This document shows, piece by piece, positions 1-64,000 of a stretch of DNA of 64,000 nucleotides (position 1 is its first letter; every line of letters begins with the position of its first letter). Position numbers and translations under genes: made by a program. The DNA comes from Domibacillus indicus. Its GTDB lineage: Bacteria > Bacillota > Bacilli > Bacillales > Domibacillaceae. The stretch is from positions 1 through 64,000 of the forward strand of contig NZ_JAMBOO010000013.1 in the NCBI RefSeq assembly GCF_023715895.1, in the 5' to 3' direction. A model generated the notes under the pieces. The model saw nothing but the letters and a program-made list of their open reading frames with translations, was not told the DNA's origin and made no database searches.

Positions 1-435
1 TTCGAATACCTGGGCAGAATGAAAACCCCAAAGGGGTTCTATGGAGCCAGGAAACTTCGTTTTAAGCTTCACGGATGGCGGAAAATAGGCATTCAGAACA
101 AAGTGGAAGAAATGGCTCACTGCCTGGATGTGCGGATTTCTAGGATCAATCCGCGAAATACCAGCGCCTTGGCGTTCGATGGTTCCGGAAAAGTGAAACG
201 GAACCCGAAAAAAGACCTTGCCGTATTTTCGACCGGCAAAGTCTATCATGCGGATTTGTCCGCTTCTTATAATATCGGAGCCCGCTACTTCATTCGTACT
301 TTTCAAAAATCCACTTCGGAAACGAAATGGTTGTCTCTTCAGGCAAAAGTTCCTGAGCTGGCAATAAGGACATCTCAGACCTTGTCTTCGTTCATTAGTC
401 TCCATCATGCACTCGGGCTTCCGAAGGAAGCTTAA
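1..435 (+). CDS. TnpB-type (IS200/IS605 OrfB) nuclease, C-terminal part
   Basis: The frame is open from base 1, so the gene begins outside the window; the first ATG (19) is internal. The visible 144 residues match the C-terminal part of IS605-group OrfB/TnpB proteins: an NTSALAFDGSGKVKR block followed by YHADLSASYNIGARYF, whose Asp is the last RuvC acidic residue. The zinc-finger cysteines usual in TnpB are absent, as in one subgroup of the family (from memory). TnpB proteins are RNA-guided nucleases encoded by transposons. The 3' end abuts a truncated diguanylate cyclase, suggesting the element landed in that gene. Whether the full protein is intact cannot be judged. Confidence 0.75.
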   Translation, partial: FEYLGRMKTPKGFYGARKLRFKLHGWRKIGIQNKVEEMAHCLDVRISRINPRNTSALAFDGSGKVKRNPKKDLAVFSTGKVYHADLSASYNIGARYFIRTFQKSTSETKWLSLQAKVPELAIRTSQTLSSFISLHHALGLPKEA

Positions 436-490
436 TCCGCTGATGTTGTACCGTATTCAAGATAAGGGATGCTCCATCAAAATCTTTGAT

Positions 491-982
491 TTAGGTGGAG
501 AGGTTCACATGGTCTATATCTAAAGCGATAATTAAAAGCTGCTTCCCTGTTTTTGAAATATCAATAACGGTTTCCTGAATGTACAAGTCGAAGTACCTGC
601 GGTTATAGGTGTCTGTAAGAGGGTCAATCAATGCCAAACAATGTATTTTGTTTAATAATTTTTCATTTTGTATTCTTAAGTATCCAACGAGTAAAAGAAT
701 CGCCCAATTAACAAGGGAACTCCAAAGTAAGATAGCATCATCTTTAAAATCAAGCTGGAGATTCTGTGAAAGTTCTGCTGTATATTTCAACGCGGTATAA
801 AATAGTCCTGTTCCAATGATTATTTTCCAGTTTGGATACGAGAACATGATAAGAATAGACGGTATGAGAAAAACCGACCATATAAATGGATAATGTCTTT
901 CGTGAGAAATAGAAAAATCAATTATAATCGGTAAAATTGTAAACAGCAGAATGACTAACGGATAGATATATTTTCTTTTCAA
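491..982 (-). pseudogene. Diguanylate cyclase (GGDEF), 3'-truncated
   Basis: The N-terminal part has about four hydrophobic segments (roughly residues 5-110), then a GGDEF-domain start: DPLTDTYNRRYF and the metal-binding DIDH of the first conserved strand. It stops a few residues later, so the GG(D/E)EF motif and the rest of the catalytic domain are missing and no cyclic di-GMP synthesis is expected. An upstream ATG at 1012 lies inside a c-di-GMP riboswitch, so I prefer the TTG at 982, which has GGAG nine bases upstream. The break point faces the 3' end of the TnpB gene at 1-435, so insertion of that element is the simplest explanation. Had it been intact, the enzyme would have been controlled by its own product. 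Confidence 0.75.
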
Positions 983-994
983 TGTTATAGTCTC

Positions 995-1072
995 CTTCGG
1001 TAACCCAGCCATCTTAGTAAATACCTTAGATCTGTGGCTTTGCGCCCCTGCCTTTCGGCAGGTTTGCCTTTA
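995..1072 (-). promoter_or_regulatory. Cyclic di-GMP-I (GEMM-I) riboswitch
   Basis: Read on the minus strand, this shows the class I c-di-GMP aptamer signature: AAAGGCAAACC, a hairpin with a GAAA tetraloop, GCGCAAAGCC, then GGCTGGGTTACCGAAG. The 3' edge runs into the GAAGGAG ribosome binding site of the truncated diguanylate cyclase, so ligand binding could control translation by exposing or hiding that site. The ATG inside the aptamer is not a plausible start. Confidence 0.88.
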
Positions 1073-1309
1073 TCGTAGTAGATAATTCACTTTAATATTA
1101 TACATTGTTTTTTGTGTTTAGGAAATTAGTCACAGTTTATGTTGAAGCAATAATATGCGAATGGGTGCTGTTTGCAGCTAAAAAGCAGAATAAAAGCAAA
1201 TGAAGGCCGATAGCGTGGTTTATGAAACAAAAGGAAATCGAGGTTGCATAAAAAAGCCTGAAAGCAGATATTCTCAAGTAGTCAAGCTTAAATCATAGGG
1301 GGTGTATGC

Positions 1310-2030
1310 TTGTTTTCATTATTCCTATTTCAATTAATTTCCCATTGATACATTTCTTTAAGGATCTCCGCAGCAATATCCTGCATACTCTTGCCGTTCT
1401 GTTCTCCTTTTTTTCGCAGCCAGCCTTAATATATACGGACAAAGAAACCGACAGCAATTCCTCCTCCGATTCAATGCTGAGTGCTTCGTATTTCGGAACA
1501 TACCGCACACGCCCTTGTTTAGCCGAACGTATAATAAAGTCGGCTAACTCAACCGAAACACCGTTTAATTGCGCATCTTTCATATGAATGATCCATCGGT
1601 CTTTAACCGTTCCATATACAGATTGGCCACTGGAACCTGCTGATAAAGCAGATCCATTGCTTGATAGGTGAGGGAATAGATAGCCGGAAGATTAAGCACC
1701 GCGTATCCAGGCTTCGTGCTGCGCTTGCCCATTTCAATGGAATAGTCCGGTGTTAAATTATGTGTATAGATCCCTTCCATGTAGCTGAATGTATCGTCAG
1801 ATCCGGGTATGATAAAGCACCAGTCTCCAAATCTTTGCGCATCAGTCCCGCTTCGGGAATGGAGGGAGAAGAAAAGCGCTGGTATACGGCTTCTTTGGCC
1901 TTTTTGTGGTAGTATTGCCGCTATGAGAGCAGGCCTTCCCATGCAGCCCACTGAATTCTTTTAGGTCGCTCTCTTTTAATAAGGAGAATCTTCCGCCCTT
2001 TTAAAGTGAGAAGAAGTCCTTCCTTGTTTT
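1310..2030 (-). pseudogene. HTH/RHH repeat family, decayed copy 1
   Basis: This is a degenerate copy of the protein at 43941-44933. It covers roughly residues 95-320: the end of the second helix-turn-helix, the central domain (DDTFSYMEGIYTHNLTPDYS) and the C-terminal ribbon-helix-helix. Frameshifts near 1590 and 1430 split it into two frames, and the N-terminal helix-turn-helix is gone. Confidence 0.8.
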
Positions 2031-2175
2031 GGATACATTTGGTCAAAGTGTTATTGATTAATAATAGTCATAACTGAAAAGCTTCAGAATAGAATAGATA
2101 CCTCTTACAACTTGGTTTCGTCTCACAGGCCACATGGGTATATGAACTAAATCTGGTTAAGAGGAGTAATGAAAA

Positions 2176-2412
2176 ATGAGCCCTGTACAACCAAGAAAGA
2201 GATATATTATTAAACTTGAACGGAACGGTGAAACAGTCCAAATTGTAGTTATTGCTAAAAACCTTGAGAGTATGTATAAAGAAGTTTACCGATTATACGG
2301 AGATTTTCTTATTGATGAAAAAGGAAATGATACAGGAACCATTTCGTTTGAAGAAATTGCTTTATCTTCTACTGTGAAACAGTCGTTATATATACATACA
2401 AGCAAGCAATAG
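2176..2412 (+). CDS. Hypothetical protein, 78 aa
   Basis: A small, probably cytoplasmic protein with a clear AGAGGAG ribosome binding site ending about ten bases before the ATG and a hairpin terminator just downstream, which together support a real single-gene unit. It begins MSPVQPRKRYIIKLERNGE and looks like mixed alpha/beta with no signal peptide or membrane segment. I do not recognise the family and nothing in the neighbourhood suggests a role. Confidence 0.5.
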   Translation: MSPVQPRKRYIIKLERNGETVQIVVIAKNLESMYKEVYRLYGDFLIDEKGNDTGTISFEEIALSSTVKQSLYIHTSKQ

Positions 2413-2425
2413 ATGTCATGAATAG

Positions 2426-2450
2426 GACTGTCAATAGACGGTCTTTTTTT
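2426..2450 (+). terminator. Rho-independent terminator
   Basis: GACTGTC-aata-GACGGTC stem followed by seven T residues, directly after the 78-residue gene. Confidence 0.7.
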
Positions 2451-2454
2451 ATCT

Positions 2455-2880
2455 CCTTAAGGTTCATAACTTAAAAGCTTTGAACAAAATCTAATTTTGT
2501 GCATATTTATATAACCTTCTGACTTTGCTACTCTTTATAATTTGTAACAAAGTCAAGGTTAAAGCGTGATTATAACTCGTAGCTAAAAATGAGATACTAT
2601 TAACAGCATCATAAGTTATTTCATATATATGCATTCGTCTCTCTATGTTGGTTTTTATTGTTATGTGCTAAATTCAAACATATATTCATCAAAAAATGTA
2701 TTAATATAGTTTGCAATCAATGAGGATTCAGAGTACAAGCCTTTCTGTAGAAAATTTAGTTTAAATACAGATCGCTTAATGACTAAAAAGTTACCGCATA
2801 GCTTGTGAATAAGGTTTTTCACTAATTTAATAAAGAAACAGAAACTAAATAGATCGTTCACTTGAGCTGTAACATGGTTT
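2455..2880. repeat. Non-coding dispersed repeat, copy a (longest)
   Basis: AT-rich and without convincing genes. Shared blocks with copies b (11760-12050), c (19437-19706) and d (32570-32810) include CAAGGTTAAAGC, TATAACTC, TTAACAGCATCATAA, TGCTAAATTCAAA, TTTCTGTAGAAA and TTTTTCACTAATTTAATAAAG, always in the same order and on the same strand. This copy spans the blocks seen separately in the others. Function unknown. Confidence 0.65.
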
Positions 2881-2959
2881 TTTTATCTCTCTTAAATCGC
2901 TATGTAATTATGAAGTTTTTAATGTTTTTTTTTAACATTCATAGTAAAATCATTACAAA

Positions 2960-3044
2960 TAGTTAAAGGCAAACTATTCGAAAGAGTAGGACGCAAAGCT
3001 ACGGGTCTAAAGCTTTTAGAGCCATGATAGCCGGGCTATAGAAA
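2960..3044 (+). promoter_or_regulatory. Cyclic di-GMP-I (GEMM-I) riboswitch
   Basis: Clear class I aptamer: AAAGGCAAAC, a hairpin closed by a GAAA loop, GACGCAAAGCTACGGGTCTAA, then ATGATAGCCGGGCTATAG. It lies immediately upstream of a 48-residue open frame (3062-3208), whose GGAAGG ribosome binding site starts just after the aptamer, so translational control is plausible. It is a different sequence from the riboswitch at 995-1072. Confidence 0.92.
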
Positions 3045-3061
3045 TGGAAGGCTACACCGCC

Positions 3062-3208
3062 ATGAGTGATAAAGAAAGGCCAATTTTTAAGCAAGAGCTC
3101 ACTCGCTTATATGGTGAGTGTGAACGCTGTGAAGATCCTAAGATAAAAAAAGAAATCGTTAAAGACATTACCCTTTTAAAAGAGGCTGTTCAGTTGCTTT
3201 CATACTAA
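3062..3208 (+). CDS. Small protein (48 aa) downstream of c-di-GMP riboswitch
   Basis: Reads MSDKERPIFKQELTRLYGE and continues as a charged, probably alpha-helical protein with two closely spaced cysteines (CERCED) in the middle. I chose the ATG at 3062 because GGAAGG lies about ten bases upstream; an in-frame ATG at 3044 overlaps the riboswitch end. No family recognised. Its place directly behind a c-di-GMP aptamer suggests an output of that signal, possibly acting together with the MEDS-domain protein at 3508, although an integrase remnant now lies between them. Confidence 0.5.
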   Translation: MSDKERPIFKQELTRLYGECERCEDPKIKKEIVKDITLLKEAVQLLSY

Positions 3209-3224
3209 ACAAAACGGAATTTGT

Positions 3225-3451
3225 TTTAATAAAAAGCTTCCATAATAATTCCCTTTTCGTAAGGGTAAAGGTTCAATCGGACGAGAAACAGCCTGGAGGA
3301 CCGTTAATGGTATTGCACGAGATTCGGATTCAGGCAGCAATTGGAACGTATGCATGCGCGAGATGTACTGATACTGCAGCAAATCTTTGGCCATTCAGCC
3401 CCATCGGTTACTCTCCGGTATATGGGGATTAATGATGATATGGTTGATTAA
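3225..3451 (+). pseudogene. Tyrosine integrase, C-terminal remnant
   Basis: Two frames hold pieces of a phage-type integrase C-terminus. The first resembles the ISREQAYR(I/V)LN segment (here IGRETAWRTVNGIAR). The second reads VLILQQIFGHSAPSVTLRYM and GINDDMVD then stop, which carries the conserved Gly-His and the catalytic Tyr. The intervening HTLRKTFG segment is broken by frameshifts and there is no N-terminus, so this is a scar of an old integrative element. Confidence 0.65.
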
Positions 3452-3507
3452 GCTCCAGAATAGTTCTTTCTGTAAGTAAAAATACATAAAGTCTGTGGGG
3501 GGTAATT

Positions 3508-4056
3508 TTGATAGAAAAATCATCACAGTTAAAAAGCAGTTTGCAAACTGCCCAAGGTCATATTTTTTATACATTTCAAGACCTGGACAAATATATAGAT
3601 AATGTTGTTGAATACACAGTTTCAGGCATTAAGCAGGGGAGCCATATTTTGTTGATTGAAAATACAAAATTGCTTCCGGCCATCCAGCAAAAGCTAAAGG
3701 CTGTTCTAAATAAAGAGCAGTTATCCAACGTACATTTTAAAAATAACTTTGATTTCTATTTTTCAAAAGGAACATTTAATCCTGTAATTGTGTTCAATCA
3801 TTGTGTTCAATTTTTAGAGTCTTATATCGATAATAACATCTCCATTCGAACGTGGGGCCATATAGAATGGGGCAGCATGCAGGATGCTCAACGTGAAATA
3901 GTCCAATACGAAAATAATAGAAATGAATTAATAACTTTAAAAAACCTTACTTCTGTCTGTGCATATAATGCAGACCGGATGCCAGAAGAATTTAAAAAGG
4001 CCTTGCTGCTATGTCACGGATTTTTTATGACCGATGATGAATTGGTGAAGCTTTAA
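3508..4056 (+). CDS. MEDS-domain protein
   Basis: A 182-residue cytoplasmic protein resembling the MEDS sensory domain (named from methanogen/methylotroph DcmR). Landmarks are HIFYTFQDLDKYIDNVVEYT near the N-terminus, GSHILLIEN around residue 50, then RTWGHIEWG and a closing helix. MEDS domains occur alone or attached to kinases and regulators and are thought to sense small ligands or anti-sigma-type signals. The start is a TTG preceded by GGGGGGT. It stands alone now; the upstream c-di-GMP riboswitch and small gene may once have been co-transcribed. No partner is visible, so the role is open. Confidence 0.65.
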   Translation: MIEKSSQLKSSLQTAQGHIFYTFQDLDKYIDNVVEYTVSGIKQGSHILLIENTKLLPAIQQKLKAVLNKEQLSNVHFKNNFDFYFSKGTFNPVIVFNHCVQFLESYIDNNISIRTWGHIEWGSMQDAQREIVQYENNRNELITLKNLTSVCAYNADRMPEEFKKALLLCHGFFMTDDELVKL

Positions 4057-4111
4057 AAAAGAGCAGCATACATTACTTTGTTTTTCTTCAGTGTAAATAT
4101 GGCTAAAGAAA

Positions 4112-4264
4112 GACTAGAAAAAGCAGCCCTTGATGATCTCCCCACGGATCCTCTACAGGTTTTAGCTTTCCTTCTTGGACATAAGCATGGACCGTAGAAA
4201 CAGAACGGCCAATCAGCTTTATGACTTCCTTTGTTGAATAATATTTCTGCTGGTTTGTTTGCAT
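4112..4264 (-). pseudogene. HTH/RHH repeat family, copy 2 (N-terminal fragment)
   Basis: Minus-strand reading from an ATG at 4264 gives about 48 residues of the family N-terminus (MQTNQQKYYSTKEV, then GRSVSTVHAYVQEGKLKPVE), i.e. only the first MerR/excisionase-type helix-turn-helix. The homology stops abruptly near 4112. Confidence 0.8.
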
Positions 4265-4511
4265 GGATTTTATCCATCCTTTAATAAAATATCTATGTAT
4301 GTATCCTTACACGATTCCGTGTGTTGTGGGTATAGCAGGGTTCATATTATTACTGTTCCGCATCAATATCCTAGCCCCTATGACGAAATATTTTTTCAGT
4401 CAGGCTGCCCGCCTGGCTGTTTTTTTATGTTTTGCGAACTTCCACACAGATTTACACAAACACCATCCATCTACTTCACTGATCATTTCCGGTATTCCTT
4501 CCGTATGAGCA
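4265..4511. other. Segment with partial duplicate near 46.3-47.0 kb
   Basis: No gene supported. The stretch around 4335-4430 (GGTTCATAT, then CAGTCAGGCTGCCCGCCTGGCTG and a T-run) resembles 46300-46400, and CACTGATCATTTCC near 4475 recurs at 46983. The CAGGCTGCCCGCCTG plus T-run can fold as a terminator. Confidence 0.4.
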
Positions 4512-5403
4512 AACGAAAATTACAACGGCAGTAAAAGGCATTGAATTTGAGACAATCGGAAAAGTAGAGCTTGAAAAAGGATGGAAAGAGCTGTTTTCTC
4601 ACCAAAAAGAGGATGAAGAAGAAAAAACGGCTTCAAATAATGTGCTGCCAAGCGTTTCTAAAGATGAAAATGTAACAGCAGTCCTAAACAGCAAAGAAGG
4701 AAAGACAAGCCCTCCCAAGCCGTTTACAGAAGGCGGTCTAATCAATCTCATGAAAACGGCAGGAAAAATGGTCGATGACGAAGCGGATAGTGAGATTTTA
4801 AAAGAGGTAGAGGGGATCGGCACTGAAGCAACTCGCTCTGGAATTATCGAAACGGTTAAAAAGAACGGCTATCTGGACGTTAAGAAAAACATTATATTCA
4901 GTACAAAAAAAGCCGAAATTTTATGTGAAGCGATTAAAGGGACTTTGTTATCCAGTCCTTCTATGACGGCAAAATGGGAATCCTATTTAAGAAAGATCGG
5001 GGAAGGCTCTGGTTCATCCGAAACATTTATCCAGAACATTAAAAAATTCGTACAGAATTTGATTGAAACAATGCCCGGCAAAATGGATGGCTCGACTATT
5101 CAAAAGGCTGTGGAACAGCAGCAAACATAATCTAGTTATGGTGTATGTCCGGTTTGTAAAAAAGGGCGTATGGTAGATCGAAAAACGCTTATTGGCTGCT
5201 CCGAATATTCAAATGGCTGTACTTTTTCTATCGGAAAAACCATTGCTTCCAAGAAATTAACGGATAAAAACATTAAAGGCTTGCTAGAAAAAGGGATAAC
5301 ACCCGTTATAAAAGGCTTTAAATCATCTAAAACAAAGAAATCATTTGAAGCAAAATTGAAAATCGAGGATAAGAAAATCGGGTTTGCTTTTAGCAACAAA
5401 TAA
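4512..5403 (+). pseudogene. topB: DNA topoisomerase III, C-terminal remnant
   Basis: About 297 codons of a type IA topoisomerase C-terminal half without the N-terminal Toprim and catalytic-tyrosine region. Recognisable parts are KPFTEGGLINLMKTAGKM, GIGTEATRSGIIETVKK and a C-terminal zinc-ribbon-like YGVCPVCKKGRM segment. An in-frame TAA at 5128-5130 separates the main part from the cysteine-containing tail, which then stays open to 5403 in the same frame. Such topoisomerases relax negatively supercoiled DNA and are common on plasmids and integrative elements. With the catalytic part missing this is dead. Pieces of a related gene lie at 63655-63795. Confidence 0.8.
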
Positions 5404-5404
5404 A

Positions 5405-5436
5405 AAGATGTGCGGCTCATGGCTGCACTTCTTTTT
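5405..5436 (+). terminator. Rho-independent terminator after topB remnant
   Basis: AAGATGTGCGGCTCATGGCTGCACTTCTTTTT: imperfect stem ending in a T-run. Confidence 0.55.
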
Positions 5437-5502
5437 GTGTTGACGTTTACAAATATTCCAGTTAGTGTATAGTTTGGAAAAAGCTCTAAAGGGGGCTTAA
5501 CT

Positions 5503-5571
5503 ATGATTGACACGATATTATTATATCTTACTGGACTTGTCTTTTTGTTCTTTATTGCGCTTTGGAACTGA
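5503..5571 (+). CDS. Small hydrophobic peptide, 22 aa
   Basis: Reads MIDTILLYLTGLVFLFFIALWN, almost entirely one membrane segment. It has an AAAGGGGG ribosome binding site and a possible promoter upstream (TTTACA, 16 bases, TATAGT, about 5450-5475). Its length and composition resemble short membrane toxins or membrane micro-proteins, but no antisense RNA partner was identified. The stop codon overlaps a palindrome (5571-5582) that recurs at 6248-6259. Could be spurious. Confidence 0.35.
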   Translation: MIDTILLYLTGLVFLFFIALWN

Positions 5572-5623
5572 CTACATGTAGTTAGTTGACTACAAAAGGT
5601 CAGGGCTACAATTCCTCAGCTTT

Positions 5624-6016
5624 TTATATGATATCTGCAAATGGTTTGTTATTTAATATGCCAAATTCAACTTTGTCAGGAAAAAGATCAATGCCTTGTA
5701 GCTTCATTATCATGGATTTTTCAGCCCATCCACGCAAACTTTCTGGTAAACGATATGCTACAGAATATCCGCTCAACGCCTTGATATTCGCTATGATCTC
5801 TCTTTTATCACCTAATTGACCACCTAAAAATCCTACAGAAAGAACTTCATGAATAGCACCTTGTTCTTCAATGTTGGATAGCACGGGCAGTTCAAGCATT
5901 TTATGTTTTTCAGTATCTTTATAAATTTTGGCACCAGCTTTATTTATGATGAAATCTGACAATATCATTCCTTCTTTCAACTCTTTCAATTTGTACATCT
6001 CAGTTAATTCTATCAT
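5624..6016 (-). CDS. Hypothetical protein, 130 aa
   Basis: Begins MIELTEMYKLKELKEGMILS. The LKEGMILSDFIINKAGAKIY stretch loosely resembles the start of domains fused to HD-GYP proteins, but the rest does not, and I assign no function. No clear ribosome binding site precedes the first ATG; a second in-frame ATG lies six codons in. The gene is the only one between two copies of an ACTACATGTAGT palindrome (5571 and 6248), which suggests it may be a small discrete unit. Confidence 0.4.
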   Translation of the reverse strand: MIELTEMYKLKELKEGMILSDFIINKAGAKIYKDTEKHKMLELPVLSNIEEQGAIHEVLSVGFLGGQLGDKREIIANIKALSGYSVAYRLPESLRGWAEKSMIMKLQGIDLFPDKVEFGILNNKPFADII

Positions 6017-6094
6017 TTCATGGCAATTAAAGCACCCTCACAAACACTAGAAGGCTTTTTTAAGCCTTTCAAACCTTTTTATTTTTATGTCCTA

Positions 6095-6514
6095 GTAAAA
6101 TCCCTGCGCTACTCCTTTAACTGACCGGTCGCCAAACTAACCAATTAAAGGAGTTCTGAAATCAGGTATTGCCAAATAGGGTAATTCAATGTCAACACAT
6201 TAATTACCATTAAATAAAAATTTTGTAAAAAAAGGTATGATCCATCGACTACATGTAGTCGATAAAAACCTTGATTTATCAAGGTTTTTGCAATTTTTTC
6301 TTTCTGGATTATTTCATGCTGCCCTTTTTCTAGTAATGGTTTTGGGTCTCTTCTTTCAGATCGTGGTAAAATAAAAACAGGTAAGAAGGCGGCTACCTCC
6401 TTACCTGTTGCAGATGCTATCTGCTGCTATACTGCTTACGTCGCTTCGAGGATTTTTTTCCTCTCTTCATTATGTTACATAAAACCCTTGGGCTACTCCT
6501 TTAATTGACAGGTC
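6095..6514. repeat. Short direct repeats, palindrome and hairpins
   Basis: Gene-free. (1) A 35-base motif built on GCTACTCCTTTAAYTGACMGGTC occurs at 6095-6130 and 6478-6514 in direct orientation. In the first copy ACTCCTTTAA pairs with TTAAAGGAGT about 30 bases later. (2) A perfect 20-bp palindrome, ATCGACTACATGTAGTCGAT, lies at 6244-6263, followed at 6264-6289 by a bidirectional terminator-like hairpin (AAAACCTTGATTTATCAAGG). (3) A long hairpin (ACAGGTAAG...CTTACCTGT) lies at 6376-6409. Confidence 0.6.
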
Positions 6515-6604
6515 CTCAATGAATGGGCTAATAAACCTTGCAATTAATTGCCGCTATTTTAGTGACTGGCTTTTCTATGTGGAATGAACTAACTATACAA
6601 AAAT

Positions 6605-6965
6605 GGTTCTTTAATTGATTCTATGCTGAGTGCCTCATATTCCGAAACATACCGCACACGCCCTTGTTTGGCCGAACATTTTATAAAATCGGCTAACTCA
6701 ACCGAAACACCATTTAACCGGGCATCTTTCATATGAATCATCCAATAGTCATTCAGCCGCTCCATATACAAGTTGGCCACCGGAACTTGCTGATAAAGCA
6801 TATCCATCGTTTAGTAGGTAAGGGAATAGACTGCCGGCAGATTGAGCGCCGCATATCCTGGCTTGATGCTGCGCTTGCCCATTTCAATGGAATAGTCAGG
6901 TGTTAAACTATGTATATAGATCCCTTCCATGTAGCTGAATGTATCGTCGGTTCCCAGGACCATAA
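6605..6965 (-). pseudogene. HTH/RHH repeat family, copy 3 (central fragment)
   Basis: Minus-strand text matches about residues 165-290 of the intact copy (VANLYMERL, IHMKDARLNGVSVELADFIK, GRVRYVSEYEALSIES). A stop near 6812 interrupts it and both ends are lost. Confidence 0.8.
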
Positions 6966-7257
6966 ATTTGTTCTTTAACAATTTTCGTCTACTCTTTTTA
7001 AATACCCTAATTCCTCCAACTTTCCTTTCTCTTCAATTGATTCGTCTTTGCGCCATAACAACTTAGCCATGCCTTTTTCGATTGAATCAAATGTATAAGT
7101 TTACTATATTACCAGTTCGCCGAACTCACTTGTTGCCGAATAACTTGTTCATAAAATTTTTATATTAGCGTTTACATTTTGAATGATTCAGTTTGTATAA
7201 ATAATTCATAAAACCATACTTAATACCCCGAATCGTAGTTTAACTCATGGCGTTATA
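6966..7257. other. AT-rich gap, nothing recognised
   Basis: About 290 bases between the repeat fragment and the end of nagR. I see no open frame with a ribosome binding site and no clear terminator. Confidence 0.4.
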
Positions 7258-7983
7258 TTAATAAGTCTGTTTAATCATAAATTTAGTTCGGTCTCCCCTA
7301 GTAATAATTTGAGCATATTCAATAATATTATTTTTTTTATCAAAGGTTTTCGATTCTGATAAAAAAGCAGGGGAATTTAATGGAACATTTAAATAATTAC
7401 TTACTGCTTCGTCAGTTAAGGTGAGTTCTATAGATTCGATACCTTCTGAAATATCCACATTATATTTAGTGTTCAATAATTCAAATAGTGATCCTGATCC
7501 TGTGCATTCTTCTTTAGAAAGACCGGGGGCAATTTTCCAAGGTATATAAGAAGTGTGGTATTGAAGAGGTTCTTTTTCTGCAAAACGAATTCTGACAAGT
7601 TTAATAACAGGATCATTTTCTTCAATGTTTAAAATATGGGCAATAGCTTCATCCGCAGGAATCAATTCAAATTCGATTACTTTAGACTCCGCATTTCTGC
7701 CTTTCATCTGTTCAGAAAAACTTTGTATTTTCTGTGTAATGGGCGTTTGAATTTTTTCGGAAGAAACAAAGGTACCCTTTCCCTGGATTTTCTTCACAAA
7801 CCCTTCTAACTCCAACTGCTGAAGTGCTAAACGGACGGTTGTCCTGCTGACATTATATTTTTCACAGAATTCTATCTCAGTCGGCAATTGGTCATCTGCT
7901 TTGTATTTACCTGTTTTGATTAACTCAATGATTTTAAGTTTGATAACGGTGTACAGAGCTATACGCTCTTTGTTTTCTACCAT
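7258..7983 (-). CDS. nagR: GntR-family repressor, NagR/YvoA-like
   Basis: A 241-residue cytoplasmic regulator. Residues about 10-75 form the winged helix-turn-helix of GntR proteins ([20 protein letters not shown], then GKGTFV). Residues about 95-235 form the UTRA ligand-binding domain of the HutC subfamily ([20 protein letters not shown]). I chose the ATG at 7983, preceded by AAGGAGGCACATCT, instead of an upstream frame start at 8043. It is divergent from nagB and the PTS gene; in Bacillus the orthologue senses glucosamine-6-phosphate or GlcNAc-6-phosphate and represses exactly these genes. A TTTGTTGTAACAAA site overlaps the nagB promoter. No nagA is in the window. Confidence 0.85.
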
Positions 7984-8049
7984 AGATGTGCCTCCTTTTA
8001 ATAGAAATGAATAAACTCCTTTTGCCATCTTTTTAATTATCATACCTTA

Positions 8050-8185
8050 TTTGTTATAACATCTCCATGATTAACAATAACAATTCCTTTTAAATCCTTG
8101 TGGAAACATAGATTTTAACAATAAATAATTTAAAAATATAGAATTGACAACAAATACAACCAATGTTAGATTTGTTGTAACAAAT
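8050..8185 (+). promoter_or_regulatory. nagB promoter and candidate NagR operators
   Basis: TTGACA (8144-8149), 17 bases, TAGATT (8167-8172) is a good sigma-A promoter. A near-palindrome TTTGTTGTAACAAA (8171-8184) overlaps the -10 region, and a related TTTGTTATAACA lies at 8050-8061 next to nagR. These are candidate repressor sites serving both divergent genes. Confidence 0.5.
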
Positions 8186-8365
8186 AATATTATATAAATA
8201 CAAATTTATATATGTTACTACAATTTTTTATATGTATTTTTTTGTTTACCGGCTTAAGCTGGCTCTCAATTATTGCTGATCGCAACCGGAGGTGATGCGA
8301 ACAAATTTCTGAATATTCCTATTTAAAGTTGTAACTTATTTAACTAGTAATGGAGGCTTTAGAGA

Positions 8366-9121
8366 GTGAAACTTATAATAACAGATGATTATAAAGCGTT
8401 AAGCGTCGCAAGCGCAAAAATGGTTGCGGATACAATTAACCAAAAACAAACAACCGTATTAGGATTAGCCACAGGGAGCACCCCTGTTGGTTTATATCAA
8501 GAACTAATTTCTTTATATATAAACAAGCAAGTTGACTTTAGCCATGTAACAACATTTAACTTAGATGAATACGTTGGCCTTTCCCCCGGCCATCCCCAAA
8601 GCTACCACAAATTCATGTATGATAACTTCTTTAACCATGTGAATATTTCTCAAGAAAATATACATATTCCAAAAGGAGACAATCCAGAGTTAGAAGAAGA
8701 ATGCGCCCAATATGAAGAGAAAATCGAATCAGTTGGACAGATTGATATCCAAGTTCTTGGAATTGGCGAAAACGGGCACATTGGTTTTAATGAACCAGGG
8801 TCTGATCCTAATGGATGTACATCTTTGGTTAAGCTGTCAGAAAGTACAGTGGAAGCCAATGCTCGTTTTTTTGGTGACAAAGAATTAGTGCCGAGGCTTG
8901 CTATATCTATGGGTCTCAAAACTATTCTAGATTCCAGTAAACATGTACTCCTTTTAGCCAGCGGAGAGAAAAAAGCAGGTGCTTTGTATCAAATGGTTTA
9001 TGGAGAAGTCTCTGAAGATGTTCCTGCAACATTCTTACAGCACCATCGAAATGTAACCGTTATAGCCGATAAAGATGCTGCTAAAAAACTTCCTAAAAGC
9101 GATTTAATTGCTGGTCTATAA
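8366..9121 (+). CDS. nagB: Glucosamine-6-phosphate deaminase
   Basis: A 251-residue enzyme converting glucosamine-6-phosphate to fructose-6-phosphate and ammonia in the cytoplasm. Family marks are LGLATGSTPVGLY (phosphate loop), FNLDEYVGL with the catalytic Asp67-Glu68 pair, and GIGENGHIGFNEPG carrying the catalytic His and neighbouring acidic residues. Length fits the NagB family. It starts at GTG with GGAGG nine bases upstream. It is followed after 87 bases by the EIICBA gene, so uptake of GlcNAc/GlcN as the 6-phosphate feeds directly into this enzyme. A separate GlcNAc-6-phosphate deacetylase would be needed for GlcNAc and is not in the window. Confidence 0.93.
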   Translation: MKLIITDDYKALSVASAKMVADTINQKQTTVLGLATGSTPVGLYQELISLYINKQVDFSHVTTFNLDEYVGLSPGHPQSYHKFMYDNFFNHVNISQENIHIPKGDNPELEEECAQYEEKIESVGQIDIQVLGIGENGHIGFNEPGSDPNGCTSLVKLSESTVEANARFFGDKELVPRLAISMGLKTILDSSKHVLLLASGEKKAGALYQMVYGEVSEDVPATFLQHHRNVTVIADKDAAKKLPKSDLIAGL

Positions 9122-9208
9122 GTATTCAAATAAGTAAGAAAATCTACATTGTATTTCCTTCTTACATATTAAAATTCTAAAAATGAATATAAGAAAGAGG
9201 TGCTAAAA

Positions 9209-11179
9209 TTGTTTAAAAAAGCCTTTCAGATTCTTCAACAATTAGGCCGTGCTTTAATGACGCCGGTCGCTGTGCTTCCGGCTGCAGGCCTGCTGCTCCG
9301 GTTCGGTGATACAGATTTATTGGACATGCCGGTGCTGCATGATGCCGGCGACGTTATTTTTTCCAACTTGCCGATGATTTTTGCGGTTGGGGTTGCCATC
9401 GGTTTAACAAATGGCGCTGGTGTTGCAGGCTTAGCCGCCATGATTGGATATTTAATTTTAACAAAAACGCTGGATAACATGGGGATTATTCATGGGCTCG
9501 AGCCGCCGTATGAAGGAGCAGCCCATTTAATTGATATGGGCGTATTCGGCGGGATTGTTATCGGTCTTTTAACTGCTTTTCTGTATAAACGATTTTCCAA
9601 TATCGAGCTGCATCCGGTACTCGGCTTTTTCTCCGGTAAACGGTTTGTGCCGATTATCACGTCCGTAGGTGCACTGCTGACTGGGGTTGTGTTTTCGTAT
9701 ATTTGGCCGACCATTCAAAGCGGTATTAATGCGCTGAGCGGCTTGATTGCTGATTCAACTGTTGGATTGTTTTTCTACGGAACGATTTACCGGCTTTTAA
9801 TTCCGTTTGGTTTGCATCACATTTTTTACACACCGTTTTACTTTATGATGGGCGAGTATACCGACCCGTCCACAGGAGAAGTGGTAACAGGTGACATGAC
9901 CCGCTTTTTTGCCGGAGATCCGACGGCAGGCCGGTTTATGATGGGTGACTTCCCGTATATGATTTTTTGTTTGCCAGCAGCGGCTCTTGCGATGATTCAT
10001 ATGGCCAAGCCTGAAAAAAGAAAGCTTGTGTCCGGGATTTTAATTTCAGCAGCGCTGACATCGATGCTGACAGGTATTACTGAACCAGTAGAATTTGCGT
10101 TTTTATTTGTTGCACCGTTTTTATATTTGATCAACGCTATTTTAGCCGGCGTGATGTTTGTTGTGATGGATTTGTTTGGCGTGCGTCATGGCTATACGTT
10201 CTCAGGCGGGGGCATTGACTACATTTTAAATTACGGTCTTTCAACAAACGGATGGGTAGCCATTCCGGTAGGGATTGTATTTGGCTTAATTTATTACTTC
10301 CTTTTCAAATTTGTTATTCGAAAATGGGATTTAAAAACGCCCGGCAGAGAAGATGATGAGGACATCAATTCAGAAGAAAGTGCGCAGCATGGCAATAAAG
10401 AAGAACTTGCCGCCAATGTCCTGCATGCATTAGGCGGAAAAGAAAATCTTGACAACTTAGATGCTTGTATTACGCGTTTGCGTGTAACAGTCAAAGATGC
10501 CAAGCAAGTAAAGAAAAACCGTTTAAAGGAATTGGGCGCAGTCGGCGTTATGGAGATGGGCAACAACTTCCAGGCGATCTTCGGTACAAAGTCAGACGCA
10601 CTAAAAGATGAAATCCATGCATTAATTGCGACCGGCTACACGCCGAAGAAAAACAAAGAAAAAAGTTTGCCGCAAGCCCAACTCGCTCCAAGTAATGAAG
10701 TCGAACAGCTAACTGCACCGTTAACAGGACAAATTATTCCGCTGTCGCAAGTTCCGGATGAAGTATTTTCAAGCGGCATGATGGGACAAGGATTTGCTAT
10801 TGCACCCTCGGGAAGCACAGTAGTCGCTCCAATGGACGGCACAGTCGTCTCTATTTTTCCAACAAAGCATGCGATCTCTTTCCAAAGCGCTGCGGGAACT
10901 GAAGTTTTAATTCATATTGGAATTGACACTGTTCATTTAAAAGGAAAAGGATTTGAAGTGCTTGTTTCAGATGGCGAAAAAGTCAAAGCCGGCCAGGAAC
11001 TGCTGAAAATCGACCTTGAGTATATCGAGCAACACGCGCCTTCTGCCATAACGCCGGTTATTTTCACCAATTTAACAGAGGACCGGGAACTGATCATTGA
11101 TCGGAATACAGAAGTGCAGGCAGGAATTAACTTGCTAGGAAAAATCACTTTTAAAAATGACCAAAGTTCAGCTGGTTAA
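9209..11179 (+). CDS. nagE: PTS N-acetylglucosamine-type transporter, EIICBA
   Basis: A single polypeptide with all three PTS modules: a membrane EIIC domain (about residues 1-380, roughly ten hydrophobic segments, opening with ALMTPVAVLPAAGLLL), EIIB (about 390-470, phosphorylated Cys in LDACITRLRV), and EIIA of the glucose type (about 510-640, active His in VLIHIGIDTVHLKG). It imports and phosphorylates GlcNAc or glucosamine using HPr-phosphate. The frame is open from a GTG at 9200, but AAGAGGTG sits correctly for the TTG at 9209, which I chose. It is the last gene of the nag unit and has a strong terminator behind it. By eye it is more GC-rich than neighbouring regions. Confidence 0.88.
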   Translation: MFKKAFQILQQLGRALMTPVAVLPAAGLLLRFGDTDLLDMPVLHDAGDVIFSNLPMIFAVGVAIGLTNGAGVAGLAAMIGYLILTKTLDNMGIIHGLEPPYEGAAHLIDMGVFGGIVIGLLTAFLYKRFSNIELHPVLGFFSGKRFVPIITSVGALLTGVVFSYIWPTIQSGINALSGLIADSTVGLFFYGTIYRLLIPFGLHHIFYTPFYFMMGEYTDPSTGEVVTGDMTRFFAGDPTAGRFMMGDFPYMIFCLPAAALAMIHMAKPEKRKLVSGILISAALTSMLTGITEPVEFAFLFVAPFLYLINAILAGVMFVVMDLFGVRHGYTFSGGGIDYILNYGLSTNGWVAIPVGIVFGLIYYFLFKFVIRKWDLKTPGREDDEDINSEESAQHGNKEELAANVLHALGGKENLDNLDACITRLRVTVKDAKQVKKNRLKELGAVGVMEMGNNFQAIFGTKSDALKDEIHALIATGYTPKKNKEKSLPQAQLAPSNEVEQLTAPLTGQIIPLSQVPDEVFSSGMMGQGFAIAPSGSTVVAPMDGTVVSIFPTKHAISFQSAAGTEVLIHIGIDTVHLKGKGFEVLVSDGEKVKAGQELLKIDLEYIEQHAPSAITPVIFTNLTEDRELIIDRNTEVQAGINLLGKITFKNDQSSAG

Positions 11180-11264
11180 ACCCTCAGTTATTAAATTTAT
11201 TCCTACAGACAAGGGAACGTTCAAATTAGCATTTAAAAGAATCTTGTATAATGATTATATTTAA

Positions 11265-11310
11265 AGAAGATGCCCAGAAAAAAACTCTTTTTTCTGGGCA
11301 TCTTCGTTTT
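11265..11310 (+). terminator. Strong rho-independent terminator
   Basis: GAAGATGCCCAGAAAAAA pairs with TTTTTTCTGGGCATCTTC, then TTTT. Ends the nagB-nagE unit. Confidence 0.85.
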
Positions 11311-11364
11311 GTATATATGCAAGTAATCCATTCAAAGTCAAACCCGTACAAAATCAGCACTATT

Positions 11365-11715
11365 TATGGAAGTGTTCTCTTCGATATACTTCTTTCAGTA
11401 TTTCTGCCGCAATGTCCTGCATACTTTTGCCGGTCTGTTCTCCTTTTTTCGCAGCCAATCCTTAATATCCACGGATAACGAAACCGAAACACCGTTTAAG
11501 CGGGTATCTTTCATACGAATAACCCACCGGTCTTTTAAGCGTTCCATATACAGATTGGCCACTGGAACCTGCTGATAAAGCAGATCTATTACTTAATAGG
11601 TAAATGAATAGACGGCTGGCAGATTAAGCACCACATATCCAGGCTTCGTACTGCGCCTGTCCCTTCCAAGGGAATAATTAGGTGTTAACCTATGTATGTA
11701 GACCCTTTTCCTTCA
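11365..11715 (-). pseudogene. HTH/RHH repeat family, copy 4 (internally deleted)
   Basis: The C-terminal ribbon-helix-helix segment is joined directly to the VSVELAD-upstream region: about 110 bases between two GAAACCGA-like words are missing, as expected from deletion between short direct repeats. The remainder extends to the SIEMGKRS region and then decays. Confidence 0.75.
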
Positions 11716-11759
11716 TTGAACCTATTCCCTTTTTCTTTGACCAGCAAAAACTATTTTAA

Positions 11760-12050
11760 CTATAGAGATATGCAAAAGGTTAAGGTATTCTTTTATACCC
11801 TGTCAAGGTTAAAGCTAGATTATAACTCAGAGACAAAAGCGGGCTGCTGTTAACAGTAGCATTATTTATTACACATATGTATACACTGGTCTTCGTCATG
11901 TTGGTTTTTATAATTATATGCTAAATTCAAATATGTATATTATAAAAAGATAATCAACGTAATTTGCAGTCGACGAGGAATCAAAGTATATCTTTATGTA
12001 GAAAATTTAGGAAGATATGGAGTGGTTGAAGCTATGTGGTTCCTTCCACA
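11760..12050. repeat. Non-coding dispersed repeat, copy b
   Basis: Matches copy a: GTCAAGGTTAAAGC, TATAACTCAGAG, CATGTTGGTTTTTATAATTA, TGCTAAATTCAAATATGTAT and TTATGTAGAAAATTTAG. It sits directly between two fragments of the HTH/RHH gene family. Confidence 0.65.
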
Positions 12051-12064
12051 TAGTTTTTAAAGCA

Positions 12065-12165
12065 GGTTTATAATGTGTATAGGTCCCTTCGAGGTAGCTG
12101 AAAGAATCGTTGCTTCCCGACACAATAAAGTACCAGTACCTAAACCTTTACTTATAAGGCAATAT
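12065..12165 (-). pseudogene. HTH/RHH repeat family, copy 5 (short fragment)
   Basis: About 100 bases matching the WYFIVPGTDDTFSYMEG coding region of the intact copy, with several substitutions. No other part is present. Confidence 0.65.
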
Positions 12166-12378
12166 TCCACATAAATACAACTTTACAAGAAAAATCATTA
12201 TAAGGTGATGGCAGGTACCTAGAGGGAGTTATCCCTAATTTTGTAGAAGACAAAGATTGGAACAACCTTATTCGGTTAATAGTGTTGTTCGGCTTTGCAA
12301 TAGGAAATCTGTTACGAAAAGTAATGTTTTTTGATAATTTGACCAATTTTCGTAGTTGGATTAGAGTGTGGGTATACA

Positions 12379-14307
12379 ATGAACATTGGACAGAAGGTGA
12401 AGAGATTGGAAGATATTTTAATTATTGCTCCGTATCCGGAGCTTGCAAAAGATGCAATGCAGCTTTGTGAAAAAACAGATATTCCGTTCTCGCTAATATC
12501 AGGTGATCCTAAAAATCCCTGGCAGCAACAAATTAACCCGGCAACGAGAGTGATTATTTCAAGAGGAGGCATGGCCAAATCTCTTCGAAAAATGCAGGAG
12601 TTACCGGTAATTGATGTACCGGTTACCCCGGCGGATATTTTGAAATCAATTAGTGCCGTGGCCCGTAGCGGTTACAAAAAAATTGCCATCATTACCCCAG
12701 CGAATATTTTATCCAAACCAAGCCGCGTGATGGAATTGTCCGATCAACTGCAGTTAATATTCGCTACAGATGCGGACGGAAACATTGAAGATGTTGTAAA
12801 AAGATTAATTCAAGATGAAAAAGTCGAAGCCATTATCGGAGATAGAGTTTCTGCGCAAATTGCGCTTCAGCATCACGTTCATAGCCATTTGCTAAAGTCT
12901 AGTGAAGAATCAGTGCTCACAGCATTGGAGACAGCCATGAATGTTCTTCGGGCTCAGACAAGTGAACGAACGAAAACAAAGGAAATGCAGTCAATTCTGG
13001 ATGTCATCCATGAGGGAGTACTTACAATTGATCCAGACGGTATTATTAAAGTATATAATGACGCAGCTAAAAGGATATTTGGGTTTCCCCAGGATATTGC
13101 CGGTCGAAAATATTCGGACTGTTTTACAGATCCCGTTTTGCTGAACATCATTAAGGAGAAAAAGGAAGAGCATCAAATGCTTCATACGTTAGCAAATGGG
13201 AAAAAGATCGTCATTCATCATATTCCTATTTATATTGATTCTATTTTCCAAGGATCAGTAGGAATCTACCAGGAAATAAGTAAAATCCAAAACATGGAGT
13301 TGAATATACGAAAGCGGCTGAATGATCGAGGGTTGACGGCAAAAAACACGTTTGATGACTTTGTCACCACTAACACTGAAATGAAGCAGGTGGTTACCGA
13401 AGCTAGATCATATGCTCAGTCTGAAGCGACGATATTAGTCTATGGAGAAACGGGAACGGGAAAAGAATTATTTGCACAAAGTATTCATAATGCAAGCAAA
13501 AGAAACAAAGGACCGTTTGTTTCGGTTAATTGTGCTGCACTAAGCGAGAATTTATTGGAAAGCGAATTGTTTGGGTATGTGGAAGGGGCGTTTACCGGTG
13601 CGATTAAAGGCGGCAGGCCCGGCCTGTTTGAATTAGCACACGGCGGTTCGCTGTTTTTAGATGAAATCGGGGAAATCTCTCTTCCTTTTCAAGCGAAATT
13701 GCTGCGTGTGCTGCAGGAAAAAGAAGTAAGAAGAATTGGAGGAGACCGGATTATTCCGATTGATGTTCGCGTAATATGTGCAACGAACAAGCCGTTATTT
13801 GATTTAACGCAGGAAGGGTCGTTTCGAGAAGATTTATATTACCGACTTAGCGTGTTGGAGCTGAGTTTAATCCCACTTCGTGATCGAAAAGAAGATGTCA
13901 TTCCTTTAGCCGTTTCATTTTTAAAAGCAGAAATGCAACGGGAAAATCGAGTATTGGTTTGGGAAAATACAGACGTTTTTCTTCCTTTACTTGATCATCA
14001 GTGGCTCGGGAACGCAAGGGAACTTCAAAATGCGATTCATCGTTTAGTTATTTGCACGCCAGAAGGAACGATTACACAGGATCTTGTTTCGCAAATTATT
14101 CAATCGATAAAAAAGAAGCAAAAAACAGCACAAAAACTCGAAGTAGAGATTTCAACGGATTTCAGAAAAATGGAGACGGACATTTGGAGAAAGTTGTTAA
14201 ACCAATATGATGGAAACAAAGAGCGCTTATGCCAGGTATACAATATTAGTAAAACAACTTTATGGAGGAAATTACAAATCGATAATAACGAACAAATAGG
14301 AGAGTAA
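12379..14307 (+). CDS. Sigma-54-dependent activator, PrpR-type sensor
   Basis: A 642-residue enhancer-binding protein. The N-terminus (about 1-190) resembles the PrpR N-terminal sensory domain. A PAS domain follows (about 205-310, [20 protein letters not shown]), then the AAA+ sigma-54 interaction domain (about 330-565) with Walker A GETGTGKE, the sigma-54 contact loop EGAFTGA and SLFLDEIGE (Walker B), and a C-terminal Fis-type helix-turn-helix. It activates sigma-54 RNA polymerase. The ribosome binding site upstream of ATG 12379 is weak; a TTG at 12406 preceded by AGAAGGTGA is an alternative start just before the domain. A sigma-54 promoter lies upstream of the next genes, which are its likely target; the ligand is probably a dicarboxylate or related acid. 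Confidence 0.88.
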
Positions 14308-14313
14308 AAAAGA

Positions 14314-14338
14314 GAAGGCGAATTAGCCTTCTTTTTTT
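14314..14338 (+). terminator. Rho-independent terminator after the activator gene
   Basis: GAAGGC-gaatta-GCCTTC followed by seven T residues. Confidence 0.8.
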
Positions 14339-14374
14339 GTTTCAAAAATGAAATGCAATTTTCGAATATGAAAA
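14339..14374 (+). promoter_or_regulatory. Candidate upstream activating sites
   Basis: Two adjacent inverted repeats, TTTCAAAAATGAAA (14340-14353) and TTTTCGAATATGAAAA (14359-14374), lie about 120-150 bases upstream of the sigma-54 promoter, the usual position for binding of a sigma-54 activator. The assignment is inferred from position and symmetry only. Confidence 0.4.
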
Positions 14375-14491
14375 AACATAAATTGTATCAAAGTATAATT
14401 TTCTTTCTTAAAAGATGTTCGTTCTAGGCAAAACGCTGTAAACAACTGAATTTTTGTATTTTTCGAGAGAGAATTTTAGGTATTGGCAATG

Positions 14492-14508
14492 TTGGCACGA
14501 AACATGCA
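14492..14508 (+). promoter_or_regulatory. Sigma-54 (-24/-12) promoter
   Basis: TTGGCACGAAACATGCA contains TGGCAC and TGC with exactly ten bases between the invariant GG and GC. It lies 44 bases before the dehydratase start and downstream of a sigma-54 activator gene. Confidence 0.8.
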
Positions 14509-14551
14509 TCTTACGATAATGAAAGACAAAAAACATAAAGGTGGAGAAAGC

Positions 14552-15430
14552 ATGAGTGAAGTTTCAGTTGACCAAATCCGCAGCACAGTGAGAAAAATTT
14601 CCGTTGACCAAATTCGTGACACAGTAGCAACACTTTGCTGGGAGGCTTGTTACAAACTGCCAGAGGACATTGTAGAAGGATTTCATAGAGCGAGAGAATC
14701 AGAGCAGTCGCCGTTAGGACGATCCATTATTGACCAGCTCATTGAAAACGCTTCATTAGCCGCAACAGAAGATCGGCCGTACTGCCATGATACAGGACTG
14801 ACGGTTGTTTTCGCTGAAGTGGGGCAGGATGTGTACATTGACGGAGGAAATTTTGAAGAGGCGATCCACGAAGGGATTCGCAAAGGCTATAAAGAAGGCT
14901 ATTTGCGCAACTCTATTGTTGGAGATCCGTTGCTCCGAAAAAATACAAACGATAATACGCCGGGTGTGATACACACCAAACTCGTTGCTGGAAACCAAAT
15001 TAAATTAACGGTTTTGCCAAAAGGTGGCGGAAGTGAAAATATGAGCGCCATGAAATTTCTGCTTCCGGGAGAGGGAGTAGAAGGAGTGAAGAAGTTTGTG
15101 CTAGACACAATTATAGCAGCAGGTGGAAGAGCGTGTCCGCCGATTGTGGTTGGTGTTGGGATCGGTGGAAGCTTTGACAAAGTAACAGAAATAGCTAAGA
15201 AGGCGGTCCTGCGTGATATTGGCCAGTACCATCCCGAACCACATATTGCACAGCTAGAAAAAGAATTGCTTGAAGAAATTAACAAGACGGGTATTGGTCC
15301 ACAGGGGCTAGGCGGAACAAATACATCCTTATGGGTGTCTGCTGAAACATACGGATGTCATATCACAGCTCTACCCGTTGCGGTAAATATTCAATGTCAT
15401 GCAGCGCGGAAAAAATCCTGCGTCATTTAA
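14552..15430 (+). CDS. Fumarate hydratase class I / L-tartrate dehydratase, alpha subunit
   Basis: A 292-residue subunit of a two-subunit iron-sulfur hydro-lyase. Three cysteines expected to hold the [4Fe-4S] cluster are present: RPYCHDTGLTVVF (about Cys78), GGRACPPIVVGVGIGG and AVNIQCHA. The frame is open from 14483, but that region contains the sigma-54 promoter; the ATG at 14552 follows GGTGGAGAAAG. The first 27 residues contain an imperfect tandem copy (SVDQIRSTV / SVDQIRDTV). The beta subunit follows after 24 bases. Fumarase, tartrate dehydratase and related enzymes cannot be separated by sequence here; the sigma-54 control and the diacid transporter favour catabolic use of an external C4 acid. 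Confidence 0.85.
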   Translation: MSEVSVDQIRSTVRKISVDQIRDTVATLCWEACYKLPEDIVEGFHRARESEQSPLGRSIIDQLIENASLAATEDRPYCHDTGLTVVFAEVGQDVYIDGGNFEEAIHEGIRKGYKEGYLRNSIVGDPLLRKNTNDNTPGVIHTKLVAGNQIKLTVLPKGGGSENMSAMKFLLPGEGVEGVKKFVLDTIIAAGGRACPPIVVGVGIGGSFDKVTEIAKKAVLRDIGQYHPEPHIAQLEKELLEEINKTGIGPQGLGGTNTSLWVSAETYGCHITALPVAVNIQCHAARKKSCVI

Positions 15431-15454
15431 ATTCAGAAAAGAAGGTGCTAAATA

Positions 15455-16015
15455 ATGGCTAAAGTATATATAGAAACACCACTTACTAGTAAAGATGTTT
15501 TAAGTTTACATGCAGGGGATGAAGTCTTTTTAAATGGAGTGATTTATGTAGCGAGGGACGCTGCGCATAAGCGGTTTTTGGAGCGGTTTGAAAACAATGA
15601 ACAACTGCCGATCGATTTACGTAACCAAATCATCTTTTATGCTGGACCAACACCACCTAAGCCTGGACAGGTTATTGGCTCTATCGCCCCTACAACAGCT
15701 TCCCGTATGGATCCTTATACTCCAGCTATGTTTGAATACGGGGTTAAGGGTGTGATTGGAAAAGGGCCACGCAGTCAATCTGTGAAAGACGCGTGTAAAA
15801 ATGATAAAGCTATATGCTTTTCTGCCATTGGCGGGTTATCTGCCCTTCTAAGCGAAAAGGTACAAGCTGCGGAGGTGGTCGCCTATGAAGATCTGGGTCC
15901 GGAGGCGATCCGTGAACTTGTTGTTAAGGATTTCCCTGTTTTAGTTGTTTATGATGCACATGGAAAAGACCTTTATGAACAGGAGATTGCTAAGTATCGA
16001 ACAATAGCACGATAA
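15455..16015 (+). CDS. Fumarate hydratase class I / L-tartrate dehydratase, beta subunit
   Basis: A 186-residue partner of the preceding gene, matching the C-terminal (swivelling) domain of class I fumarases: an early LHAGDEVFLNGVIYVARDAA, then IFYAGPTPPKPGQVIGSIAP, TTASRMDPYTP and IGKGPRSQSV, all typical of the beta subunit. It has an AAGGTGC ribosome binding site and is surely co-transcribed with the alpha subunit. The pair assembles as a cytoplasmic, oxygen-sensitive hydro-lyase interconverting a hydroxy diacid with its dehydrated product. Confidence 0.87.
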   Translation: MAKVYIETPLTSKDVLSLHAGDEVFLNGVIYVARDAAHKRFLERFENNEQLPIDLRNQIIFYAGPTPPKPGQVIGSIAPTTASRMDPYTPAMFEYGVKGVIGKGPRSQSVKDACKNDKAICFSAIGGLSALLSEKVQAAEVVAYEDLGPEAIRELVVKDFPVLVVYDAHGKDLYEQEIAKYRTIAR

Positions 16016-16037
16016 TATAACAATTGAGGGCTATCTA

Positions 16038-16240
16038 CTATTTAGCCTTGCTTGAAGTGGGAGTTTCTCGGGAGGCCTCTTCCACCCAAGAGAAGTTGAC
16101 CGGGTTAACTCCTTTGTTCCAAAGATCCTGAAAAAGATGGTACGTTGGATTTGTCATAGTAGCTTGATTTTGTCTATCGCCCAAAAACACTGAAAACATT
16201 TTATGTGGCAACACACGATCTTCCGTAACCTTATATGTTT
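16038..16240 (-). pseudogene. Unidentified coding remnant, antisense to the operon
   Basis: Minus-strand reading gives about 65 codons ending in TAG (TNPTYHLFQDLWNKGVNPVN, then FSWVEEASRE). The composition is protein-like, but there is no clear start signal or promoter and I do not recognise it. The rest of 16016-16435 holds no supported gene, apart from the ribosome binding site of the transporter. Confidence 0.3.
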
Positions 16241-16435
16241 AGTTGTCAAAGGCCCCTCACAAGATTTCTATAAATGCACCAAATTAGTGGGGAAATAAAA
16301 GTCTTTAGATGATCACTTAATCCTAACCGACATTTAATTCCTCTTTACCACCAAGCTAAGCCCTTCACAGGCTTGAAGAGGGAGACTTCTTTCGAAAATG
16401 TATTAAAGAATAAAACAAACGGGAGGGTAACATTA

Positions 16436-17701
16436 ATGAAAAAGCTGGGACTTCCTATCCAAATCTTATTGGGATTAATATCTGGTATCATTGTTGGGTT
16501 GATATTTTACAAACATCCTGGTGTCGAGACCTACCTAAAACCAATAGGCGACATCTTTATGCATTTAATTAAAATGGTTGTAGTTCCTATCGTTTTTTCA
16601 AGTATTGTAGTTGGCATTGCTGGATTAGGCAGTGCCAAAAAGCTTGGGAAATTAGGGTTTAGAACCATTCTATATTTCGAAATAGCTACTACTGTAGCAA
16701 TTGTAATCGGAATCCTTTTCGCAAACGTATTCAAGCCTGGTGCAGGGGTTGATATGAATGCGCTTTCACAAGGGGACATATCCAATTACATGGCGACTGA
16801 ACAGGAGATGGAAAAAGAGAGCCATTTAGAGTTTATTACTAATATTGTTCCAACGAATATAGTTGACTCGATGGCCAAAGGGGACCTTTTAGCTGTTATT
16901 TTCTTCGCTGTTCTTTTAGGTCTGAGTGTTGCTGCTATGGGAGAAAAGGGAGAACCTCTGCTGAATTTTTTCAAAACTTTATCAGGCGCTATGTTTCATA
17001 TGGTTTCATTTGTCCTTAAAGTCGCACCATTCGGAGTTTTTGGACTGATTGGTGTAACTATTTCCAAGTTTGGTGCAGTCTCTCTGATTCCATTAGGAAA
17101 ATTAATCGTTACAGCTTATGGAGCATACCTGGTATTTTTTATTGTTTGCTTTGGATTAGTAGCCAAATTATTTAAAATCAATTTTATCGAATTTGTTAAA
17201 CTTTTAAAGGATGAATTGCTTCTTGTGTTCTCTACGTCGAGTGCGGAATCTGCTTTGCCTCAAGTGATGAGTAAGCTAGAGAAATATGGGTGTCCTAAAC
17301 CTGTCGTTTCATTTGTTGTTCCAATTGGATATTCTTTCAATACAGACGGATCGTGTATATATTTGGCTCTTAGCTCCCTTTTTATTGCCCAGCTTTATGG
17401 AATTGATATGTCACTAAGTGCACAAATCACGCTAGTGTTAATTCTTGCAGTTACTTCCAAAGGGATTTCTGGAGTAGCTGGCGGAGCATTAGTCGTACTT
17501 CTCTCTTCTTTAGCAGCTGCAGGTCTGCCACTTGAAGGTTTAGCTTTTATCGCGGGAATTGACTTTCTCTTAAATATGGGCCGAGCTGCTCTTAACGTAT
17601 TTGGAAACGCTTTAGCAACAGTGGTTATTACGAAATGGGAAGGCCAATTTGATACGGAAAAAAATAAAGCTTATATTGCTCACAGGAGTACTGCAGTTTA
17701 A
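16436..17701 (+). CDS. Dicarboxylate/amino acid:cation symporter (DctA/GltP family)
   Basis: A 421-residue membrane protein of the DAACS family with about eight transmembrane segments and re-entrant loops. Family marks are FSTSSAESALPQVMSKLEKY (hairpin loop), PIGYSFNTDGS (the NTDG-type motif of the substrate site) and TSKGISGVAGGALVVL. It most likely imports a C4-dicarboxylate with protons or sodium for the dehydratase encoded just upstream. I use the ATG at 16436, preceded by GGGAGGG, not the earlier frame opening at 16373. A 420-base gap with no terminator separates it from the beta subunit gene, so it may have its own promoter. Confidence 0.88.
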   Translation: MKKLGLPIQILLGLISGIIVGLIFYKHPGVETYLKPIGDIFMHLIKMVVVPIVFSSIVVGIAGLGSAKKLGKLGFRTILYFEIATTVAIVIGILFANVFKPGAGVDMNALSQGDISNYMATEQEMEKESHLEFITNIVPTNIVDSMAKGDLLAVIFFAVLLGLSVAAMGEKGEPLLNFFKTLSGAMFHMVSFVLKVAPFGVFGLIGVTISKFGAVSLIPLGKLIVTAYGAYLVFFIVCFGLVAKLFKINFIEFVKLLKDELLLVFSTSSAESALPQVMSKLEKYGCPKPVVSFVVPIGYSFNTDGSCIYLALSSLFIAQLYGIDMSLSAQITLVLILAVTSKGISGVAGGALVVLLSSLAAAGLPLEGLAFIAGIDFLLNMGRAALNVFGNALATVVITKWEGQFDTEKNKAYIAHRSTAV

Positions 17702-17801
17702 AAAAGAAAAGGTCACTTCATAAGGTTGTGATTATGAAGAAATCTGAATTTTGCGTTATTTAAGTTCTGTATATCTTACTGATTAAAGGAGTTTGTTCAT
17801 C

Positions 17802-18599
17802 ATGCAGGTGCTACAAAAAACACAAAAAATAGTTCGCTATCAGAACCATCACGGAGAAATACACTATGGTATTGTTAAGGATGGGATAATATTACAACTG
17901 TCGAGTAATTTTCATGAACTTGTCAACAAGGAAATAAAATATGATGGGGTAAAGGTGAAATATAGTGACGTGAAAATCTTAGAGCCTGTAAAACCTTCTA
18001 AAGTGATTAATTTCGGCTGGACCTATGCAGACCATGCGAAGGAAACAGGGGGAAAGTCCAATCTTGTAGAACCAGTTATGTTCTTAAAGCCTTTATCTTC
18101 GCTCATTCCAGACAAGGGGGAAATTTCTCTTCCACCCAGTCATTTAACCAACCAGGTAGAACTTGAAGGGGAAGTGGCCCTTGTGATTGGGAAGCGCGGA
18201 AAAAACATTAAAGAAGAGGATGCGCTGGATTACGTTTTTGGCTGTACTATATTAAATGATGTTACAGCGAGAGACCTTACAAAAAGTGATCCTCAGTTTA
18301 CGCGAGGCAAAGGTTTTGATACTTTTGGACCTTTAGGACCGTGCATCGTTACTGGTCTAGATCCTTCAAATTTGCGAATCGTCACAACTTTAAACGGTAA
18401 CGTTGTACAAGATGGGAACACAAATCAAATGACCCTTACTATTCCGTACCTTATAAGTTGGATATCGCAAGTCATGACACTAGAGCCTGGTGATATTTTG
18501 GCAACAGGTTCACCTTCTGGCAGTTGTCCCTTGAAGTCAGGAGATGTTGTAGTTGTTGAAGTAGAACGGATCGGTAAGCTTTGTAATTATGTGCAATAG
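17802..18599 (+). CDS. Fumarylacetoacetate hydrolase family protein
   Basis: A 265-residue FAH-fold enzyme. After a short N-terminal domain it shows NFGWTYADHAKE, the metal-binding ELEGEVALVIGKRGKNI, CTILNDVTARDL, ARGKGFDT-like TRGKGFDTFGPLGPC and the final TGSPSG. Members hydrolyse, hydrate, decarboxylate or tautomerise beta-keto or enol acids; next to a dehydratase of C4 acids, oxaloacetate tautomerase or decarboxylase activity is a reasonable guess. I chose the ATG at 17802 behind AAAGGAG. It ends in a strong terminator. Confidence 0.8.
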   Translation: MQVLQKTQKIVRYQNHHGEIHYGIVKDGIILQLSSNFHELVNKEIKYDGVKVKYSDVKILEPVKPSKVINFGWTYADHAKETGGKSNLVEPVMFLKPLSSLIPDKGEISLPPSHLTNQVELEGEVALVIGKRGKNIKEEDALDYVFGCTILNDVTARDLTKSDPQFTRGKGFDTFGPLGPCIVTGLDPSNLRIVTTLNGNVVQDGNTNQMTLTIPYLISWISQVMTLEPGDILATGSPSGSCPLKSGDVVVVEVERIGKLCNYVQ

Positions 18600-18622
18600 A
18601 AGATGATGTAAAAATAATATTA

Positions 18623-18658
18623 GTCGCTTCGATGCTGAAACATCGAAGCGACCTTTTT
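18623..18658 (+). terminator. Strong rho-independent terminator
   Basis: GTCGCTTCGATG pairs perfectly with CATCGAAGCGAC, followed by CTTTTT. Ends the C4-acid unit. Confidence 0.9.
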
Positions 18659-18793
18659 AACAAAATGCTGTGCTGCTATTATGATACGTACAAAAATGCA
18701 CGATCTACCACAAATCAGTTATTCTAATTGCTTTAAGCAGTTCGAACGGCCGGAAAATTGTAACCGACTAACAATGGAGAGGAAGATTATTAA

Positions 18794-19072
18794 GTGAAAT
18801 ACTTCGCTGTTTTTTTGCCAATGTTAAATCAGGAGAAGAGTCAAGAATACCGCGCGCAGCATCTTAACTATTTAGAGCAGAAACACAAGGAAGGCAAGAT
18901 ATTTGCCAATGGCCGATTTACTGACGATGCTGGAGGATTAGTTATTTATCGAGTTGGCTCATTGGAAGAAGTGGAACAAATCGCAAAAAAAGATCCTTAT
19001 GTTATTCAAGGAGCAAGAGGGTGTGAAATTCACGAATGGGAAATGGTCAGCGACGCAGTTTTACCCTATTAA
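18794..19072 (+). CDS. YciI-like protein, 92 aa
   Basis: Matches the YciI fold: KYFAVFLPML at the N-terminus, the conserved RAQHLNYLEQ with its His, FANGRFTDDAGGLVIYR and a DPYVIQGA segment. YciI-like proteins are small ferredoxin-like-fold enzymes or accessory proteins with a proposed His/Asp catalytic pair; true functions are mostly unknown. It starts at GTG with GGAGAGGAAG upstream and stands after a strong terminator, so it has its own promoter. Possibly linked to lactone or enol-acid chemistry of the FAH-family neighbour, but this is a guess. Confidence 0.7.
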   Translation: MKYFAVFLPMLNQEKSQEYRAQHLNYLEQKHKEGKIFANGRFTDDAGGLVIYRVGSLEEVEQIAKKDPYVIQGARGCEIHEWEMVSDAVLPY

Positions 19073-19117
19073 TGTGAAAATACATAGGTTGTTCATGAAA
19101 AGTGGGGAGCATTAATA

Positions 19118-19261
19118 ATGATAGAAAAATAGATTGTTGTTTGCCTCACGAAAGGGCTTCAGGCAAGAATTGCAGCTCAATTTGTGGAGTCAGCGTCTTC
19201 TTTTAACAGTGAAATCATATTTATTAAAAAAAAGATCATTATCAAAAAAGGAATGTTATGA
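19118..19261 (+). pseudogene. Crh/HPr-like protein, broken
   Basis: From ATG 19118 (after GTGGGGAG) the frame reads MIEK, stop (TAG, codon 5), then IVVCLTKGLQARIAAQFVES and a further HPr-like stretch before a second stop. It matches the first 45 residues of HPr-fold proteins. Position 15 is Gln, as in the catabolite-repression protein Crh, instead of the His phosphorylated by enzyme I. The premature stop and missing C-terminal half make it non-functional. Confidence 0.6.
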
Positions 19262-19391
19262 AACAATAAAATATGAAGGAAGGGTTTTGTTAATTATAGA
19301 ATACTTCTCTTTTATAAAGTATGAATTTGTACAGTTTGTGAAGTATTTTACTTAAATTAACGGATAGCCTTAGTTGAAGAAAAATTTTAAG

Positions 19392-19425
19392 AGCTGATTC
19401 TCTAGTTAGAGAATCGGCTTTTTTA
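19392..19425 (+). terminator. Rho-independent terminator
   Basis: AGCTGATTCTCTAGTTAGAGAATCGGCT hairpin followed by a T-run. Confidence 0.75.
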
Positions 19426-19436
19426 TTTCGGCGAAT

Positions 19437-19706
19437 GAACAGTATCAAAACTTAAGAGTTTTGAACATATTCTAATTTGATACATGTTTATAACTTCTAG
19501 CTTTGCTACTCTTAATAATTTCTAGAAGAAACAAGGTTAAAGCGGGATCATAACTCATAGTCGAAAGTGAGACGCTATAAACAGCATCATAATTTAACTC
19601 ACATATATATGTACTTGTATTCTATATATTGTTTTATTTACGATGTAATAAATTCAAATACATATATTATCAAGAGATATACCAATATGGTTGCAGTCGA
19701 CGAGGA
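19437..19706. repeat. Non-coding dispersed repeat, copy c
   Basis: Shares ordered blocks with copies a, b and d, e.g. TTTGCTACTCTT, CAAGGTTAAAGCGGGAT, AACAGCATCATAA, AAATTCAAATACATAT and GCAGTCGACGAGGATTA. Immediately after the last block the sequence becomes an HTH/RHH gene fragment, giving a clean junction near 19706. Confidence 0.65.
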
Positions 19707-19985
19707 TTAGTAAGGGAATAGGCTAGCGGCAAATTGAGCACCGCATATCCAGGCTTTGTGCTGCGCTTGCCCATTTCAATCGAATAATCAGATGTTACCT
19801 CTGTGTATAGATCCCTTCCATGTAGCTGAAGGTATCATCCGTTCCCGGCACAATAAAGTACCAGTCCCATAAACCTTTGCGCATAAGTCTTGCTTCCGGA
19901 ATGGAAGGGGAAGAAAAGCGCTGGTATACGGCTTCTTTGGCTTTTTTATTGTAGTATTGCTGCTTGGAGAGCCATTCATTCATGC
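19707..19985 (-). pseudogene. HTH/RHH repeat family, copy 6 (central fragment)
   Basis: Minus-strand homology to about residues 125-220 (QQYYNKKAKEAVYQRFSSPS, DWYFIVPGTDDTFSYMEG, then the GKRSTKPGYAVLNL region in another frame). Truncated on the low-coordinate side at the junction with repeat copy c. Confidence 0.8.
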
Positions 19986-20130
19986 GGGCCGAACTTATAT
20001 GTAAATGTGAAGCTGAGCTTGTATGCAAAAATAATTGCACGAAATGAATTAAACATCTCGCGCAGAAATTTGGTATGAATAGAGGCCTATAAGCTTTATT
20101 GATTTAAATTCACAAAATATTTTTCCATAA

Positions 20131-20625
20131 TCACGAACACCAAACTATAATTTTGTAGGGGGTGGTTTGGGCGGGAATACTTCTGGTTGTAGGTCCATAG
20201 ACAACAATTAAGTTTCGGTTTGCAGGGTTTCCTGTAAAGGCTTGATCATTTCTCAATACTATTTGGGTAGATGGTGAAAGATTCAATTTTAATTGGCCAT
20301 CACTGCTTTCCAGCTGGCTGTTAAAGTAGTCTACTTTTACATTTTGATATGGATTGTCTTTTGCCATAACAAGTGCCTGATATTGTGGCGGGAAAATAAG
20401 AGGGACTGGTGCATCTCCATCATAATATCCTGTTATCCTATCTCCTGCTGCTATCATTATGTGGTCTACAAAGTAAGTGGTGGGTGACACTACAAAATTT
20501 ACTAAGGCTCCATATCCGTCTTCTACAGACATTAATTTATAACAACCTGCTCCTTCACCATTTTGGCTTATCATAAAATCAGTAATCATGGTAACGGTGC
20601 CATGGAAGGATTTAAAGCTAACCAT
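20131..20625 (-). CDS. Conserved hypothetical protein, beta-rich, 164 aa
   Basis: The protein starts MVSFKSFHGTVTMITDFMIS and is rich in short hydrophobic strands and turns (YYDGDAPVPLIFPPQYQALV, NPANRNLIVVYGPTTRSIPA), suggesting an all-beta fold. There is no signal peptide or membrane segment. The start at 20625 follows GGTGGAGG by seven bases; earlier in-frame ATGs lie on or upstream of that site. I recall similar proteins as uncharacterised in Bacillus but cannot name a family. It is flanked on both sides by decayed repeat copies, so its own promoter must drive it. Confidence 0.55.
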   Translation of the reverse strand: MVSFKSFHGTVTMITDFMISQNGEGAGCYKLMSVEDGYGALVNFVVSPTTYFVDHIMIAAGDRITGYYDGDAPVPLIFPPQYQALVMAKDNPYQNVKVDYFNSQLESSDGQLKLNLSPSTQIVLRNDQAFTGNPANRNLIVVYGPTTRSIPAQTTPYKIIVWCS

Positions 20626-20745
20626 ACTCATACCTCCACCGTTATTTAGACATATCCCTATATAAATTATGCACTTCAAAGACTTGGTGTTACTTATATG
20701 AAATTATCTAGAATATTGAAATCCTTTGTCTATTCTTTGCTAGAA

Positions 20746-21490
20746 TTACCCGGTGCCCCGCTTGCTCAGTTCAATATAGTAGTCAGGTGTTAACCTTCGT
20801 GTATAAATTCCTTCTATGTAATTAATTGAAAACGATTGATATTTCCCCGCTTTGTCTTGCTCATGCTGATATACTTCCTCAAAGATCTCTGCGGCAATAT
20901 ACAGCATACTTTTCCCTGTCTGTTCACCTTTTTTTCGCAGCCAGTCCTTAATATCAACCGATAGGGAAACCGACAGCAATTCCTCCTCCGATTCGATACT
21001 GAGTGCATCATATTCCGGAACATACCGCACACGCCCTTGTTTGGCAGATCGTTTAATAAAGTCAGCTAATTCCACTGAAACACCACTCAAACGTGCGTCT
21101 TTCATATGAATGATCCATCGATCCTTTAACCGTTCCATGTATAGATTGGCCACTGGCACCTGCTGATAAAGCAGATCCATCACTTGATAGGTGAGGGAAT
21201 AGACGGACAGCAGATTGAGCACCGCGTATCCAGGTTTTGTGCTGCGCTTGTCCATTTCAATAGAATAGTCAGGTGTTAACCTGTGTGTATAAATACCTTC
21301 CATATAGCTAAAAGTATCATCCGTTCCCGGCACAATAAAGTACCAGTCACCTAAACCTTTACGCATAAGTCTTGCTTCGGGAATGGAAGGAGAAGAAAAG
21401 TGCTGGTACACCGCTTCTTTCGCTTTTTTATTGTAATACTGGCGTTGTGAAAGCCGGTCTTCCCAAATTTTCTTTTCGTGCAGCTCACTT
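20746..21490 (-). pseudogene. HTH/RHH repeat family, copy 7 (near-complete C-terminal two thirds)
   Basis: A 221-codon open frame covers about residues 125-325, including the ribbon-helix-helix (LSVSLSVDIKDWLRKKGEQ). It lacks both N-terminal helix-turn-helix domains. Beyond the normal C-terminus the frame continues into a second partial copy of the central motif (YIEGIYTRRLTPDYYIEL), evidence of unequal recombination between family members. The 5' side loses homology near 21490. Confidence 0.8.
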
Positions 21491-21645
21491 CAGTCGTTTT
21501 AAAAAAGGATTTTATTTGATGAATGGTGTGACAGGATAAATCTTCCATTGAAAAAAAGAGGATTTGAACCAGCTAATGATTGCTGCTATAGATCGTGCTT
21601 TAGATATTTGAAAATTTACCATGTTATCAAAAATTAAACTAAGGA

Positions 21646-21857
21646 AAAATTCGGTCTATTATTTAGAACGAATTAGGCTGTCGACAAAGTCGACAGCTAT
21701 TTTTAATGCTGAATGAGCAATCAAGACATTGGACTATTTTAATCAGAAAGCAACTAAATAAGTTAAAACAAAAAGGAAAAACCCCATTTTCGTAAAAGTT
21801 TCTTTCGAAAATGGGGTTTGTCTACACATAAATTCGGTCTATTGTTTAGAAAGAATT
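21646..21857. repeat. 28-base direct repeats enclosing two hairpins
   Basis: AAATTCGGTCTATTATTTAG (21647 on) recurs at 21830 with few changes. Between them are a perfect hairpin GCTGTCGAC-aaa-GTCGACAGC followed by TATTTTT (21677-21704) and a second 13-14 bp stem, AAACCCCATTTTCG...CGAAAATGGGGTTT (21779-21819). The region 21491-22056 holds no gene. Confidence 0.7.
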
Positions 21858-22056
21858 TTTTATTACAAAAATAAAAAAAGTTAGAAAAAATATTTACTTT
21901 GTCTGTTATAGATGTTACGATAGCGCTACAAGTAGTAATAAATATTACTAAATCAAATTTGTTAGTTATTTTTACTACAAACATAATATTTATTTTTTTG
22001 ATTTTCTTTGGAACCGCTATCAACAATTTGAAATGATTCGGAAGGAGAGTTTGCAA

Positions 22057-22740
22057 TTGAGTTATACAGCACCGCTTTTATCACAGAAAGTCATCGATCG
22101 AGCAAGAAGATTAAATACCACATTGATCTCAGATGCAATGGGGTGTACTGGGTCCATGCACTATACGGTAAAACCAGTAGCTCCTGGTATGAAAGTAGTT
22201 GGAACTGCTTTAACAGTAGACCTGAGAGCCGGTGATAACCTTTTCTTGCACCAGGGTATTTACTGTGGCAGTGAAGGCTATGTTCTTGTGGCAGATGGTA
22301 AGGGACACACTGAAAATGCGTATCTTGGAGAACTAATGGCTGGAGCGGCCAAAGCAATTGGTCTTGAAGGAATTATAATCGACGGCTTTGTTCGAGATAA
22401 AGAAATGCTTAGTGAAATTGGCTTACCAATTTTTGCAAAAGGGTTTATTCCAAATGGCCCTTTTAAAGACGGACCTGGAGCCATTAACACTCCTATTTCT
22501 TGCGCTGGGGTAGTCGTTCATCCAGGAGATTTAATTATTGGCGATGAAGACGGCGTCGTTGTCGTTCCTAGAGACAAAATTGAGGAAGTTCTGCATAAGG
22601 CAGAAAACAAATTTGAATATGAAGAAAAGCGACTTCAAACTATTGCGAATTACGAAGAGAAACGTAAGCAGGGAAATGCAGATGGGGTAAGCATTGCACC
22701 ACCATGGCTGGAAGATAAAATAAAGGAATTTGGGTTTTAA
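22057..22740 (+). CDS. RraA-like aldolase / oxaloacetate decarboxylase
   Basis: A 227-residue protein of the RraA/HMG-aldolase family: DLRAGDNLFLH, GGxG-like VADGKGHTENAYLGELMAGA, and IIDGFVRDKEML, whose Arg-Asp pair binds pyruvate and the metal. Enzymes of this type cleave 4-hydroxy-4-methyl-2-oxoglutarate or 4-carboxy-4-hydroxy-2-oxoadipate to pyruvate and a second keto acid, and often decarboxylate oxaloacetate. The frame is open from ATG 22033, but GGAAGGAG lies downstream of that codon and fits the TTG at 22057. It is the first gene of a unit with a dehydrogenase and transporter, so it probably cleaves an imported hydroxy acid after oxidation. Confidence 0.8.
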   Translation: MSYTAPLLSQKVIDRARRLNTTLISDAMGCTGSMHYTVKPVAPGMKVVGTALTVDLRAGDNLFLHQGIYCGSEGYVLVADGKGHTENAYLGELMAGAAKAIGLEGIIIDGFVRDKEMLSEIGLPIFAKGFIPNGPFKDGPGAINTPISCAGVVVHPGDLIIGDEDGVVVVPRDKIEEVLHKAENKFEYEEKRLQTIANYEEKRKQGNADGVSIAPPWLEDKIKEFGF

Positions 22741-22758
22741 AAGGAAAGGAGAAGAACT

Positions 22759-23637
22759 ATGTATTTGGGATTTGTTGGATTTGGAGAAGCAGCATTTGAA
22801 TTGGCATCAGGATTAAAACAGCAAGGACTTGAAAAGATGACGGCGTATGATCCCCTTTGGAATGTGCCAGCATATAACGAATTGATACTAAATCGAGCAA
22901 AAACAGCAGGTGTAACAATTGTTCAAACGCCAGAGGAAGTTTTACAACAGGTAAATGCTGTAGTCGTTGCGGTACCCGCTGATAAGGCATTGGGAGTAAG
23001 CAGTCAGTTAAAACCACATTTAAAAAATGATACTTTATATATAGATGTATCCGCCTCTAATCCTGATGTGAAGAAGGGAATTGCTAAAAACGTTCAAGAA
23101 AAAGGCGGAAAATTTGTTGACGCTGCAATGATGGGCCCACTCCCGGTATATAAACATAAAGTTCCTATTTTAGCAAGCGGTGATGGAACAGATGTCTTTA
23201 AAGAAACTATGCAGGCTTTTGGCATGAACATCACTAAAGTCAGTGAGGTACCGGGAGAAGCAACAGCCGTTAAATTAATTCGCAGCATATATATGAAGGG
23301 TATTGCAGGCCTTTATATTGAACTTCTTGAAGCAGCACACGAGTTCAATGTTGAGACACTAGTTATTGATTCTCTCAGTGAAACAATCAATGGCCGGACA
23401 TTTGAAGAAACGATGAATCGACTTGTTACTGGCACAGCTCTCCACGCAGTCAGACGTTCTGTAGAACTTGGTGGCACAATTGCGATGCTCGATTCTGCAA
23501 ATATTGATTCCTCTATGTCAAAAGCAGCAAAGGAAAAAATTGAAAAGCTTGCTTCTTTAAATTTAAAAGATAAATTTAAGGGCGAAAAACCAGAACACTG
23601 GCTTCAAGTAATTGAAGCTTTTAAAGTAACAAGCTAA
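22759..23637 (+). CDS. NAD(P)-dependent hydroxy-acid dehydrogenase with DUF1932
   Basis: A 292-residue protein: Rossmann fold in the first 160 residues (MYLGFVGFGEAAFELASGL, with the G-x-G-x-x-A nucleotide loop), then a helical C-terminal DUF1932-type domain (TAVKLIRSIYMKGIAGLYIE). The Lys in KLIRS aligns with the catalytic Lys of beta-hydroxyacid dehydrogenases. It would oxidise a beta-hydroxy acid. It follows the RraA-like gene by 18 bases with an AAAGGAGAAG ribosome binding site, consistent with sequential action in one pathway. Confidence 0.8.
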   Translation: MYLGFVGFGEAAFELASGLKQQGLEKMTAYDPLWNVPAYNELILNRAKTAGVTIVQTPEEVLQQVNAVVVAVPADKALGVSSQLKPHLKNDTLYIDVSASNPDVKKGIAKNVQEKGGKFVDAAMMGPLPVYKHKVPILASGDGTDVFKETMQAFGMNITKVSEVPGEATAVKLIRSIYMKGIAGLYIELLEAAHEFNVETLVIDSLSETINGRTFEETMNRLVTGTALHAVRRSVELGGTIAMLDSANIDSSMSKAAKEKIEKLASLNLKDKFKGEKPEHWLQVIEAFKVTS

Positions 23638-23717
23638 GCATATAAGGTAAAGGTTGCGGCATTCGGCGGTGCCGGTGCCGTGTGTTTTAATAAACATTAT
23701 TAGAAAAGAGGTGCCTT

Positions 23718-25070
23718 ATGGGTATTGGTATTTGGGCATTACTTGTATTTATCGGAATCATTGTGTTCTTCAATCTCGTTTTAAAAAGAAATATTGCTGA
23801 AGCAATGCTTGCGGGCTTTATTGTAACCGCTTTATTCGGTGGAGTGAGAGCACCTGAATTAATGTGGAACGGATTAGTTTTCGCAGCCACTAATGATGTG
23901 TTATATGCTTCAGTAGCCTTTGTATTTATGGCCTATGTTATTGATCAAACAGCGGTTATTGCCAGTCTTATAAAAATTCTCAACTCCCTTCTTGGCCGTC
24001 TTCCTGGAGGAGCAGCTTATGTTGATACCATCGCATCAGCTGTGATGGGTACGCTGGCTGGTTCTAATTCAGGAAACACGGCGACAACGGGATCTATCAC
24101 AGCCCCATGGATGGTAAGGTCTAATTTTAGCAAAGAACTGTCTGCGACAGTTGTTGCAGGTAATGGCGGTCTCGGTGCTGCACTTCCGCCAAGTGCGTCG
24201 ATGTTTATCATGCTCGGCTTCGCACCGGTTGCGGCAGTAGTTTCTGAAGGAGATTTGTACGTCGCCTTATTTATTTCAGGTGTTTATCAGGTAGTTTATC
24301 GAATCTTTTTAATTATGTATTTCGTGAAAAGAGATAATATTAAAGCTATTTCACCTGATTTTATACAGCCCCTTAAAGAATCCTTACGTACGGGCTGGAA
24401 ATCAACATTAATTTTTTTAGGTGCTTTAATTCCGATTGTAGCGACTATCGGACCGCTTGCTGAGAGCTTTGCAGCAAATCCATCTATAGGAGAAAGCGCC
24501 CTTGAAAGCATTTCACTTATTACGTGGATTCCCATTTTAATTATCATTATTAGTTTTATGGTCGGCTGGGCGCACCTTCCTAAAAATAAAACCGACTGGT
24601 CTAAGTTTTTAAACAATTCAATTCCCCGCTTTTCAACAATAGGAGCTCTTCTTGTTTTTGCATATGCATCAAGTCAAGTATTAACGGATTTAGGGCTTGC
24701 AGAAGATTTATCGACCCTGATGGGATCAATAGAGATCTCTAAGTGGTTAATGGTTCTATTTGTTGGGTTGCTGGTAGCACTTGTAGCTGGACCATTATCT
24801 TCAACTGCTACTTTAACGGCTATTGGAATGGTTGCTTTTGCAGGAATGGTTTCTGCTGGAGTTGACCCGTTACTTGCAGTGGTCGCCATTCTAGTATTTG
24901 CTTCAACAGAAGGTGCTTCTCCACCGGCATCCGGTTCTATTTTTATTGCGGCATCTTTAGCAGGAGCGCAAGCTGAAAAAACATTTGTGCCGCTAGTTGT
25001 ATATTATGTCGTTCCAATATTATTAATTGGTTATTTAATAGCTATGGGTATTCTTCCGGTTCCAATGTAA
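23718..25070 (+). CDS. TRAP-type large permease (DctM-like)
   Basis: A 450-residue protein with about twelve hydrophobic segments. The MGTLAGSNSGNTATTGSITA and LGAALPPSASMFIMLGFAPV loops correspond to conserved loops of the TRAP large subunit, and a second similar pair occurs near the C-terminus (STEGASPPASGSIFIAASLA). TRAP transporters import organic acids with sodium using a periplasmic-type binding protein; no such protein is in this cluster, and the 92-residue membrane protein that follows is the only candidate small subunit. Its place after an aldolase and a dehydrogenase suggests uptake of their substrate. Confidence 0.75.
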   Translation: MGIGIWALLVFIGIIVFFNLVLKRNIAEAMLAGFIVTALFGGVRAPELMWNGLVFAATNDVLYASVAFVFMAYVIDQTAVIASLIKILNSLLGRLPGGAAYVDTIASAVMGTLAGSNSGNTATTGSITAPWMVRSNFSKELSATVVAGNGGLGAALPPSASMFIMLGFAPVAAVVSEGDLYVALFISGVYQVVYRIFLIMYFVKRDNIKAISPDFIQPLKESLRTGWKSTLIFLGALIPIVATIGPLAESFAANPSIGESALESISLITWIPILIIIISFMVGWAHLPKNKTDWSKFLNNSIPRFSTIGALLVFAYASSQVLTDLGLAEDLSTLMGSIEISKWLMVLFVGLLVALVAGPLSSTATLTAIGMVAFAGMVSAGVDPLLAVVAILVFASTEGASPPASGSIFIAASLAGAQAEKTFVPLVVYYVVPILLIGYLIAMGILPVPM

Positions 25071-25086
25071 AAAGAAAGGAGCGAAA

Positions 25087-25365
25087 ATGATGAAAAATAT
25101 AATTGCTGCTTTATTTAAAACGTGCCTCGTATTATTTCTACTTGGCGGTACATGTCTCGTTTTTGGACAAATAGGCGGGCTGCTTCTGCAAAATGGCGAT
25201 ATGGTTATCAAAACGTGGGCTATTTTTGCTAATCCAACTTTTACGATTAGCGCTATTGGTGGCGTACTCGGCTTTATTTTAGGGTATTTCCCTAAAGAAA
25301 AAACAGAAGAAGTTGATTTGTACTCTTCAGATGAGTTTAGTGAGGAAGTAGAAAACGTACGCTGA
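25087..25365 (+). CDS. Small membrane protein, 92 aa
   Basis: Two or three hydrophobic segments (about residues 8-30, 42-55 and 58-72) followed by a charged tail (FPKEKTEEVDLYSSDEFSEE). It starts 16 bases after the TRAP permease with AAAGGAGCG, so the two are co-translated. It is shorter than the usual four-helix DctQ subunit, but by position it is the likely partner of the permease. No recognised motif. Confidence 0.6.
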   Translation: MMKNIIAALFKTCLVLFLLGGTCLVFGQIGGLLLQNGDMVIKTWAIFANPTFTISAIGGVLGFILGYFPKEKTEEVDLYSSDEFSEEVENVR

Positions 25366-25445
25366 TAAATAGATTTAGGCAGACAGTCCAATTGGACACG
25401 TCTGCTTTTTCTTTTTCCTGTATGTTAGAAAGGAGACAGGAAAGA

Positions 25446-26603
25446 ATGAAAAAAAGAAGGCAGTTTAATTCGTATATACTCTTTACATGCACAACACTAT
25501 ATATGGTAAGTATCGCAGGCAGCAGACCTCTTATTCCCTTATATGCCAGTAATTTAGAAGCCAGTCATATGGAAGTTGGTATTTTAGTTTCCTTATTTTC
25601 TTTTTTACCGCTTTTTGTGTCTATTCAATTTGGAAAAGTGATCGACCGTATTGGCATTAAGAAACCTTTGATAGCAAGCGTTGTGTCTGGAAGTGTGTCT
25701 CTGATAATACTTCCTTTATTTGGCGATATAGCAGGGCTTTATCTATCACAAATATTTTCTGGACTTTCTCAGTTAGTATTTGTTTTGTCTATGCAGGCAT
25801 ATTCGGGTCAGTTTTCAAAAAGCAGACTTCGTGAATACTACATCTCGGTTTTTAGTATTGCTGTAGCAACGGGCAGTTTTATTGGCCCATTAATAGCAGG
25901 TTTTTCATCCGATTCCCTTAGCTATAATCATGCATTTTTACTACTAGGAATTCTATTAATCCTTATGCTTCCATTGTCTTTTGTATTTGACGGTAAAAAA
26001 TCAATCGAGAAATCACCTAGAAAAAGAACGGGAAATGCTTTTGGTCTGCTTCGAATCTCTGACTTGAGAAAGGCGGTGCTTGTCAGTTCCATCGTTCTGC
26101 TTTCAAAAGATACATATATTGCTTTTTTTCCATTGCTTGCATCTGAAAATGGGCTCTCAGCTTTTGTTATTGGCATTATTGTATCGTTAAACGCAGGAGC
26201 CGGCATGCTGATACGGGGCTTTTTGCCATGGATTTCTCAACATTTAAAGCGGGATGTTGTCGTTACTCTCTCGATCCTTTTGGCGGGCCTTTCTTATCTT
26301 TTACATCCCGTTGCAGACCATATTGTATGGCTCAGTATTTTGTCTCTTCTTTTAGGATTTTGTACTGGAATTGCACAGCCGCTTTCTATCTTTGCTACAA
26401 TCATTGCACTGCCTAAAAATCGTGTAGCAGAAGGTCTGGGATTGCGGCTGACATTTAACAAATTGATTCAAATAATCGCGCCGCTTTCCCTAGGTGCGGT
26501 TTCGGGTTTCGTTGGAATGTCTGGTGTATTCTATATAAGTGGAACTATTATTTTGACTGGTTCTATTAATTTTAAAAAAGTAATTTTTACAAAAAAAGAA
26601 TAA
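25446..26603 (+). CDS. MFS transporter
   Basis: A 385-residue major facilitator protein with twelve predicted membrane segments; the loop after helix 2 has FGKVIDRIGIKKP, the MFS signature (G-x-x-x-D-R-x-G-x-K). The start at 25446 has AAAGGAGACAGGAA upstream; the frame opens earlier at 25392 without a ribosome binding site. It could export a pathway intermediate or supply a second uptake route. Substrate unknown. Confidence 0.75.
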   Translation: MKKRRQFNSYILFTCTTLYMVSIAGSRPLIPLYASNLEASHMEVGILVSLFSFLPLFVSIQFGKVIDRIGIKKPLIASVVSGSVSLIILPLFGDIAGLYLSQIFSGLSQLVFVLSMQAYSGQFSKSRLREYYISVFSIAVATGSFIGPLIAGFSSDSLSYNHAFLLLGILLILMLPLSFVFDGKKSIEKSPRKRTGNAFGLLRISDLRKAVLVSSIVLLSKDTYIAFFPLLASENGLSAFVIGIIVSLNAGAGMLIRGFLPWISQHLKRDVVVTLSILLAGLSYLLHPVADHIVWLSILSLLLGFCTGIAQPLSIFATIIALPKNRVAEGLGLRLTFNKLIQIIAPLSLGAVSGFVGMSGVFYISGTIILTGSINFKKVIFTKKE

Positions 26604-26644
26604 GGTGATAATATTTCTTTTAAGGTAATAGGCGGAAAATTTAC

Positions 26645-26657
26645 GACATCTGATGTC
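26645..26657. promoter_or_regulatory. Palindromic candidate operator
   Basis: GACATC-T-GATGTC, perfect, 17 bases before the RpiR-family gene start; a candidate autoregulatory site. Confidence 0.35.
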
Positions 26658-26673
26658 TATTTGGAGAGATAAA

Positions 26674-27528
26674 ATGGAGAATCCAATCATTAAACTGCAG
26701 GAAAAAATTTCAGAGTTAACGGAAACACAAAAGAGAGTAGCAGACTATATTATTAAACATCCGCTTGATGTTGCTTTTTTGACAGTGGATCAACTAGCAG
26801 GCATTGTTGGCACAAGTACAACAACAATTATGCGCTTAACTTTTAGTGTCGGTTATTCGGGGTACACAGAATTTCAAAAGGGACTCCAGGAGATATTACG
26901 TAATCGTGCTGCCCCTCAAACGAGACTTGAAGCTAATATAAAAGGGATGGGCGAAAATAATTTATGGGGTCGGTATGCGGAAAGCCAAATCAGCAGTATT
27001 CAGGATACAATGAACATGATAACGCCTGAAGTGCTCGAGCAGACCATGGACAAAATCGTCTCTGCTGAACGTATTATCTGCACAAGCGTTAGAAGCGGAT
27101 TGCCTGTAGCACAGTACTTAACACATGGACTTAACAGGCTTTTGGGAAATACACAACTAATCCTCGCTGATGTAAGTGATTGGGTAGACAGCATTGTGAA
27201 TATGACATCAAATGACTTGGTTATCGCCATTAGCTTTCCAAGGTACGCGAGAAGAATTATTGATTTTACGGAAACGGCGAAAAGGAACGAGGTACAGGTT
27301 ATTTCTATCACGGATAGCTACTCGTCCCCTCTCATGAAGCATTCTGACTTAATTTTACCTTGCAATTCTAGCAGTATCGCTTTTCATAATTCAGCAGTAT
27401 CATCCATGTTTGTTGCCGATTATTTAATCAGCGCCATTGCTATCAACTACCCCGAAAAAACAAAGGAACGTCTTGATAAAGTAAATGAGATTTTAACAAA
27501 TATGAATTATCATTCTTTACATGAATAA
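26674..27528 (+). CDS. RpiR-family transcriptional regulator
   Basis: A 284-residue regulator: N-terminal helix-turn-helix of RpiR type (LTETQKRVADYIIKHP, VDQLAGIVGTSTTTIMRLTF) and a C-terminal SIS domain (about 120-260; ERIICTSVRSGLPVAQYL, then VIAISFPRYARRIID). SIS domains bind phosphosugars or similar anions. It begins at ATG 26674 after GGAGAG. As the last gene of the 22-27.5 kb unit it is the probable local regulator; a palindrome lies just upstream. Confidence 0.85.
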   Translation: MENPIIKLQEKISELTETQKRVADYIIKHPLDVAFLTVDQLAGIVGTSTTTIMRLTFSVGYSGYTEFQKGLQEILRNRAAPQTRLEANIKGMGENNLWGRYAESQISSIQDTMNMITPEVLEQTMDKIVSAERIICTSVRSGLPVAQYLTHGLNRLLGNTQLILADVSDWVDSIVNMTSNDLVIAISFPRYARRIIDFTETAKRNEVQVISITDSYSSPLMKHSDLILPCNSSSIAFHNSAVSSMFVADYLISAIAINYPEKTKERLDKVNEILTNMNYHSLHE

Positions 27529-27540
27529 TCCTTAATTAAG

Positions 27541-27586
27541 ATGTGATATTACTTGATTTTTAAAACAAAGTAATATCGCATTTTTA
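27541..27586 (+). terminator. Rho-independent terminator
   Basis: ATGTGATATTACTT pairs with AAGTAATATCGCAT around a loop, then TTTTTATTTTT. Confidence 0.7.
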
Positions 27587-27667
27587 TTTTTATCAAGTGT
27601 ATCTCTAAGAATGTAAAAGCTCTTCAAGCTACAGTGATTTAGAAGATTTCTTTCCTGTCCTGTTTGT

Positions 27668-27775
27668 CTCAAAAACAATTGTTTTTGAGTCTTTTTAGTA
27701 AACAGGGTATTTTAGCCAAGATCCTATGATTTTTGTGTCTCAAAATATTGTCCAAAATCAATGTCTCATTAACCA
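27668..27775. repeat. Perfect 22-bp palindrome and a short dispersed repeat
   Basis: CTCAAAAACAATTGTTTTTGAG (a 22-bp palindrome, 27668-27689) is followed by TCTTTTT and can act as a terminator. A 39-base word starting TGTGTCTCAAAATATTG (27734 on) recurs at about 32517 with five or six changes, in the same orientation, next to a TnpB remnant; it may be a trace of a mobile element. Confidence 0.55.
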
Positions 27776-27794
27776 ACGTTGTTGATTCATTGTT

Positions 27795-28228
27795 TACCTC
27801 GTTGATATACTTCTTCAAGGATCTCCGCAGCAATGTTCTGCATACTTTTGCCTGTCTGTTCACCTTTATTGCGTAGCCAATCCTTAATATCGACCGAAAA
27901 TGAAACCGACAACAGTTCCTCTTCCGATTCAATGCTGAGTGCCCCATATTCCGGAACATACCGCACACGCCCTTGTTTAGCCGAACGTATAATAAAGTCG
28001 GCTAACTCAACCGAAACACCGTTTAAGCGGGCATCTTTCATATGAATGACCCATCGATCCTTTAACCGTTCCATATACATATTAGCTACTGGAACCTGCT
28101 GATAAAGCAAATCCATCACTTGATAGGTGAGGGAATAGGCTGCCGGCAGATTAAGCACCGCCTATCCGGGCTTTGTGCTGCGCTTGCCCATTTCAATGGA
28201 ATAGTCAGGTGTTAACCTCTGTGTTTAG
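27795..28228 (-). pseudogene. HTH/RHH repeat family, copy 8 (C-terminal fragment)
   Basis: The minus-strand open frame covers about residues 205-325 with an intact ribbon-helix-helix region (LSVSFSVDIKDWLRNKGEQT). The homology ends at 28228 exactly where a short IS3-type terminal repeat begins, and an in-frame stop lies near 28160. Confidence 0.8.
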
Positions 28229-28254
28229 ATCCCATCTCAAAAATGGAGGTCAGT
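28229..28254. mobile_element. Solo end of the IS3-type element
   Basis: ATCTCAAAAATGGAGGTCAG followed by TTCC resembles the right terminal repeat of the IS remnant at 34979-35672 (GTCTCAAAAATAGGAGTCAG, TCCC), including the preceding GATCCC. Only the end is left. Confidence 0.5.
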
Positions 28255-28301
28255 TCCAATTAGCTGCCGGTCCATTCATCAAAGGCTGTTATAAAAAATA
28301 A

Positions 28302-28330
28302 CAAAAAAGCATTCTGCAGATGCAGAATGC
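28302..28330 (-). terminator. Terminator of the CstA-family gene
   Basis: On the minus strand GCATTCTGCA-tc-TGCAGAATGC is followed by TTTTTTG. Confidence 0.85.
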
Positions 28331-28339
28331 TTTCCCATT

Positions 28340-29773
28340 TTATGAAGCTGAAATGTGCAAATCGGGTTCCATTCGTTTATATCGCAAAATCTGTCTTACA
28401 TACAAAGCAATCACGATTGCAGTAAGCGTAAAACCGATAGCCATTGAAATTCCATATGCCAAACCAAATCCTTCTGGCGCGTAAAAAATATATGTGCAGA
28501 CAACCCCGGTCATAAATACAGCGGGCACTCCGGCAATCCAATGGTTTTTCCCTTCTTTCAGCAAATACGAAACCGCCGTCCAAAGCATCACGGCTGCCAC
28601 AACTTGATTGCTCCAACCGACATACCGCCATAAGAACGAATAGTCAATTGTTGATAAGTAAAAAGTAGGCACGCTAACCACAATCGTCATAATCAGTACC
28701 ATTCCTTTCCGGTCCATATTGACAAAACCAGAAAGCCAGTCAGATAAAATCATACGGGATGAACGAAGTGCCGTGTCACCTGTTGTAATAGGCAGAATAA
28801 TAACACCAAGAATCGCTAGAATGCCGCCAAATATGCCAAGCAGTGAAACGGAAATTTCATTTACAACCCCGGCAGGGCCACCCGCAGCTAATGCTTCTTG
28901 AAGACCCGCTGTACTGCCAAAGAATGTCATGCCGGCCGCCGCCCAAATTAGGGCAATCACACCTTCTCCAATCATGGCTCCATAAAACACTTTGCGCCCT
29001 TCCGACTCCTTTTTCAATGTCCGTGAAACAATTGGACTTTGGGTAGAATGGAATCCAGAAATTGCACCGCATGAGATGGTCACCATAATCAGCGGCCAAA
29101 TAGGCAGCTCAGCTGGATGAAGGTTTGCAAGAGTCAGCTCAGGAATCGGTTTGCTGCCAAAAAGAAGCGCTACACCAATCGCTACAGCCATGACAACTAA
29201 AATAACCCCAAAAATCGGATAAATCTTTCCGATGATTTGATTAACAGGCAGAACAGCAGCCAATAAAAAGTACGTAAAAACAAGAATAAGAGCGGTCATA
29301 AAACTAAGCGGCGTTAATTGTGTTAGCAGCTGTGCCGGTCCTGCTGTAAAAGCAGCCGCTACTAAAATCATTAAAATGAGAGAGATGACGTTGACTGCTG
29401 ATTTTACAGCATTGCCCAAATATTTTGCTACTAAAGCTGGAAATTGAGCACCACCATGGCGTAATGACAGCATACCTGAAAAGTAATCGTGTACGGCCCC
29501 TGCAAAAATACATCCGGCTACGATCCAGATAAAAGCGACCGGGCCATATAATGCGCCTGATATTGCACCGAAAATGGGTCCGAGTCCGGCGATATTTAAC
29601 AGCTGAATAAACCAGCCTTTCCACCATGCCATTGGAACGTAATCAAGACCATCCGTTTTTTCATAAGCTGGCGTTTGCTGTGCATCGTTAATCACAAACA
29701 CACGCTCAACGAATTTTGCATAAAAAAGATACCCGCATAAAAGTAGAACAATAGATGATAAAAATGTAATCAT
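28340..29773 (-). CDS. CstA-family transporter (pyruvate/peptide type)
   Basis: A 477-residue protein with about 13-14 membrane segments. Family marks are YVPMAWWKGWFIQLLNIAGL near residue 45, GPIFGAISGALYGP and FHSTQSPIVSRTL. CstA proteins import pyruvate or peptides during carbon limitation. This is a short-type member (about 480 residues compared with about 700 in E. coli). It starts at ATG 29773 after CAGGAGGTTT. It is monocistronic with a strong terminator, and no LytS/LytT-type sensor accompanies it. Confidence 0.85.
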   Translation of the reverse strand: MITFLSSIVLLLCGYLFYAKFVERVFVINDAQQTPAYEKTDGLDYVPMAWWKGWFIQLLNIAGLGPIFGAISGALYGPVAFIWIVAGCIFAGAVHDYFSGMLSLRHGGAQFPALVAKYLGNAVKSAVNVISLILMILVAAAFTAGPAQLLTQLTPLSFMTALILVFTYFLLAAVLPVNQIIGKIYPIFGVILVVMAVAIGVALLFGSKPIPELTLANLHPAELPIWPLIMVTISCGAISGFHSTQSPIVSRTLKKESEGRKVFYGAMIGEGVIALIWAAAGMTFFGSTAGLQEALAAGGPAGVVNEISVSLLGIFGGILAILGVIILPITTGDTALRSSRMILSDWLSGFVNMDRKGMVLIMTIVVSVPTFYLSTIDYSFLWRYVGWSNQVVAAVMLWTAVSYLLKEGKNHWIAGVPAVFMTGVVCTYIFYAPEGFGLAYGISMAIGFTLTAIVIALYVRQILRYKRMEPDLHISAS

Positions 29774-29941
29774 TGATGAAACCTCCTGATGTAAACAAGA
29801 ACTATTTCATTATTCTATATTTTGAAAAATTAAAATACAACCTTTTTTTAAAATAATCTGTTTATTTATACTGATTTTTTTATTTAGAAAATTATTTCTG
29901 CATTTTATTTTACAATAGCAATTATAAAACCTGTTTCAGCA

Positions 29942-30058
29942 AACCACTGATGAAAGTTTTACGATCACTGTTTTGTTGCCGTCAAATACTCCTGCTGGTA
30001 CATCCTCATTCACCAGCGCTATTGAGGATATAATGGCCTCGTCGCTAATTTTAATTCC
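29942..30058 (-). pseudogene. Unidentified coding remnant joined to repeat copy 9
   Basis: Immediately downstream of the truncated copy 9 the minus strand reads about 39 protein-like codons (GIKISDEAIISSIALVNEDV, then GVFDGNKTVIVKLSS) to a TGA, in a different frame. It resembles the C-terminal end of some other gene cut by the repeat. Not identified. Confidence 0.3.
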
Positions 30059-30060
30059 GG

Positions 30061-30627
30061 TTAGTCAGGTGTTAACCGATGTGTGTAGATGTCTTCCATA
30101 TAGCTGAAAGTATCATCGGTCCCCGGCACGATGAAGTACCAGCCCCCTAAACCTTTGCGCATAAGTCTTGCTGCCAAAATAGAAGAAAAGCGAAGATACA
30201 CGGCTTCTTTGGCTTTTTTATTGTAGTATTGCCGCTGTGAAAGCCGGTCTTCCCAAATTTTCTTTTCGTGCAGCTCACTGAATTCTTTTAAGTCGCTTTC
30301 TTGAATAAGAGGGATTGTTCTTCCTCTTACTTGTCCTTCAAAAGCGGGAAGAATCCCTTCTTTAATATAAGCCGCAATGAAATTCCGGTTCGTCTGCAGG
30401 AACTCCGCCGCTTGGTTCAACGTTAAGCCTTCCAGCGTTTTAGGCATGGTTTCCATAAGCCGTTCAATCTCTTCCTTAGAAAAAAGAAGTCCTTGATGTC
30501 CGCCCCACGGATCTTCCACAGGTTTTAGCTTACCTTCTTGGACATACGCATGAACCGTAGAAACAGAGCGGCCAATCATTTCGGCGACTTCCTTTGTTGA
30601 ATAGTATTTCTCTTGGTTTGTTTGCAC
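30061..30627 (-). pseudogene. HTH/RHH repeat family, copy 9 (N-terminal 188 residues)
   Basis: Starts at GTG 30627 and keeps both helix-turn-helix domains (YYSTKEVAEMIGRSVSTVHA; TLNQAAEFLQTNRNFIAAYI) and the start of the central domain, then stops at RLTPD where the other copies continue YSIEMGKRS. The frame is open and the DNA-binding half could be expressed, but it lacks the ribbon-helix-helix. No ribosome binding site is obvious. Confidence 0.75.
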
Positions 30628-30813
30628 GGCAATAACATATTCTTATCTAATAATAAAATAATGAATTGATTCGTTTTTCTGTGATGAAAAGCTAGAACTA
30701 TATAGGTATCTATGGAAGCAGGTGTTAAAATTGTTGTAGGATAGATACATGTATATAGCCGCGGGCGCTTATGGTTTTGCAGGTAAGTTAATCTATAATA
30801 AGGATGGGCTGTT

Positions 30814-31698
30814 ATGGAAAAAAATCTTAAAGTTGAAAAGGTTCAAGGAGCTGCGCTGCTTGAAGGCCCTTTTTGGGATGAAGAACAAATGTGCCTGCTT
30901 TGTGTCGATATTTTAAACAATAAGTTGATCGCTTATGATGTTGAGAAACAAAGTACAGAAGAAGTAATATTAGAAGCAAATGTCACAAGTGTCATTCTTG
31001 ATCAAGACCATTCGATCTTTTTATCTTTAAGAGATAAATGGGGACTATTCGATAAAGCAGGCAAATTTGTTAAACCGCTTGTATACCTTGAAAATATGAA
31101 ACCCTCTATGCGTTTTAATGATGGAAAAGTCGATCCGTATGGTCGATTTTGGTTGGGGACAATGAGCGAAGATGATAATCGAGGAGAGGCGTCTCTATAT
31201 TTAATTGATCACAATGGAAAAGTGACCGAAAGCAAAAAAGGGATAACGATTTCAAATGGGCTTGCCTGGAATAAAGAAGGGACAATGATGTACACCATTG
31301 ATACTCCCTCCAAAAAGATCATGTCGTATCCATTTTCCGGAAAAACAGAGGTGCTAAAAGGCGGGGAAGTAGTTTTTGACTTCACGGATACAATAGGTTC
31401 ACCAGATGGTATGACTATTGATGAAAATGATCATCTGTGGGTGGCCCTTTGGGGAGGCGGCCGTGTCGTATGTATTGATCCACAGAAGAAAAAAGTTGTC
31501 GATCAAATTTCTTTGCCGGTCACTAACGTTACAAGTTGCACATTTGGCGACCATGATTTTAAAACGTTATATATAACAACAGCAAGTGAGGGCCTTTCAG
31601 AGGAACAACGTAAGCGCGAACCGCTTGCAGGCTCGCTTTTCTCATACAGGTTAAACGTAGCAGGCGCAGTTTCAAGAAAATACAAATACAAACGTTGA
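30814..31698 (+). CDS. SMP-30/gluconolactonase-like lactonase
   Basis: A 294-residue six-bladed beta-propeller of the SMP-30/LRE family. The four expected metal ligands are visible: Glu17 (LLEGPFW), Asn in SMRFNDGKVDPYGRFW, Asn in ISNGLAW and Asp in GSPDGMTID. Such enzymes hydrolyse sugar lactones (glucono-, galactono-, xylonolactone) in the cytoplasm; no signal peptide is present. It stands alone between repeat debris. With the hexuronate genes about 8 kb away, sugar-acid metabolism is plausible, but no direct link is visible. Confidence 0.85.
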   Translation: MEKNLKVEKVQGAALLEGPFWDEEQMCLLCVDILNNKLIAYDVEKQSTEEVILEANVTSVILDQDHSIFLSLRDKWGLFDKAGKFVKPLVYLENMKPSMRFNDGKVDPYGRFWLGTMSEDDNRGEASLYLIDHNGKVTESKKGITISNGLAWNKEGTMMYTIDTPSKKIMSYPFSGKTEVLKGGEVVFDFTDTIGSPDGMTIDENDHLWVALWGGGRVVCIDPQKKKVVDQISLPVTNVTSCTFGDHDFKTLYITTASEGLSEEQRKREPLAGSLFSYRLNVAGAVSRKYKYKR

Positions 31699-31781
31699 TA
31701 AATAACAACAGAAAATGCATGTTTGACAGGAAATATGTTGTGTATTCTTAAACTAACTTAGTATTATGAATTATGTCTCCC

Positions 31782-31922
31782 TTGACACTCCCACGGCTGA
31801 AACCGCAAGCCCTTCACCTTGCGGTGAGACGGGTGGGATTCTGAAGTGCGAAACCGTTCACTGTCCTTTTCTGTTTAGAACTCGCCTTCAGTTAAGGGCG
31901 GTGTCATCAGCATGTCCTGCTG
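31782..31922 (-). ncRNA. TnpB element right end with predicted omega-RNA scaffold
   Basis: Directly after the tnpB remnant on the minus strand lies a structured conserved tail: CCACCCGTCTCACCGCAAGG, TGAAGGGCTTGCGGTTTCAG and CCGTGGGAGTGTCAA. The same text occurs at 41583-41721 in the other orientation, and its sudden end at GTGTCAA in both places marks the transposon right end. In this family the guide RNA is made from this end, with the guide lying in the flank. Confidence 0.6.
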
Positions 31923-31938
31923 TTAACACGGGACTAGG

Positions 31939-32489
31939 TTAAGCTGCTTGCTTGTTTTTATTTTTTGAAAGGCCGCTGATGGCTTTCGAAATATTAATGG
32001 ATGCGTTGGCATCAGCGTGAAGTGTATATTGGCATTTGGCACACGAAAACGTGTGTCTTTTTCGATTCTTTTTATCAATATGACCACATTTACACATTTG
32101 GGAAGTGTAATGTGGATTCACGCACTTTTGACTTGAATACCCGCCATTTTTGCTTTGTATTCAATAAATTGCTGAAGCTGATAGTGAGACCAGGAGTGCA
32201 GATTTCTTCCAGCTTCTTTTTTTGCTTTTGCTTTGTAGCGAATACTCGTCAAATCTTCCATTCGAACGCAGCGAAGACCGTTCTCTGCAGCGAAATGAAC
32301 GATTTGCCGGCTCATTTTATGATTTAGATCTTTCATCCACTGTGATTCTTTGTTTTTGGATTTTTTAATAACGGAGAGAAGCTTTAATTTTCCTAACTTT
32401 TTTCTTCTTGAAGAAAATGTTCTTCGAATGAAAGCAGGCTCGTTTCCGCGAAAGAAGAGCGTTTTCGTACCCACCGAGGCAGCCTTCAA
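31939..32489 (-). pseudogene. tnpB: TnpB (IS200/IS605 OrfB), truncated and frameshifted
   Basis: Two frames hold the C-terminal half of a TnpB nuclease. The first (32489-32118) has VRMEDLTSIR with the second RuvC acidic residue. The second (32121-31939) has NPHYTSQMCKCGH, the CAKC half of the zinc finger, and LHADANASINI with the last RuvC Asp. A single-base insertion in an A-run near 32122 separates them. The N-terminal half with the first RuvC Asp is missing. The usual C-terminal tail (LMTPPLTEGEF) is also out of frame downstream. Confidence 0.85.
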
Positions 32490-32569
32490 TAAGTTTGAGG
32501 GCTGCTTTTTTGTATTTTGTGTCTGAAAATATTGCCCAAATTCAGTGTCTCATTAATCTTCATTTATGA

Positions 32570-32810
32570 GTATAATTTTTCTATCTACACTATGTGTTAA
32601 ATTCAAATACATATTTTATTAAAAACTATTCTAGCATGTGTTTACAGTCGACGATTATGCAGAACATAGCTTTTCTGTAGAAATCTTGAGTTAAATATAT
32701 AGAGCGCTTAATTAATAAAAATCTATACAGATGAAACCACATAGCTTTCGTTAAAGATTTTTCACTTATTTAATAAAGAAACTGGAAGTAGATAATTACA
32801 AACGTGAGAT
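32570..32810. repeat. Non-coding dispersed repeat, copy d
   Basis: Shares GTGTTAAATTCAAATACATA, ACAGTCGACGA, TTTCTGTAGAAAT, CCACATAGCTT and TTTTTCACTTATTTAATAAAG with copies a to c in the same order. It lies next to copy 10 of the HTH/RHH family. Confidence 0.65.
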
Positions 32811-32869
32811 GTAAAAATAAAGAATTGGCTTAGGCGAATCCGGCTCAATTTTAATTAAATGTTTGAAAA

Positions 32870-33140
32870 TGGTTGATACTATCCCCGCTTTGACCTTGCT
32901 CGCGTTTATATACTTCCTCAAGGATCTCCGCTGCAATATCCTACATACTTTTTCCTGTCTGTTCCCCTTTTTTTCGAAGCCAGTCCTTAATATCCACGGA
33001 CAGGGAAACGGACAGCAATTCCTCCTCCGATTCAATGCTGAGTGCCTCATATTTAGGAACATACCGCAAACGCCCTTGTTTTGTTTTAGCCGACCGCTTA
33101 ATAAAGTCGGCTAGCTCAACCGGAACGCCATTTAACCGTA
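32870..33140 (-). pseudogene. HTH/RHH repeat family, copy 10 (chimeric C-terminal fragment)
   Basis: Covers about residues 250-325, with an extra TK inserted in SAKTKQGRLRY and the Gln of SMQDIAAEI changed to a stop. Upstream, the same open frame (to 33288) continues into unrelated sequence (MKAKKNTSLISIENEFDSSS, then AEHTVQALVNRMLNKAGLSF) instead of the family central domain, so two different coding regions have been joined. Confidence 0.75.
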
Positions 33141-33537
33141 CCATATCAAACGATAGACCGGCTTTATTAAGCATTCTGTTAACAAGAGCCTGTACGGTAT
33201 GTTCCGCACTTCGAATTGAATGGGCAAAAGAACTGCTGTCAAATTCGTTTTCTATGGATATTAAGCTAGTATTTTTCTTCGCTTTCAAAAAACTTAGTTT
33301 ATCTGATAGACAAACTAATGAGAAGCTGATACACTTTTCTTGTAAACGGACTAACGATCTTAACTCCGTTTACTACAACACCACTGTTAAACAGAAAGGA
33401 GGAAAAGACAAATTGCAGCTGATCATGCGAAAAGAAATTTCTCTTCAGCTTTCTTGATTGATTTGATTTTTACATAAGTAATTTGGAAGCGTTTTTAATA
33501 GTTTTTCTTTCGATGATCCAAATTTGTCTTGGCCCAT

Positions 33538-34944
33538 ATGAATCAAAACCGAAATTTATTTTATATTTTTTCGATTACGCTTGTTGCAGCAATTGGCGGC
33601 CTGCTTTTCGGTTATGACACAGCGGTTATATCCGGAGCGGACAAGTCCATTGAAGAGTATCTGGTGAAGCCGCTTGGCCTCGGGTCTCTTGCGCATGGCG
33701 CCACTATTTCAAGCGCCTTAATCGGCTGCATTATCGGCGGCCTGATCTCCGGCTACTTTGCGTCAAAATTCGGACGGAAATATTCTCTTATTATCGCAGC
33801 CGTCCTGTTTCTTGTTTCTGCGCTTGGTTCTGCTTACCCGGAATTTTTATTTTTTACAAAAGGAGAACCGTCTTTCGCTTTACTCATGATGTTTAACGTA
33901 TACCGGATTATTGGTGGAATTGGTGTCGGCCTGGCGTCAGCGGTTGTTCCGATGTATATCAGTGAAATTGTGCCCGCTGAAATCCGGGGACGGCTCGTTT
34001 CCTTTAATCAGTTTATGATTATTTTTGGGATGCTGGTTGTGTACTTTATTAACTGGGGCATTGCGAACGGACAAACAGCCGAATGGATTAACGACATCGG
34101 CTGGCGCTACATGTTTGCTTCAGAAGCAGTTCCAGCCCTCTTGTTTGGTGTTTTATTGTTTCTCGTTCCGGAAACACCGCGCTATCTGGCTCTTCAAAAC
34201 CAGGATGAGAAAGCGCTGTCTATCCTAACGAAAATTAATGGTGCCAGAGAAGCGAGCGCCATTATGTCTGAGATTAAGCAGACAATTACTGCGCACGCTG
34301 CCTCAGAAAAATTATTTGCCTACGGGAAACTGCTAATTGTGATCGGTATTATGCTGTCCGTCTTCCAGCAGTTTGTCGGCATTAACGTTGCGCTGTATTA
34401 CGCGCCCCGTATTTTTGAAAGCATGGGTGCGGCCAAGGATGCATCTATGCTGCAGACCATTGTAATGGGTCTTGTAAACGTTATCTTTACCATGATTGCC
34501 ATTTTGACCGTCGACAAATGGGGACGGAAGCCGCTGTTAATTCTCGGTTCGATCGGCATGGCAGTCGGCATGTTCGGTGTGTCAGGGCTGGCGTTCGCAA
34601 ATGTAATCGGTATCAGCACACTCTTTTTTATCATCATTTATACGGCATCTTTCATGATGTCGTGGGGACCGATCTGCTGGGTGTTGATTTCCGAAATTTT
34701 CCCGAACAAAATCCGCGGCCAGGCCGTCGCTCTGGCCGTAGCCGCCCAATGGGCCGCCAACTACTTTATCTCTTCCACTTATCCGATGATGATGGAGTAC
34801 AGCGGCGGCTTAACATATGGCTTCTATGGGCTGATGAGCGTTCTTTCCGCTCTCTTTGTCTGGAAGTTCGTCCCTGAAACAAAAGGAAAAACGCTTGAAC
34901 AAATGGAAAGCGTCTGGCTGAAAAAGAAACATAAAACGGCTTAA
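33538..34944 (+). CDS. xylE: Sugar:proton symporter, XylE-like
   Basis: A 468-residue MFS sugar porter with twelve membrane segments and the full signature set: GGLLFGYDTAVISG, FGRK after helix 2, IGGIGVGLASAVVPMYISE, VPETPRYL, QQFVGINVALYY and FVPETKGKTLEQME. It is close to E. coli XylE as I recall it, so D-xylose is the likely substrate. No xylA, xylB or xylR is nearby. The ATG at 33538 has no good ribosome binding site and lies within 400 bases of a repeat fragment; the 3' side is bordered by an IS3 remnant. By eye it is distinctly GC-richer than its surroundings. It looks like a transferred or relocated gene and may be poorly translated. Confidence 0.85.
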   Translation: MNQNRNLFYIFSITLVAAIGGLLFGYDTAVISGADKSIEEYLVKPLGLGSLAHGATISSALIGCIIGGLISGYFASKFGRKYSLIIAAVLFLVSALGSAYPEFLFFTKGEPSFALLMMFNVYRIIGGIGVGLASAVVPMYISEIVPAEIRGRLVSFNQFMIIFGMLVVYFINWGIANGQTAEWINDIGWRYMFASEAVPALLFGVLLFLVPETPRYLALQNQDEKALSILTKINGAREASAIMSEIKQTITAHAASEKLFAYGKLLIVIGIMLSVFQQFVGINVALYYAPRIFESMGAAKDASMLQTIVMGLVNVIFTMIAILTVDKWGRKPLLILGSIGMAVGMFGVSGLAFANVIGISTLFFIIIYTASFMMSWGPICWVLISEIFPNKIRGQAVALAVAAQWAANYFISSTYPMMMEYSGGLTYGFYGLMSVLSALFVWKFVPETKGKTLEQMESVWLKKKHKTA

Positions 34945-34978
34945 AAACATGAAAAACCCGCTTCTTTATGGGACTGAC

Positions 34979-35672
34979 GGGACTGATCCCATAAAGCGAG
35001 ACAAATAAAAACACCTTTAAGTTGAAAAACGGGTATGTAAGTACCTAAAAAGCCAACTTGGAGGTGTTTTTTCTATGGGTACAAGAATCAGTTATCAATC
35101 GGAAGTAAAAATGAAGGCTGTAAAAATGAGATTAGCTGGGGTGCCCGTCAAAGAAGTCTTGAAGGAATTAAATATCCGAAACAAGACGCAGCTTAAAACA
35201 TGGATGAAATTGTACAAAGCAGGCGAACTTCATCGGTTTAAACAGCCCAGCCAGTGGGCAAGCAGTATTCCTTCGGAAAAGGGGCTGAATATGAAAGTGA
35301 AACGGAGAAGCTGAAGGCAGAAAACCGGTATCTGAAACAGCAGATTGAAGTCTTAAAAAAATACGAAGAATTGGAAAGGAAGTGGTATGGGAAACAGCAG
35401 TAGACTTAGTGGAAGAATTAAAAACAGGGATGTGCATTAGTAAAATGTGCAGGCATCTTGGCATCCCTATATCCACCTATTATCGTTGGAATAAACAGAA
35501 TCAAATAGAAGCGTCAAGGCAGGCAATCGAATGAAAAATGGGTACACTGTGCCGGGATAATAATTTTGGACATGGCTACCGTAAAATCACTGCCTTACTG
35601 AACCAGGATACCGAAAGCACAGGCTGTTTAAAAGGTGATTTGATCCCTGTCTCAAAAATAGGAGTCAGTCCC
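34979..35672 (+). mobile_element. IS3-family element, internally deleted
   Basis: Bounded by imperfect inverted ends: left GGGACTGATCCCATAAAGCG (34979 on) and right, read inward on the other strand, GGGACTGACTCCTATTTTTG; both continue to GAGACA. It contains a frameshifted orfA and the first part of orfB only. About half of a normal 1.2-1.5 kb IS3 element is missing. Confidence 0.7.
35075..35620 (+). pseudogene. IS3-family transposase OrfA plus OrfB start, broken
   Basis: OrfA begins MGTRISYQSEVKMKAVKMRL with its helix-turn-helix (VPVKEVLKELNIRNKTQLKT). A frameshift near 35255 moves the leucine-zipper-like part (ENRYLKQQIEVLKKYEELER) to another frame. OrfB follows in an overlapping frame (GMCISKMCRHLGIPISTYYR), with a TGA after QAIE, then HGYRKITALLN before the deletion. 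The DDE catalytic core is absent. Confidence 0.8.
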
Positions 35673-35782
35673 TAAACTGCTTACGATAAGCATAGCGTTT
35701 TTTGTTTGGATTATGATTTTAACTTAGATTAATGGGGATACGGCAGGACCCTTAAAAAGAGTCAGATATAGGGGGAAAAGGT

Positions 35783-35962
35783 ATTGATATAATTGACGAA
35801 GGAGAGGATAACCAAGGAATCCTTAACGACGTAGGCAAATCAAAAAATGGCTATGATGAGCTGGAAAAGGAAGGATACTCAACTGTTCAAGATATTCTAT
35901 ATGCAGAGTGGTCTGAATCTGAAGGATTTTTTGTTAAAACTTATAGTGAAAACGAAAAATAA
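35783..35962 (+). pseudogene. Unidentified C-terminal gene remnant
   Basis: An open stretch of about 59 codons (IDIIDEGEDNQGILNDVGKS ... FFVKTYSENEK, stop) without any usable start codon. Acidic and protein-like, probably the end of a gene lost to the IS event just upstream. Not recognised. Confidence 0.35.
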
Positions 35963-35998
35963 TGACGTTGTGAGTAAAAGAAATTAGGAGCGAAACAA

Positions 35999-36529
35999 AT
36001 GGATAAAACAATATATCTGGTCAGGCATTGCCAAGCTACAGGGCAAGAGTTGGATGCAGAATTGACTGAAGAGGGAAAAGAACAGGCGAAAGAGCTTATG
36101 CGCTTTTTTGAAAAGCGGAATATTAAGCGCATCATTTCCAGCCCGTTCACACGGGCGATTCAATCCATCCAGCCAACAGCAGACAACCTGGGCCTGCTGG
36201 TGGAAATTGACAACCGGCTTAATGAGCACAAGCTGATTTCGAAAAACCTAAAAGACTGGCTGGAACGCCTCGAAGATTCCGTTCGGGATATGGACCTGAA
36301 AATGGAAGGCGGAGAATCGAGCCGCGAAGTAGCAAAAAGGGGAATGGAAGTGCTTGAAGCAGCAACCGACGGCACCGTGCTGGCTACTCATCGCAATGTG
36401 ATGGGGCTTTTATTGATGCGAATTGATGGCATGAAGGGGCTCACAGAATGGGCCGGATTGTCGCACCCGGATGTCTACGAAGTGAAAGTAAAAAAGAATA
36501 CATATTACGTAAGGAGAATCTGGGGCTAA
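35999..36529 (+). CDS. Histidine phosphatase family protein
   Basis: A 176-residue phosphoglycerate-mutase-like phosphatase. The N-terminal YLVRHCQATG carries the catalytic Arg9-His10, although the usual RHG(E/Q)T reads RHCQAT. SSPFTRAIQS holds the second phosphate-binding Arg, GGESSREV the acidic residue, and LATHRNVMG the second catalytic His. It removes phosphate from a small molecule or sugar phosphate; the substrate cannot be predicted. It starts at ATG 35999 with AGGAGCGAA and is monocistronic. Confidence 0.82.
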   Translation: MDKTIYLVRHCQATGQELDAELTEEGKEQAKELMRFFEKRNIKRIISSPFTRAIQSIQPTADNLGLLVEIDNRLNEHKLISKNLKDWLERLEDSVRDMDLKMEGGESSREVAKRGMEVLEAATDGTVLATHRNVMGLLLMRIDGMKGLTEWAGLSHPDVYEVKVKKNTYYVRRIWG

Positions 36530-36904
36530 AAAATTGTCAAAAAATAACCCCCTGATATCTTTTAAAGTGCATCCCAAAAATAGTAATGTTCAAACCTGAG
36601 GGCTTTTAACGTCTATTCTAAGGGATGCATTTCACGTATAAGAAATTGACTTTTTTATGTTGATATTTGATCAGGTACAAAATTTCCGAAATGTTGGCGA
36701 TACCCCTTACTTACAGGATATTGTAATTTATTGGGGTGCACGCGTAAGAACCCGATATTAGCAAAACAATTGAATTTATTATTATCGCTATGTAAATTAG
36801 TAATCACTTCTATATTTAGTTAACTGTGTGTTTAAAGAATATATGGAGCTGATCTTTTCAGATTAGCTCCATATTTCTTTAACCAATGTAATAGGCTCAT
36901 TGCA
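36530..36904. other. Gene-free stretch with inverted repeat and terminator
   Basis: An 11-bp inverted repeat (AAGTGCATCCC / GGGATGCATTT) spans about 36565-36632. A short protein-like remnant (VQNFRNVGDTPYLQDIVIYW) lies at about 36670-36770. A strong hairpin ATATGGAGCT...AGCTCCATAT lies at 36841-36874. No intact gene. Confidence 0.5.
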
Positions 36905-37335
36905 TTTCTCGTTGATATACTCCTTCTAAAATCTCTGCGGCAATATCTTGCATACTCTTGCCTGCCTGTTCTCCTTTTTTTCGCAGCCAGTCTTTAATAT
37001 CGACTGACAGCGAAACCGACAGCAATTCCTCCTGCGATTCAATGCTAAGTGCATCATATTCCGGAACATACCGCACACGCCTTGTTTAGCCGAACGTTTA
37101 ATAAAATCAGCTAACTCAACCGAAACACCATTTAACCGAGCATCTTTCATGTGAATGATCCATCGATTCTTCAAGCGTTCCATATACATATTGGCCACTG
37201 GAACCTGCTGATAAAGCAGATCCATTACTTGATAGGTGAGGGAATAAACTACCGGCAGATTAAGCACCGCTTATCCAGGCTTGGTACTGCGCTTGCCCAT
37301 TTCAATGGAATAGTCTGGTGTTTATCCTATGTGAT
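36905..37335 (-). pseudogene. HTH/RHH repeat family, copy 11 (C-terminal fragment)
   Basis: Covers about residues 185-325. A one-base loss near 37081 shifts the frame between SAKQG and the YVPEY segment, and a stop lies near 37270. The ribbon-helix-helix codons remain recognisable. Confidence 0.8.
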
Positions 37336-37816
37336 ATCGTTATAACCGCTTTATCCACGACTGTTATACATACAAAAACGAAGCGTGTTCGTAACTTGGC
37401 CGATTCTACAATGGCGTGCTGAATAACAGGCTGGATCGATTTGTTTACGAAGATAGTTACCGTATATTTGAGGAGTTATAGTTGACAGCATAAAGAGCCA
37501 CGGAAGCAAATCCGTGGCAAATGGCATGGAGTTATGTGAATTTTTAGGGCTGATGAGGTGTCCCTTAGTTACATGGTTTGTCTGTTACTCGTTCTGTCAG
37601 TAAATCAAACCATATATAAAAAAGCAGTGGTATGTCATCCGCAGCAAAGAGCAACTACTAATCAGTATGTAGCAAGCAAAAAGTCATCAGGAGGTGGTGT
37701 GGTTTCTACATTATTTCTTTACCCGCTGCCCTGAGAAGATAAACCACAAAAAGAAAAAATTTATGCCGACATATAAACATCGAAACTAGACAGGTTTAAA
37801 TTAACAGTGGTATCAA

Positions 37817-37882
37817 ATGAAGACAAAACGTAAGAAAGAGCGCAGCAAACAGCCTTCGCAGGTACCGCCGCTAGATGAATGA
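37817..37882 (+). CDS. Possible basic micro-protein, 21 aa
   Basis: Reads MKTKRKKERSKQPSQVPPLD, then E and stop; strongly basic and proline-ended. The ribosome binding site is weak (AACAGTGGT). Its stop overlaps the start of the next small frame (ATGA), an arrangement typical of translationally coupled genes. Could be chance. Confidence 0.25.
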   Translation: MKTKRKKERSKQPSQVPPLDE

Positions 37883-38004
37883 CATTAAAATCATTCAGAA
37901 ATTGCGGAACTCGTTGGTTTGGCCCGTATGCAACTTACCGTTGGGAACCACGTAAGCACTTCCAGCAAGAAAAGGATAAAAAAGCTCCGCTCATACTTGT
38001 GTAA
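37879..38004 (+). CDS. Possible small protein, 41 aa
   Basis: Reads MTLKSFRNCGTRWFGPYATY, then RWEPRKHFQQEKDKK to a TAA. Aromatic and basic, no membrane segment. It overlaps the preceding 21-codon frame by four bases. The biased composition is protein-like, but the family is unknown. Confidence 0.3.
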   Translation: MTLKSFRNCGTRWFGPYATYRWEPRKHFQQEKDKKAPLILV

Positions 38005-38122
38005 GATAGTTTCGAAGGGTTGGACACATGCGGCTTATTGTGTGTAAAGAATAGTAAAGAAAAATGGCAGGTTAATCTTAAAAGATTTTCCTATACCATG
38101 GATGTAAAAAAACAAAGCAGGT

Positions 38123-38146
38123 GTTTATTATTTCTATTTGGGGTAT
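38123..38146 (+). promoter_or_regulatory. Sigma-B-like promoter
   Basis: GTTTAT, 12 bases, GGGTAT matches the sigma-B consensus (GTTTAA, 12-15 bases, GGGWAW) closely and lies 35 bases before the DUF2512 gene. Confidence 0.45.
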
Positions 38147-38180
38147 TAATTGAGCATCAAAAAAAAAGGAGGAAATGAAC

Positions 38181-38591
38181 ATGGATCATGTAAAAGCACT
38201 TATTATTAAATTTGTGATGGTCGCAGTCGTACTTGGGATTGTACTTACTGGAATGTACGATGGAGAGTTCAGTGATACGCTCCTTATCAGTGCTGTTCTT
38301 ACAATTCTCGCTTATGTAATTGGGGACTTACTCGTATTCCGCAAAGCAGGTGACGATCGCGAGCGAAATGCAGATCACTCTAAGAGAAATGGTATTGCGA
38401 CTGTATTAGATGCAGTATTAGCTTTCTTTGTCATTTGGCTTATGGGTAAATCACTATTTATCAATGATGGAGATGTTCTAGCAGCTTCTTTTATCTCAGC
38501 AATTGCTATAGCATTTGGTGAATGGTTCTTCCATAAATATCTCGATAGACATGTATTTGATGAAAAACATGCTCACTCTCGTGTCAAATAA
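38181..38591 (+). CDS. DUF2512 (YndM-like) membrane protein
   Basis: A 136-residue protein with four hydrophobic segments (about residues 7-22, 30-47, 75-93 and 100-115) and the DUF2512 pattern (AYVIGDLLVFRKAGDD in the middle, FGEWFFHKYLD near the end). Members are conserved Bacillus membrane proteins of unknown function. I chose the ATG at 38181, correctly spaced from AAAGGAGG; an ATG at 38175 is too close. A sigma-B-like promoter suggests general-stress expression. Confidence 0.75.
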   Translation: MDHVKALIIKFVMVAVVLGIVLTGMYDGEFSDTLLISAVLTILAYVIGDLLVFRKAGDDRERNADHSKRNGIATVLDAVLAFFVIWLMGKSLFINDGDVLAASFISAIAIAFGEWFFHKYLDRHVFDEKHAHSRVK

Positions 38592-38694
38592 CATGTAAAG
38601 CAGGGGATTCTTATGGCAGCACGCATTATCATAAGAGATTAAATTCTTTTATTTTACAATCTAATGAATAAAAAACTAAATAGAGCAACGAAGT

Positions 38695-38725
38695 AGCCCG
38701 TTCGAAACCTTCGACGGGCTTTTTC
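38695..38725 (+). terminator. Rho-independent terminator
   Basis: AGCCCGTTCGAA-acc-TTCGACGGGCT then TTTTT. Confidence 0.8.
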
Positions 38726-39251
38726 TCTGGTCTTGAGGGTCAGACTAGAAGAACTGCTAAGACTTAACTTTTCTGCGTCCAAATTATTGACTTAAATCCA
38801 AAAGATAACAGCCGCAAAATATGGACCATTCTTGTGTTTATGATCTGGCACCAGATTTATGTAGAAGATATACGACGTAGAAAAAGCATTCCGTACACAG
38901 CACCAAAAACAGCTGATTTTCCAATAACCCACATCTAATTTGAACTATCGCACTCAGGCTTCTGCCTGGGTGCTTTTTTCAGCATGTAGCTTTGTGCTAA
39001 GGGCGGTATGTGCAAATAGAAGGCCTTGATGTATGTGCATTAACTGAATGGCTAAGATATTAGTAGTTTGTTACAGTCCTCCGTGATGTTTGTGTAAGAA
39101 CTTACATTTTACACGAAGCGTCAGAGGCGTTTTTTTATTCCTATGTTTGGCACTTAATATTACAAACTATCTAATAAAAAAGTATGTAATGCGTGAGAAC
39201 CAAAATAATGTATTCCTGATTTTTTAATATTTTTTTACTAGTAATTGTCAT
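38726..39251. other. Gene-free stretch with two terminator-like hairpins
   Basis: GCACTCAGGC-ttct-GCCTGGGTGC-TTTTTT at 38950-38979, and a 20-bp imperfect stem (CCTCCGTGATGTTTGTGTAA with TTACACGAAGCGTCAGAGG) followed by TTTTTTT at 39078-39137. No gene supported. Confidence 0.5.
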
Positions 39252-39290
39252 ATGAAAGCGTTATAATAAAAATATGGAACAGCGTTCCAC
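39252..39290 (+). promoter_or_regulatory. cre-like site, -10 box and KdgR-type operator before kduI
   Basis: ATGAAAGCGTTATAA (39252-39266) fits the catabolite-responsive element with one mismatch and overlaps a TATAAT box (39262-39267). TGGAACAGCGTTCCAC follows at 39275-39290; the same word with three changes (TGAAACAGTGTTCTAC) precedes the IclR-family gene at 42611. The sites predict CcpA repression and local repression by the IclR regulator. Confidence 0.55.
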
Positions 39291-39426
39291 AATGCGGGAC
39301 GAATATGCCGTACAGTGTGGTTACATTGAAACAAATTTACATTCGACCAGACTGAATTAATTGTAACCGCCTTCATCATGAAACACACCGTATGCTTTAT
39401 TTTTAAAAAAGAAGGAGATGTTGATA

Positions 39427-40207
39427 GTGGAAATTAGATATTCACCCTACCAAGACTAAGTTAAAACGTTTACAACGGAAGATCTTCGCAAGCATTACCT
39501 GATTGAAGAGTTATTTGTACCAGGAGAAATTAAGCTTACATATACAATGGAAGACCACACGATTGTTGGCGGGATTACTCCGAAAGAAGAGTCCAGTTCA
39601 TTAAAGGGTTACGACGAAATCAAGGCTAATTACTTTTTAGAACGTAGAGAAGAGAGGATTTTTAATGTCGGCGGCAATGGCAAAATCACTGTTGATGGTG
39701 AGCAGTATATGATGGGAAATAAGGACTGTCTGTACATCGGACAAGGGAAGCAAGAGCTCCTATTCTCAAGCAATTCAGCAGAAAAACCAGCCAAGCGTGT
39801 TTAGGGATATTGAAGGAGATCGATTAGGATCCCTTGAGAATGCCAATGACCGCGTCATCCCCCGGATGATTTATCTGGAAGGAATTCAAAGTTGTCAGGT
39901 TGTTATGGGGTTAACGCAATTAAATAAAGGAAGTCTTTAGAACTCGATGCCGACACATACTCACAACCGCCGTTCTGAAGTTTATCTCTACATCGACTTG
40001 GATGAAAATGCAAGGATGTTTCACCTAATGGGTGAGCCGACAGAAACCCGTCATTTGGTGATGAAAAACGAGCAGGCTTTCATCTCTCCACCCTGGTCCA
40101 TTCATTGCGGCAGTGCAACCAGCAATTATACCTTCATTTGAGCGATGGCTGGAGAAAACAAAACCTATAACGATATGGATGCCGTAACAATGGACCAATT
40201 GAGATAA
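39427..40207 (+). pseudogene. kduI: 5-keto-4-deoxyuronate isomerase, broken
   Basis: Homologous to KduI along its whole length: [92 protein letters not shown]. It is interrupted by TAA at codon 11, a frameshift near 39800, and stops replacing two tryptophan codons (TAG near 39938, TGA near 40140). KduI converts 5-keto-4-deoxyuronate to 2,5-diketo-3-deoxygluconate in pectin breakdown. It is preceded by a good ribosome binding site (AAGAAGGAGATG). Confidence 0.9.
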
Positions 40208-40252
40208 TTAACAGATTACTAGAAATTATAAAAACAGATGAGATGTAGAACA

Positions 40253-40417
40253 TTGAGTTTACATGATTTTTCACTAGTTTTTTTTAACTTAGAGGGAAAG
40301 ACAGCGATCGTAACTGGCGGTAATACTGGTCCTGGCCAAGGATATGCAGTAGCGCTGCCAAAAGCAGGAGCCGACTTATTGGAACAAAAACAGCATGTTA
40401 AACTTTCTATTTTTTGA
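40253..40417 (+). pseudogene. kduD: 2-deoxy-D-gluconate 3-dehydrogenase, N-terminal fragment
   Basis: 54 codons from TTG 40253 match the start of KduD-type short-chain dehydrogenases: LEGKTAIVTGGNTGPGQGYA (cofactor loop) and VALPKAGADLL. The remaining 200 residues including the Tyr-Lys active site are deleted. KduD performs the step after KduI. Confidence 0.75.
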
Positions 40418-40428
40418 AAACGCTTTAA
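40414..40428 (+). promoter_or_regulatory. cre-like site before kdgT
   Basis: TTGAAAACGCTTTAA matches the catabolite-responsive element consensus with one mismatch, about 36 bases before the kdgT start. Confidence 0.5.
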
Positions 40429-40464
40429 TTATTCCTATTAATCTGAAAGGTTAGGTGGACAACT

Positions 40465-41472
40465 ATGAAGATAATGAAATCAATGGAAAAGATCCCTGGC
40501 GGCCTTATGCTGGTTCCGTTATTTTTAGGGGCAATTATCCATACCTTTGCTCCTGAATCTGGTGAGTATTTTGGTTCTTTTACGAACGGATTGATGACCG
40601 GTACAGTACCGATCTTAGCAGTATGGTTCTTCTGTATGGGCGCCGGGATCAATATTAAAGCAACTGGTACCGTTTTAAGAAAATCAGGAACACTCGTTTT
40701 AACTAAGATTTTGGTTGCATGGGGTGTAGCTGTTGTTGCCTCATTATTCCTTCCGGACAGCGGAGTGCAATCTGGTTTATTTGCAGGATTTTCTGTACTA
40801 GCACTTATTGCGGCAATGGATATGACAAATGGAGGGTTATATGCCTCTATCATGCAGCAGTATGGTTCAAAGGAAGAAGCAGGAGCCTTTGTGCTTATGT
40901 CACTTGAATCTGGTCCGCTAGTAACCATGTTGATTTTAGGCAGCACAGGATTAGCTGCGTTTCATCCACAGGCCTTTGTTGGTGCTGTGTTACCATTCTT
41001 AGTAGGTTTTGTATTAGGTAACTTGGATCCTGAATTACGTAATTTCTTCAGTAAAGCAACACATACGATGATTCCGTTCTTCGGTTTTGCTTTAGGAAAT
41101 TCAATTGACCTATCCGTTATTCTTAAAACAGGTATGGCTGGAATTCTTCTTGGCCTTCTTGTAATCGTTGTTACTGGTATTCCGTTAATGTTAGCTGATA
41201 AATTCATCGGTGGAGGAAATGGTACTGCAGGTCTTGCTGCTTCTAGTACGGCTGGTGCCGCGGTTGCGAACCCGATGATTATTGCTGAAATGAAACCAGA
41301 ATTTCTTCCTGTTGCTCAATCCGCTACGGCACTAGTCGCAGCATCGGTTATCGTTACTTCGATTTTAGTACCAATCTTGACCGCTTATTGGTCTAAATAT
41401 ATGGAAAAGAAAAAGAAGGGATCTGTAGTCCCGGAAAGAAGTAAAGAAAGAAGTAAAGAAACTGCATTATAG
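40465..41472 (+). CDS. kdgT: 2-keto-3-deoxygluconate permease
   Basis: A 335-residue membrane protein of the KdgT family with about ten membrane segments. Typical parts are [59 protein letters not shown] and [19 protein letters not shown]. It imports 2-keto-3-deoxygluconate by proton symport. It is intact with an AAAGGTTAGGTGG ribosome binding region, although the KduI/KduD enzymes encoded before it and the KDPG aldolase encoded after it are broken. A cre-like site precedes it and a hairpin terminator follows. Confidence 0.92.
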
Positions 41473-41481
41473 TCTTAGCAA

Positions 41482-41518
41482 GGAGAGACATAAAACGATA
41501 TGTATCTCCCTCTTATTA
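41482..41518 (+). terminator. Terminator after kdgT
   Basis: GGAGAGACATA-aaacga-TATGTATCTCC stem followed by a weak T-rich tract. Confidence 0.6.
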
Positions 41519-41544
41519 AAGGGGGGGGACGGGTATGAGTTGAA

Positions 41545-41637
41545 CTTACTGTTGGAGAACCAGTGGCACTTTTGGTGACGGAGCAGGAAGGGCTGATGAC
41601 ACCGCCCTTAACTGAAGGTGAGTTCTAAACAGAAGTG
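41545..41637 (+). pseudogene. tnpB: tnpB C-terminal tail remnant
   Basis: The frame GEPVALLVTEQEGLMTPPLT, EGEF, stop corresponds to the conserved tail of TnpB proteins and reappears, out of frame, after the tnpB remnant at 31939. Nothing upstream of about 41545 is tnpB-like, so the nuclease has been deleted and only its end remains. Confidence 0.6.
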
Positions 41638-41721
41638 GGCAGTGAACGCGTTCGCACTTCAGAATTCCACCCGCCTCACCGCAAGGTGAAGGGCTTGCGG
41701 CTTCAGCCATGGGAGTGTCAA
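41583..41721 (+). ncRNA. Orphan TnpB right end / omega-RNA-like scaffold
   Basis: Closely matches 31782-31922 (opposite strand) over about 135 bases: TGATGACACCGCCCTTAACT, then CACTTCAGAATTCCACCCG, CACCGCAAGGTGAAGGGCTT and ATGGGAGTGTCAA. The match stops after GTGTCAA in both places, defining the element boundary; the next bases (AAGAAATTATG) would be the guide if the RNA is still made. Confidence 0.6.
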
Positions 41722-41809
41722 AAGAAATTATGAACGTTCTGGCTCTAAAAGAAGCGCTCTTGGTCTAAAAAGAAGGGTATCACTCAACAGGAGAATACTC
41801 TTTTAGAAA

Positions 41810-42580
41810 TCAAGAACCGGTGTAACCCAGATTCCTTGAGATGGCAATACTATACTGTTTCATTTTATCAATCAAGGTTTCTTTAATAGCTTCCATAGTC
41901 ACGCGGTTGATTGGACCAGATATACTAAAGCTGGCAATGATCTTTCCTTTGTGGTCAAAGATTGGCGCTGCAATACATCTTAATACTTCTTCATTTTCGG
42001 CATTATCTAAGGCATAACCTAGCTGCTTGGCATTATCAATTTCTTTTATAAGTTCTTCTTTTGAAGTGATGGTATTAGGAGTTTTCTTCACGAAGTTGAT
42101 ATTTTCAATTAATTTGTTGAATTCATCTTGGGTTTTACCAGAAAGCAATATTTTACCAACGCCAGTACTATGCATAGGTGCACGGCTGCCAACTCTTGAA
42201 TACATTCGGATGGTTTGTGTGCTTTCAATCTTATCAATGTAAATGACTTCTCCGTTGTTTTCAATGCATAAATGCACGGTTTCATTGGCTTCAGCACATA
42301 ATTTTTCCAAATATGGCTTTGCCGTAGCAACAATATCGTTGTTATTTAAGAGATTCCGTGAAAGAAACAGAACTTGTAATCCGAGCTTATACTTGTCTGT
42401 TCCTTCATCTTTTACAACGTAATTCATACTCGATAAAGTGGCTAACAGCCGATGAACGGTACTTTTCGTTAGTCCAAGTTTCTCTGATAGTCTAACAATC
42501 TGGATTCCGTCGGGATATTCAGACAGTTTGTTTAATATGGTAAGGGCTCGTTCTAGTGATTGAACATTTGACATGGTCAT
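41810..42580 (-). CDS. kdgR: IclR-family regulator, KdgR-like
   Basis: A 256-residue regulator: winged helix-turn-helix at about 5-65 (VQSLERALTILNKLSEYPDG, LSEKLGLTKSTVHRLLATLS) and a C-terminal IclR effector domain (about 80-250; VHLCIENNGEVIYIDKIEST, MHSTGVGKILLS, AAPIFDHKGKIIASFSISGP). Its place within the kdu/kdg cluster suggests that it senses 2-keto-3-deoxygluconate or a relative. A 16-base motif shared by its own promoter (42611) and the kduI promoter (39275) is its probable operator. Two ATG codons six bases apart compete; the inner one (42574) is better spaced from AGAGG. Confidence 0.85.
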   Translation of the reverse strand: MTMSNVQSLERALTILNKLSEYPDGIQIVRLSEKLGLTKSTVHRLLATLSSMNYVVKDEGTDKYKLGLQVLFLSRNLLNNNDIVATAKPYLEKLCAEANETVHLCIENNGEVIYIDKIESTQTIRMYSRVGSRAPMHSTGVGKILLSGKTQDEFNKLIENINFVKKTPNTITSKEELIKEIDNAKQLGYALDNAENEEVLRCIAAPIFDHKGKIIASFSISGPINRVTMEAIKETLIDKMKQYSIAISRNLGYTGS

Positions 42581-42610
42581 TTACCTCTTTTAGTAGGATC
42601 TTGGATATGA

Positions 42611-42626
42611 TGAAACAGTGTTCTAC
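42611..42626. promoter_or_regulatory. Candidate KdgR operator before its own gene
   Basis: TGAAACAGTGTTCTAC differs at three positions from TGGAACAGCGTTCCAC at 39275-39290; the symmetric core is GRAACA-x-GTTCY. Confidence 0.5.
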
Positions 42627-42739
42627 TATATGATACTGCAGCTTAAAACCTTTGTAAAATGAATATCCATTTACTTGTTCAAGGGATAAAAATTTTAAAA
42701 TTAATAATGAGGAAAAGGGATATAAATCAAAAAGGTTAA

Positions 42740-42870
42740 CATACCTTCAAAAACTAGAGGGTGCGGTGTTGTGGCTGCTGGCTGCTGTAAGAGCAGATTC
42801 AAAAGAAGAGGCTGTTAAGGTTTCTGAAGCATGTGTTAAGGGTGGAATTTAGGAAATTGAAAACTATGCT
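42740..42870 (+). pseudogene. kdgA: KDPG/KHG aldolase, N-terminal remnant
   Basis: In changing frames it reads LQKLEGAVLWLLAA, then AAVRADSKEEAVKVSEACVK and GGI, stop, EIE: the start of a 2-keto-3-deoxy-6-phosphogluconate aldolase (normally L-x-x-CGVVAVVRA...GGI-x-x-IEIT). Frameshifts, a TAG at about 42850 and the absence of the rest show it is dead. It would have cleaved the last intermediate of uronate breakdown. Confidence 0.7.
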
Positions 42871-42942
42871 TTATAATATATGGAGAAAGCCCGCGCCGCA
42901 AGAGAGTTTTTGCAGCCGGTAAACTAAAAGGAGGCTATTAAA

Positions 42943-43779
42943 ATGCTAGCAAGTTTAAAAGACACAGTTACATTACATAATGGTGTGAAAATGCCATGGA
43001 TGGGGTTAGGCGTTTTTAAAGTTACAGAAGGTGAAGAAGTGGTTGAATCCGTAAAAGCTGCTATCCGCAATGGTTATATCAGCATTGATACCGCTGCAAT
43101 TTATAAAAATGAAGAAGGTGTTGGCCAGGGGATTCGGGAATCCGGTGTTCCTCGCGAAGACTTGTTTGTTACGAGCAAAGTTTGGAATTCCGACCAAGGA
43201 TATGAAACTACCTTGCAAGCCTTTGAAACGAGTCTGAACAAGATAGGCCTGGATTACTTGGATCTTTATTTAATTCACTGGCCTGGCGTTGATAAATATA
43301 AAGACACATGGAAAGCACTTGAAAAATTATACAAGGACGGTCGTGTTCGTGCAATTGGCGTGAGTAACTTTCAAATTCATCATTTACAAGAATTAATGAG
43401 TGATTGTGAAATCAAACCGATGGTTAATCAGGTAGAGTTCCATCCTCATTTAACGCAAAAAGAGCTATTAGCGTTTTGTAAAAATGAAGGAATTCAAATG
43501 GAAGCATGGTCACCATTAAAGCAAGGTCAGCTGTTAAACGAACTTGTTCTCACAGACATTGCTCATAAACATAACAAATCTGTTGCTCAAGTCATCTTGC
43601 GCTGGGATCTGCAGCATGAAGTCGTCACCATCCCAAAATCAATCAAAGAACACCGCATCATCGAAAACGCAGACATCTTTGACTTCGAACTAACTCAGGA
43701 AGACATGGAAAAAATCGATGCTCTCAACCAAGACAGCCGTGCGGGATCACATCCGGATACCATGAGAGTAGGATTTTAG
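42943..43779 (+). CDS. Aldo/keto reductase (YvgN-like)
   Basis: A 278-residue TIM-barrel reductase with the complete catalytic tetrad: Asp49 and Tyr54 ([11 protein letters not shown]), Lys79 (FVTSKVWN) and His112 (YLIHWPG). The NADPH-binding end is [20 protein letters not shown]. Bacillus relatives reduce glyoxal, methylglyoxal and various keto sugars. It starts at ATG 42943 after AAAGGAGGC and ends in a strong terminator. It sits at the end of the decayed hexuronate cluster, so reduction of a keto-sugar acid is possible; a general detoxifying role is equally likely. Confidence 0.88.
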
Positions 43780-43801
43780 GGTACCTGTCACTAATAACTA
43801 C

Positions 43802-43839
43802 AAAAAACCATGATGAGTAAAAACTCACCATGGTTTTTT
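43802..43839 (+). terminator. Rho-independent terminator
   Basis: AAAAAACCATGATGAG-taaaaa-CTCACCATGGTTTTTT, long stem usable in both directions. Confidence 0.85.
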
Positions 43840-43940
43840 GAGTTCGCTCTACTTCCATTTCGCGTCCCTCTCTGCTCGGGGTACGGCAAGAATTACTTCT
43901 TTTTTGCTCCATTCATGAAAAACAATATTAATTTGGACTA

Positions 43941-44933
43941 TTAATGATTACTTTGGCCTTGTTCACGTTTGTGCACTTCTTCAAGGATCTCGGCAGCAAT
44001 ATCCTGCATACTCTTGCCTGTCTGTTCGCCTTTTTTTCGCAGCCAATCTTTAATATCGACTGACAGTGAAACCGACAGCAATTCCTCCTGTGATTCAATA
44101 CTAATCCCTTCATACTCCGGAACATAACGCACACGTCCCTGTTTAGCCGAACGTTTAATAAAGTCCGCTAACTCAACCGAAACACCATTAAACCGTGCAT
44201 CTTTCATATGAATGATCCACCGGTCTTTTAACCGTTCCATATACAGATTGGCCACCGGCACCTGCTGATAAAGCAGATCCATTACTTGATAAGTGAGGGA
44301 ATAGACGGCCGGAAGATTAAGTACCGCGTATCCGGGCTTTGTACTGCGCTTGCCCATTTCAATGGAGTAGTCAGGTGTTAACCTGTGTGTATAGATGCCT
44401 TCCATGTAGCTGAAAGTATCGTCGGTTCCTGGCACTATGAAGTACCAGTCCCCTAAACCTTTGCGCATAAGTCTTGCTTCTGGAATGGAAGGAGAAGAAA
44501 AGCGCTGGTACACGGCTTCTTTTGCTTTTTTATTGTAGTATTGCCGCTGGGAAAGCCGGTCTTCCCAAATCCTCTTTTCATACAGCTCACTGAATTCTTT
44601 TAGGTCGCTTTCTGTAATAAGGGGAATGGTGCGCCCTTTCACTTGTCCTTCAGAAGCGGGAAGAAGTCCTTCTTTAATATAAGCGGCAATGAAATTCCGG
44701 TTTGTCTGCAGGTACTCTGCCGCTTGGTTCAATGTTAAGCCTTCCGGCGTTTTAGGCATGGTTTCTATAAGGCGCTCAATTTCTTCCTTAGAAAAAAGGA
44801 GCCCTTGATGACCACCCCACGGATCCTCCACAGGTTTTAGTTTCCCCTCTTGGACATAAGCATGGACTGTGGAAACAGAGCGGTTAATTTGTTCCGCGAC
44901 TTCTTTGGTTGAGTAATACTCTGAATGCTGCAT
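43941..44933 (-). CDS. Two-HTH plus RHH DNA-binding protein, intact family member
   Basis: The only complete copy of the dispersed family, 330 residues. Residues about 6-50 form a MerR/excisionase-type helix-turn-helix (STKEVAEQINRSVSTVHAYV). Residues 66-115 form a second one (TLNQAAEYLQTNRNFIAAYI). Residues about 130-275 are a central domain of unknown fold (WYFIVPGTDDTFSYMEGIYT, PGYAVLNLPAVYSLTYQVMD). Residues 285-325 form a ribbon-helix-helix (LLSVSLSVDIKDWLRKKGEQ). Three DNA-binding modules in one protein suggest a chromosome- or element-organising factor or a multi-site regulator. It has a GGAGAAAAACATCT ribosome binding region and ATG start. All eleven other loci in the window are fragments on the same strand. 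No catalytic motif is visible. Confidence 0.75.
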   Translation of the reverse strand: MQHSEYYSTKEVAEQINRSVSTVHAYVQEGKLKPVEDPWGGHQGLLFSKEEIERLIETMPKTPEGLTLNQAAEYLQTNRNFIAAYIKEGLLPASEGQVKGRTIPLITESDLKEFSELYEKRIWEDRLSQRQYYNKKAKEAVYQRFSSPSIPEARLMRKGLGDWYFIVPGTDDTFSYMEGIYTHRLTPDYSIEMGKRSTKPGYAVLNLPAVYSLTYQVMDLLYQQVPVANLYMERLKDRWIIHMKDARFNGVSVELADFIKRSAKQGRVRYVPEYEGISIESQEELLSVSLSVDIKDWLRKKGEQTGKSMQDIAAEILEEVHKREQGQSNH

Positions 44934-44970
44934 AGATGTTTTTCTCCTTTACTTCAAATGATGAAAGAGT

Positions 44971-45405
44971 TTATGTAGTGAGATGTGTGTACAATGTATC
45001 TAAACCGATAATAAGAAAAGGCAGAGCGGAAAGGGTATAAGAAATTGCTCTGTTCTTAATTTGTTGGCAGACCAAGAAAGCCAGTGAACCAAGAGTTGTA
45101 GAAATCGTAATCGCCGGAATTAAGTCACCTTCAAACAGTTTCATTTCCAGGAAGAAGCCACATACCAGTCCCAATGCAAGAAACAATAAGCAGCTCTTGA
45201 TCATGTTCCATTTTAGTTCCTTAATAAAGTACCAGCAGGATATGCCGAGTAAGCCAAGTATATAAGCAAAAGCTGAGACAGACATAAAAAGAATGATGAA
45301 ATGGGTAAAACTGAAATCTATACCACTAATCACTGCTTCGTATACATAGAGAGCAATCATGGCAGTAATGATCGAACTTGAAACACCTTTTAAATATTGA
45401 ATCAT
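44971..45405 (-). CDS. Membrane protein, 144 aa
   Basis: Four to five hydrophobic segments (about 10-28, 38-60, 72-92, 98-115 and 120-138) joined by short loops, with no recognised motif. The ATG at 45405 follows AGGAAGTGTGCCC; the frame is open a few codons further upstream. It lies 37 bases upstream of the intact HTH/RHH gene on the same strand and may be co-transcribed with it. Function unknown. Confidence 0.55.
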   Translation of the reverse strand: MIQYLKGVSSSIITAMIALYVYEAVISGIDFSFTHFIILFMSVSAFAYILGLLGISCWYFIKELKWNMIKSCLLFLALGLVCGFFLEMKLFEGDLIPAITISTTLGSLAFLVCQQIKNRAISYTLSALPFLIIGLDTLYTHLTT

Positions 45406-45493
45406 GGGCACACTTCCTATTTCTTTATTTAACAATCTTTCTATATGGACGAACTGCTGAGTAACTTTCGCTATGTAATTCCTTTAAAAAGTA

Positions 45494-45964
45494 ATGTTTA
45501 TGCTAATGTGCTTTAATAAAGGAAAAATGACAGAAGGTGAAAGAGTGACTTGTTTGCAAGATTGTTTAAATGACTTATGGGCAAATGTAATTCAAAAAAT
45601 GGATATAGATGTTTTCAATCATACAATTACGTTTCAGACAAAGGAAATTGAGCATGAAACGATTCGAAATCATCAATTAAGGTTTGAGCAGGTATCATCA
45701 TTTTACTTCCTTGAAGGTGCTGGCAAGGAGAGATTTCGCGTATTAGAAACAGAAGAAGACAGTTACTTAGAATTAACCTCCATTTACTATTATCCAGAAG
45801 GTATCGGATCAATTTCAATTCAGTCAGAGACGGAAGAATGGGCAGAACAATATAGTTCAAACTCTAATTTTTCCTTGGAAATTTGGAGTTCCATACTGTT
45901 TGTGGAAGCCAAACGAGTAGTAATTAACCATTCAGTTTTTGACGTGGAGTACCCCGAACAATAG
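45494..45964 (+). CDS. YxiG-like protein
   Basis: A soluble protein of 156 residues (139 if the GTG at 45545, with AAGGTGA upstream, is the real start). The pattern LQDCLNDLWANVIQKMDIDV followed by alternating strands (NHTITFQTKEIEHETIRNHQ, RFEQVSSFYFLEG) resembles the YxiG-like proteins found near Bacillus polymorphic-toxin loci, where they are possible immunity proteins. No toxin is visible here, so this is only a family-level guess. Confidence 0.5.
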   Translation: MFMLMCFNKGKMTEGERVTCLQDCLNDLWANVIQKMDIDVFNHTITFQTKEIEHETIRNHQLRFEQVSSFYFLEGAGKERFRVLETEEDSYLELTSIYYYPEGIGSISIQSETEEWAEQYSSNSNFSLEIWSSILFVEAKRVVINHSVFDVEYPEQ

Positions 45965-45969
45965 AATCA

Positions 45970-46007
45970 AATGTTAATCAACAGTATGGATATACTGATG
46001 ATTAACA
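45970..46007 (+). terminator. Long hairpin after the YxiG-like gene
   Basis: TGTTAATCAACAGTAT-ggat-ATACTGATGATTAACA: an almost perfect 16-bp stem, without a T-run. Confidence 0.55.
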
Positions 46008-46025
46008 TGGCATTGATCCTGTTAG

Positions 46026-46150
46026 CTAAATGAAAATTAGAAATTCTTCCGCTATGATAAATGTGCTTACCCGTTTATATCCAACCGCTTTAGCAGCATG
46101 ATACATCACTGCATACAGCTTTCTTACCGACTCTCTATATCCCTCCTTAC
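46026..46150 (-). pseudogene. Possible acetyltransferase-like remnant
   Basis: Minus-strand codons read YRESVRKLYAVMYHAAKAVG, then YKRVSTFIIAEE to a TAG. This resembles the conserved core of phage-associated XF1762/GNAT-like proteins (A-x-x-AA-x-x-GYxR), but only about 40 codons survive and there is no start. Confidence 0.3.
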
Positions 46151-46374
46151 AATCGATTCATCATTTTATATCAGCTTAAGTTTACACTTAGGTTTGGCTT
46201 TCTTTTTTCCGGGTAGATAAAAAACACATCTCATCATTTGTCCGAAGAGCGCTGTTTCTTCGGCTTTTTTTATTTTTTTGGGATTGCATAATACCTTCTT
46301 CATGGGTTCATACTGTTATTGTTTCGTACTTACTACTTAAAATTCCAACTCCTACAACGAAACCATTTCTGCAG

Positions 46375-46953
46375 TCAGGTCCCCGCCTGGCTGTTTTTTT
46401 CTTTTCCTTGAAGGATCATTTCCTCAACCTGTTTCTTGGTAGACAGGCTGTGATCCTGTGTGCCAATTAGAAAAGAATTTCCATGTAAAATGACCTCTGT
46501 GAGGGTGTCTCCCGGACCTAGCTCAAACAAAGGTTTTTCTCCCATTAACTTTCTTGACCACACAACGGGATACGTTTTTAACTGTATAGGTTTCGATGAA
46601 TTGGTAATAAAAAAGGTCTCATCCACCAGCTTCCACCCAACCTCATCCATCATCTGGTTCAATTCTTGTATAGACTGAATAACGTCAATTCTAAGTTTGT
46701 ACACCTTGTCGTAATCCTGGTTGTCATCCATGTTCCACACACGTGTATGAACCACTTTTAAGGGGAACTGATTGTAGTGATTCCAAAATTCAACGAGTGT
46801 TTTCCTGTATTCACCGTCCACATTATACATATACGCAGGTTCCTCTTTACACTCGCATTCCCAAAAATCCAATTGATTATCTTCAAAAGCTGTACGATCT
46901 TCAATTTTAATCGTGGTAAACCGCTCCTCTTTTATATTTTCATTATCTTTCAT
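46375..46953 (-). CDS. Hypothetical protein, 192 aa
   Basis: An acidic soluble protein beginning MKDNENIKEERFTTIKIEDR with CECKEEPAY, VVHTRVWNMDDNQDYDKVYK and QELNQMMDEVGWKLVDETFF. There is no signal peptide and I do not recognise a family. No strong ribosome binding site is seen. The 3' end overlaps a terminator-like CAGTCAGG...CCTGGCTG hairpin that also occurs near 4405-4425. Confidence 0.45.
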   Translation of the reverse strand: MKDNENIKEERFTTIKIEDRTAFEDNQLDFWECECKEEPAYMYNVDGEYRKTLVEFWNHYNQFPLKVVHTRVWNMDDNQDYDKVYKLRIDVIQSIQELNQMMDEVGWKLVDETFFITNSSKPIQLKTYPVVWSRKLMGEKPLFELGPGDTLTEVILHGNSFLIGTQDHSLSTKKQVEEMILQGKEKNSQAGT

Positions 46954-46955
46954 TA

Positions 46956-47140
46956 ATAAGCAAACAACATGCGGTAATCCACATCACTGATCATTTCCAG
47001 TAAAACTTCCTTGATCATTAAGTGTTGTTTCTTCTCAAATCAATTCACGAACACATCCTTTAGGAAAAATACGCAAACAGCCTGCGGCTCTCCGAAGAGA
47101 TCAATTTGACGACTAGAGGCTGCTTCATCCTTTTCCTCTT
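46956..47140 (-). pseudogene. Unidentified coding remnant upstream
   Basis: The minus strand reads DEAASSRQIDLFGEPQAVCV, FFLKDVFVN, stop, then HLMIKEVLLEMISDVDYRML to a TAA, all in one frame. Protein-like but broken by an internal TGA; a shorter relative of its EMISDVD end occurs near 4480 on the minus strand. Confidence 0.35.
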
Positions 47141-47204
47141 CCTTATAATGGATCATCCAAGAAAGAGTCCACTCCGTCTTTTAGTTCGCTTCTTGTTTTA
47201 TTCT

Positions 47205-47570
47205 TTTTATTTTGTGACATGTATATATTGATTTTTATATTTTCTTATTTTAAAAATTAATTATATATTTTTTATACTACATTTTAATAATTAATATAAT
47301 TTTATCATTTTAGTTAATTACATACAATTTAATTATTTTAAATTAAATATTTATCATATATAAATTTAATTAATTATAATAATTAAAACAAAGAGACTAT
47401 TTTTTTCACTAAGATAGCAAAAATAAAAAAATGATATAATTAAAAATGATATAATTAAATAAAAGATAAGATATTAAAAATAAAATTTAAATTTCTAAAA
47501 TAATATTTATATATATATATTATTGAATAGTATTGATTTAAATGAAAATGTAAATAAGTACGTTAAAAGA
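47205..47570. other. Extremely AT-rich, gene-free stretch
   Basis: About 360 bases almost free of G and C, made of overlapping TTAATTA, AATTAATATAAT and ATATATAT-like words. No open frame, iterons or clear promoter stand out. It directly precedes the recombinase gene. Confidence 0.6.
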
Positions 47571-47637
47571 CACTGCAGAGTTTAGAAAAGACTAAAAAGA
47601 AGAAATACATAAAATGAGGGCAGGGAGGGGAAGTAAC

Positions 47638-48765
47638 ATGTTTGAACTGACGAAAAATAACCAGCCGCTTTTTCCGGCTAATAAAGTGGAAGCAGCTGGC
47701 CAGCTGTTAGAACGAATCGAACAGGCAGAAAAAGAAAAGGAAGATCCGTTTTTTTATTTTAACGATAGAGACGTGCTTCATTACTACCTGTATCGCAGTA
47801 TCAATTTGAATAAAGACGCGGAGCGGTCAGACCGGACCATAAAAGAGTATGAGAGGGAGCTGTCCCAACTGATACAAAATTTGTTGCAGTTTCCGCATGA
47901 AATCGGTCTCGATATAAAGCAAATTGAAGAGGGATCGTTATTCAAGAGCCTGGCACCAAGACATCTGCGGCGTTATCAGACCTGGCTTGCCGAGGAAAGC
48001 CCATATGTAAAAACAAAAGGTCCTTATTCACCGGCGACTCTTGCGCGTAAAACGACCATCCTTAAGAGTTTCTTTCGTTTTTTGCACGAGAATCGCTATC
48101 TCAAGCAGCCAATTCACCAAGGATTGCGTCCGGCAACCGTCCGGAAGGATGATCGGCCAAACCGCGACCTAGGACCGAGGGAAGTGATTCAGCTGCTGGA
48201 TTATTATAGGGACAGTAATCCTATTATGTTTACTTTGATTCATGTGCTGGTGGGAACCGGCATGCGGAATGATGAGCTGTGCCGGTTAAAAGTGTCGGAT
48301 GTCCGGTTTGACCCCATCCTGGGTGGCTTTTATCTGCATGTGATCGGGAAGGGGAATAAACAGCGGGATATTCCGCTTCGTGATAAGGTAATGGACAGCA
48401 TTGTGCTATACCGGAAAATTCGGCTTCTGCCGGCAGACTTCCCAAGCAATAGTGATGAACCGCTGTTTCCGAACAGCCGGTGGAAAGCGTTCCGCCCGTC
48501 TTACTTTGCGACGATGTTGGGAGATGAAATCGAGAAGGTGCCGATCTTATCAATCCAGGCACGAAAAAAGAGAATTACGCCACACGAGTTCAGACACAGC
48601 TTTGCGATTATCAGCTATATGAACAACAGTGATGTGTATGCCATCATGCGTGCTTTAGGCCATGAAAAAATCGAAACAACGATGATCTATTTACAGAAGA
48701 TCATGGAGCGGGAACAGCATGTCGTTCATCAATGGAAAGATGATGCGCTGGGAAGGTATATATAA
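47638..48765 (+). CDS. Tyrosine recombinase (XerC/D-like)
   Basis: A 375-residue site-specific recombinase. The N-terminal SAM-like core-binding domain covers about 50-165 (RTIKEYERELSQLIQNLLQF, SPATLARKTTILKSFFRFLH) and the catalytic domain about 185-370. Catalytic residues are visible: Arg in GTGMRNDELCRLK, His-x-x-Arg in PHEFRHSFAI, His in LGHEKIETT and Tyr in MIYLQKI. I chose ATG 47638 with GGGAGGGG upstream. Its 3' 100 bases are duplicated at 49188-49286, suggesting that the gene end is an attachment or recombination site. Confidence 0.88.
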   Translation: MFELTKNNQPLFPANKVEAAGQLLERIEQAEKEKEDPFFYFNDRDVLHYYLYRSINLNKDAERSDRTIKEYERELSQLIQNLLQFPHEIGLDIKQIEEGSLFKSLAPRHLRRYQTWLAEESPYVKTKGPYSPATLARKTTILKSFFRFLHENRYLKQPIHQGLRPATVRKDDRPNRDLGPREVIQLLDYYRDSNPIMFTLIHVLVGTGMRNDELCRLKVSDVRFDPILGGFYLHVIGKGNKQRDIPLRDKVMDSIVLYRKIRLLPADFPSNSDEPLFPNSRWKAFRPSYFATMLGDEIEKVPILSIQARKKRITPHEFRHSFAIISYMNNSDVYAIMRALGHEKIETTMIYLQKIMEREQHVVHQWKDDALGRYI

Positions 48766-48775
48766 TAGAAGAAAC
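48676..48775 (+). repeat. 100-bp direct repeat, left copy (recombinase 3' end)
   Basis: ACAACGATGATCTATTTACA to TATATAATAGAAGAAAC. Its partner at 49188-49286 is about 90 percent identical by eye, with a TAG replacing one Gln codon. The two enclose the gene at 48820-49170. Confidence 0.85.
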
Positions 48776-48819
48776 TCGGCAAAAACAGCAATCATATTTA
48801 AGTAAAAGGGTGGTAAAAG

Positions 48820-49170
48820 GTGATGGAATGCTGCTGCAAACAAAATAGTACGGACGAGTTAAAAATTGAAGGTGACATGGGTGGCGATCCTATCTGGTGC
48901 AGTCGTTGTGGCTGTAATCTGGATTTAGATGAAATATCGCTTTCAGTTGAGTTAAAAGAAGAGCTGTCTCAATGGATGGTTAACTATGGAAGCTGGATTG
49001 ATTGGGACACTGATAATTTAGCTCCAAATGGAATTGCGCTTGAGGATGAACATAATAAGCAGGGGATGAAATTGATGGAGAAAGCAAAGAAAGAGCTTGC
49101 AGGAAAATACAAAATCAAGTTTTCACCTTCATCATCAGCAAGAATGTACGCTAGATTCGATCGCAGATAG
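48820..49170 (+). CDS. Small zinc-ribbon-like protein, 116 aa
   Basis: Cysteines in MMECCCKQNS and IWCSRCGCNLDLDE could bind zinc. The middle is helical and acidic (SLSVELKEELSQWMVNYGSW, IDWDTDNLAPNG) and the C-terminus reads KYKIKFSPSSSARMYARF. It resembles small uncharacterised Bacillus proteins. The start may be GTG 48820 or ATG 48823, following AAGGGTGG. It sits alone between direct repeats of the upstream recombinase end, i.e. as cargo of a small cassette. Confidence 0.55.
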   Translation: MMECCCKQNSTDELKIEGDMGGDPIWCSRCGCNLDLDEISLSVELKEELSQWMVNYGSWIDWDTDNLAPNGIALEDEHNKQGMKLMEKAKKELAGKYKIKFSPSSSARMYARFDRR

Positions 49171-49187
49171 ACTTCAACTTAATCCAG

Positions 49188-49286
49188 ACAACGATGATCT
49201 ATTTGCAGAAGATTATGGAGCGGGAATAGCACGTTGTTCATCAATGGAAGACGATGCACTAGGAAGGTATATATAATAGAAGAAAC
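49188..49286 (+). repeat. 100-bp direct repeat, right copy
   Basis: Second copy of the recombinase gene 3' end, no longer part of a reading frame. See 48676-48775. Confidence 0.85.
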
Positions 49287-49426
49287 AATTATCATCTCCA
49301 AACAAAAAAGGGGATAAGAATAGGTTTTTCAATAATATTTAAAACATAATTTTTATTCATCAAAATAAAGAGGACAGTAGAAACCTTTTAAATTTCAGAT
49401 GAAAATCAATTTATAGAACGAGGCTG

Positions 49427-50911
49427 GTGAATAACTTGAAGTTATTAATAGTAGAACGTGATAATAATGAGAAAACGGCGATCGAGTGGCTTATTTCTGT
49501 CTATTCCCTTCCGATAAATACAGTATTCACTGCAAATAATTTGCGGGAAACAATTAATTTATTAGAAAAAGAAATACCTGATATTTTATATATAGAGTTA
49601 GATATGATTCGGAATGAAGACCGACCAACGATTGGAAAATACATAAATCGTTTTAACCCAAATGTGATAGCTGTTACAGCAGAAGCAACCTTTGAAAGGG
49701 CTAAACAAGCGATTGAATGGCGAAGTATAGAATTGTTAGTAAAGCCGCTAGATCCTCTGAAAATTAAACATTGCTTACAAACAGCTCTTTCATTTGCCCG
49801 TAACCAAAGGACTATTACTAAGCCTCTCACTCACGCTAATGAGAGTTATTCTTATCATTCTTTATTTTTACAAGAAGAGCAGCCTGCCATAAATATTGGA
49901 TTGATGCTGCTTCAAACAGAAGACATTCAGAAATTGCCAGAACTCATTAGATTTCTAGAGTACTATTCTTTTAGAAGACAACCGATTATTTTGCCGCTAA
50001 TAGACGGGGTTGTCTGTCTTTTTCAGTCTCCACTTCAGCATGTTAAAGAAGAAGCATCAAAAATATTACGAGAATGGGAAGTTGAAAATATTGAGCCAAT
50101 GGCGGCAGTTATTGTATATAACGATACAAACAATAAAACCGTACATGATATGTATCAAACTGCAAAAAAACTATTAGAAGTAACATTTTTTATTGGTTAC
50201 CGTCAAATCATTCTGCCTAAACCTAACTATGAACACTGGCAGGAAATAGATCCTTTTTTATCTCCAAAGGAGCAGCAGGAATGGATTGAAATGTTAGAGC
50301 AATTTGATAAACAAAAACTTAAAGAATGGATGCATAATGAGTTTTTAGATGTTGAAACACCCTTTCCTAATCCGGAGAAGTTACGAACGAGATTAACAAG
50401 CATTCTGGCCCAAATTAGAAGATTTATGAAAACGAATCAATTAGATCAAAGGGAAACAGAAAACTATTATAAAGAAATTTTTACTGATATCTTATATAAC
50501 CGAGTATTATACAGAATTGTACAGGAAATGCTGCTGTTTCTATACGAATTGATCGATCGGGCGATACAGTCAGAACAATTAGCAAAAAAAGATATTATTG
50601 AAAAGGGAGTCAGCTATGTTGAATCTTATTATTCGGATCACGATTTAACCCTTGAAAAAGTCGCCAAGGTTGTTAAGAGAAATCCAGCGTATTACAGTCA
50701 TTTATTAATGAAAAAATATGGAATACCTTTTAGTCAATTGGTGACGAATACAAGAATAAAAGAGGCAAAGAGACTGCTAACTGCTACAGAATTATCAATT
50801 AAAGAAATTTCACATCAAGTAGGTTTTCATAATCCAAATTATTTTTCACGCATATTCAAAGAATCCACTGGAATGCCCCCTCGCGAATACCGATGGAAGA
50901 AGCAGGATTAA
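49427..50911 (+). CDS. Receiver-AraC regulator with atypical receiver (first paralogue)
   Basis: A 494-residue regulator. Residues 1-120 have a CheY-like fold, but the phospho-acceptor position holds Glu57 (PDILYIELDM; Asp expected where Glu stands), while the conserved Lys is kept (LLVKPLDP). A middle region of about 260 residues follows (EIDPFLSPKEQQEWIEMLEQ). A complete two-helix-turn-helix AraC domain covers 395-494 (LTLEKVAKVVKRNPAYYSHL, IKEISHQVGFHNPNYFSRIF). The start could be GTG 49427 or TTG 49436. It is paralogous to the regulator at 54526. It precedes the BCCT and HutH-like genes and probably controls them. No histidine kinase is nearby, so signalling may not use phosphorylation. 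Confidence 0.82.
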   Translation: MNNLKLLIVERDNNEKTAIEWLISVYSLPINTVFTANNLRETINLLEKEIPDILYIELDMIRNEDRPTIGKYINRFNPNVIAVTAEATFERAKQAIEWRSIELLVKPLDPLKIKHCLQTALSFARNQRTITKPLTHANESYSYHSLFLQEEQPAINIGLMLLQTEDIQKLPELIRFLEYYSFRRQPIILPLIDGVVCLFQSPLQHVKEEASKILREWEVENIEPMAAVIVYNDTNNKTVHDMYQTAKKLLEVTFFIGYRQIILPKPNYEHWQEIDPFLSPKEQQEWIEMLEQFDKQKLKEWMHNEFLDVETPFPNPEKLRTRLTSILAQIRRFMKTNQLDQRETENYYKEIFTDILYNRVLYRIVQEMLLFLYELIDRAIQSEQLAKKDIIEKGVSYVESYYSDHDLTLEKVAKVVKRNPAYYSHLLMKKYGIPFSQLVTNTRIKEAKRLLTATELSIKEISHQVGFHNPNYFSRIFKESTGMPPREYRWKKQD

Positions 50912-51234
50912 ACAATTGAAATATCTTTAGAAAGCTAAAAAAAGTATAGAAACCTAAAGAAAAGATAAATATTTCGTTTTTTTATGTAAGAAAATATCAC
51001 AAAATTCAAAAATATTTAGTAATTTCTGAAAAGAATATGTCTATTTTAAAAAAAATGAATATTATATACTTTTCCTTAATTAAAGAAAAGTACAAAAGCA
51101 GAAAAACAATAATTTGATTCAAAGATGCTTGATGTTAAAATCCAGCATCTTATATTCGGATTATTATGAATTGTTCTGATTTTATGAATCACTTTTCTTT
51201 ATCGTTTTTTAATATACAAAGGGGAGGGGTACTG
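50912..51234. other. Intergenic region before the BCCT gene
   Basis: AT-rich, about 320 bases. It must carry the promoter for the BCCT-hutH pair, but I cannot single out a box with confidence. The ribosome binding site AAGGGGAGGGG lies at 51219-51229. Confidence 0.4.
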
Positions 51235-52827
51235 ATGTCATTAGCTACAAAAAAGGAGAATTCTACAGAAACACAAACACTGACAGATATGAAGCAGAAA
51301 ACACGGAAAGGTGTATTCTGGCCGGCTTTTCTTGTTGTAGGGGGCGGTGCAGCTCTTGGAATAGTTAATAATCAATTGTTAACTGAAATTTCTATGAATG
51401 GATTTGTAGGATCATTAAGGGGACTTGGATGGCTTTATCAAATTATATCTATTGTAGCGTTAATAATTGTAGCCATTGTTACGTTCTCAAAGTTAGGAAA
51501 TATACGTTTAGGCGGTCAGAAAGCCGAAGCAAAATATTCATTTGGAACATGGTTCGCAATGGCATTGACTGGCGGAATTGCAACGGGTGTAATCACTTAT
51601 GGAGTAAATGAACCGATTATTTATTTTAACAATATTTATGGAGAAATGGAACAAACAGGAGTTGAGCCAGGGACACCTCTTGCAGCAATTTTCGCGATGG
51701 GCCGCTCTTTTTACAACTGGTCATTTATCCCTTACGCTATGTATTCATTGAGCGGTTTAGTTGTTGCTTATATGTATTTTAATCGCAAAAAATCACTGTC
51801 TGTAACCGCAACGCTAACTCCATTGTTTGGAGATAGAATAACAAAAGGCGTTTGGGCAAACATAATCGATGTTTTATCTGTATTGGCAATTGCTCTTGGA
51901 TTGGCATCTTCTTTAGGAGCTGGACTTGCACTTGTCGGATCAGGAATTGAAGCAACTTACGGAATTCAACAAGGCCCCCTTGTCTGGCTGGCATTGACCA
52001 TTCTAATTACGGTCGTCTTTACTGTTTCCTCTTTAAAAGGACTAGATAAAGGGATTCGTATAATGGCAGATGCTAATGCAAAAGTTTTTTATGTTCTTCT
52101 TGCTCTACTAATAGTGATCGGACCAACCTTATATATTTTACGTACATCCACGGCAGGTCTAGGTTACTGGTTGCAAAACTTCTGGCAATGGGGTCTCGAT
52201 CCAATTGATATAGGCGGAGAAGCGCTAGTAATGTGGTGGACGTTATATGATTGGGCCATTTGGATTGCTTATGCACCATTAATGGGTGTTTTTCTAGCTG
52301 TCATTTCTTATGGACGTACACTTCGTCAGTTTATGATTGTTAACTGGATTATGCCTTCTGTATTCAGTATCATCTGGTTCGGTGTTTGGGGAGGAACAGC
52401 CCTACATTGGCAACAAAACAATATTGTTGATCTAGCAGACACCATTACAAATAGTGGAGCCGTAGCAGGATTATGGACATTCTTAGGCAATCTACCTTTA
52501 GGAATAATTATTATTCCAATTGTAATGTTGACATTAATTCTTTCATTTTCAACTGCTGCTGACTCGATGGTTCGTACAATTTCAGTATTATGCACTTCAA
52601 ATATTAGCCATGATGAAGAGCCTGCAAGTTGGAAAAAATTGATTTGGGCACTTTCTATTGGAATTATTGCATTCGTTATGGTTGCATTCGCTGGCGGAGA
52701 ACAAGGTGTTGAAGGTGTTAAATATCTGGCAGCACTAGGCGGATCGGCTGTTCTGTTTGTTTTTGTGCTACAGGTTATTTCTGCTATCAAGATGTTCTTT
52801 ATCGATAAAATAGAAGAGGGCGAATAA
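51235..52827 (+). CDS. BCCT-family (betaine-type) transporter
   Basis: A 530-residue twelve-segment transporter. The family core WTLYDWAIWIAYAPLMGVFL and the following ISYGRTLRQF correspond to the BCCT signature (usually W-x-x-x-x-W-A-W-W-I-S-W-x-P-F-x-G-x-F-I-A-R-I-S-x-G-R). Two of the usual aromatic positions are changed (Trp to Ile, Trp to Tyr), indicating an altered substrate box. BCCT proteins import trimethylammonium compounds such as glycine betaine, choline and carnitine. I chose ATG 51235 behind GGGGAGGGG. Only 12 bases separate it from the HutH-like gene, so it probably imports that enzyme's substrate, suggesting a betaine of histidine. Confidence 0.85.
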   Translation: MSLATKKENSTETQTLTDMKQKTRKGVFWPAFLVVGGGAALGIVNNQLLTEISMNGFVGSLRGLGWLYQIISIVALIIVAIVTFSKLGNIRLGGQKAEAKYSFGTWFAMALTGGIATGVITYGVNEPIIYFNNIYGEMEQTGVEPGTPLAAIFAMGRSFYNWSFIPYAMYSLSGLVVAYMYFNRKKSLSVTATLTPLFGDRITKGVWANIIDVLSVLAIALGLASSLGAGLALVGSGIEATYGIQQGPLVWLALTILITVVFTVSSLKGLDKGIRIMADANAKVFYVLLALLIVIGPTLYILRTSTAGLGYWLQNFWQWGLDPIDIGGEALVMWWTLYDWAIWIAYAPLMGVFLAVISYGRTLRQFMIVNWIMPSVFSIIWFGVWGGTALHWQQNNIVDLADTITNSGAVAGLWTFLGNLPLGIIIIPIVMLTLILSFSTAADSMVRTISVLCTSNISHDEEPASWKKLIWALSIGIIAFVMVAFAGGEQGVEGVKYLAALGGSAVLFVFVLQVISAIKMFFIDKIEEGE

Positions 52828-52839
52828 AGGAGAAAATAA

Positions 52840-54378
52840 ATGCTGATGAATCACACGAAAAAAGTAACCCTTGGTAATACTATAACTCTTGAAGAATTTA
52901 TAGAGGTAGTCCGTTTTGGCGCTTATGTCGAATTTTCTGAGGATTACTGTAAACGAGTGGAAAAATCCCAACAACTTGTTGGAAAATGGATAGAAGAAGG
53001 CAGAGTAATGTATGGGGTTAATACTGGCTTTGGTGCTCTTTCCAAAGAAATAATATCTTCAGAAGAAACGGCTCAATTACAAAAGAACATTCTTTTATCT
53101 CATGCTACCTCAGTAGGAGAACCGTTAGCAGAAGAAGACGTACGTGCCACCATGCTTATGATATTGCAAAATCTGGGACAAGGATATTCAGGAGTCCAGC
53201 TTGAAACGCTGGAGATGTATCGTCAATTTTTAAATCTTGGTTTAATTCCCTGGGCTCCAGGTGAAGGGTCAGTCGGCTATTTAAGCCCGGAAGCTCATAT
53301 GGCTCTTGTATTGATTGGTGAAGGAAAAGCATATATAAATGGACAACTTATGCCAGCAAGAAAGGCTTTAGAAAAAGCCGGACTAGCACCTATTGTTCTT
53401 TCTGCTAAAGAAGGACTGGCACTTATTAGTGGAACAACAACTCCAACAGGCATTGGAGCCTTGGCATTATTTGATATGCTAAAGGCCGCAACAGCAGCAG
53501 ATATAATTGGCGCAATGACCGTAGAAGTACTGAAGGGGACCACCCATGCTTTTGATGACCGCTTAATGAGTGTTCGTCCGCATCAAGAACAAAGAGATAC
53601 AGCAAGTAATGTGAGAAGAATATTAGATGACTCGATGATTGCAAAGAAATTTATAAATTATCGTTTACAAGATGCATTATCTCTCCGTGCAATTCCCCAA
53701 CTGCACGGAGCCGCAAAAAAAACACTAAAAGATGCTTTAAAGACCTTTGAAGTAGAGATTAATGCTTGTACAGATAATCCAATTCTTTGGCCGGATGAAG
53801 AAAACGCTGGGGCACTTTCAGGGTGTAATTGTGATTCATCATATGTTGGAATTGAATTAGATTCTATGTGTATTGCTGCAACCGCAATTGGCAAAATGTC
53901 AGAGCGAAGAAATAATCGTCTTATCAATGGTCAACTTTCTGAATATCCATCCTTTCTTATTCAAAAAGGAGGGATAAATTCTGGCTTGATGATCCCTCAA
54001 TACACACAGGCTGGCCTTTTAAACGAGATGAAAATATTGTCTCATCCTGCAACAGTAGACGCTATTCCGACCTCCGCTGATCAGGAAGATTATGTAGCGA
54101 TGGGATATAACGCAGCCAAAAAGGCACGAGAAATAGCTAAAAAACTTGAGTATGTTTTAGCGATTGAGTTGCTGTCTGTTTATTCCGCCCATCAATTTAT
54201 AGAAAGTGACTTGTTGCCCGGTTCTGCCTCAAGTGCTGTTTTAAATTTTATTTCTCAATTTGTACCGAACATGGAAGATGATATGTATCTACATCCTCAT
54301 ATAGAAGCGCTAAAAGAATTTATACATTCTGGTGAAATTATAAAATGTATAGAGAATGTAATAGGAAAGCTCCAATGA
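52840..54378 (+). CDS. HAL/PAL-superfamily lyase without MIO motif (HutH-like)
   Basis: A 512-residue homologue of histidine ammonia-lyase. Kept: Tyr58 in MYGVNTGFGALS, His88 in SHATSVGEPL, Arg283 in SLRAIPQLHG and the QEDYVAM Glu. Lost: the Ala-Ser-Gly that cyclises to the MIO cofactor (family text GSVGASGDLAPL; here GSVGYLSPEAHM, residues 143-153). The Asn of the following motif is Ser (LISGT, residue 197), and the Tyr expected at 280 is Leu (LQDALSLR). MIO makes ammonia a good leaving group; without it the enzyme probably eliminates a better one, such as trimethylamine from ergothioneine or hercynine. This fits the co-transcribed BCCT gene. Ordinary histidine ammonia-lyase activity is unlikely. 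Confidence 0.8.
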   Translation: MLMNHTKKVTLGNTITLEEFIEVVRFGAYVEFSEDYCKRVEKSQQLVGKWIEEGRVMYGVNTGFGALSKEIISSEETAQLQKNILLSHATSVGEPLAEEDVRATMLMILQNLGQGYSGVQLETLEMYRQFLNLGLIPWAPGEGSVGYLSPEAHMALVLIGEGKAYINGQLMPARKALEKAGLAPIVLSAKEGLALISGTTTPTGIGALALFDMLKAATAADIIGAMTVEVLKGTTHAFDDRLMSVRPHQEQRDTASNVRRILDDSMIAKKFINYRLQDALSLRAIPQLHGAAKKTLKDALKTFEVEINACTDNPILWPDEENAGALSGCNCDSSYVGIELDSMCIAATAIGKMSERRNNRLINGQLSEYPSFLIQKGGINSGLMIPQYTQAGLLNEMKILSHPATVDAIPTSADQEDYVAMGYNAAKKAREIAKKLEYVLAIELLSVYSAHQFIESDLLPGSASSAVLNFISQFVPNMEDDMYLHPHIEALKEFIHSGEIIKCIENVIGKLQ

Positions 54379-54426
54379 TATACATTTAAGAGCCATACTA
54401 TTACAAAATAAAATGTTACTTCCAAA

Positions 54427-54469
54427 AATCCTAACTTAATTAATCAAGTGAGTTAGGATTTACTTTTTT
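54427..54469 (+). terminator. Terminator after the HutH-like gene
   Basis: AAATCCTAACT pairs with AGTTAGGATTT around a loop, then ACTTTTTT. It separates the transporter-lyase pair from the following regulator. Confidence 0.7.
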
Positions 54470-54525
54470 AAAAGTATTCGAATAAATTAGATGTTATGAA
54501 AAAGTCACAAGAAAGAGGAAATAAA

Positions 54526-55995
54526 GTGGAAATACATTTAGTGGCAAAAAATCAACTAGAAGCCAACGGGATTAGATGGGTACTAGAGTCACATTTTACG
54601 GGAATTCAATTGCATATATGGGACACGATAGAAACATTTGAGGAGGGTGTACAAAAACAGCAGCCAGACCTCGTCATCTTAGATATGGATGGGTGGCAGC
54701 ATGAAAATGAAAAATTCAACTCAATTAGAAAAAGACTTGGAATTAAGTGGATAGGTATTTCGTCAGAAAGAATATTTCAAACCGCGTATAGCGCGCTTCG
54801 TTTTCGTGCAGAAGATGTTTTATTTCGTCCTTTTCTACCAACAGATTTAATTAAACTTATTCAACAGTTACGCTATCAAATGAGAAATAAAAAGCTTTCT
54901 TATTCAAATAGTATAACTAGAGAAGCCGAGGTATTCGATATTGATTACCCAGATCTTTTTTTAAAAGATAAAAGGCATACAAATTCAATATCAATGATCG
55001 CATTTTTAACGCCTTCTTCAGAAACACTTTATTTAGTGCACGATGCATTGCAACGTCACTCATTTACGGGGAACAAACGTATACTTGTTTTTTCTGATTT
55101 TATTTTATGTGTTCAGGAAACTAAGGAAGAAGCTCTAATTAAAGAAGAGTACCAGACATTTCTGACGCGCTGGAAAGAACATATTGATGAGCCGCTTGCA
55201 ATTGTTATTAAGATTGCACCGGCAGGTCACTCATTAAAGGATATATATGAGCAAACACGTCAATTAACAAGGAGAATTTTTTTTGAAGGATATGACATTA
55301 TTTTAGCGGAAGAAGAAGAAGTTTACTATAGAGAAATAGATCCTTTCCTTACTCCTTTGGAACAGCGTCAATGGATTGAAATGCTTGAAAAAAGAGACAT
55401 AAATGCAATCCGAAGTTGGATAGAAAATGAATTCCTAACCTTTCAGCCCCCTTATCCAGATCCAGAAATCATTCGAATTCGGCTGACGAGCGTGCTGGCA
55501 CAGATTCGCCGCTACATAAAATCATATGATCTTCAGAGCACATCCTGGGAAGCAATCTATCACAAGGTTTTTCAGTACATTGTACAGAATCCTGTCATTT
55601 ATCAAATTGTTCAGGAATTGCTGGTATTCACGACCCGGTTACTCCAACAAAACAATACACATTTAAATGAAGAGCCACGCTCCCTTGTTGAAAAAGCAAG
55701 AGAGTTGATTGAGAGTAACTATTGGGATGCTCAGTGGAATTTAACAGCATGTGCTAATGCACTTCGTGTTAATAAAAGTACTCTCAGCCGTCGTTTTGCA
55801 ACTGAATCTAGCCAATCGTTTCGTGATACGTTACATCAGATGCGTATAGGAGAGGCTAAAAAACTATTACAAGAAACAGATTTACCCTTGGAAGAAATTG
55901 CACGATTAACAGGTTATTCTCACCAAACTTATTTTAATTCTAAATTCAAATTGCTAGAAGGCTGTACCCCGTTAGTTTATCGACAAAAATTATAA
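54526..55995 (+). CDS. Receiver-AraC regulator with atypical receiver (second paralogue)
   Basis: A 489-residue paralogue of the regulator at 49427, with the same three-part layout and a near-identical middle motif (EIDPFLTPLEQRQWIEMLEK; RLTSVLAQIRRYIKSYDLQ). Its receiver has the acceptor Asp (PDLVILDMDGW, about Asp53), but the conserved Lys is Arg (DVLFRPFLP) and the N-terminal acidic pair is missing, the opposite defects to its paralogue. The AraC domain occupies about 390-489 (LTACANALRVNKSTLSRRFA, LEEIARLTGYSHQTYFNSKF). I chose GTG 54526, well spaced from AGAGG, over ATG 54496. Placed between the lyase and the hutU-hutI operon, it probably activates the latter. Confidence 0.82.
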   Translation: MEIHLVAKNQLEANGIRWVLESHFTGIQLHIWDTIETFEEGVQKQQPDLVILDMDGWQHENEKFNSIRKRLGIKWIGISSERIFQTAYSALRFRAEDVLFRPFLPTDLIKLIQQLRYQMRNKKLSYSNSITREAEVFDIDYPDLFLKDKRHTNSISMIAFLTPSSETLYLVHDALQRHSFTGNKRILVFSDFILCVQETKEEALIKEEYQTFLTRWKEHIDEPLAIVIKIAPAGHSLKDIYEQTRQLTRRIFFEGYDIILAEEEEVYYREIDPFLTPLEQRQWIEMLEKRDINAIRSWIENEFLTFQPPYPDPEIIRIRLTSVLAQIRRYIKSYDLQSTSWEAIYHKVFQYIVQNPVIYQIVQELLVFTTRLLQQNNTHLNEEPRSLVEKARELIESNYWDAQWNLTACANALRVNKSTLSRRFATESSQSFRDTLHQMRIGEAKKLLQETDLPLEEIARLTGYSHQTYFNSKFKLLEGCTPLVYRQKL

Positions 55996-56015
55996 TGAGA
56001 AATCAGAAAAGTGAG

Positions 56016-56068
56016 ATAAATTATAAAATAGGCAAAAAAACAGAAAAATTATGCAATAAATTATAAAA
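56016..56068 (+). promoter_or_regulatory. 13-bp direct repeats upstream of hutU, candidate AraC sites
   Basis: ATAAATTATAAAA occurs at 56016-56028 and again at 56056-56068, exactly 40 bases apart (about four helical turns), 78 bases or more before the hutU start. AraC-type proteins commonly bind such direct repeats. The surroundings are AT-rich, so chance is possible. Confidence 0.4.
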
Positions 56069-56146
56069 AGATCATTATATTATAATCTGAATATTAAGTG
56101 AAGTGTAATAAAATTACTACATACAAAACATAGGAGGGAAAGTTAC

Positions 56147-57808
56147 ATGAAAACCACAGCAGAAGAAAAAGTAGTACGTTATCGAGGAACAACACTTAAT
56201 ACGAAAGGTTGGGAACAAGAAGCGGTTCTTAGAATGCTAATGAACAACTTAGATCCAGAAGTTGCCGAACATCCAGAAAAGTTAGTTGTATATGGGGGAA
56301 TAGGAAAAGCCGCAAGAAACTGGGAATCTTTTGATCAAATCGTAGCATCATTAAAAGAGTTAGAAAAAAATGAAACATTGCTGATTCAATCAGGGAAACC
56401 GGTAGCCATCTTTAAAACTCACGAAGCAGCACCACGCGTACTATTAGCCAACTCTAACATTGTGCCTGCGTGGGCAAATTGGGACACATTCCATGAACTT
56501 GATAAAAAAGGACTAATGATGTATGGCCAAATGACAGCTGGAAGCTGGATTTATATTGGCAGCCAAGGAATTGTACAAGGCACTTATGAGACATTTGCAG
56601 AATGTGCGAAGCAGCACTTCAATGGGACACTAGAAGGTACAATTACCGTAACAGCTGGACTTGGCGGCATGGGAGGCGCACAGCCTTTAGCAGTAACCAT
56701 GGCAGGTGGTGTTGTGATCGGAATTGATGTAGATCGAAGCCGGATCGAAAAACGCATTGAAACCCGGTACTGCGATGTACTTTCTGAAACGTTGGATGAA
56801 GCGATTGCGTTAGCAGAAGAAGCAAAACAAGCAGGTAAAGCTCTTTCGATTGGACTGCTTGGCAATGCAGCTGAAGTGCTTCCTGACATGATTAAACGAG
56901 GCTTTATTCCCGACATTGTGACAGACCAAACATCTGCTCACGATCCATTAAATGGGTATCTTCCTATCGGAATGTCTATGTCAGAAGGCGAAAAACTCCG
57001 CACAGAAGATCCAGAAGAGTATGTAAAACAATCAAAAAAAAGCATGGCCGTACATGTTCAATCAATGCTACAGATGCAAAAACAAGGTGCGGTTGCATTT
57101 GATTATGGAAATAATATTCGACAGGTTGCCTTTGATGAAGGGGTAGAAAATGCTTTTAATTTTCCGGGATTTGTTCCAGCCTACATCCGCCCACAATTTT
57201 GCGAAGGAAAAGGGCCGTTTCGCTGGGTAGCCCTCTCAGGTGATCCAGAAGATATATATAAGACCGACGAAGTGATTTTAAGAGAGTTTGCTTATAATGA
57301 ACACTTGTGCAATTGGATAAAGATGGCGAGAGAAAAAATTGAGTTTCAAGGCCTTCCAGCTCGTATTTGCTGGTTAGGCTATGGAGAACGCGCACGTTTT
57401 GGAAAAATCATTAATGAAATGGTAGCTTCTGGTGAACTCTCAGCTCCAATTGTTATTGGACGGGATCATTTAGATGCTGGTTCTGTTGCTTCACCAAATC
57501 GTGAAACAGAAGCCATGAAAGATGGCAGTGATGCAGTAGGAGACTGGCCTATACTAAATGCATTAGTGAATACAGCTGCTGGCGCAAGCTGGGTATCTGT
57601 TCACCATGGCGGTGGTGTAGGAATGGGCTATTCACTTCATGCAGGAATGGTTGTTGTCGCTGATGGTACGGAGGAGGCGGCTCAGCGCCTTGAGCGGGTT
57701 TTAACAACCGACCCTGGTATGGGTGTCGTTCGCCATGTGGATGCAGGTTATGATTTAGCAATTCAAACTGCGAAAGAAAAAGGCATGAATATTCCAACTC
57801 TAAAGTAA
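56147..57808 (+). CDS. hutU: Urocanate hydratase (or thiourocanate hydratase)
   Basis: A 553-residue urocanase of standard length. The NAD-binding [60 protein letters not shown], the active-site Cys region [17 protein letters not shown] and [20 protein letters not shown] are all present. Urocanase adds water to urocanate to give imidazolonepropionate using tightly bound NAD+. In this cluster, if the first step releases trimethylamine from ergothioneine, the substrate would be thiourocanate; with hercynine it would be urocanate itself. It is the first gene of a tight operon to 63643, starting behind AGGAGGGAAAG. Confidence 0.92.
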
Positions 57809-57822
57809 AAGGTTGAGATAAA

Positions 57823-59145
57823 ATGACGGAAATTTTATATATCAAAAGAGCTTCCCAAGTTATTACAGTCAGTGGAGGCAGCCAGAAGCCAAAAACAGGA
57901 CAGGAAATGTCTGAAATCGGTGTAATTGAAAATGGCAGTGTAATAGTAGAAGGAAATCAAATTCGTTTTGTCGGCTCTGATAGAGAAGCTGAAAAATATG
58001 TAAATACTTTAAGCGAACCAGTAACTGTTATCAATGCTGAAGGAAAAATCTTAACCCCAGGATTGATTGATCCTCACACACATATTGTTTTCGCAGGAAG
58101 CCGTGAAAAAGAATTAGAAATGCGCTTAAAGGGTGCAAAATATATAGATATTCTAAAAGCTGGTGGTGGTATTTTAAGTACCACCACTGATACAAGAAAA
58201 GCTTCTGAAGAACATTTGATTGAGGAAACACTTAAACGGTTAAATCGTTTTCTACAGTATGGTGTAACAACGATTGAAGCAAAAAGCGGATATGGATTAA
58301 CAGTAGAAGACGAATTAAAACAACTTAGAGTTGCAAAGAAATTAAATAAGCAGCATCCTATTGATCTTATTTCCACTTTTATGGGAGCTCATGCAGTGCC
58401 GGCTGAATATAAGGAAAGTCCTGAGGAATTTGTAAAACTTGTAGTAGAGGAAATGCTGCCACAAGTTGCACAGGAAAAATTAGCAGAATTTTGTGATGTA
58501 TTCTGTGAAGAAGGCGTATTTACGATTGAACAGTCTGAATACATCCTTCAGGAGGGAAAAAAGTGGGGCTTAATTCCAAAAATCCATGCGGATGAGATTG
58601 TTCAATTTGGCGGTGCTGAGTTAGCGGCAAAGATAGGGGCTATTTCTGCAGATCATTTATTAAGGGCATCAGAAAATGGGATTAAGCAAATGGCAGAGCA
58701 GGGTGTTATAGCGGTCTTATTGCCTGGGACAGCATTCTTCCTTATGGCGGAACCAGCTAATGCTAGAAAAATGATTGAATTGGGTGTTCCTGTCGCTCTT
58801 TCAACGGATCGTAATCCAGGCTCATCACCTACCGAGTCATTGCCGTTTATTATGAATTTAGCATGTCTCACCATGAAAATGACGCCGGAAGAAGTATTAA
58901 CAGCTTGTACAATTAATGCTGCGCATGCCATTAATAGAGCGAGCGAAATTGGAAGTATTGAAGTGGACAAGAAAGCAGACTTTGTCTTGTTTGATGCTCC
59001 TAATTATCAAACACTCCAGTACAATTATGCCGTTAATCTTGTTGACACAGTATTTAAAAATGGAAAAGTAGTCGTAAAAGGTGGTGCTATTGTTGAAAGT
59101 GAAGAATCTTTGCATCAATATAGCTCGGCTGAAAACAGACATTGA
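57823..59145 (+). CDS. hutI: Imidazolonepropionase-like amidohydrolase
   Basis: A 440-residue metal-dependent amidohydrolase of the HutI family. Metal and substrate residues are recognisable: PGLIDPHTHIVFAGSREKEL, EAKSGYGLTVEDELK, FMGAHAVPAEY, KIHADEIVQFGGAELA and ALSTDRNPGSSPTESL. In the HutI sequences I remember, the last motif reads TDFNPG; here Phe is Arg. Normal HutI opens the imidazolone ring to formiminoglutamate. The change may fit an oxo-thioxo ring or simply be drift. It starts 14 bases after hutU and overlaps the next gene by about 50 bases, showing tight coupling. Confidence 0.85.
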   Translation: MTEILYIKRASQVITVSGGSQKPKTGQEMSEIGVIENGSVIVEGNQIRFVGSDREAEKYVNTLSEPVTVINAEGKILTPGLIDPHTHIVFAGSREKELEMRLKGAKYIDILKAGGGILSTTTDTRKASEEHLIEETLKRLNRFLQYGVTTIEAKSGYGLTVEDELKQLRVAKKLNKQHPIDLISTFMGAHAVPAEYKESPEEFVKLVVEEMLPQVAQEKLAEFCDVFCEEGVFTIEQSEYILQEGKKWGLIPKIHADEIVQFGGAELAAKIGAISADHLLRASENGIKQMAEQGVIAVLLPGTAFFLMAEPANARKMIELGVPVALSTDRNPGSSPTESLPFIMNLACLTMKMTPEEVLTACTINAAHAINRASEIGSIEVDKKADFVLFDAPNYQTLQYNYAVNLVDTVFKNGKVVVKGGAIVESEESLHQYSSAENRH

Positions 59146-60355
59146 AGAACTCGGAAAATTCGGGAAGAATGCTAAAGGTGGCCTTGATAGGACCACCTTT
59201 ACTCCTTCTGAATTAGAAGCAAGAGAATGGCTTAAAGAACGTCTTCATAAGTTAAAGCTGGCAATAAGAATAGATCAAGCAGCAAACATATGGGCCAAGC
59301 GCCCAGGTCAGGAAGCAACTCTTCCCAGTATTTCTTTCGGATCACATATTGATACCGTTCCCAATGGAGGGAAATATGATGGAGCGTTGGGAGTTCTCAT
59401 CGCACTTGAAGTAATGAGAGTGTTAGAAGAAAGTCATATTTCAACACGGCATCCATTAGAATTAGTTTCTTTTAGCGCAGAAGAGCCAAATCCTTTTGGG
59501 TTGTCTACTTTTGGCAGCCGAGCAATCAGCGGGAAGTTAAAAAAAAGCGATATAACAAATGTAACTGACTCTGAAGGAACAAGGCTAGTTGATGCCCTAA
59601 GAAGTGCGGGTGGTGATCCGGAGAATTTTGAAAAAGCAGTACGTAATCCAGCTGAATTAAGCGCATTTTTAGAAGTGCATATTGAACAAGGGAAAAGACT
59701 ATTAAACCGTTCTATTCCAGTTGGTGTGGTAACTGCTATTACAGGAATTTACCGAGAAAAAATATCAGTATATGGAGAAGCAAATCATGCTGGTACGACA
59801 CTCATGGAAGATAGGAAAGATGCATTAACAGCAGCTTCAGAAATTATTTTATCCTTAGAACGCGTCAGCAGTGCACATCCCTCTAATGAAGTAGTTGGAA
59901 CAATTGGAAAAGTTGATGTTTCTCCTAATGCACCGAACATAATACCGGAGAAAATCGAAATGATATTAGAAATTAGAGGAAAATCGTCTTCTGAGATATA
60001 TGAGGTGTTAAAGAAATTTGATACGGATTTAATAAAAATTAGAGAAAGCCGACCCGTCCAAATAAAGCGAAAAGTCATTTTAGATCAAACCCCTGCACCT
60101 ATGAATGAATTGGTAGTTAAAACTATTCAAGACTGTGCGGAGTCGCTAAACTATCCCTCTTATTCGCTTGGAAGTATGGCAGGGCACGATGCTACTCACA
60201 TGGCATCGCTAACCAAAAGTGGGATGTTGTTTGTTCCGAGTTTAGATGGTAAAAGTCACTGTCCGGAAGAAGAAAGCAGATTAGAAGATATAGAAAAAGT
60301 CGCAAATGTTTTATTGCATACGATTCTTTCACTGGATCAAAAACTTGATGTATAA
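59093..60355 (+). CDS. M20 amidohydrolase, carbamoylase/allantoate amidohydrolase type (first)
   Basis: A 420-residue M20-family enzyme of the HyuC/AllC/AmaB group. Metal and catalytic residues are visible: FGSHIDTVPNGGKYDGALGV (His, Asp), SFSAEEPNPFGLSTFGSRA (Glu pair), LEVHIEQGKRL (His) and GKSHCPEEE (His). The dimerisation domain is in the middle (ISVYGEANHAGTTLMEDRKD). Such enzymes hydrolyse N-carbamoyl amino acids, allantoate or related amidines. I chose TTG 59093 behind AAAGGTGG; GTG 59081 is an alternative. It overlaps hutI. In a hut-like pathway the natural substrate would be N-carbamoyl- or N-formyl-glutamate, replacing the absent hutG. Confidence 0.82.
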   Translation: MKVKNLCINIARLKTDIEELGKFGKNAKGGLDRTTFTPSELEAREWLKERLHKLKLAIRIDQAANIWAKRPGQEATLPSISFGSHIDTVPNGGKYDGALGVLIALEVMRVLEESHISTRHPLELVSFSAEEPNPFGLSTFGSRAISGKLKKSDITNVTDSEGTRLVDALRSAGGDPENFEKAVRNPAELSAFLEVHIEQGKRLLNRSIPVGVVTAITGIYREKISVYGEANHAGTTLMEDRKDALTAASEIILSLERVSSAHPSNEVVGTIGKVDVSPNAPNIIPEKIEMILEIRGKSSSEIYEVLKKFDTDLIKIRESRPVQIKRKVILDQTPAPMNELVVKTIQDCAESLNYPSYSLGSMAGHDATHMASLTKSGMLFVPSLDGKSHCPEEESRLEDIEKVANVLLHTILSLDQKLDV

Positions 60356-60369
60356 AAGGGGATAAGAAC

Positions 60370-61695
60370 ATGAGTGTTTTATATACTGCTGATTGTATGT
60401 ATGTAAATAATCAGTTTAAAAAAGACCAGGGCATCTATGTAATGGATGGAGTTATTAAAGAAATAGGATCAAAATACAAATTACTGGAAAAATATAAAGG
60501 GATCCAAACCGTTGACTGGAAAGGAAAAGCCCTTTTACCGGGTACAGTTAATGCCCATAATCATTCTTTTCAAAGCTTATTAAGAGGGATCGCCGTTGAC
60601 CGCCCTTTTTTAGAGTGGCGTGACCAGGCGCTTTATCGTTATACACCATTCTTGGATGAGGAAGCTATTTACACAGGAGCATTATTTGCATTTGGGGAAA
60701 TGTTAAAGTATGGAGTAACAACAGTAAGTGACTTCTTTTATGTTCATAATGGTGGAATAGCTACAGATGAAGCTGTTATTCAGGCTGCTAAGGATTTAGG
60801 AATTCGCCTCGTGTTTGCGCGTACAATGTATGACTGGGAAGGCGCTCCTGCCAGCTACCGTGAGACTGTCAGTGAGGCAGTAAGTAGAACAAGGCAATTA
60901 GCGATTAAATATCAGGGAGATCCTATGGTATCCATTCAGCCTGCACCGCACAGTCCGCATGCAGCATCACCAGAAATGATTCAAGCTGGCCATCGCTTAG
61001 CAAAAGAATTAGGTACACCATTCCACATTCATGTAGCCGAAGAAACATTTGAAGTGGATGAAACACTTGAAAAGTATGGACTGCGACCTGTTCACTATTT
61101 AGATTCACTGGGCGTAGTTGATGAAAGCATGATTGCTATCCATCTTGTTTGGCTGGACGACAGCGAAATCGAACTATTGGGACGTAAGAAAGCTTCTTTA
61201 GCTTATTGTCCATCAAGTAATATGTTTTTATCAGATGGTGTTACTCGTATTCCTGATTTGCTTCAAGCAGGCGTACGTGTTTCATTAGGATCAGATGGGG
61301 CATGCAGTAATAACCGAATCAGTATTTTTGAAGAAATGAGAATGTGCTCACTTCTCCAAAAAGTAACTCGTTTGGACGGTACATGCATAAATGCCAAGCA
61401 GGTGTATGATATGGGTACAAAAATAGGTTCTGAGTTACTGCAGCTTCCTACTGGAGAAATTCGAGAAGGAATGAAAGCAGACTTTGTGACGCTAGATTTA
61501 AATGACCTTTCCCTTTCACCTAAATCAGAATTGTTTGCAAATGTGGTGTATTCCCTTCAGCCCAATGCCATTGTAGACGTAATTGTAGATGGAAAGCTGA
61601 TTGTAGAAAACCGAAAGATAACAACTATCCCCGAGAAAAGTATCGTAACTCGGGTTGACAGCTTAATGGAAAAGTGGAAAAGCGTAACCAACTAA
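60370..61695 (+). CDS. Amidohydrolase, HutF-like (COG0402 type)
   Basis: A 441-residue TIM-barrel amidohydrolase of the deaminase/chlorohydrolase group. Metal ligands are VNAHNHSFQSL (H-x-H), FHIHVAEE (His), IAIHLVWLD (His) and SLGSDGACSNN (Asp). FLEWRDQALYRYTP and SDFFYVHNGG recall formimidoylglutamate deiminase (HutF: W-R-D-x-M-Y-R, F-H-Y-V-H). If HutF, it yields N-formylglutamate plus ammonia; if the substrate is ergothioneine-derived, it could open or desulfurise the thioxo-imidazolidine ring. It follows the first M20 gene by 14 bases with AAAGGGGAT. Confidence 0.75.
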   Translation: MSVLYTADCMYVNNQFKKDQGIYVMDGVIKEIGSKYKLLEKYKGIQTVDWKGKALLPGTVNAHNHSFQSLLRGIAVDRPFLEWRDQALYRYTPFLDEEAIYTGALFAFGEMLKYGVTTVSDFFYVHNGGIATDEAVIQAAKDLGIRLVFARTMYDWEGAPASYRETVSEAVSRTRQLAIKYQGDPMVSIQPAPHSPHAASPEMIQAGHRLAKELGTPFHIHVAEETFEVDETLEKYGLRPVHYLDSLGVVDESMIAIHLVWLDDSEIELLGRKKASLAYCPSSNMFLSDGVTRIPDLLQAGVRVSLGSDGACSNNRISIFEEMRMCSLLQKVTRLDGTCINAKQVYDMGTKIGSELLQLPTGEIREGMKADFVTLDLNDLSLSPKSELFANVVYSLQPNAIVDVIVDGKLIVENRKITTIPEKSIVTRVDSLMEKWKSVTN

Positions 61696-61747
61696 TTCCT
61701 TCTTTCTGCATTATTGTTCTAATAAAGAAAAGGGCTGAGTTTAAAGA

Positions 61748-62965
61748 ATGATTAATAAAGATCGTTTAAGAGAAAGATTACTTGAGTTAGCGCAAATTGG
61801 CGGGAATGCCACAGATGGATGGACGAGGTTAGCATTTACCAAGGAAGACAAATTAGCCAGAGGCCTTGTTAAAGGTTACATGAGAGAAATGGGCCTTAAA
61901 ATCACATGTGACAACGCCGGGAACATTATTGGAAGTTATGGGAACCCTACAAATAGTCCAGTTATCGCTATGGGTTCCCATATCGATACTGTACCAAACG
62001 GTGGAATGTTTGATGGAGCTTTGGGTGTTATTAGCGCATTAGAAGTAGCGCAAACGATTATTGAAAATAAATTAAATGTGAATTATCCCTTAGAAGTAAT
62101 AATATTTGCGAATGAAGAAGGATCTAGATTTAACAATGGTTTAACAGGGAGCAGAGCTATTTGTGGAAGTTTCTCTCAAGAGGAATTGCAAATAGAAGAC
62201 AATAACGGGATTTCATTTTATCAAGCAGTTCAAGAGATGGATCTAAACCCTGATAAAGTTTATGAAGCTAGAGCGTTTGAAAATAAATACAAGCATTTTC
62301 TTGAAATTCATATTGAACAAGGAATTGAACTAGAAAAAGAGCATAAAAGAATAGGTTTAGTGAATTCTGCAGCTGGCCAGGTAGTATTGAAATGCACAAT
62401 ATTCGGAAGACCGGATCATGCTGGAGCAATAAAAATGACACAAAGAAAAGATGCTCTCGTAGAGGCTTCAAAACTCATTACAGAAATTCAGCAGATATCT
62501 TTAAAAATGGGCGGTCATTTTGTTGCCACTGTAGGAAAATTAAATGTTTTCCCTAATAGCATTAATACTGTGCCTGGTAACGTTGAATTCTTTATTGATA
62601 TACGAGACATATCTTCAGATAAGTTAAATCGGGGAATAGAGGTCATTAGCAATACTATTAGCAATATTTCGGGGGAATTCTCTTACTTCTTGGAAGAGGT
62701 TGAGAATGAATTACCTGCTTTTTTTTCAAGTAGACTTCTTGATTTAGGAAAAGAGATTTGCGAAAAGAAAAACTATCCATATAAAGTCCTTTCAAGCGGA
62801 GCTTGTCATGACGCTCAAGTAATGACAACTATTACAGATTCAGCTTTGTTTTTTATACCAAGTATTAACGGATTGAGTCACTGTCCAGAAGAAAATGTGC
62901 ACTGGGAGGATGTATTTCTAGGAGCAGAATTTTTGTTGGAGATGGTTTTAAATGCTTCGGAATAA
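61748..62965 (+). CDS. M20 amidohydrolase, carbamoylase/allantoate amidohydrolase type (second)
   Basis: A 405-residue paralogue of the enzyme at 59093 with the full metal set: MGSHIDTVPNGGMFDGALGV, FANEEGSRFNNGLTGSRAI, LEIHIEQGIEL and LSHCPEENVHWED. The N-terminus ELAQIGGNATDGWTRLAFT is typical of the HyuC/AllC group. Two such enzymes in one operon suggest two consecutive amide or amidine hydrolyses, or different stereoisomers. It has a 52-base gap to the previous gene and a weak ribosome binding site (AAGGGCTGAG). Confidence 0.82.
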   Translation: MINKDRLRERLLELAQIGGNATDGWTRLAFTKEDKLARGLVKGYMREMGLKITCDNAGNIIGSYGNPTNSPVIAMGSHIDTVPNGGMFDGALGVISALEVAQTIIENKLNVNYPLEVIIFANEEGSRFNNGLTGSRAICGSFSQEELQIEDNNGISFYQAVQEMDLNPDKVYEARAFENKYKHFLEIHIEQGIELEKEHKRIGLVNSAAGQVVLKCTIFGRPDHAGAIKMTQRKDALVEASKLITEIQQISLKMGGHFVATVGKLNVFPNSINTVPGNVEFFIDIRDISSDKLNRGIEVISNTISNISGEFSYFLEEVENELPAFFSSRLLDLGKEICEKKNYPYKVLSSGACHDAQVMTTITDSALFFIPSINGLSHCPEENVHWEDVFLGAEFLLEMVLNASE

Positions 62966-63019
62966 TAAAAATACATAGTTATCAATTAATTAAGTTAAAG
63001 GTTGATCAGTTAATAGAGG

Positions 63020-63643
63020 GTGATAATTATATCTTGCTCATTTAGAATCATAAAAAGAGAAGATACTTCTGTAAAAACATGGGCCGGGGGGACAACAACT
63101 GAATTAGCAATTTTTCCTGAAAACGCAGATTATTATAAACAAAATTTCTCGTGGAGACTAAGTGTTGCAACAATTGACCAAGAAGAATCCTTATTTACTT
63201 CTTTGCCAGGTGTGCATAGAATCACCTTGATAACAGATGGTGAAATGTATTTGGAGCATGATGGACATTATAATAAATTTTTAAAAACTTTTGAGCAGGA
63301 TGCTTATGCTGGGGAATGGATCACTCGGAGTAAAGGGAAAGTAAAGGATTTTAATATAATGTTAAAAAATAATTGTGAAGCGGAGGTAGAAAGCATTACG
63401 CTTGAAGCGGGTACACACAGGATTTTTTATGCTGAAAATAAATCTTCTTTTAATACAGTAACAGACTTTATTTATTGTTTGCAAAGGGAAGTTGTAATCA
63501 AAGTTTCCAAAACAAAATTATTAACCCTGCAGGAAGGAGATTTATTGCTAATAAATAGACAAATAAAAGAAAGATTGTATATTGATTTTTATAATAACAG
63601 CAATGAAAAATTGACAATAATTAAAGGTGAAATATTTATTTAA
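63020..63643 (+). CDS. hutD: HutD-family protein
   Basis: About 207 residues matching HutD, a cupin-fold protein found with hut genes: TWAGGTTTELAIFP near the N-terminus, then FSWRLSVATIDQEESLFTSL and PGVHRITLITDGEMYLEHDG, the typical W-R-x-S-x-A and F-x-G-x-x-R pattern. HutD has no proven enzymatic activity; in Pseudomonas it appears to limit hut expression, perhaps by binding formimino- or formyl-glutamate. The start is uncertain: the GTG at 63020 has no ribosome binding site before it, and AGAGGGTG fits no standard in-frame start. It ends the operon. Confidence 0.75.
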   Translation: MIIISCSFRIIKREDTSVKTWAGGTTTELAIFPENADYYKQNFSWRLSVATIDQEESLFTSLPGVHRITLITDGEMYLEHDGHYNKFLKTFEQDAYAGEWITRSKGKVKDFNIMLKNNCEAEVESITLEAGTHRIFYAENKSSFNTVTDFIYCLQREVVIKVSKTKLLTLQEGDLLLINRQIKERLYIDFYNNSNEKLTIIKGEIFI

Positions 63644-63654
63644 TGTCAGGCTCT

Positions 63655-63795
63655 GTTAAGTAATTCTGTTGATATTTGCATCTCCTGAGCGAGCGTTCTG
63701 TAATAATGTCTCGATAATTTGAGCACGGCTAGCTTCTGTACCAATTTCATTTGATGCTTTTAATGTTTCAACAGCTTCCTTACAATGCAAATAAA
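63655..63795 (-). pseudogene. Topoisomerase IA-like remnant
   Basis: The minus strand reads KEAVETLKASNEIGTEASRA, then QIIETLLQNARSGDANINRI to a stop. The EIGTEASRAQIIETL core matches the conserved G-I-G-T-x-A-T-R-x-x-I-I motif of type IA topoisomerases, also seen in the remnant at 4512-5403. Only about 45 codons are present. Confidence 0.45.
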
Positions 63796-63796
63796 T

Positions 63797-64000
63797 CCGG
63801 TGATAAAACTGGAAAAGAAACAAAAGAAGCTACACCTGAAGTAGTTGAAGATGATCAATATATTAACTCCTTTTCCTCCTTTCACTTTTCGCATAAGGAA
63901 GTTGTAGAAAATGCATTAGAAGCTACTGTTGATTCTAGCAATAACCAAAACGGTGAAGAATTGATGTGTGGAGCTGAAAAATACCATTCATCCCGGATTG
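63797..64000 (+). other. Open frame running off the window end
   Basis: An open frame (GDKTGKETKEATPEVVEDDQ, YINSFSSFHFSHKEVVENAL ...) continues past base 64000. It has no visible start or ribosome binding site here, so it may be the inside of a gene cut by rearrangement. The charged, Asn/Ser-rich beginning would suit the region after a lipoprotein signal, but none is present. Not identified. Confidence 0.25.

Follow-up and report, generated by a model that had tools for sequence, protein, structure and literature searches.

The window analyzed here, a stretch of 64,000 nucleotides from Domibacillus indicus (contig NZ_JAMBOO010000013.1), contains a cluster that resembles a histidine utilization (hut) operon in which a BCCT transporter is combined with a homologue of histidine ammonia-lyase (HAL; HutH) lacking the MIO triad, which raises the question of what compound this operon degrades. 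A sequence-only reading had proposed ergothioneine, degraded via N-carbamoylglutamate, and had named hercynine, degraded via urocanate, as the alternative. Hercynine (N-alpha-trimethylhistidine, histidine betaine) is both the immediate precursor of ergothioneine and an oxidation product of it, and is made by fungi and soil bacteria. To our knowledge no hercynine-degrading enzyme has been described, and literature searches found no paper with phrases such as "hercynine lyase" and no title or opening of an abstract that presents hercynine breakdown.

Gene content and conservation of the locus

Ten open reading frames (ORFs), all on the + strand, lie at positions 49427 to 63643, and family scans agreed with the gene list of the sequence-only reading. 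The first encodes a regulator with a receiver-like domain and an AraC HTH (regulator 1, 49427..50911; HTH_18, 72 bits against a cut-off of 33.6; Response_reg, 26.5 against 30.2). It is followed by the BCCT transporter (51166..52827; PF02028, 377 bits, cut-off 27), the HAL-family lyase (52840..54378; PF00221, 534.5 bits, cut-off 27.3), and a second regulator of the same type (regulator 2, 54496..55995; HTH_18, 73 bits), the receiver-like domain of both regulators scoring below the Pfam cut-off. The remaining genes encode the urocanate hydratase HutU (56147..57808; TIGR01228, 993 versus 375), the imidazolonepropionase HutI (57823..59145; TIGR01224, 503 versus 298), the M20 protein M20a (59081..60355; NF006771, 454 versus 399), a HutF-like amidohydrolase (60370..61695; Amidohydro_1, 220 bits, cut-off 25), a second M20 amidohydrolase, M20b (61748..62965; NF006771, 434 versus 399), and HutD (63020..63643; PF05962, 99 versus 25). 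The two M20 proteins scored 79 and 76 bits in the M20 family scan (cut-off 24.6). The BCCT and lyase genes are 12 bp apart, the gaps from hutU to hutD range from -65 to 54 bp, and those flanking the two regulators range from 117 to 254 bp. Because the listed M20a frame overlaps hutI by 65 bp, its real start may lie slightly downstream. As had been claimed, hutG, hutM, and hutP found no match in the family scans of the ten operon proteins, and none was seen by eye among the ORFs onward to C44:78000. Scans for promoters (37 matches versus a shuffle mean of 48.6) and terminators (12 versus 9.7) did no better than shuffled sequence, and when the empty site was sought in another genome of the species (G012), the 39 matches were scattered and none formed a clean junction.

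Nine of the ten genes were found in the same order in Bacillus sp. 03113 (L177), at 70 to 95% identity and with only the second M20 gene missing, so the cluster is not a chance arrangement. An orthologue of regulator 1 (82% identical) stands ahead of the BCCT gene in that locus. The D. indicus genome also carries, on contig 158, a second complete hut operon consisting of RR-AraC, hutU, hutI, hutG, hutP, and hutH with ASG (names assigned by eye and, for hutH and hutU, also by Pfam). The sequence-only reading had counted the absence of such an operon against itself, and its presence therefore leaves that reading unrefuted on this count. HutU of the window is 82% identical to HutU of contig 158, and regulator 2 shares 48% identity with the canonical operon's regulator; the two AraC-type regulators of the window would control their operon apart from the ordinary histidine operon.

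The lyase without the MIO triad

Where the HutH of the same genome shows GSLGASGDLAPLAH, the window lyase has GSVGYLSPEAH, and the alignment bore out the earlier observation that the MIO triad, Ala-Ser-Gly, is deleted. The lyase was compared within a set of 127 rows (distinct rows: GYL, 71 of 77; MIO-type, 23 of 30; ergothionase-type, 20 of 20), from which the split lyases of L092 and L178 and the short L086/L170 and L187 lyases are absent because ORFs shorter than 470 aa were left out. The window lyase fell within a MIO-less clade, GYL, with a support of 94 in the first tree and 99.9 in the second, from which the long-branch rows L184_3 and L182_5 were omitted. It lay outside the ergothionase-type clade, which includes the characterized T. 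denticola ergothionase and had a support of 100. The initial idea that MIO was lost twice was not upheld, since an AU test did not reject a single group of GYL and ergothionase-type lyases (p 0.677). Lyases of the GYL clade were present in 19 of the 397 genomes of the host's order. The sequence-only reading had proposed grouping with true HALs as a test, and the outcome was divided: the window lyase scored nearer to HALs (316 bits) than to ergothionase (156 bits) but belongs to a MIO-less clade of its own.

Across subfamilies A to C of this clade, the MIO triad was deleted and Tyr280 was replaced by Leu in 72 of 72 rows, while the Tyr, Gln, Arg, and Glu of HAL were retained in all 72 and the His in 70. 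Asn195 was replaced by Ser in 33 of the 44 subfamily A rows (39 distinct, five being duplicates of the same gene) and retained in 11 of 11 subfamily C rows. Among ergothionase-type rows, Leu at the Tyr280 site and Ser at the Asn195 site were each found in 19 of 20, and two of the four outlying GYL rows retained Tyr280; these rows and the Asn195 of subfamily C count against the hercynine reading given below. The HAL column of this comparison held 21 distinct rows out of 28 and, like the second tree, omitted the two long-branch rows.

Substrate of the operon

Judged from its sequences and their conserved context, the operon is probably a dedicated hercynine utilization pathway. The BCCT transporter would import hercynine and the lyase would eliminate trimethylamine from it to yield urocanate; since a quaternary amine leaves readily as it is, the electrophilic MIO needed by histidine ammonia-lyase would be dispensable. 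HutU and HutI would then convert urocanate to formiminoglutamate, the HutF-like enzyme would deaminate this to N-formylglutamate, and M20a, in place of HutG, would release glutamate and formate, although a formiminoglutamate hydrolase is also conceivable for M20a.

Several results argue that the lyase product is urocanate. HutU carried the HutU-type residue at 48 of the 48 columns in which HutU and thiourocanate hydratase differ (seven urocanases of 33 to 53% identity having been set aside for this comparison), whereas the TIGR01228 model alone is not discriminating because a thiourocanate hydratase passes it too (707 versus 375). HutI passed its own model, and in Niallia taxi the HutU-HutI-M20a-deaminase block, at 71 to 89% identity, comes after HutP and a MIO-type HutH. 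The entire block also stands behind a MIO-type HutH in L197, where the urocanase is distant (36%); an M20a counterpart occupies the same place behind such a HutH in both L139 and L197, and L200 has the block without M20a. In L141 and L142, the lyase and BCCT genes are part of a hut operon in which a MIO-type HutH is encoded as well. Against this, a hutU of at least 60% identity was found in only 12 of 40 subfamily A loci, within the locus stretch examined. Urocanase was present in all 24 lyase-bearing genomes queried versus 71 of 121 genomes of the class (Fisher p 2e-5), a comparison among non-independent genomes, with many of those 24 belonging to other classes. Less favorable for the final steps is that the HutF-like enzyme missed both NCBIfam HutF cut-offs (251 versus 362 and 205 versus 413); it has the motifs HxFQ, WRD, FxYxH, and HIHxAE of one annotated HutF (L203), whose residues bind the substrate; its relatives occur in hut context. 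M20b is 34% identical to M20a and had no counterpart in the L177 or L139 loci.

The transporter points to a quaternary amine as the leaving group. Of the 40 subfamily A loci, 32 have a BCCT gene within 3 kb and in the same orientation, in 30 of them encoding a protein 56 to 88% identical to that of the window; the other 8 have none within 3 kb, which counts against this. The aromatic residues of TM4 and TM8, which in BetP bind trimethylammonium, are largely retained, and BCCTs of 50 to 52% identity adjoin ergothionase-type lyases in L188 and L189. The best PDB match of the window BCCT was a trimethylamine transporter (8zw8), followed by BetP; it missed the betaine equivalog (309 versus 650) and TIGR00842 (289 versus 408), and BCCT transporters also carry other betaines. 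The earlier view that a betaine-type transporter and a MIO-less HAL-family lyase fit a trimethylated histidine thus gained support, and the identities of HutU and HutI, together with the hut context of lyase-BCCT relatives, favor hercynine, its second choice.

It is unlikely that the substrate is instead another N-alpha-substituted histidine, such as mono- or dimethylhistidine or an opine-like N-carboxyalkyl histidine, with urocanate still the product. Subfamily B lyases are accompanied by an MFS transporter in 17 of 17 loci and by an N-methyl-L-tryptophan-oxidase-like flavoenzyme in 10 of 17 (the two scored reached 461 and 462 versus 257 bits), which speaks for such a substrate and suggests that substrates may differ among branches. 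The carrier of the window's subfamily, however, is a BCCT with its trimethylammonium aromatics largely kept, and a quaternary amine leaves more readily than a secondary or tertiary one.

In the Agrobacterium/Sodalis branch, genes for a CoA transferase, a 3-hydroxyacyl-CoA dehydrogenase, and an enoyl-CoA hydratase come after the lyase gene. Tentatively, the GYL clade could be a general MIO-free family eliminating trimethylamine from amino acid betaines, with histidine betaine as the substrate in the branch of the window lyase and a different aromatic one, such as tryptophan betaine, in the Agrobacterium/Sodalis branch.

The preferred reading of the sequence-only account, which assigns ergothionase activity to the lyase, thiourocanate hydration to the HutU homologue, and N-carbamoylglutamate hydrolysis to the M20 enzymes, now appears highly unlikely. 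It is in keeping with the missing MIO triad, the AU test, the BCCTs beside ergothionase-type lyases, and the high scores of M20a (437) and M20b (350) on the ErtE model (NF058540), but both M20 scores fall short of the cut-off of 520, which a real ergothioneine operon (L125) passes at 560. That operon also passes the thiourocanate hydratase model NF058530 (1022 versus 930) and the desulfurase model (599 versus 440), while its ErtD (458 versus 650) and its second M20 (391, ErtE) miss theirs. HutU of the window misses NF058530 (711 versus 930), and neither the thiohydantoin desulfurase nor the dihydropyrimidinase-type ErtD found a model match among the ten operon proteins. Moreover, three loci of anaerobes (L158, L167, and L169) hold a GYL lyase and an ergothionase-type lyase together (the L158 copy being a contig-end fragment typed by its motif), so the GYL lyase is not a second ergothionase. 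These model scores, the tree, the HutU columns, and the comparison with L125 led us to reject ergothioneine as the main substrate. NF058530 matched 26 of 295 genomes of the family of G045 (Paenibacillus-like, a name that is inferred) and, at E 1e-250, none of 398 genomes of the phylum, a search in which the controls were silent too.

It is barely credible that the cluster is a diverged duplicate of a histidine operon, with a lyase that has degenerated or acts on histidine without MIO. The lyase does exceed the cut-off of the broad NCBIfam model for the HAL subfamily, PRK09367 (531 versus 524), but it misses the hutH equivalog TIGR01225 (510 versus 539), and the genome has a canonical hutH. We rejected a decayed hutH because the shortened motif is shared across a conserved clade in which the catalytic Tyr, Arg, and Glu are intact, unlike in a decaying copy.

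Implications and comparison with known systems

If the hercynine pathway is real, the operon is a missing sink for hercynine and a source of microbial trimethylamine now concealed under the name histidine ammonia-lyase. It would also offer a test case for lyase function without MIO, and the HutF-like and M20 route would end histidine breakdown in some Bacilli with HutG-less operons. Should GYL lyases act on betaines in general, methylation of the amine would be a second way, besides the MIO cofactor, of activating the leaving group across the HAL/PAL family.

Among known enzymes, ergothionase (ergothioneine trimethylamine-lyase; PDB 6s7j and 6s7q) shares with the window lyase the HAL family, the missing triad, Leu for Tyr280, often Ser for Asn195, and, for two copies, an adjacent BCCT, but it forms a separate clade, has a GSVGAADIT-type motif, and its relatives are 24 to 32% identical to the window lyase. 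MIO-type HutH rows are about 32 to 43% identical to it and have in common the Tyr, His, Gln, Arg, and Glu and the urocanate product, here proposed; they differ in the triad, in Tyr280, and in the equivalog score. The ergothioneine operon type of the Paenibacillus-like family of G045, of which one (L125) was tested, likewise has a lyase, a urocanase-family hydratase, and an M20 enzyme, but its hydratase is of the thiourocanate type and its thiohydantoin desulfurase and dihydropyrimidinase-like enzyme have no match in the window operon. With the Bacillales hutPHUIG operon and the HutF branch, the window operon shares HutU, HutI, and a HutF-like deaminase, whereas its upper part consists of a BCCT transporter and a MIO-less lyase, and a deaminase and an M20 enzyme stand in place of HutG.

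Operon layout and genomic setting

The ten genes of the operon (49427-63643, + strand) encode, in order, a regulator, a BCCT transporter, a HutH-like lyase, a second regulator, HutU, HutI, an M20 amidohydrolase (M20a), a HutF-like amidohydrolase, a second M20 amidohydrolase (M20b) and HutD. The BCCT and lyase genes are 12 bp apart, the spacing from hutU to hutD is -65 to 54 bp, and both regulator genes are separated from their neighbors by 117-254 bp. The genome is a 5.08-Mb draft, in which the window belongs to contig 44. The sequence-only reading would have been refuted by the lack of a second complete hut operon in a host growing on histidine through this one, but a second operon is present: contig 158 carries a complete ordinary hut operon whose HutH has Ala-Ser-Gly. 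The proteins encoded there share 95-98% identity with their counterparts in Domibacillus sp. PGB-M46, so the host is probably close to Domibacillus. At 37.5% GC, the window operon lies below both its flanks (39-40.5%) and the region of the ordinary hut operon (43.5%).

Another genome of the same species (G012) gave a single match to the window lyase, at 41% identity, and this was its own HutH, which makes the window operon accessory. The operon may be mobile, since G012 lacks the lyase and a gene for a XerC/XerD-like tyrosine recombinase (47614-48765; read by eye) precedes the operon; matches of its flank to G012 were scattered repeats. Stretch L017, downstream of the operon, carries at 2155-6566 genes for a GntR-type regulator, a class III CoA transferase, an HMG-CoA-lyase-like protein and a GntP-like permease (all named by eye), which look like a separate organic-acid pathway.

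Family and active site of the lyase

The best solved relatives of the window lyase were histidine ammonia-lyases (HALs; 316 bits), with ergothionase far lower (156), whereas the lyase of an ergothioneine-type operon (L122) had ergothionase as its top match (504, against 248 for the runner-up). Of 127 lyases compared, with some genes present twice, 77 had the shortened, GYL-type motif (GSVGYLSPEAH in the window lyase), 30 an intact MIO motif and 20 an ergothionase-type motif. In a tree made without the motif columns, the 37 GYL rows included formed one clade (SH-aLRT 94; 99.9 without two long-branch rows), and the 14 ergothionase-type rows, including the T. denticola enzyme, formed a separate one (SH-aLRT 100). 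The ergothioneine route favored by the sequence-only reading is not supported by the lyase, which falls in the GYL clade and scores higher with HALs than with ergothionase. An AU test did not reject the GYL and ergothionase-type rows as one group (p 0.677), so two losses of MIO are not claimed. At E 1e-115, GYL lyases of all kinds occurred in 19 of 397 genomes of the order, the window's own included, and matches, some of them MIO-type, occurred in 27 of 398 genomes of the class.

The window lyase (52840-54378) passed the broad NCBIfam "histidine ammonia-lyase" subfamily model (531 versus 524), and copies on Priestia and Smac51 plasmids (L019 and L020) are annotated as histidine ammonia-lyase, a name that is probably wrong. 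In Indiicoccus explosivorum the lyase is split into two open frames between neighbors that look whole (L178, 10001-11532; L092 covers the same site). Plasmids of Agrobacterium and Sodalis carry MIO-less lyases of the GYL type (L021, 7965-12430; L022, 8001-12401), each together with genes for an ABC transporter, a CoA transferase, a 3-hydroxyacyl-CoA dehydrogenase and an enoyl-CoA hydratase; these lyases perhaps act on another aromatic amino-acid betaine.

Active-site columns were compared for subfamily A, to which the window lyase belongs (44 rows), and subfamilies B (17) and C (11). The HAL Tyr, Gln, Arg and Glu were kept in every row and His in 70 of 72, and the MIO triad was deleted in all 72. 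Tyr280 (P. putida numbering) was Leu in 72/72 of these rows and in 19/20 ergothionase-type rows, with Tyr retained in 2 of 4 outlying GYL rows. Asn195 was Ser in 33/44 rows of A and 19/20 ergothionase-type rows; B showed a mixture, and 11/11 rows of C retained Asn. PMC11432326 reports a lack of activity on histidine for the G. kaustophilus HAL mutants Y52F, H82L, N194D and E411D, and describes the HAL Asn, Gln and Arg as bonding ammonium and anchoring the carboxylate. The window lyase thus keeps most substrate-holding groups, with the triad, Tyr and Asn altered.

Transporter and gene neighborhoods

The best solved relatives of the window BCCT protein were the BCCT trimethylamine transporter 8zw8 and BetP. 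The TM4 and TM8 positions were W....Y..Y and DWA.W both in proteins at least 65% identical and in the two beside ergothionase-type lyases; in BetP, such residues cage the trimethylammonium.

Scanning genome contigs gave 49 loci, 40 of them with a subfamily A lyase 57-85% identical to the window's, counting one (L187) that ends ahead of the motif; by name these are Bacilli and clostridial groups, with one named Lutibacter. In 32 of the 40, a BCCT gene lay on the lyase strand no more than 3 kb away (30 at no less than 56% identity to the window's, 2 at 32-33%). The 40 loci included hutU (at least 60% identity) in 12, hutI in 14, hutG in 11, a MIO-type HutH in 3 (that of L149 being a fragment told by identity) and an ergothionase-type lyase in 3; three further stretches had distant urocanases (34-45%). 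In L141 and L142, BCCT and lyase genes interrupt a hut operon that has a HutH itself, so both lyases would feed one HutU. GYL and ergothionase-type lyases share a locus in L158, L167 and L169, with BCCT proteins of 65-68% identity in the first two, and in L188 and L189 a BCCT protein of 50-52% identity stands beside an ergothionase-type lyase alone. Read most simply, these neighborhoods would combine a single type of carrier for trimethylated histidines with two lyases, of which one acts on ergothioneine and the other on hercynine. Urocanase was present in 24 of 24 chosen genomes with the lyase versus 71 of 121 in the class (68 over cut-off; Fisher p 2.3e-5), in a comparison that uses non-independent genomes and in which many of the 24 lie outside that class.

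An MFS carrier accompanied 17/17 subfamily B lyases, with hutU nearby in 10/17. Subfamily C had an MFS carrier in 3/10, a BCCT protein in 5/10 (three at 35-36% within 3 kb; those of L104 and L105, at 75-76%, farther down the run of genes) and hutU nearby in 8/10. An N-methyl-L-tryptophan-oxidase-like flavoenzyme, found in more than one gene order in 10/17 subfamily B stretches (L075-L083, L093), could point to the processing of partly methylated histidines. In three loci (L158, 10657-14937; L167, 2916-8113; L188, 4299-11500; Pfam on the L158 and L167 copies only), ergothionase-type lyases have as neighbors molybdenum hydroxylase subunits of the xanthine-dehydrogenase type, perhaps an alternative route for desulfuration.

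Lower pathway and comparison with ergothioneine catabolism

The window HutU scored 993 bits with the urocanase model (cut-off, 375). Because a thiourocanate hydratase also passed this model (707), the thiourocanate hydratase model was needed to separate the two types, and the window HutU fell below its cut-off (711 versus 930). Proteins over that cut-off occurred in 26 of 295 genomes of the family of genome G045. In the single ergothioneine-type operon scanned as a positive control (L125), the hydratase (1022 versus 930), thiohydantoin desulfurase (599 versus 440) and ErtE (560 versus 520) were all over cut-off, and the hydantoinase was under both ErtD cut-offs (458 versus 650; 442 versus 600). 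Across 48 columns fixed differently between 39 HutU and 17 thiourocanate hydratases, the window copy had the HutU letter in 48, an outcome expected for a close copy, as the HutU set was picked at >70% identity to known copies including the window's. On this count too, the ergothioneine route of the sequence-only reading is not supported. With HutI passing its own model (503 versus 298), the predicted lower pathway starts at urocanate. Elsewhere, L095 (9076-15635) and L097 have a GYL lyase near two urocanase paralogues, one of which, at 52% identity, does not fit either HutU or thiourocanate hydratase well (28 and 9 of the 48 diagnostic columns).

The window's lower block also stands behind a real histidine ammonia-lyase. 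On a Niallia taxi megaplasmid (L139) the order is hutP, hutH (ASG), hutU, hutI, M20a and HutF-like; its HutH passed the hutH model (717 versus 539), and the last four proteins are 89, 81, 71 and 85% identical to the window's. At E 1e-100 the HutF-like enzyme occurred in 7 of 239 genomes of the order, the window's own counted. Among the other six, L197 has hutP, hutH (ASG), a distant urocanase (36%), hutI, M20a and HutF-like; L198 has hutU, hutI, M20a and HutF-like; L200 has hutH (ASG), hutU, hutI and HutF-like without M20a; and L199, L201 and L202 combine M20a with HutF-like in stretches that show no HutH. All six stretches came up empty for relatives of HutG, so that the HutF-like enzyme, in most cases together with M20a, occupies HutG's place. 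M20b has a counterpart in neither L139 nor the Bacillus sp. 03113 stretch (L177). Aligned to one annotated HutF, the HutF-like enzyme keeps the HutF letters HxFQ, WRD, FxYxH and HIHxAE, yet it missed both HutF cut-offs and its nearest solved structures are other deaminases and hydrolases; we therefore only infer the order of the last two steps.

Judged from sequence, it is likely that hercynine would be imported, trimethylamine released, and urocanate converted to glutamate via HutU, HutI, the HutF-like deaminase and M20a. Ergothionase and the catabolic route for ergothioneine are known. PMC13405746 describes the reaction of ergothionase, states that the enzyme lacks MIO and gives the few genera from which it is known. 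In the open-access literature, no paper was found under hercynine lyase, hercynine catabolism or degradation, trimethylhistidine lyase or histidine betaine degradation, a description of which may exist in subscription journals, and "hercynine" with "urocanate" led there only to one paper, on teixobactin. Compared to subfamily A, the ergothionase-type lyases have in common the Leu at Tyr280 and often the Ser at Asn195.
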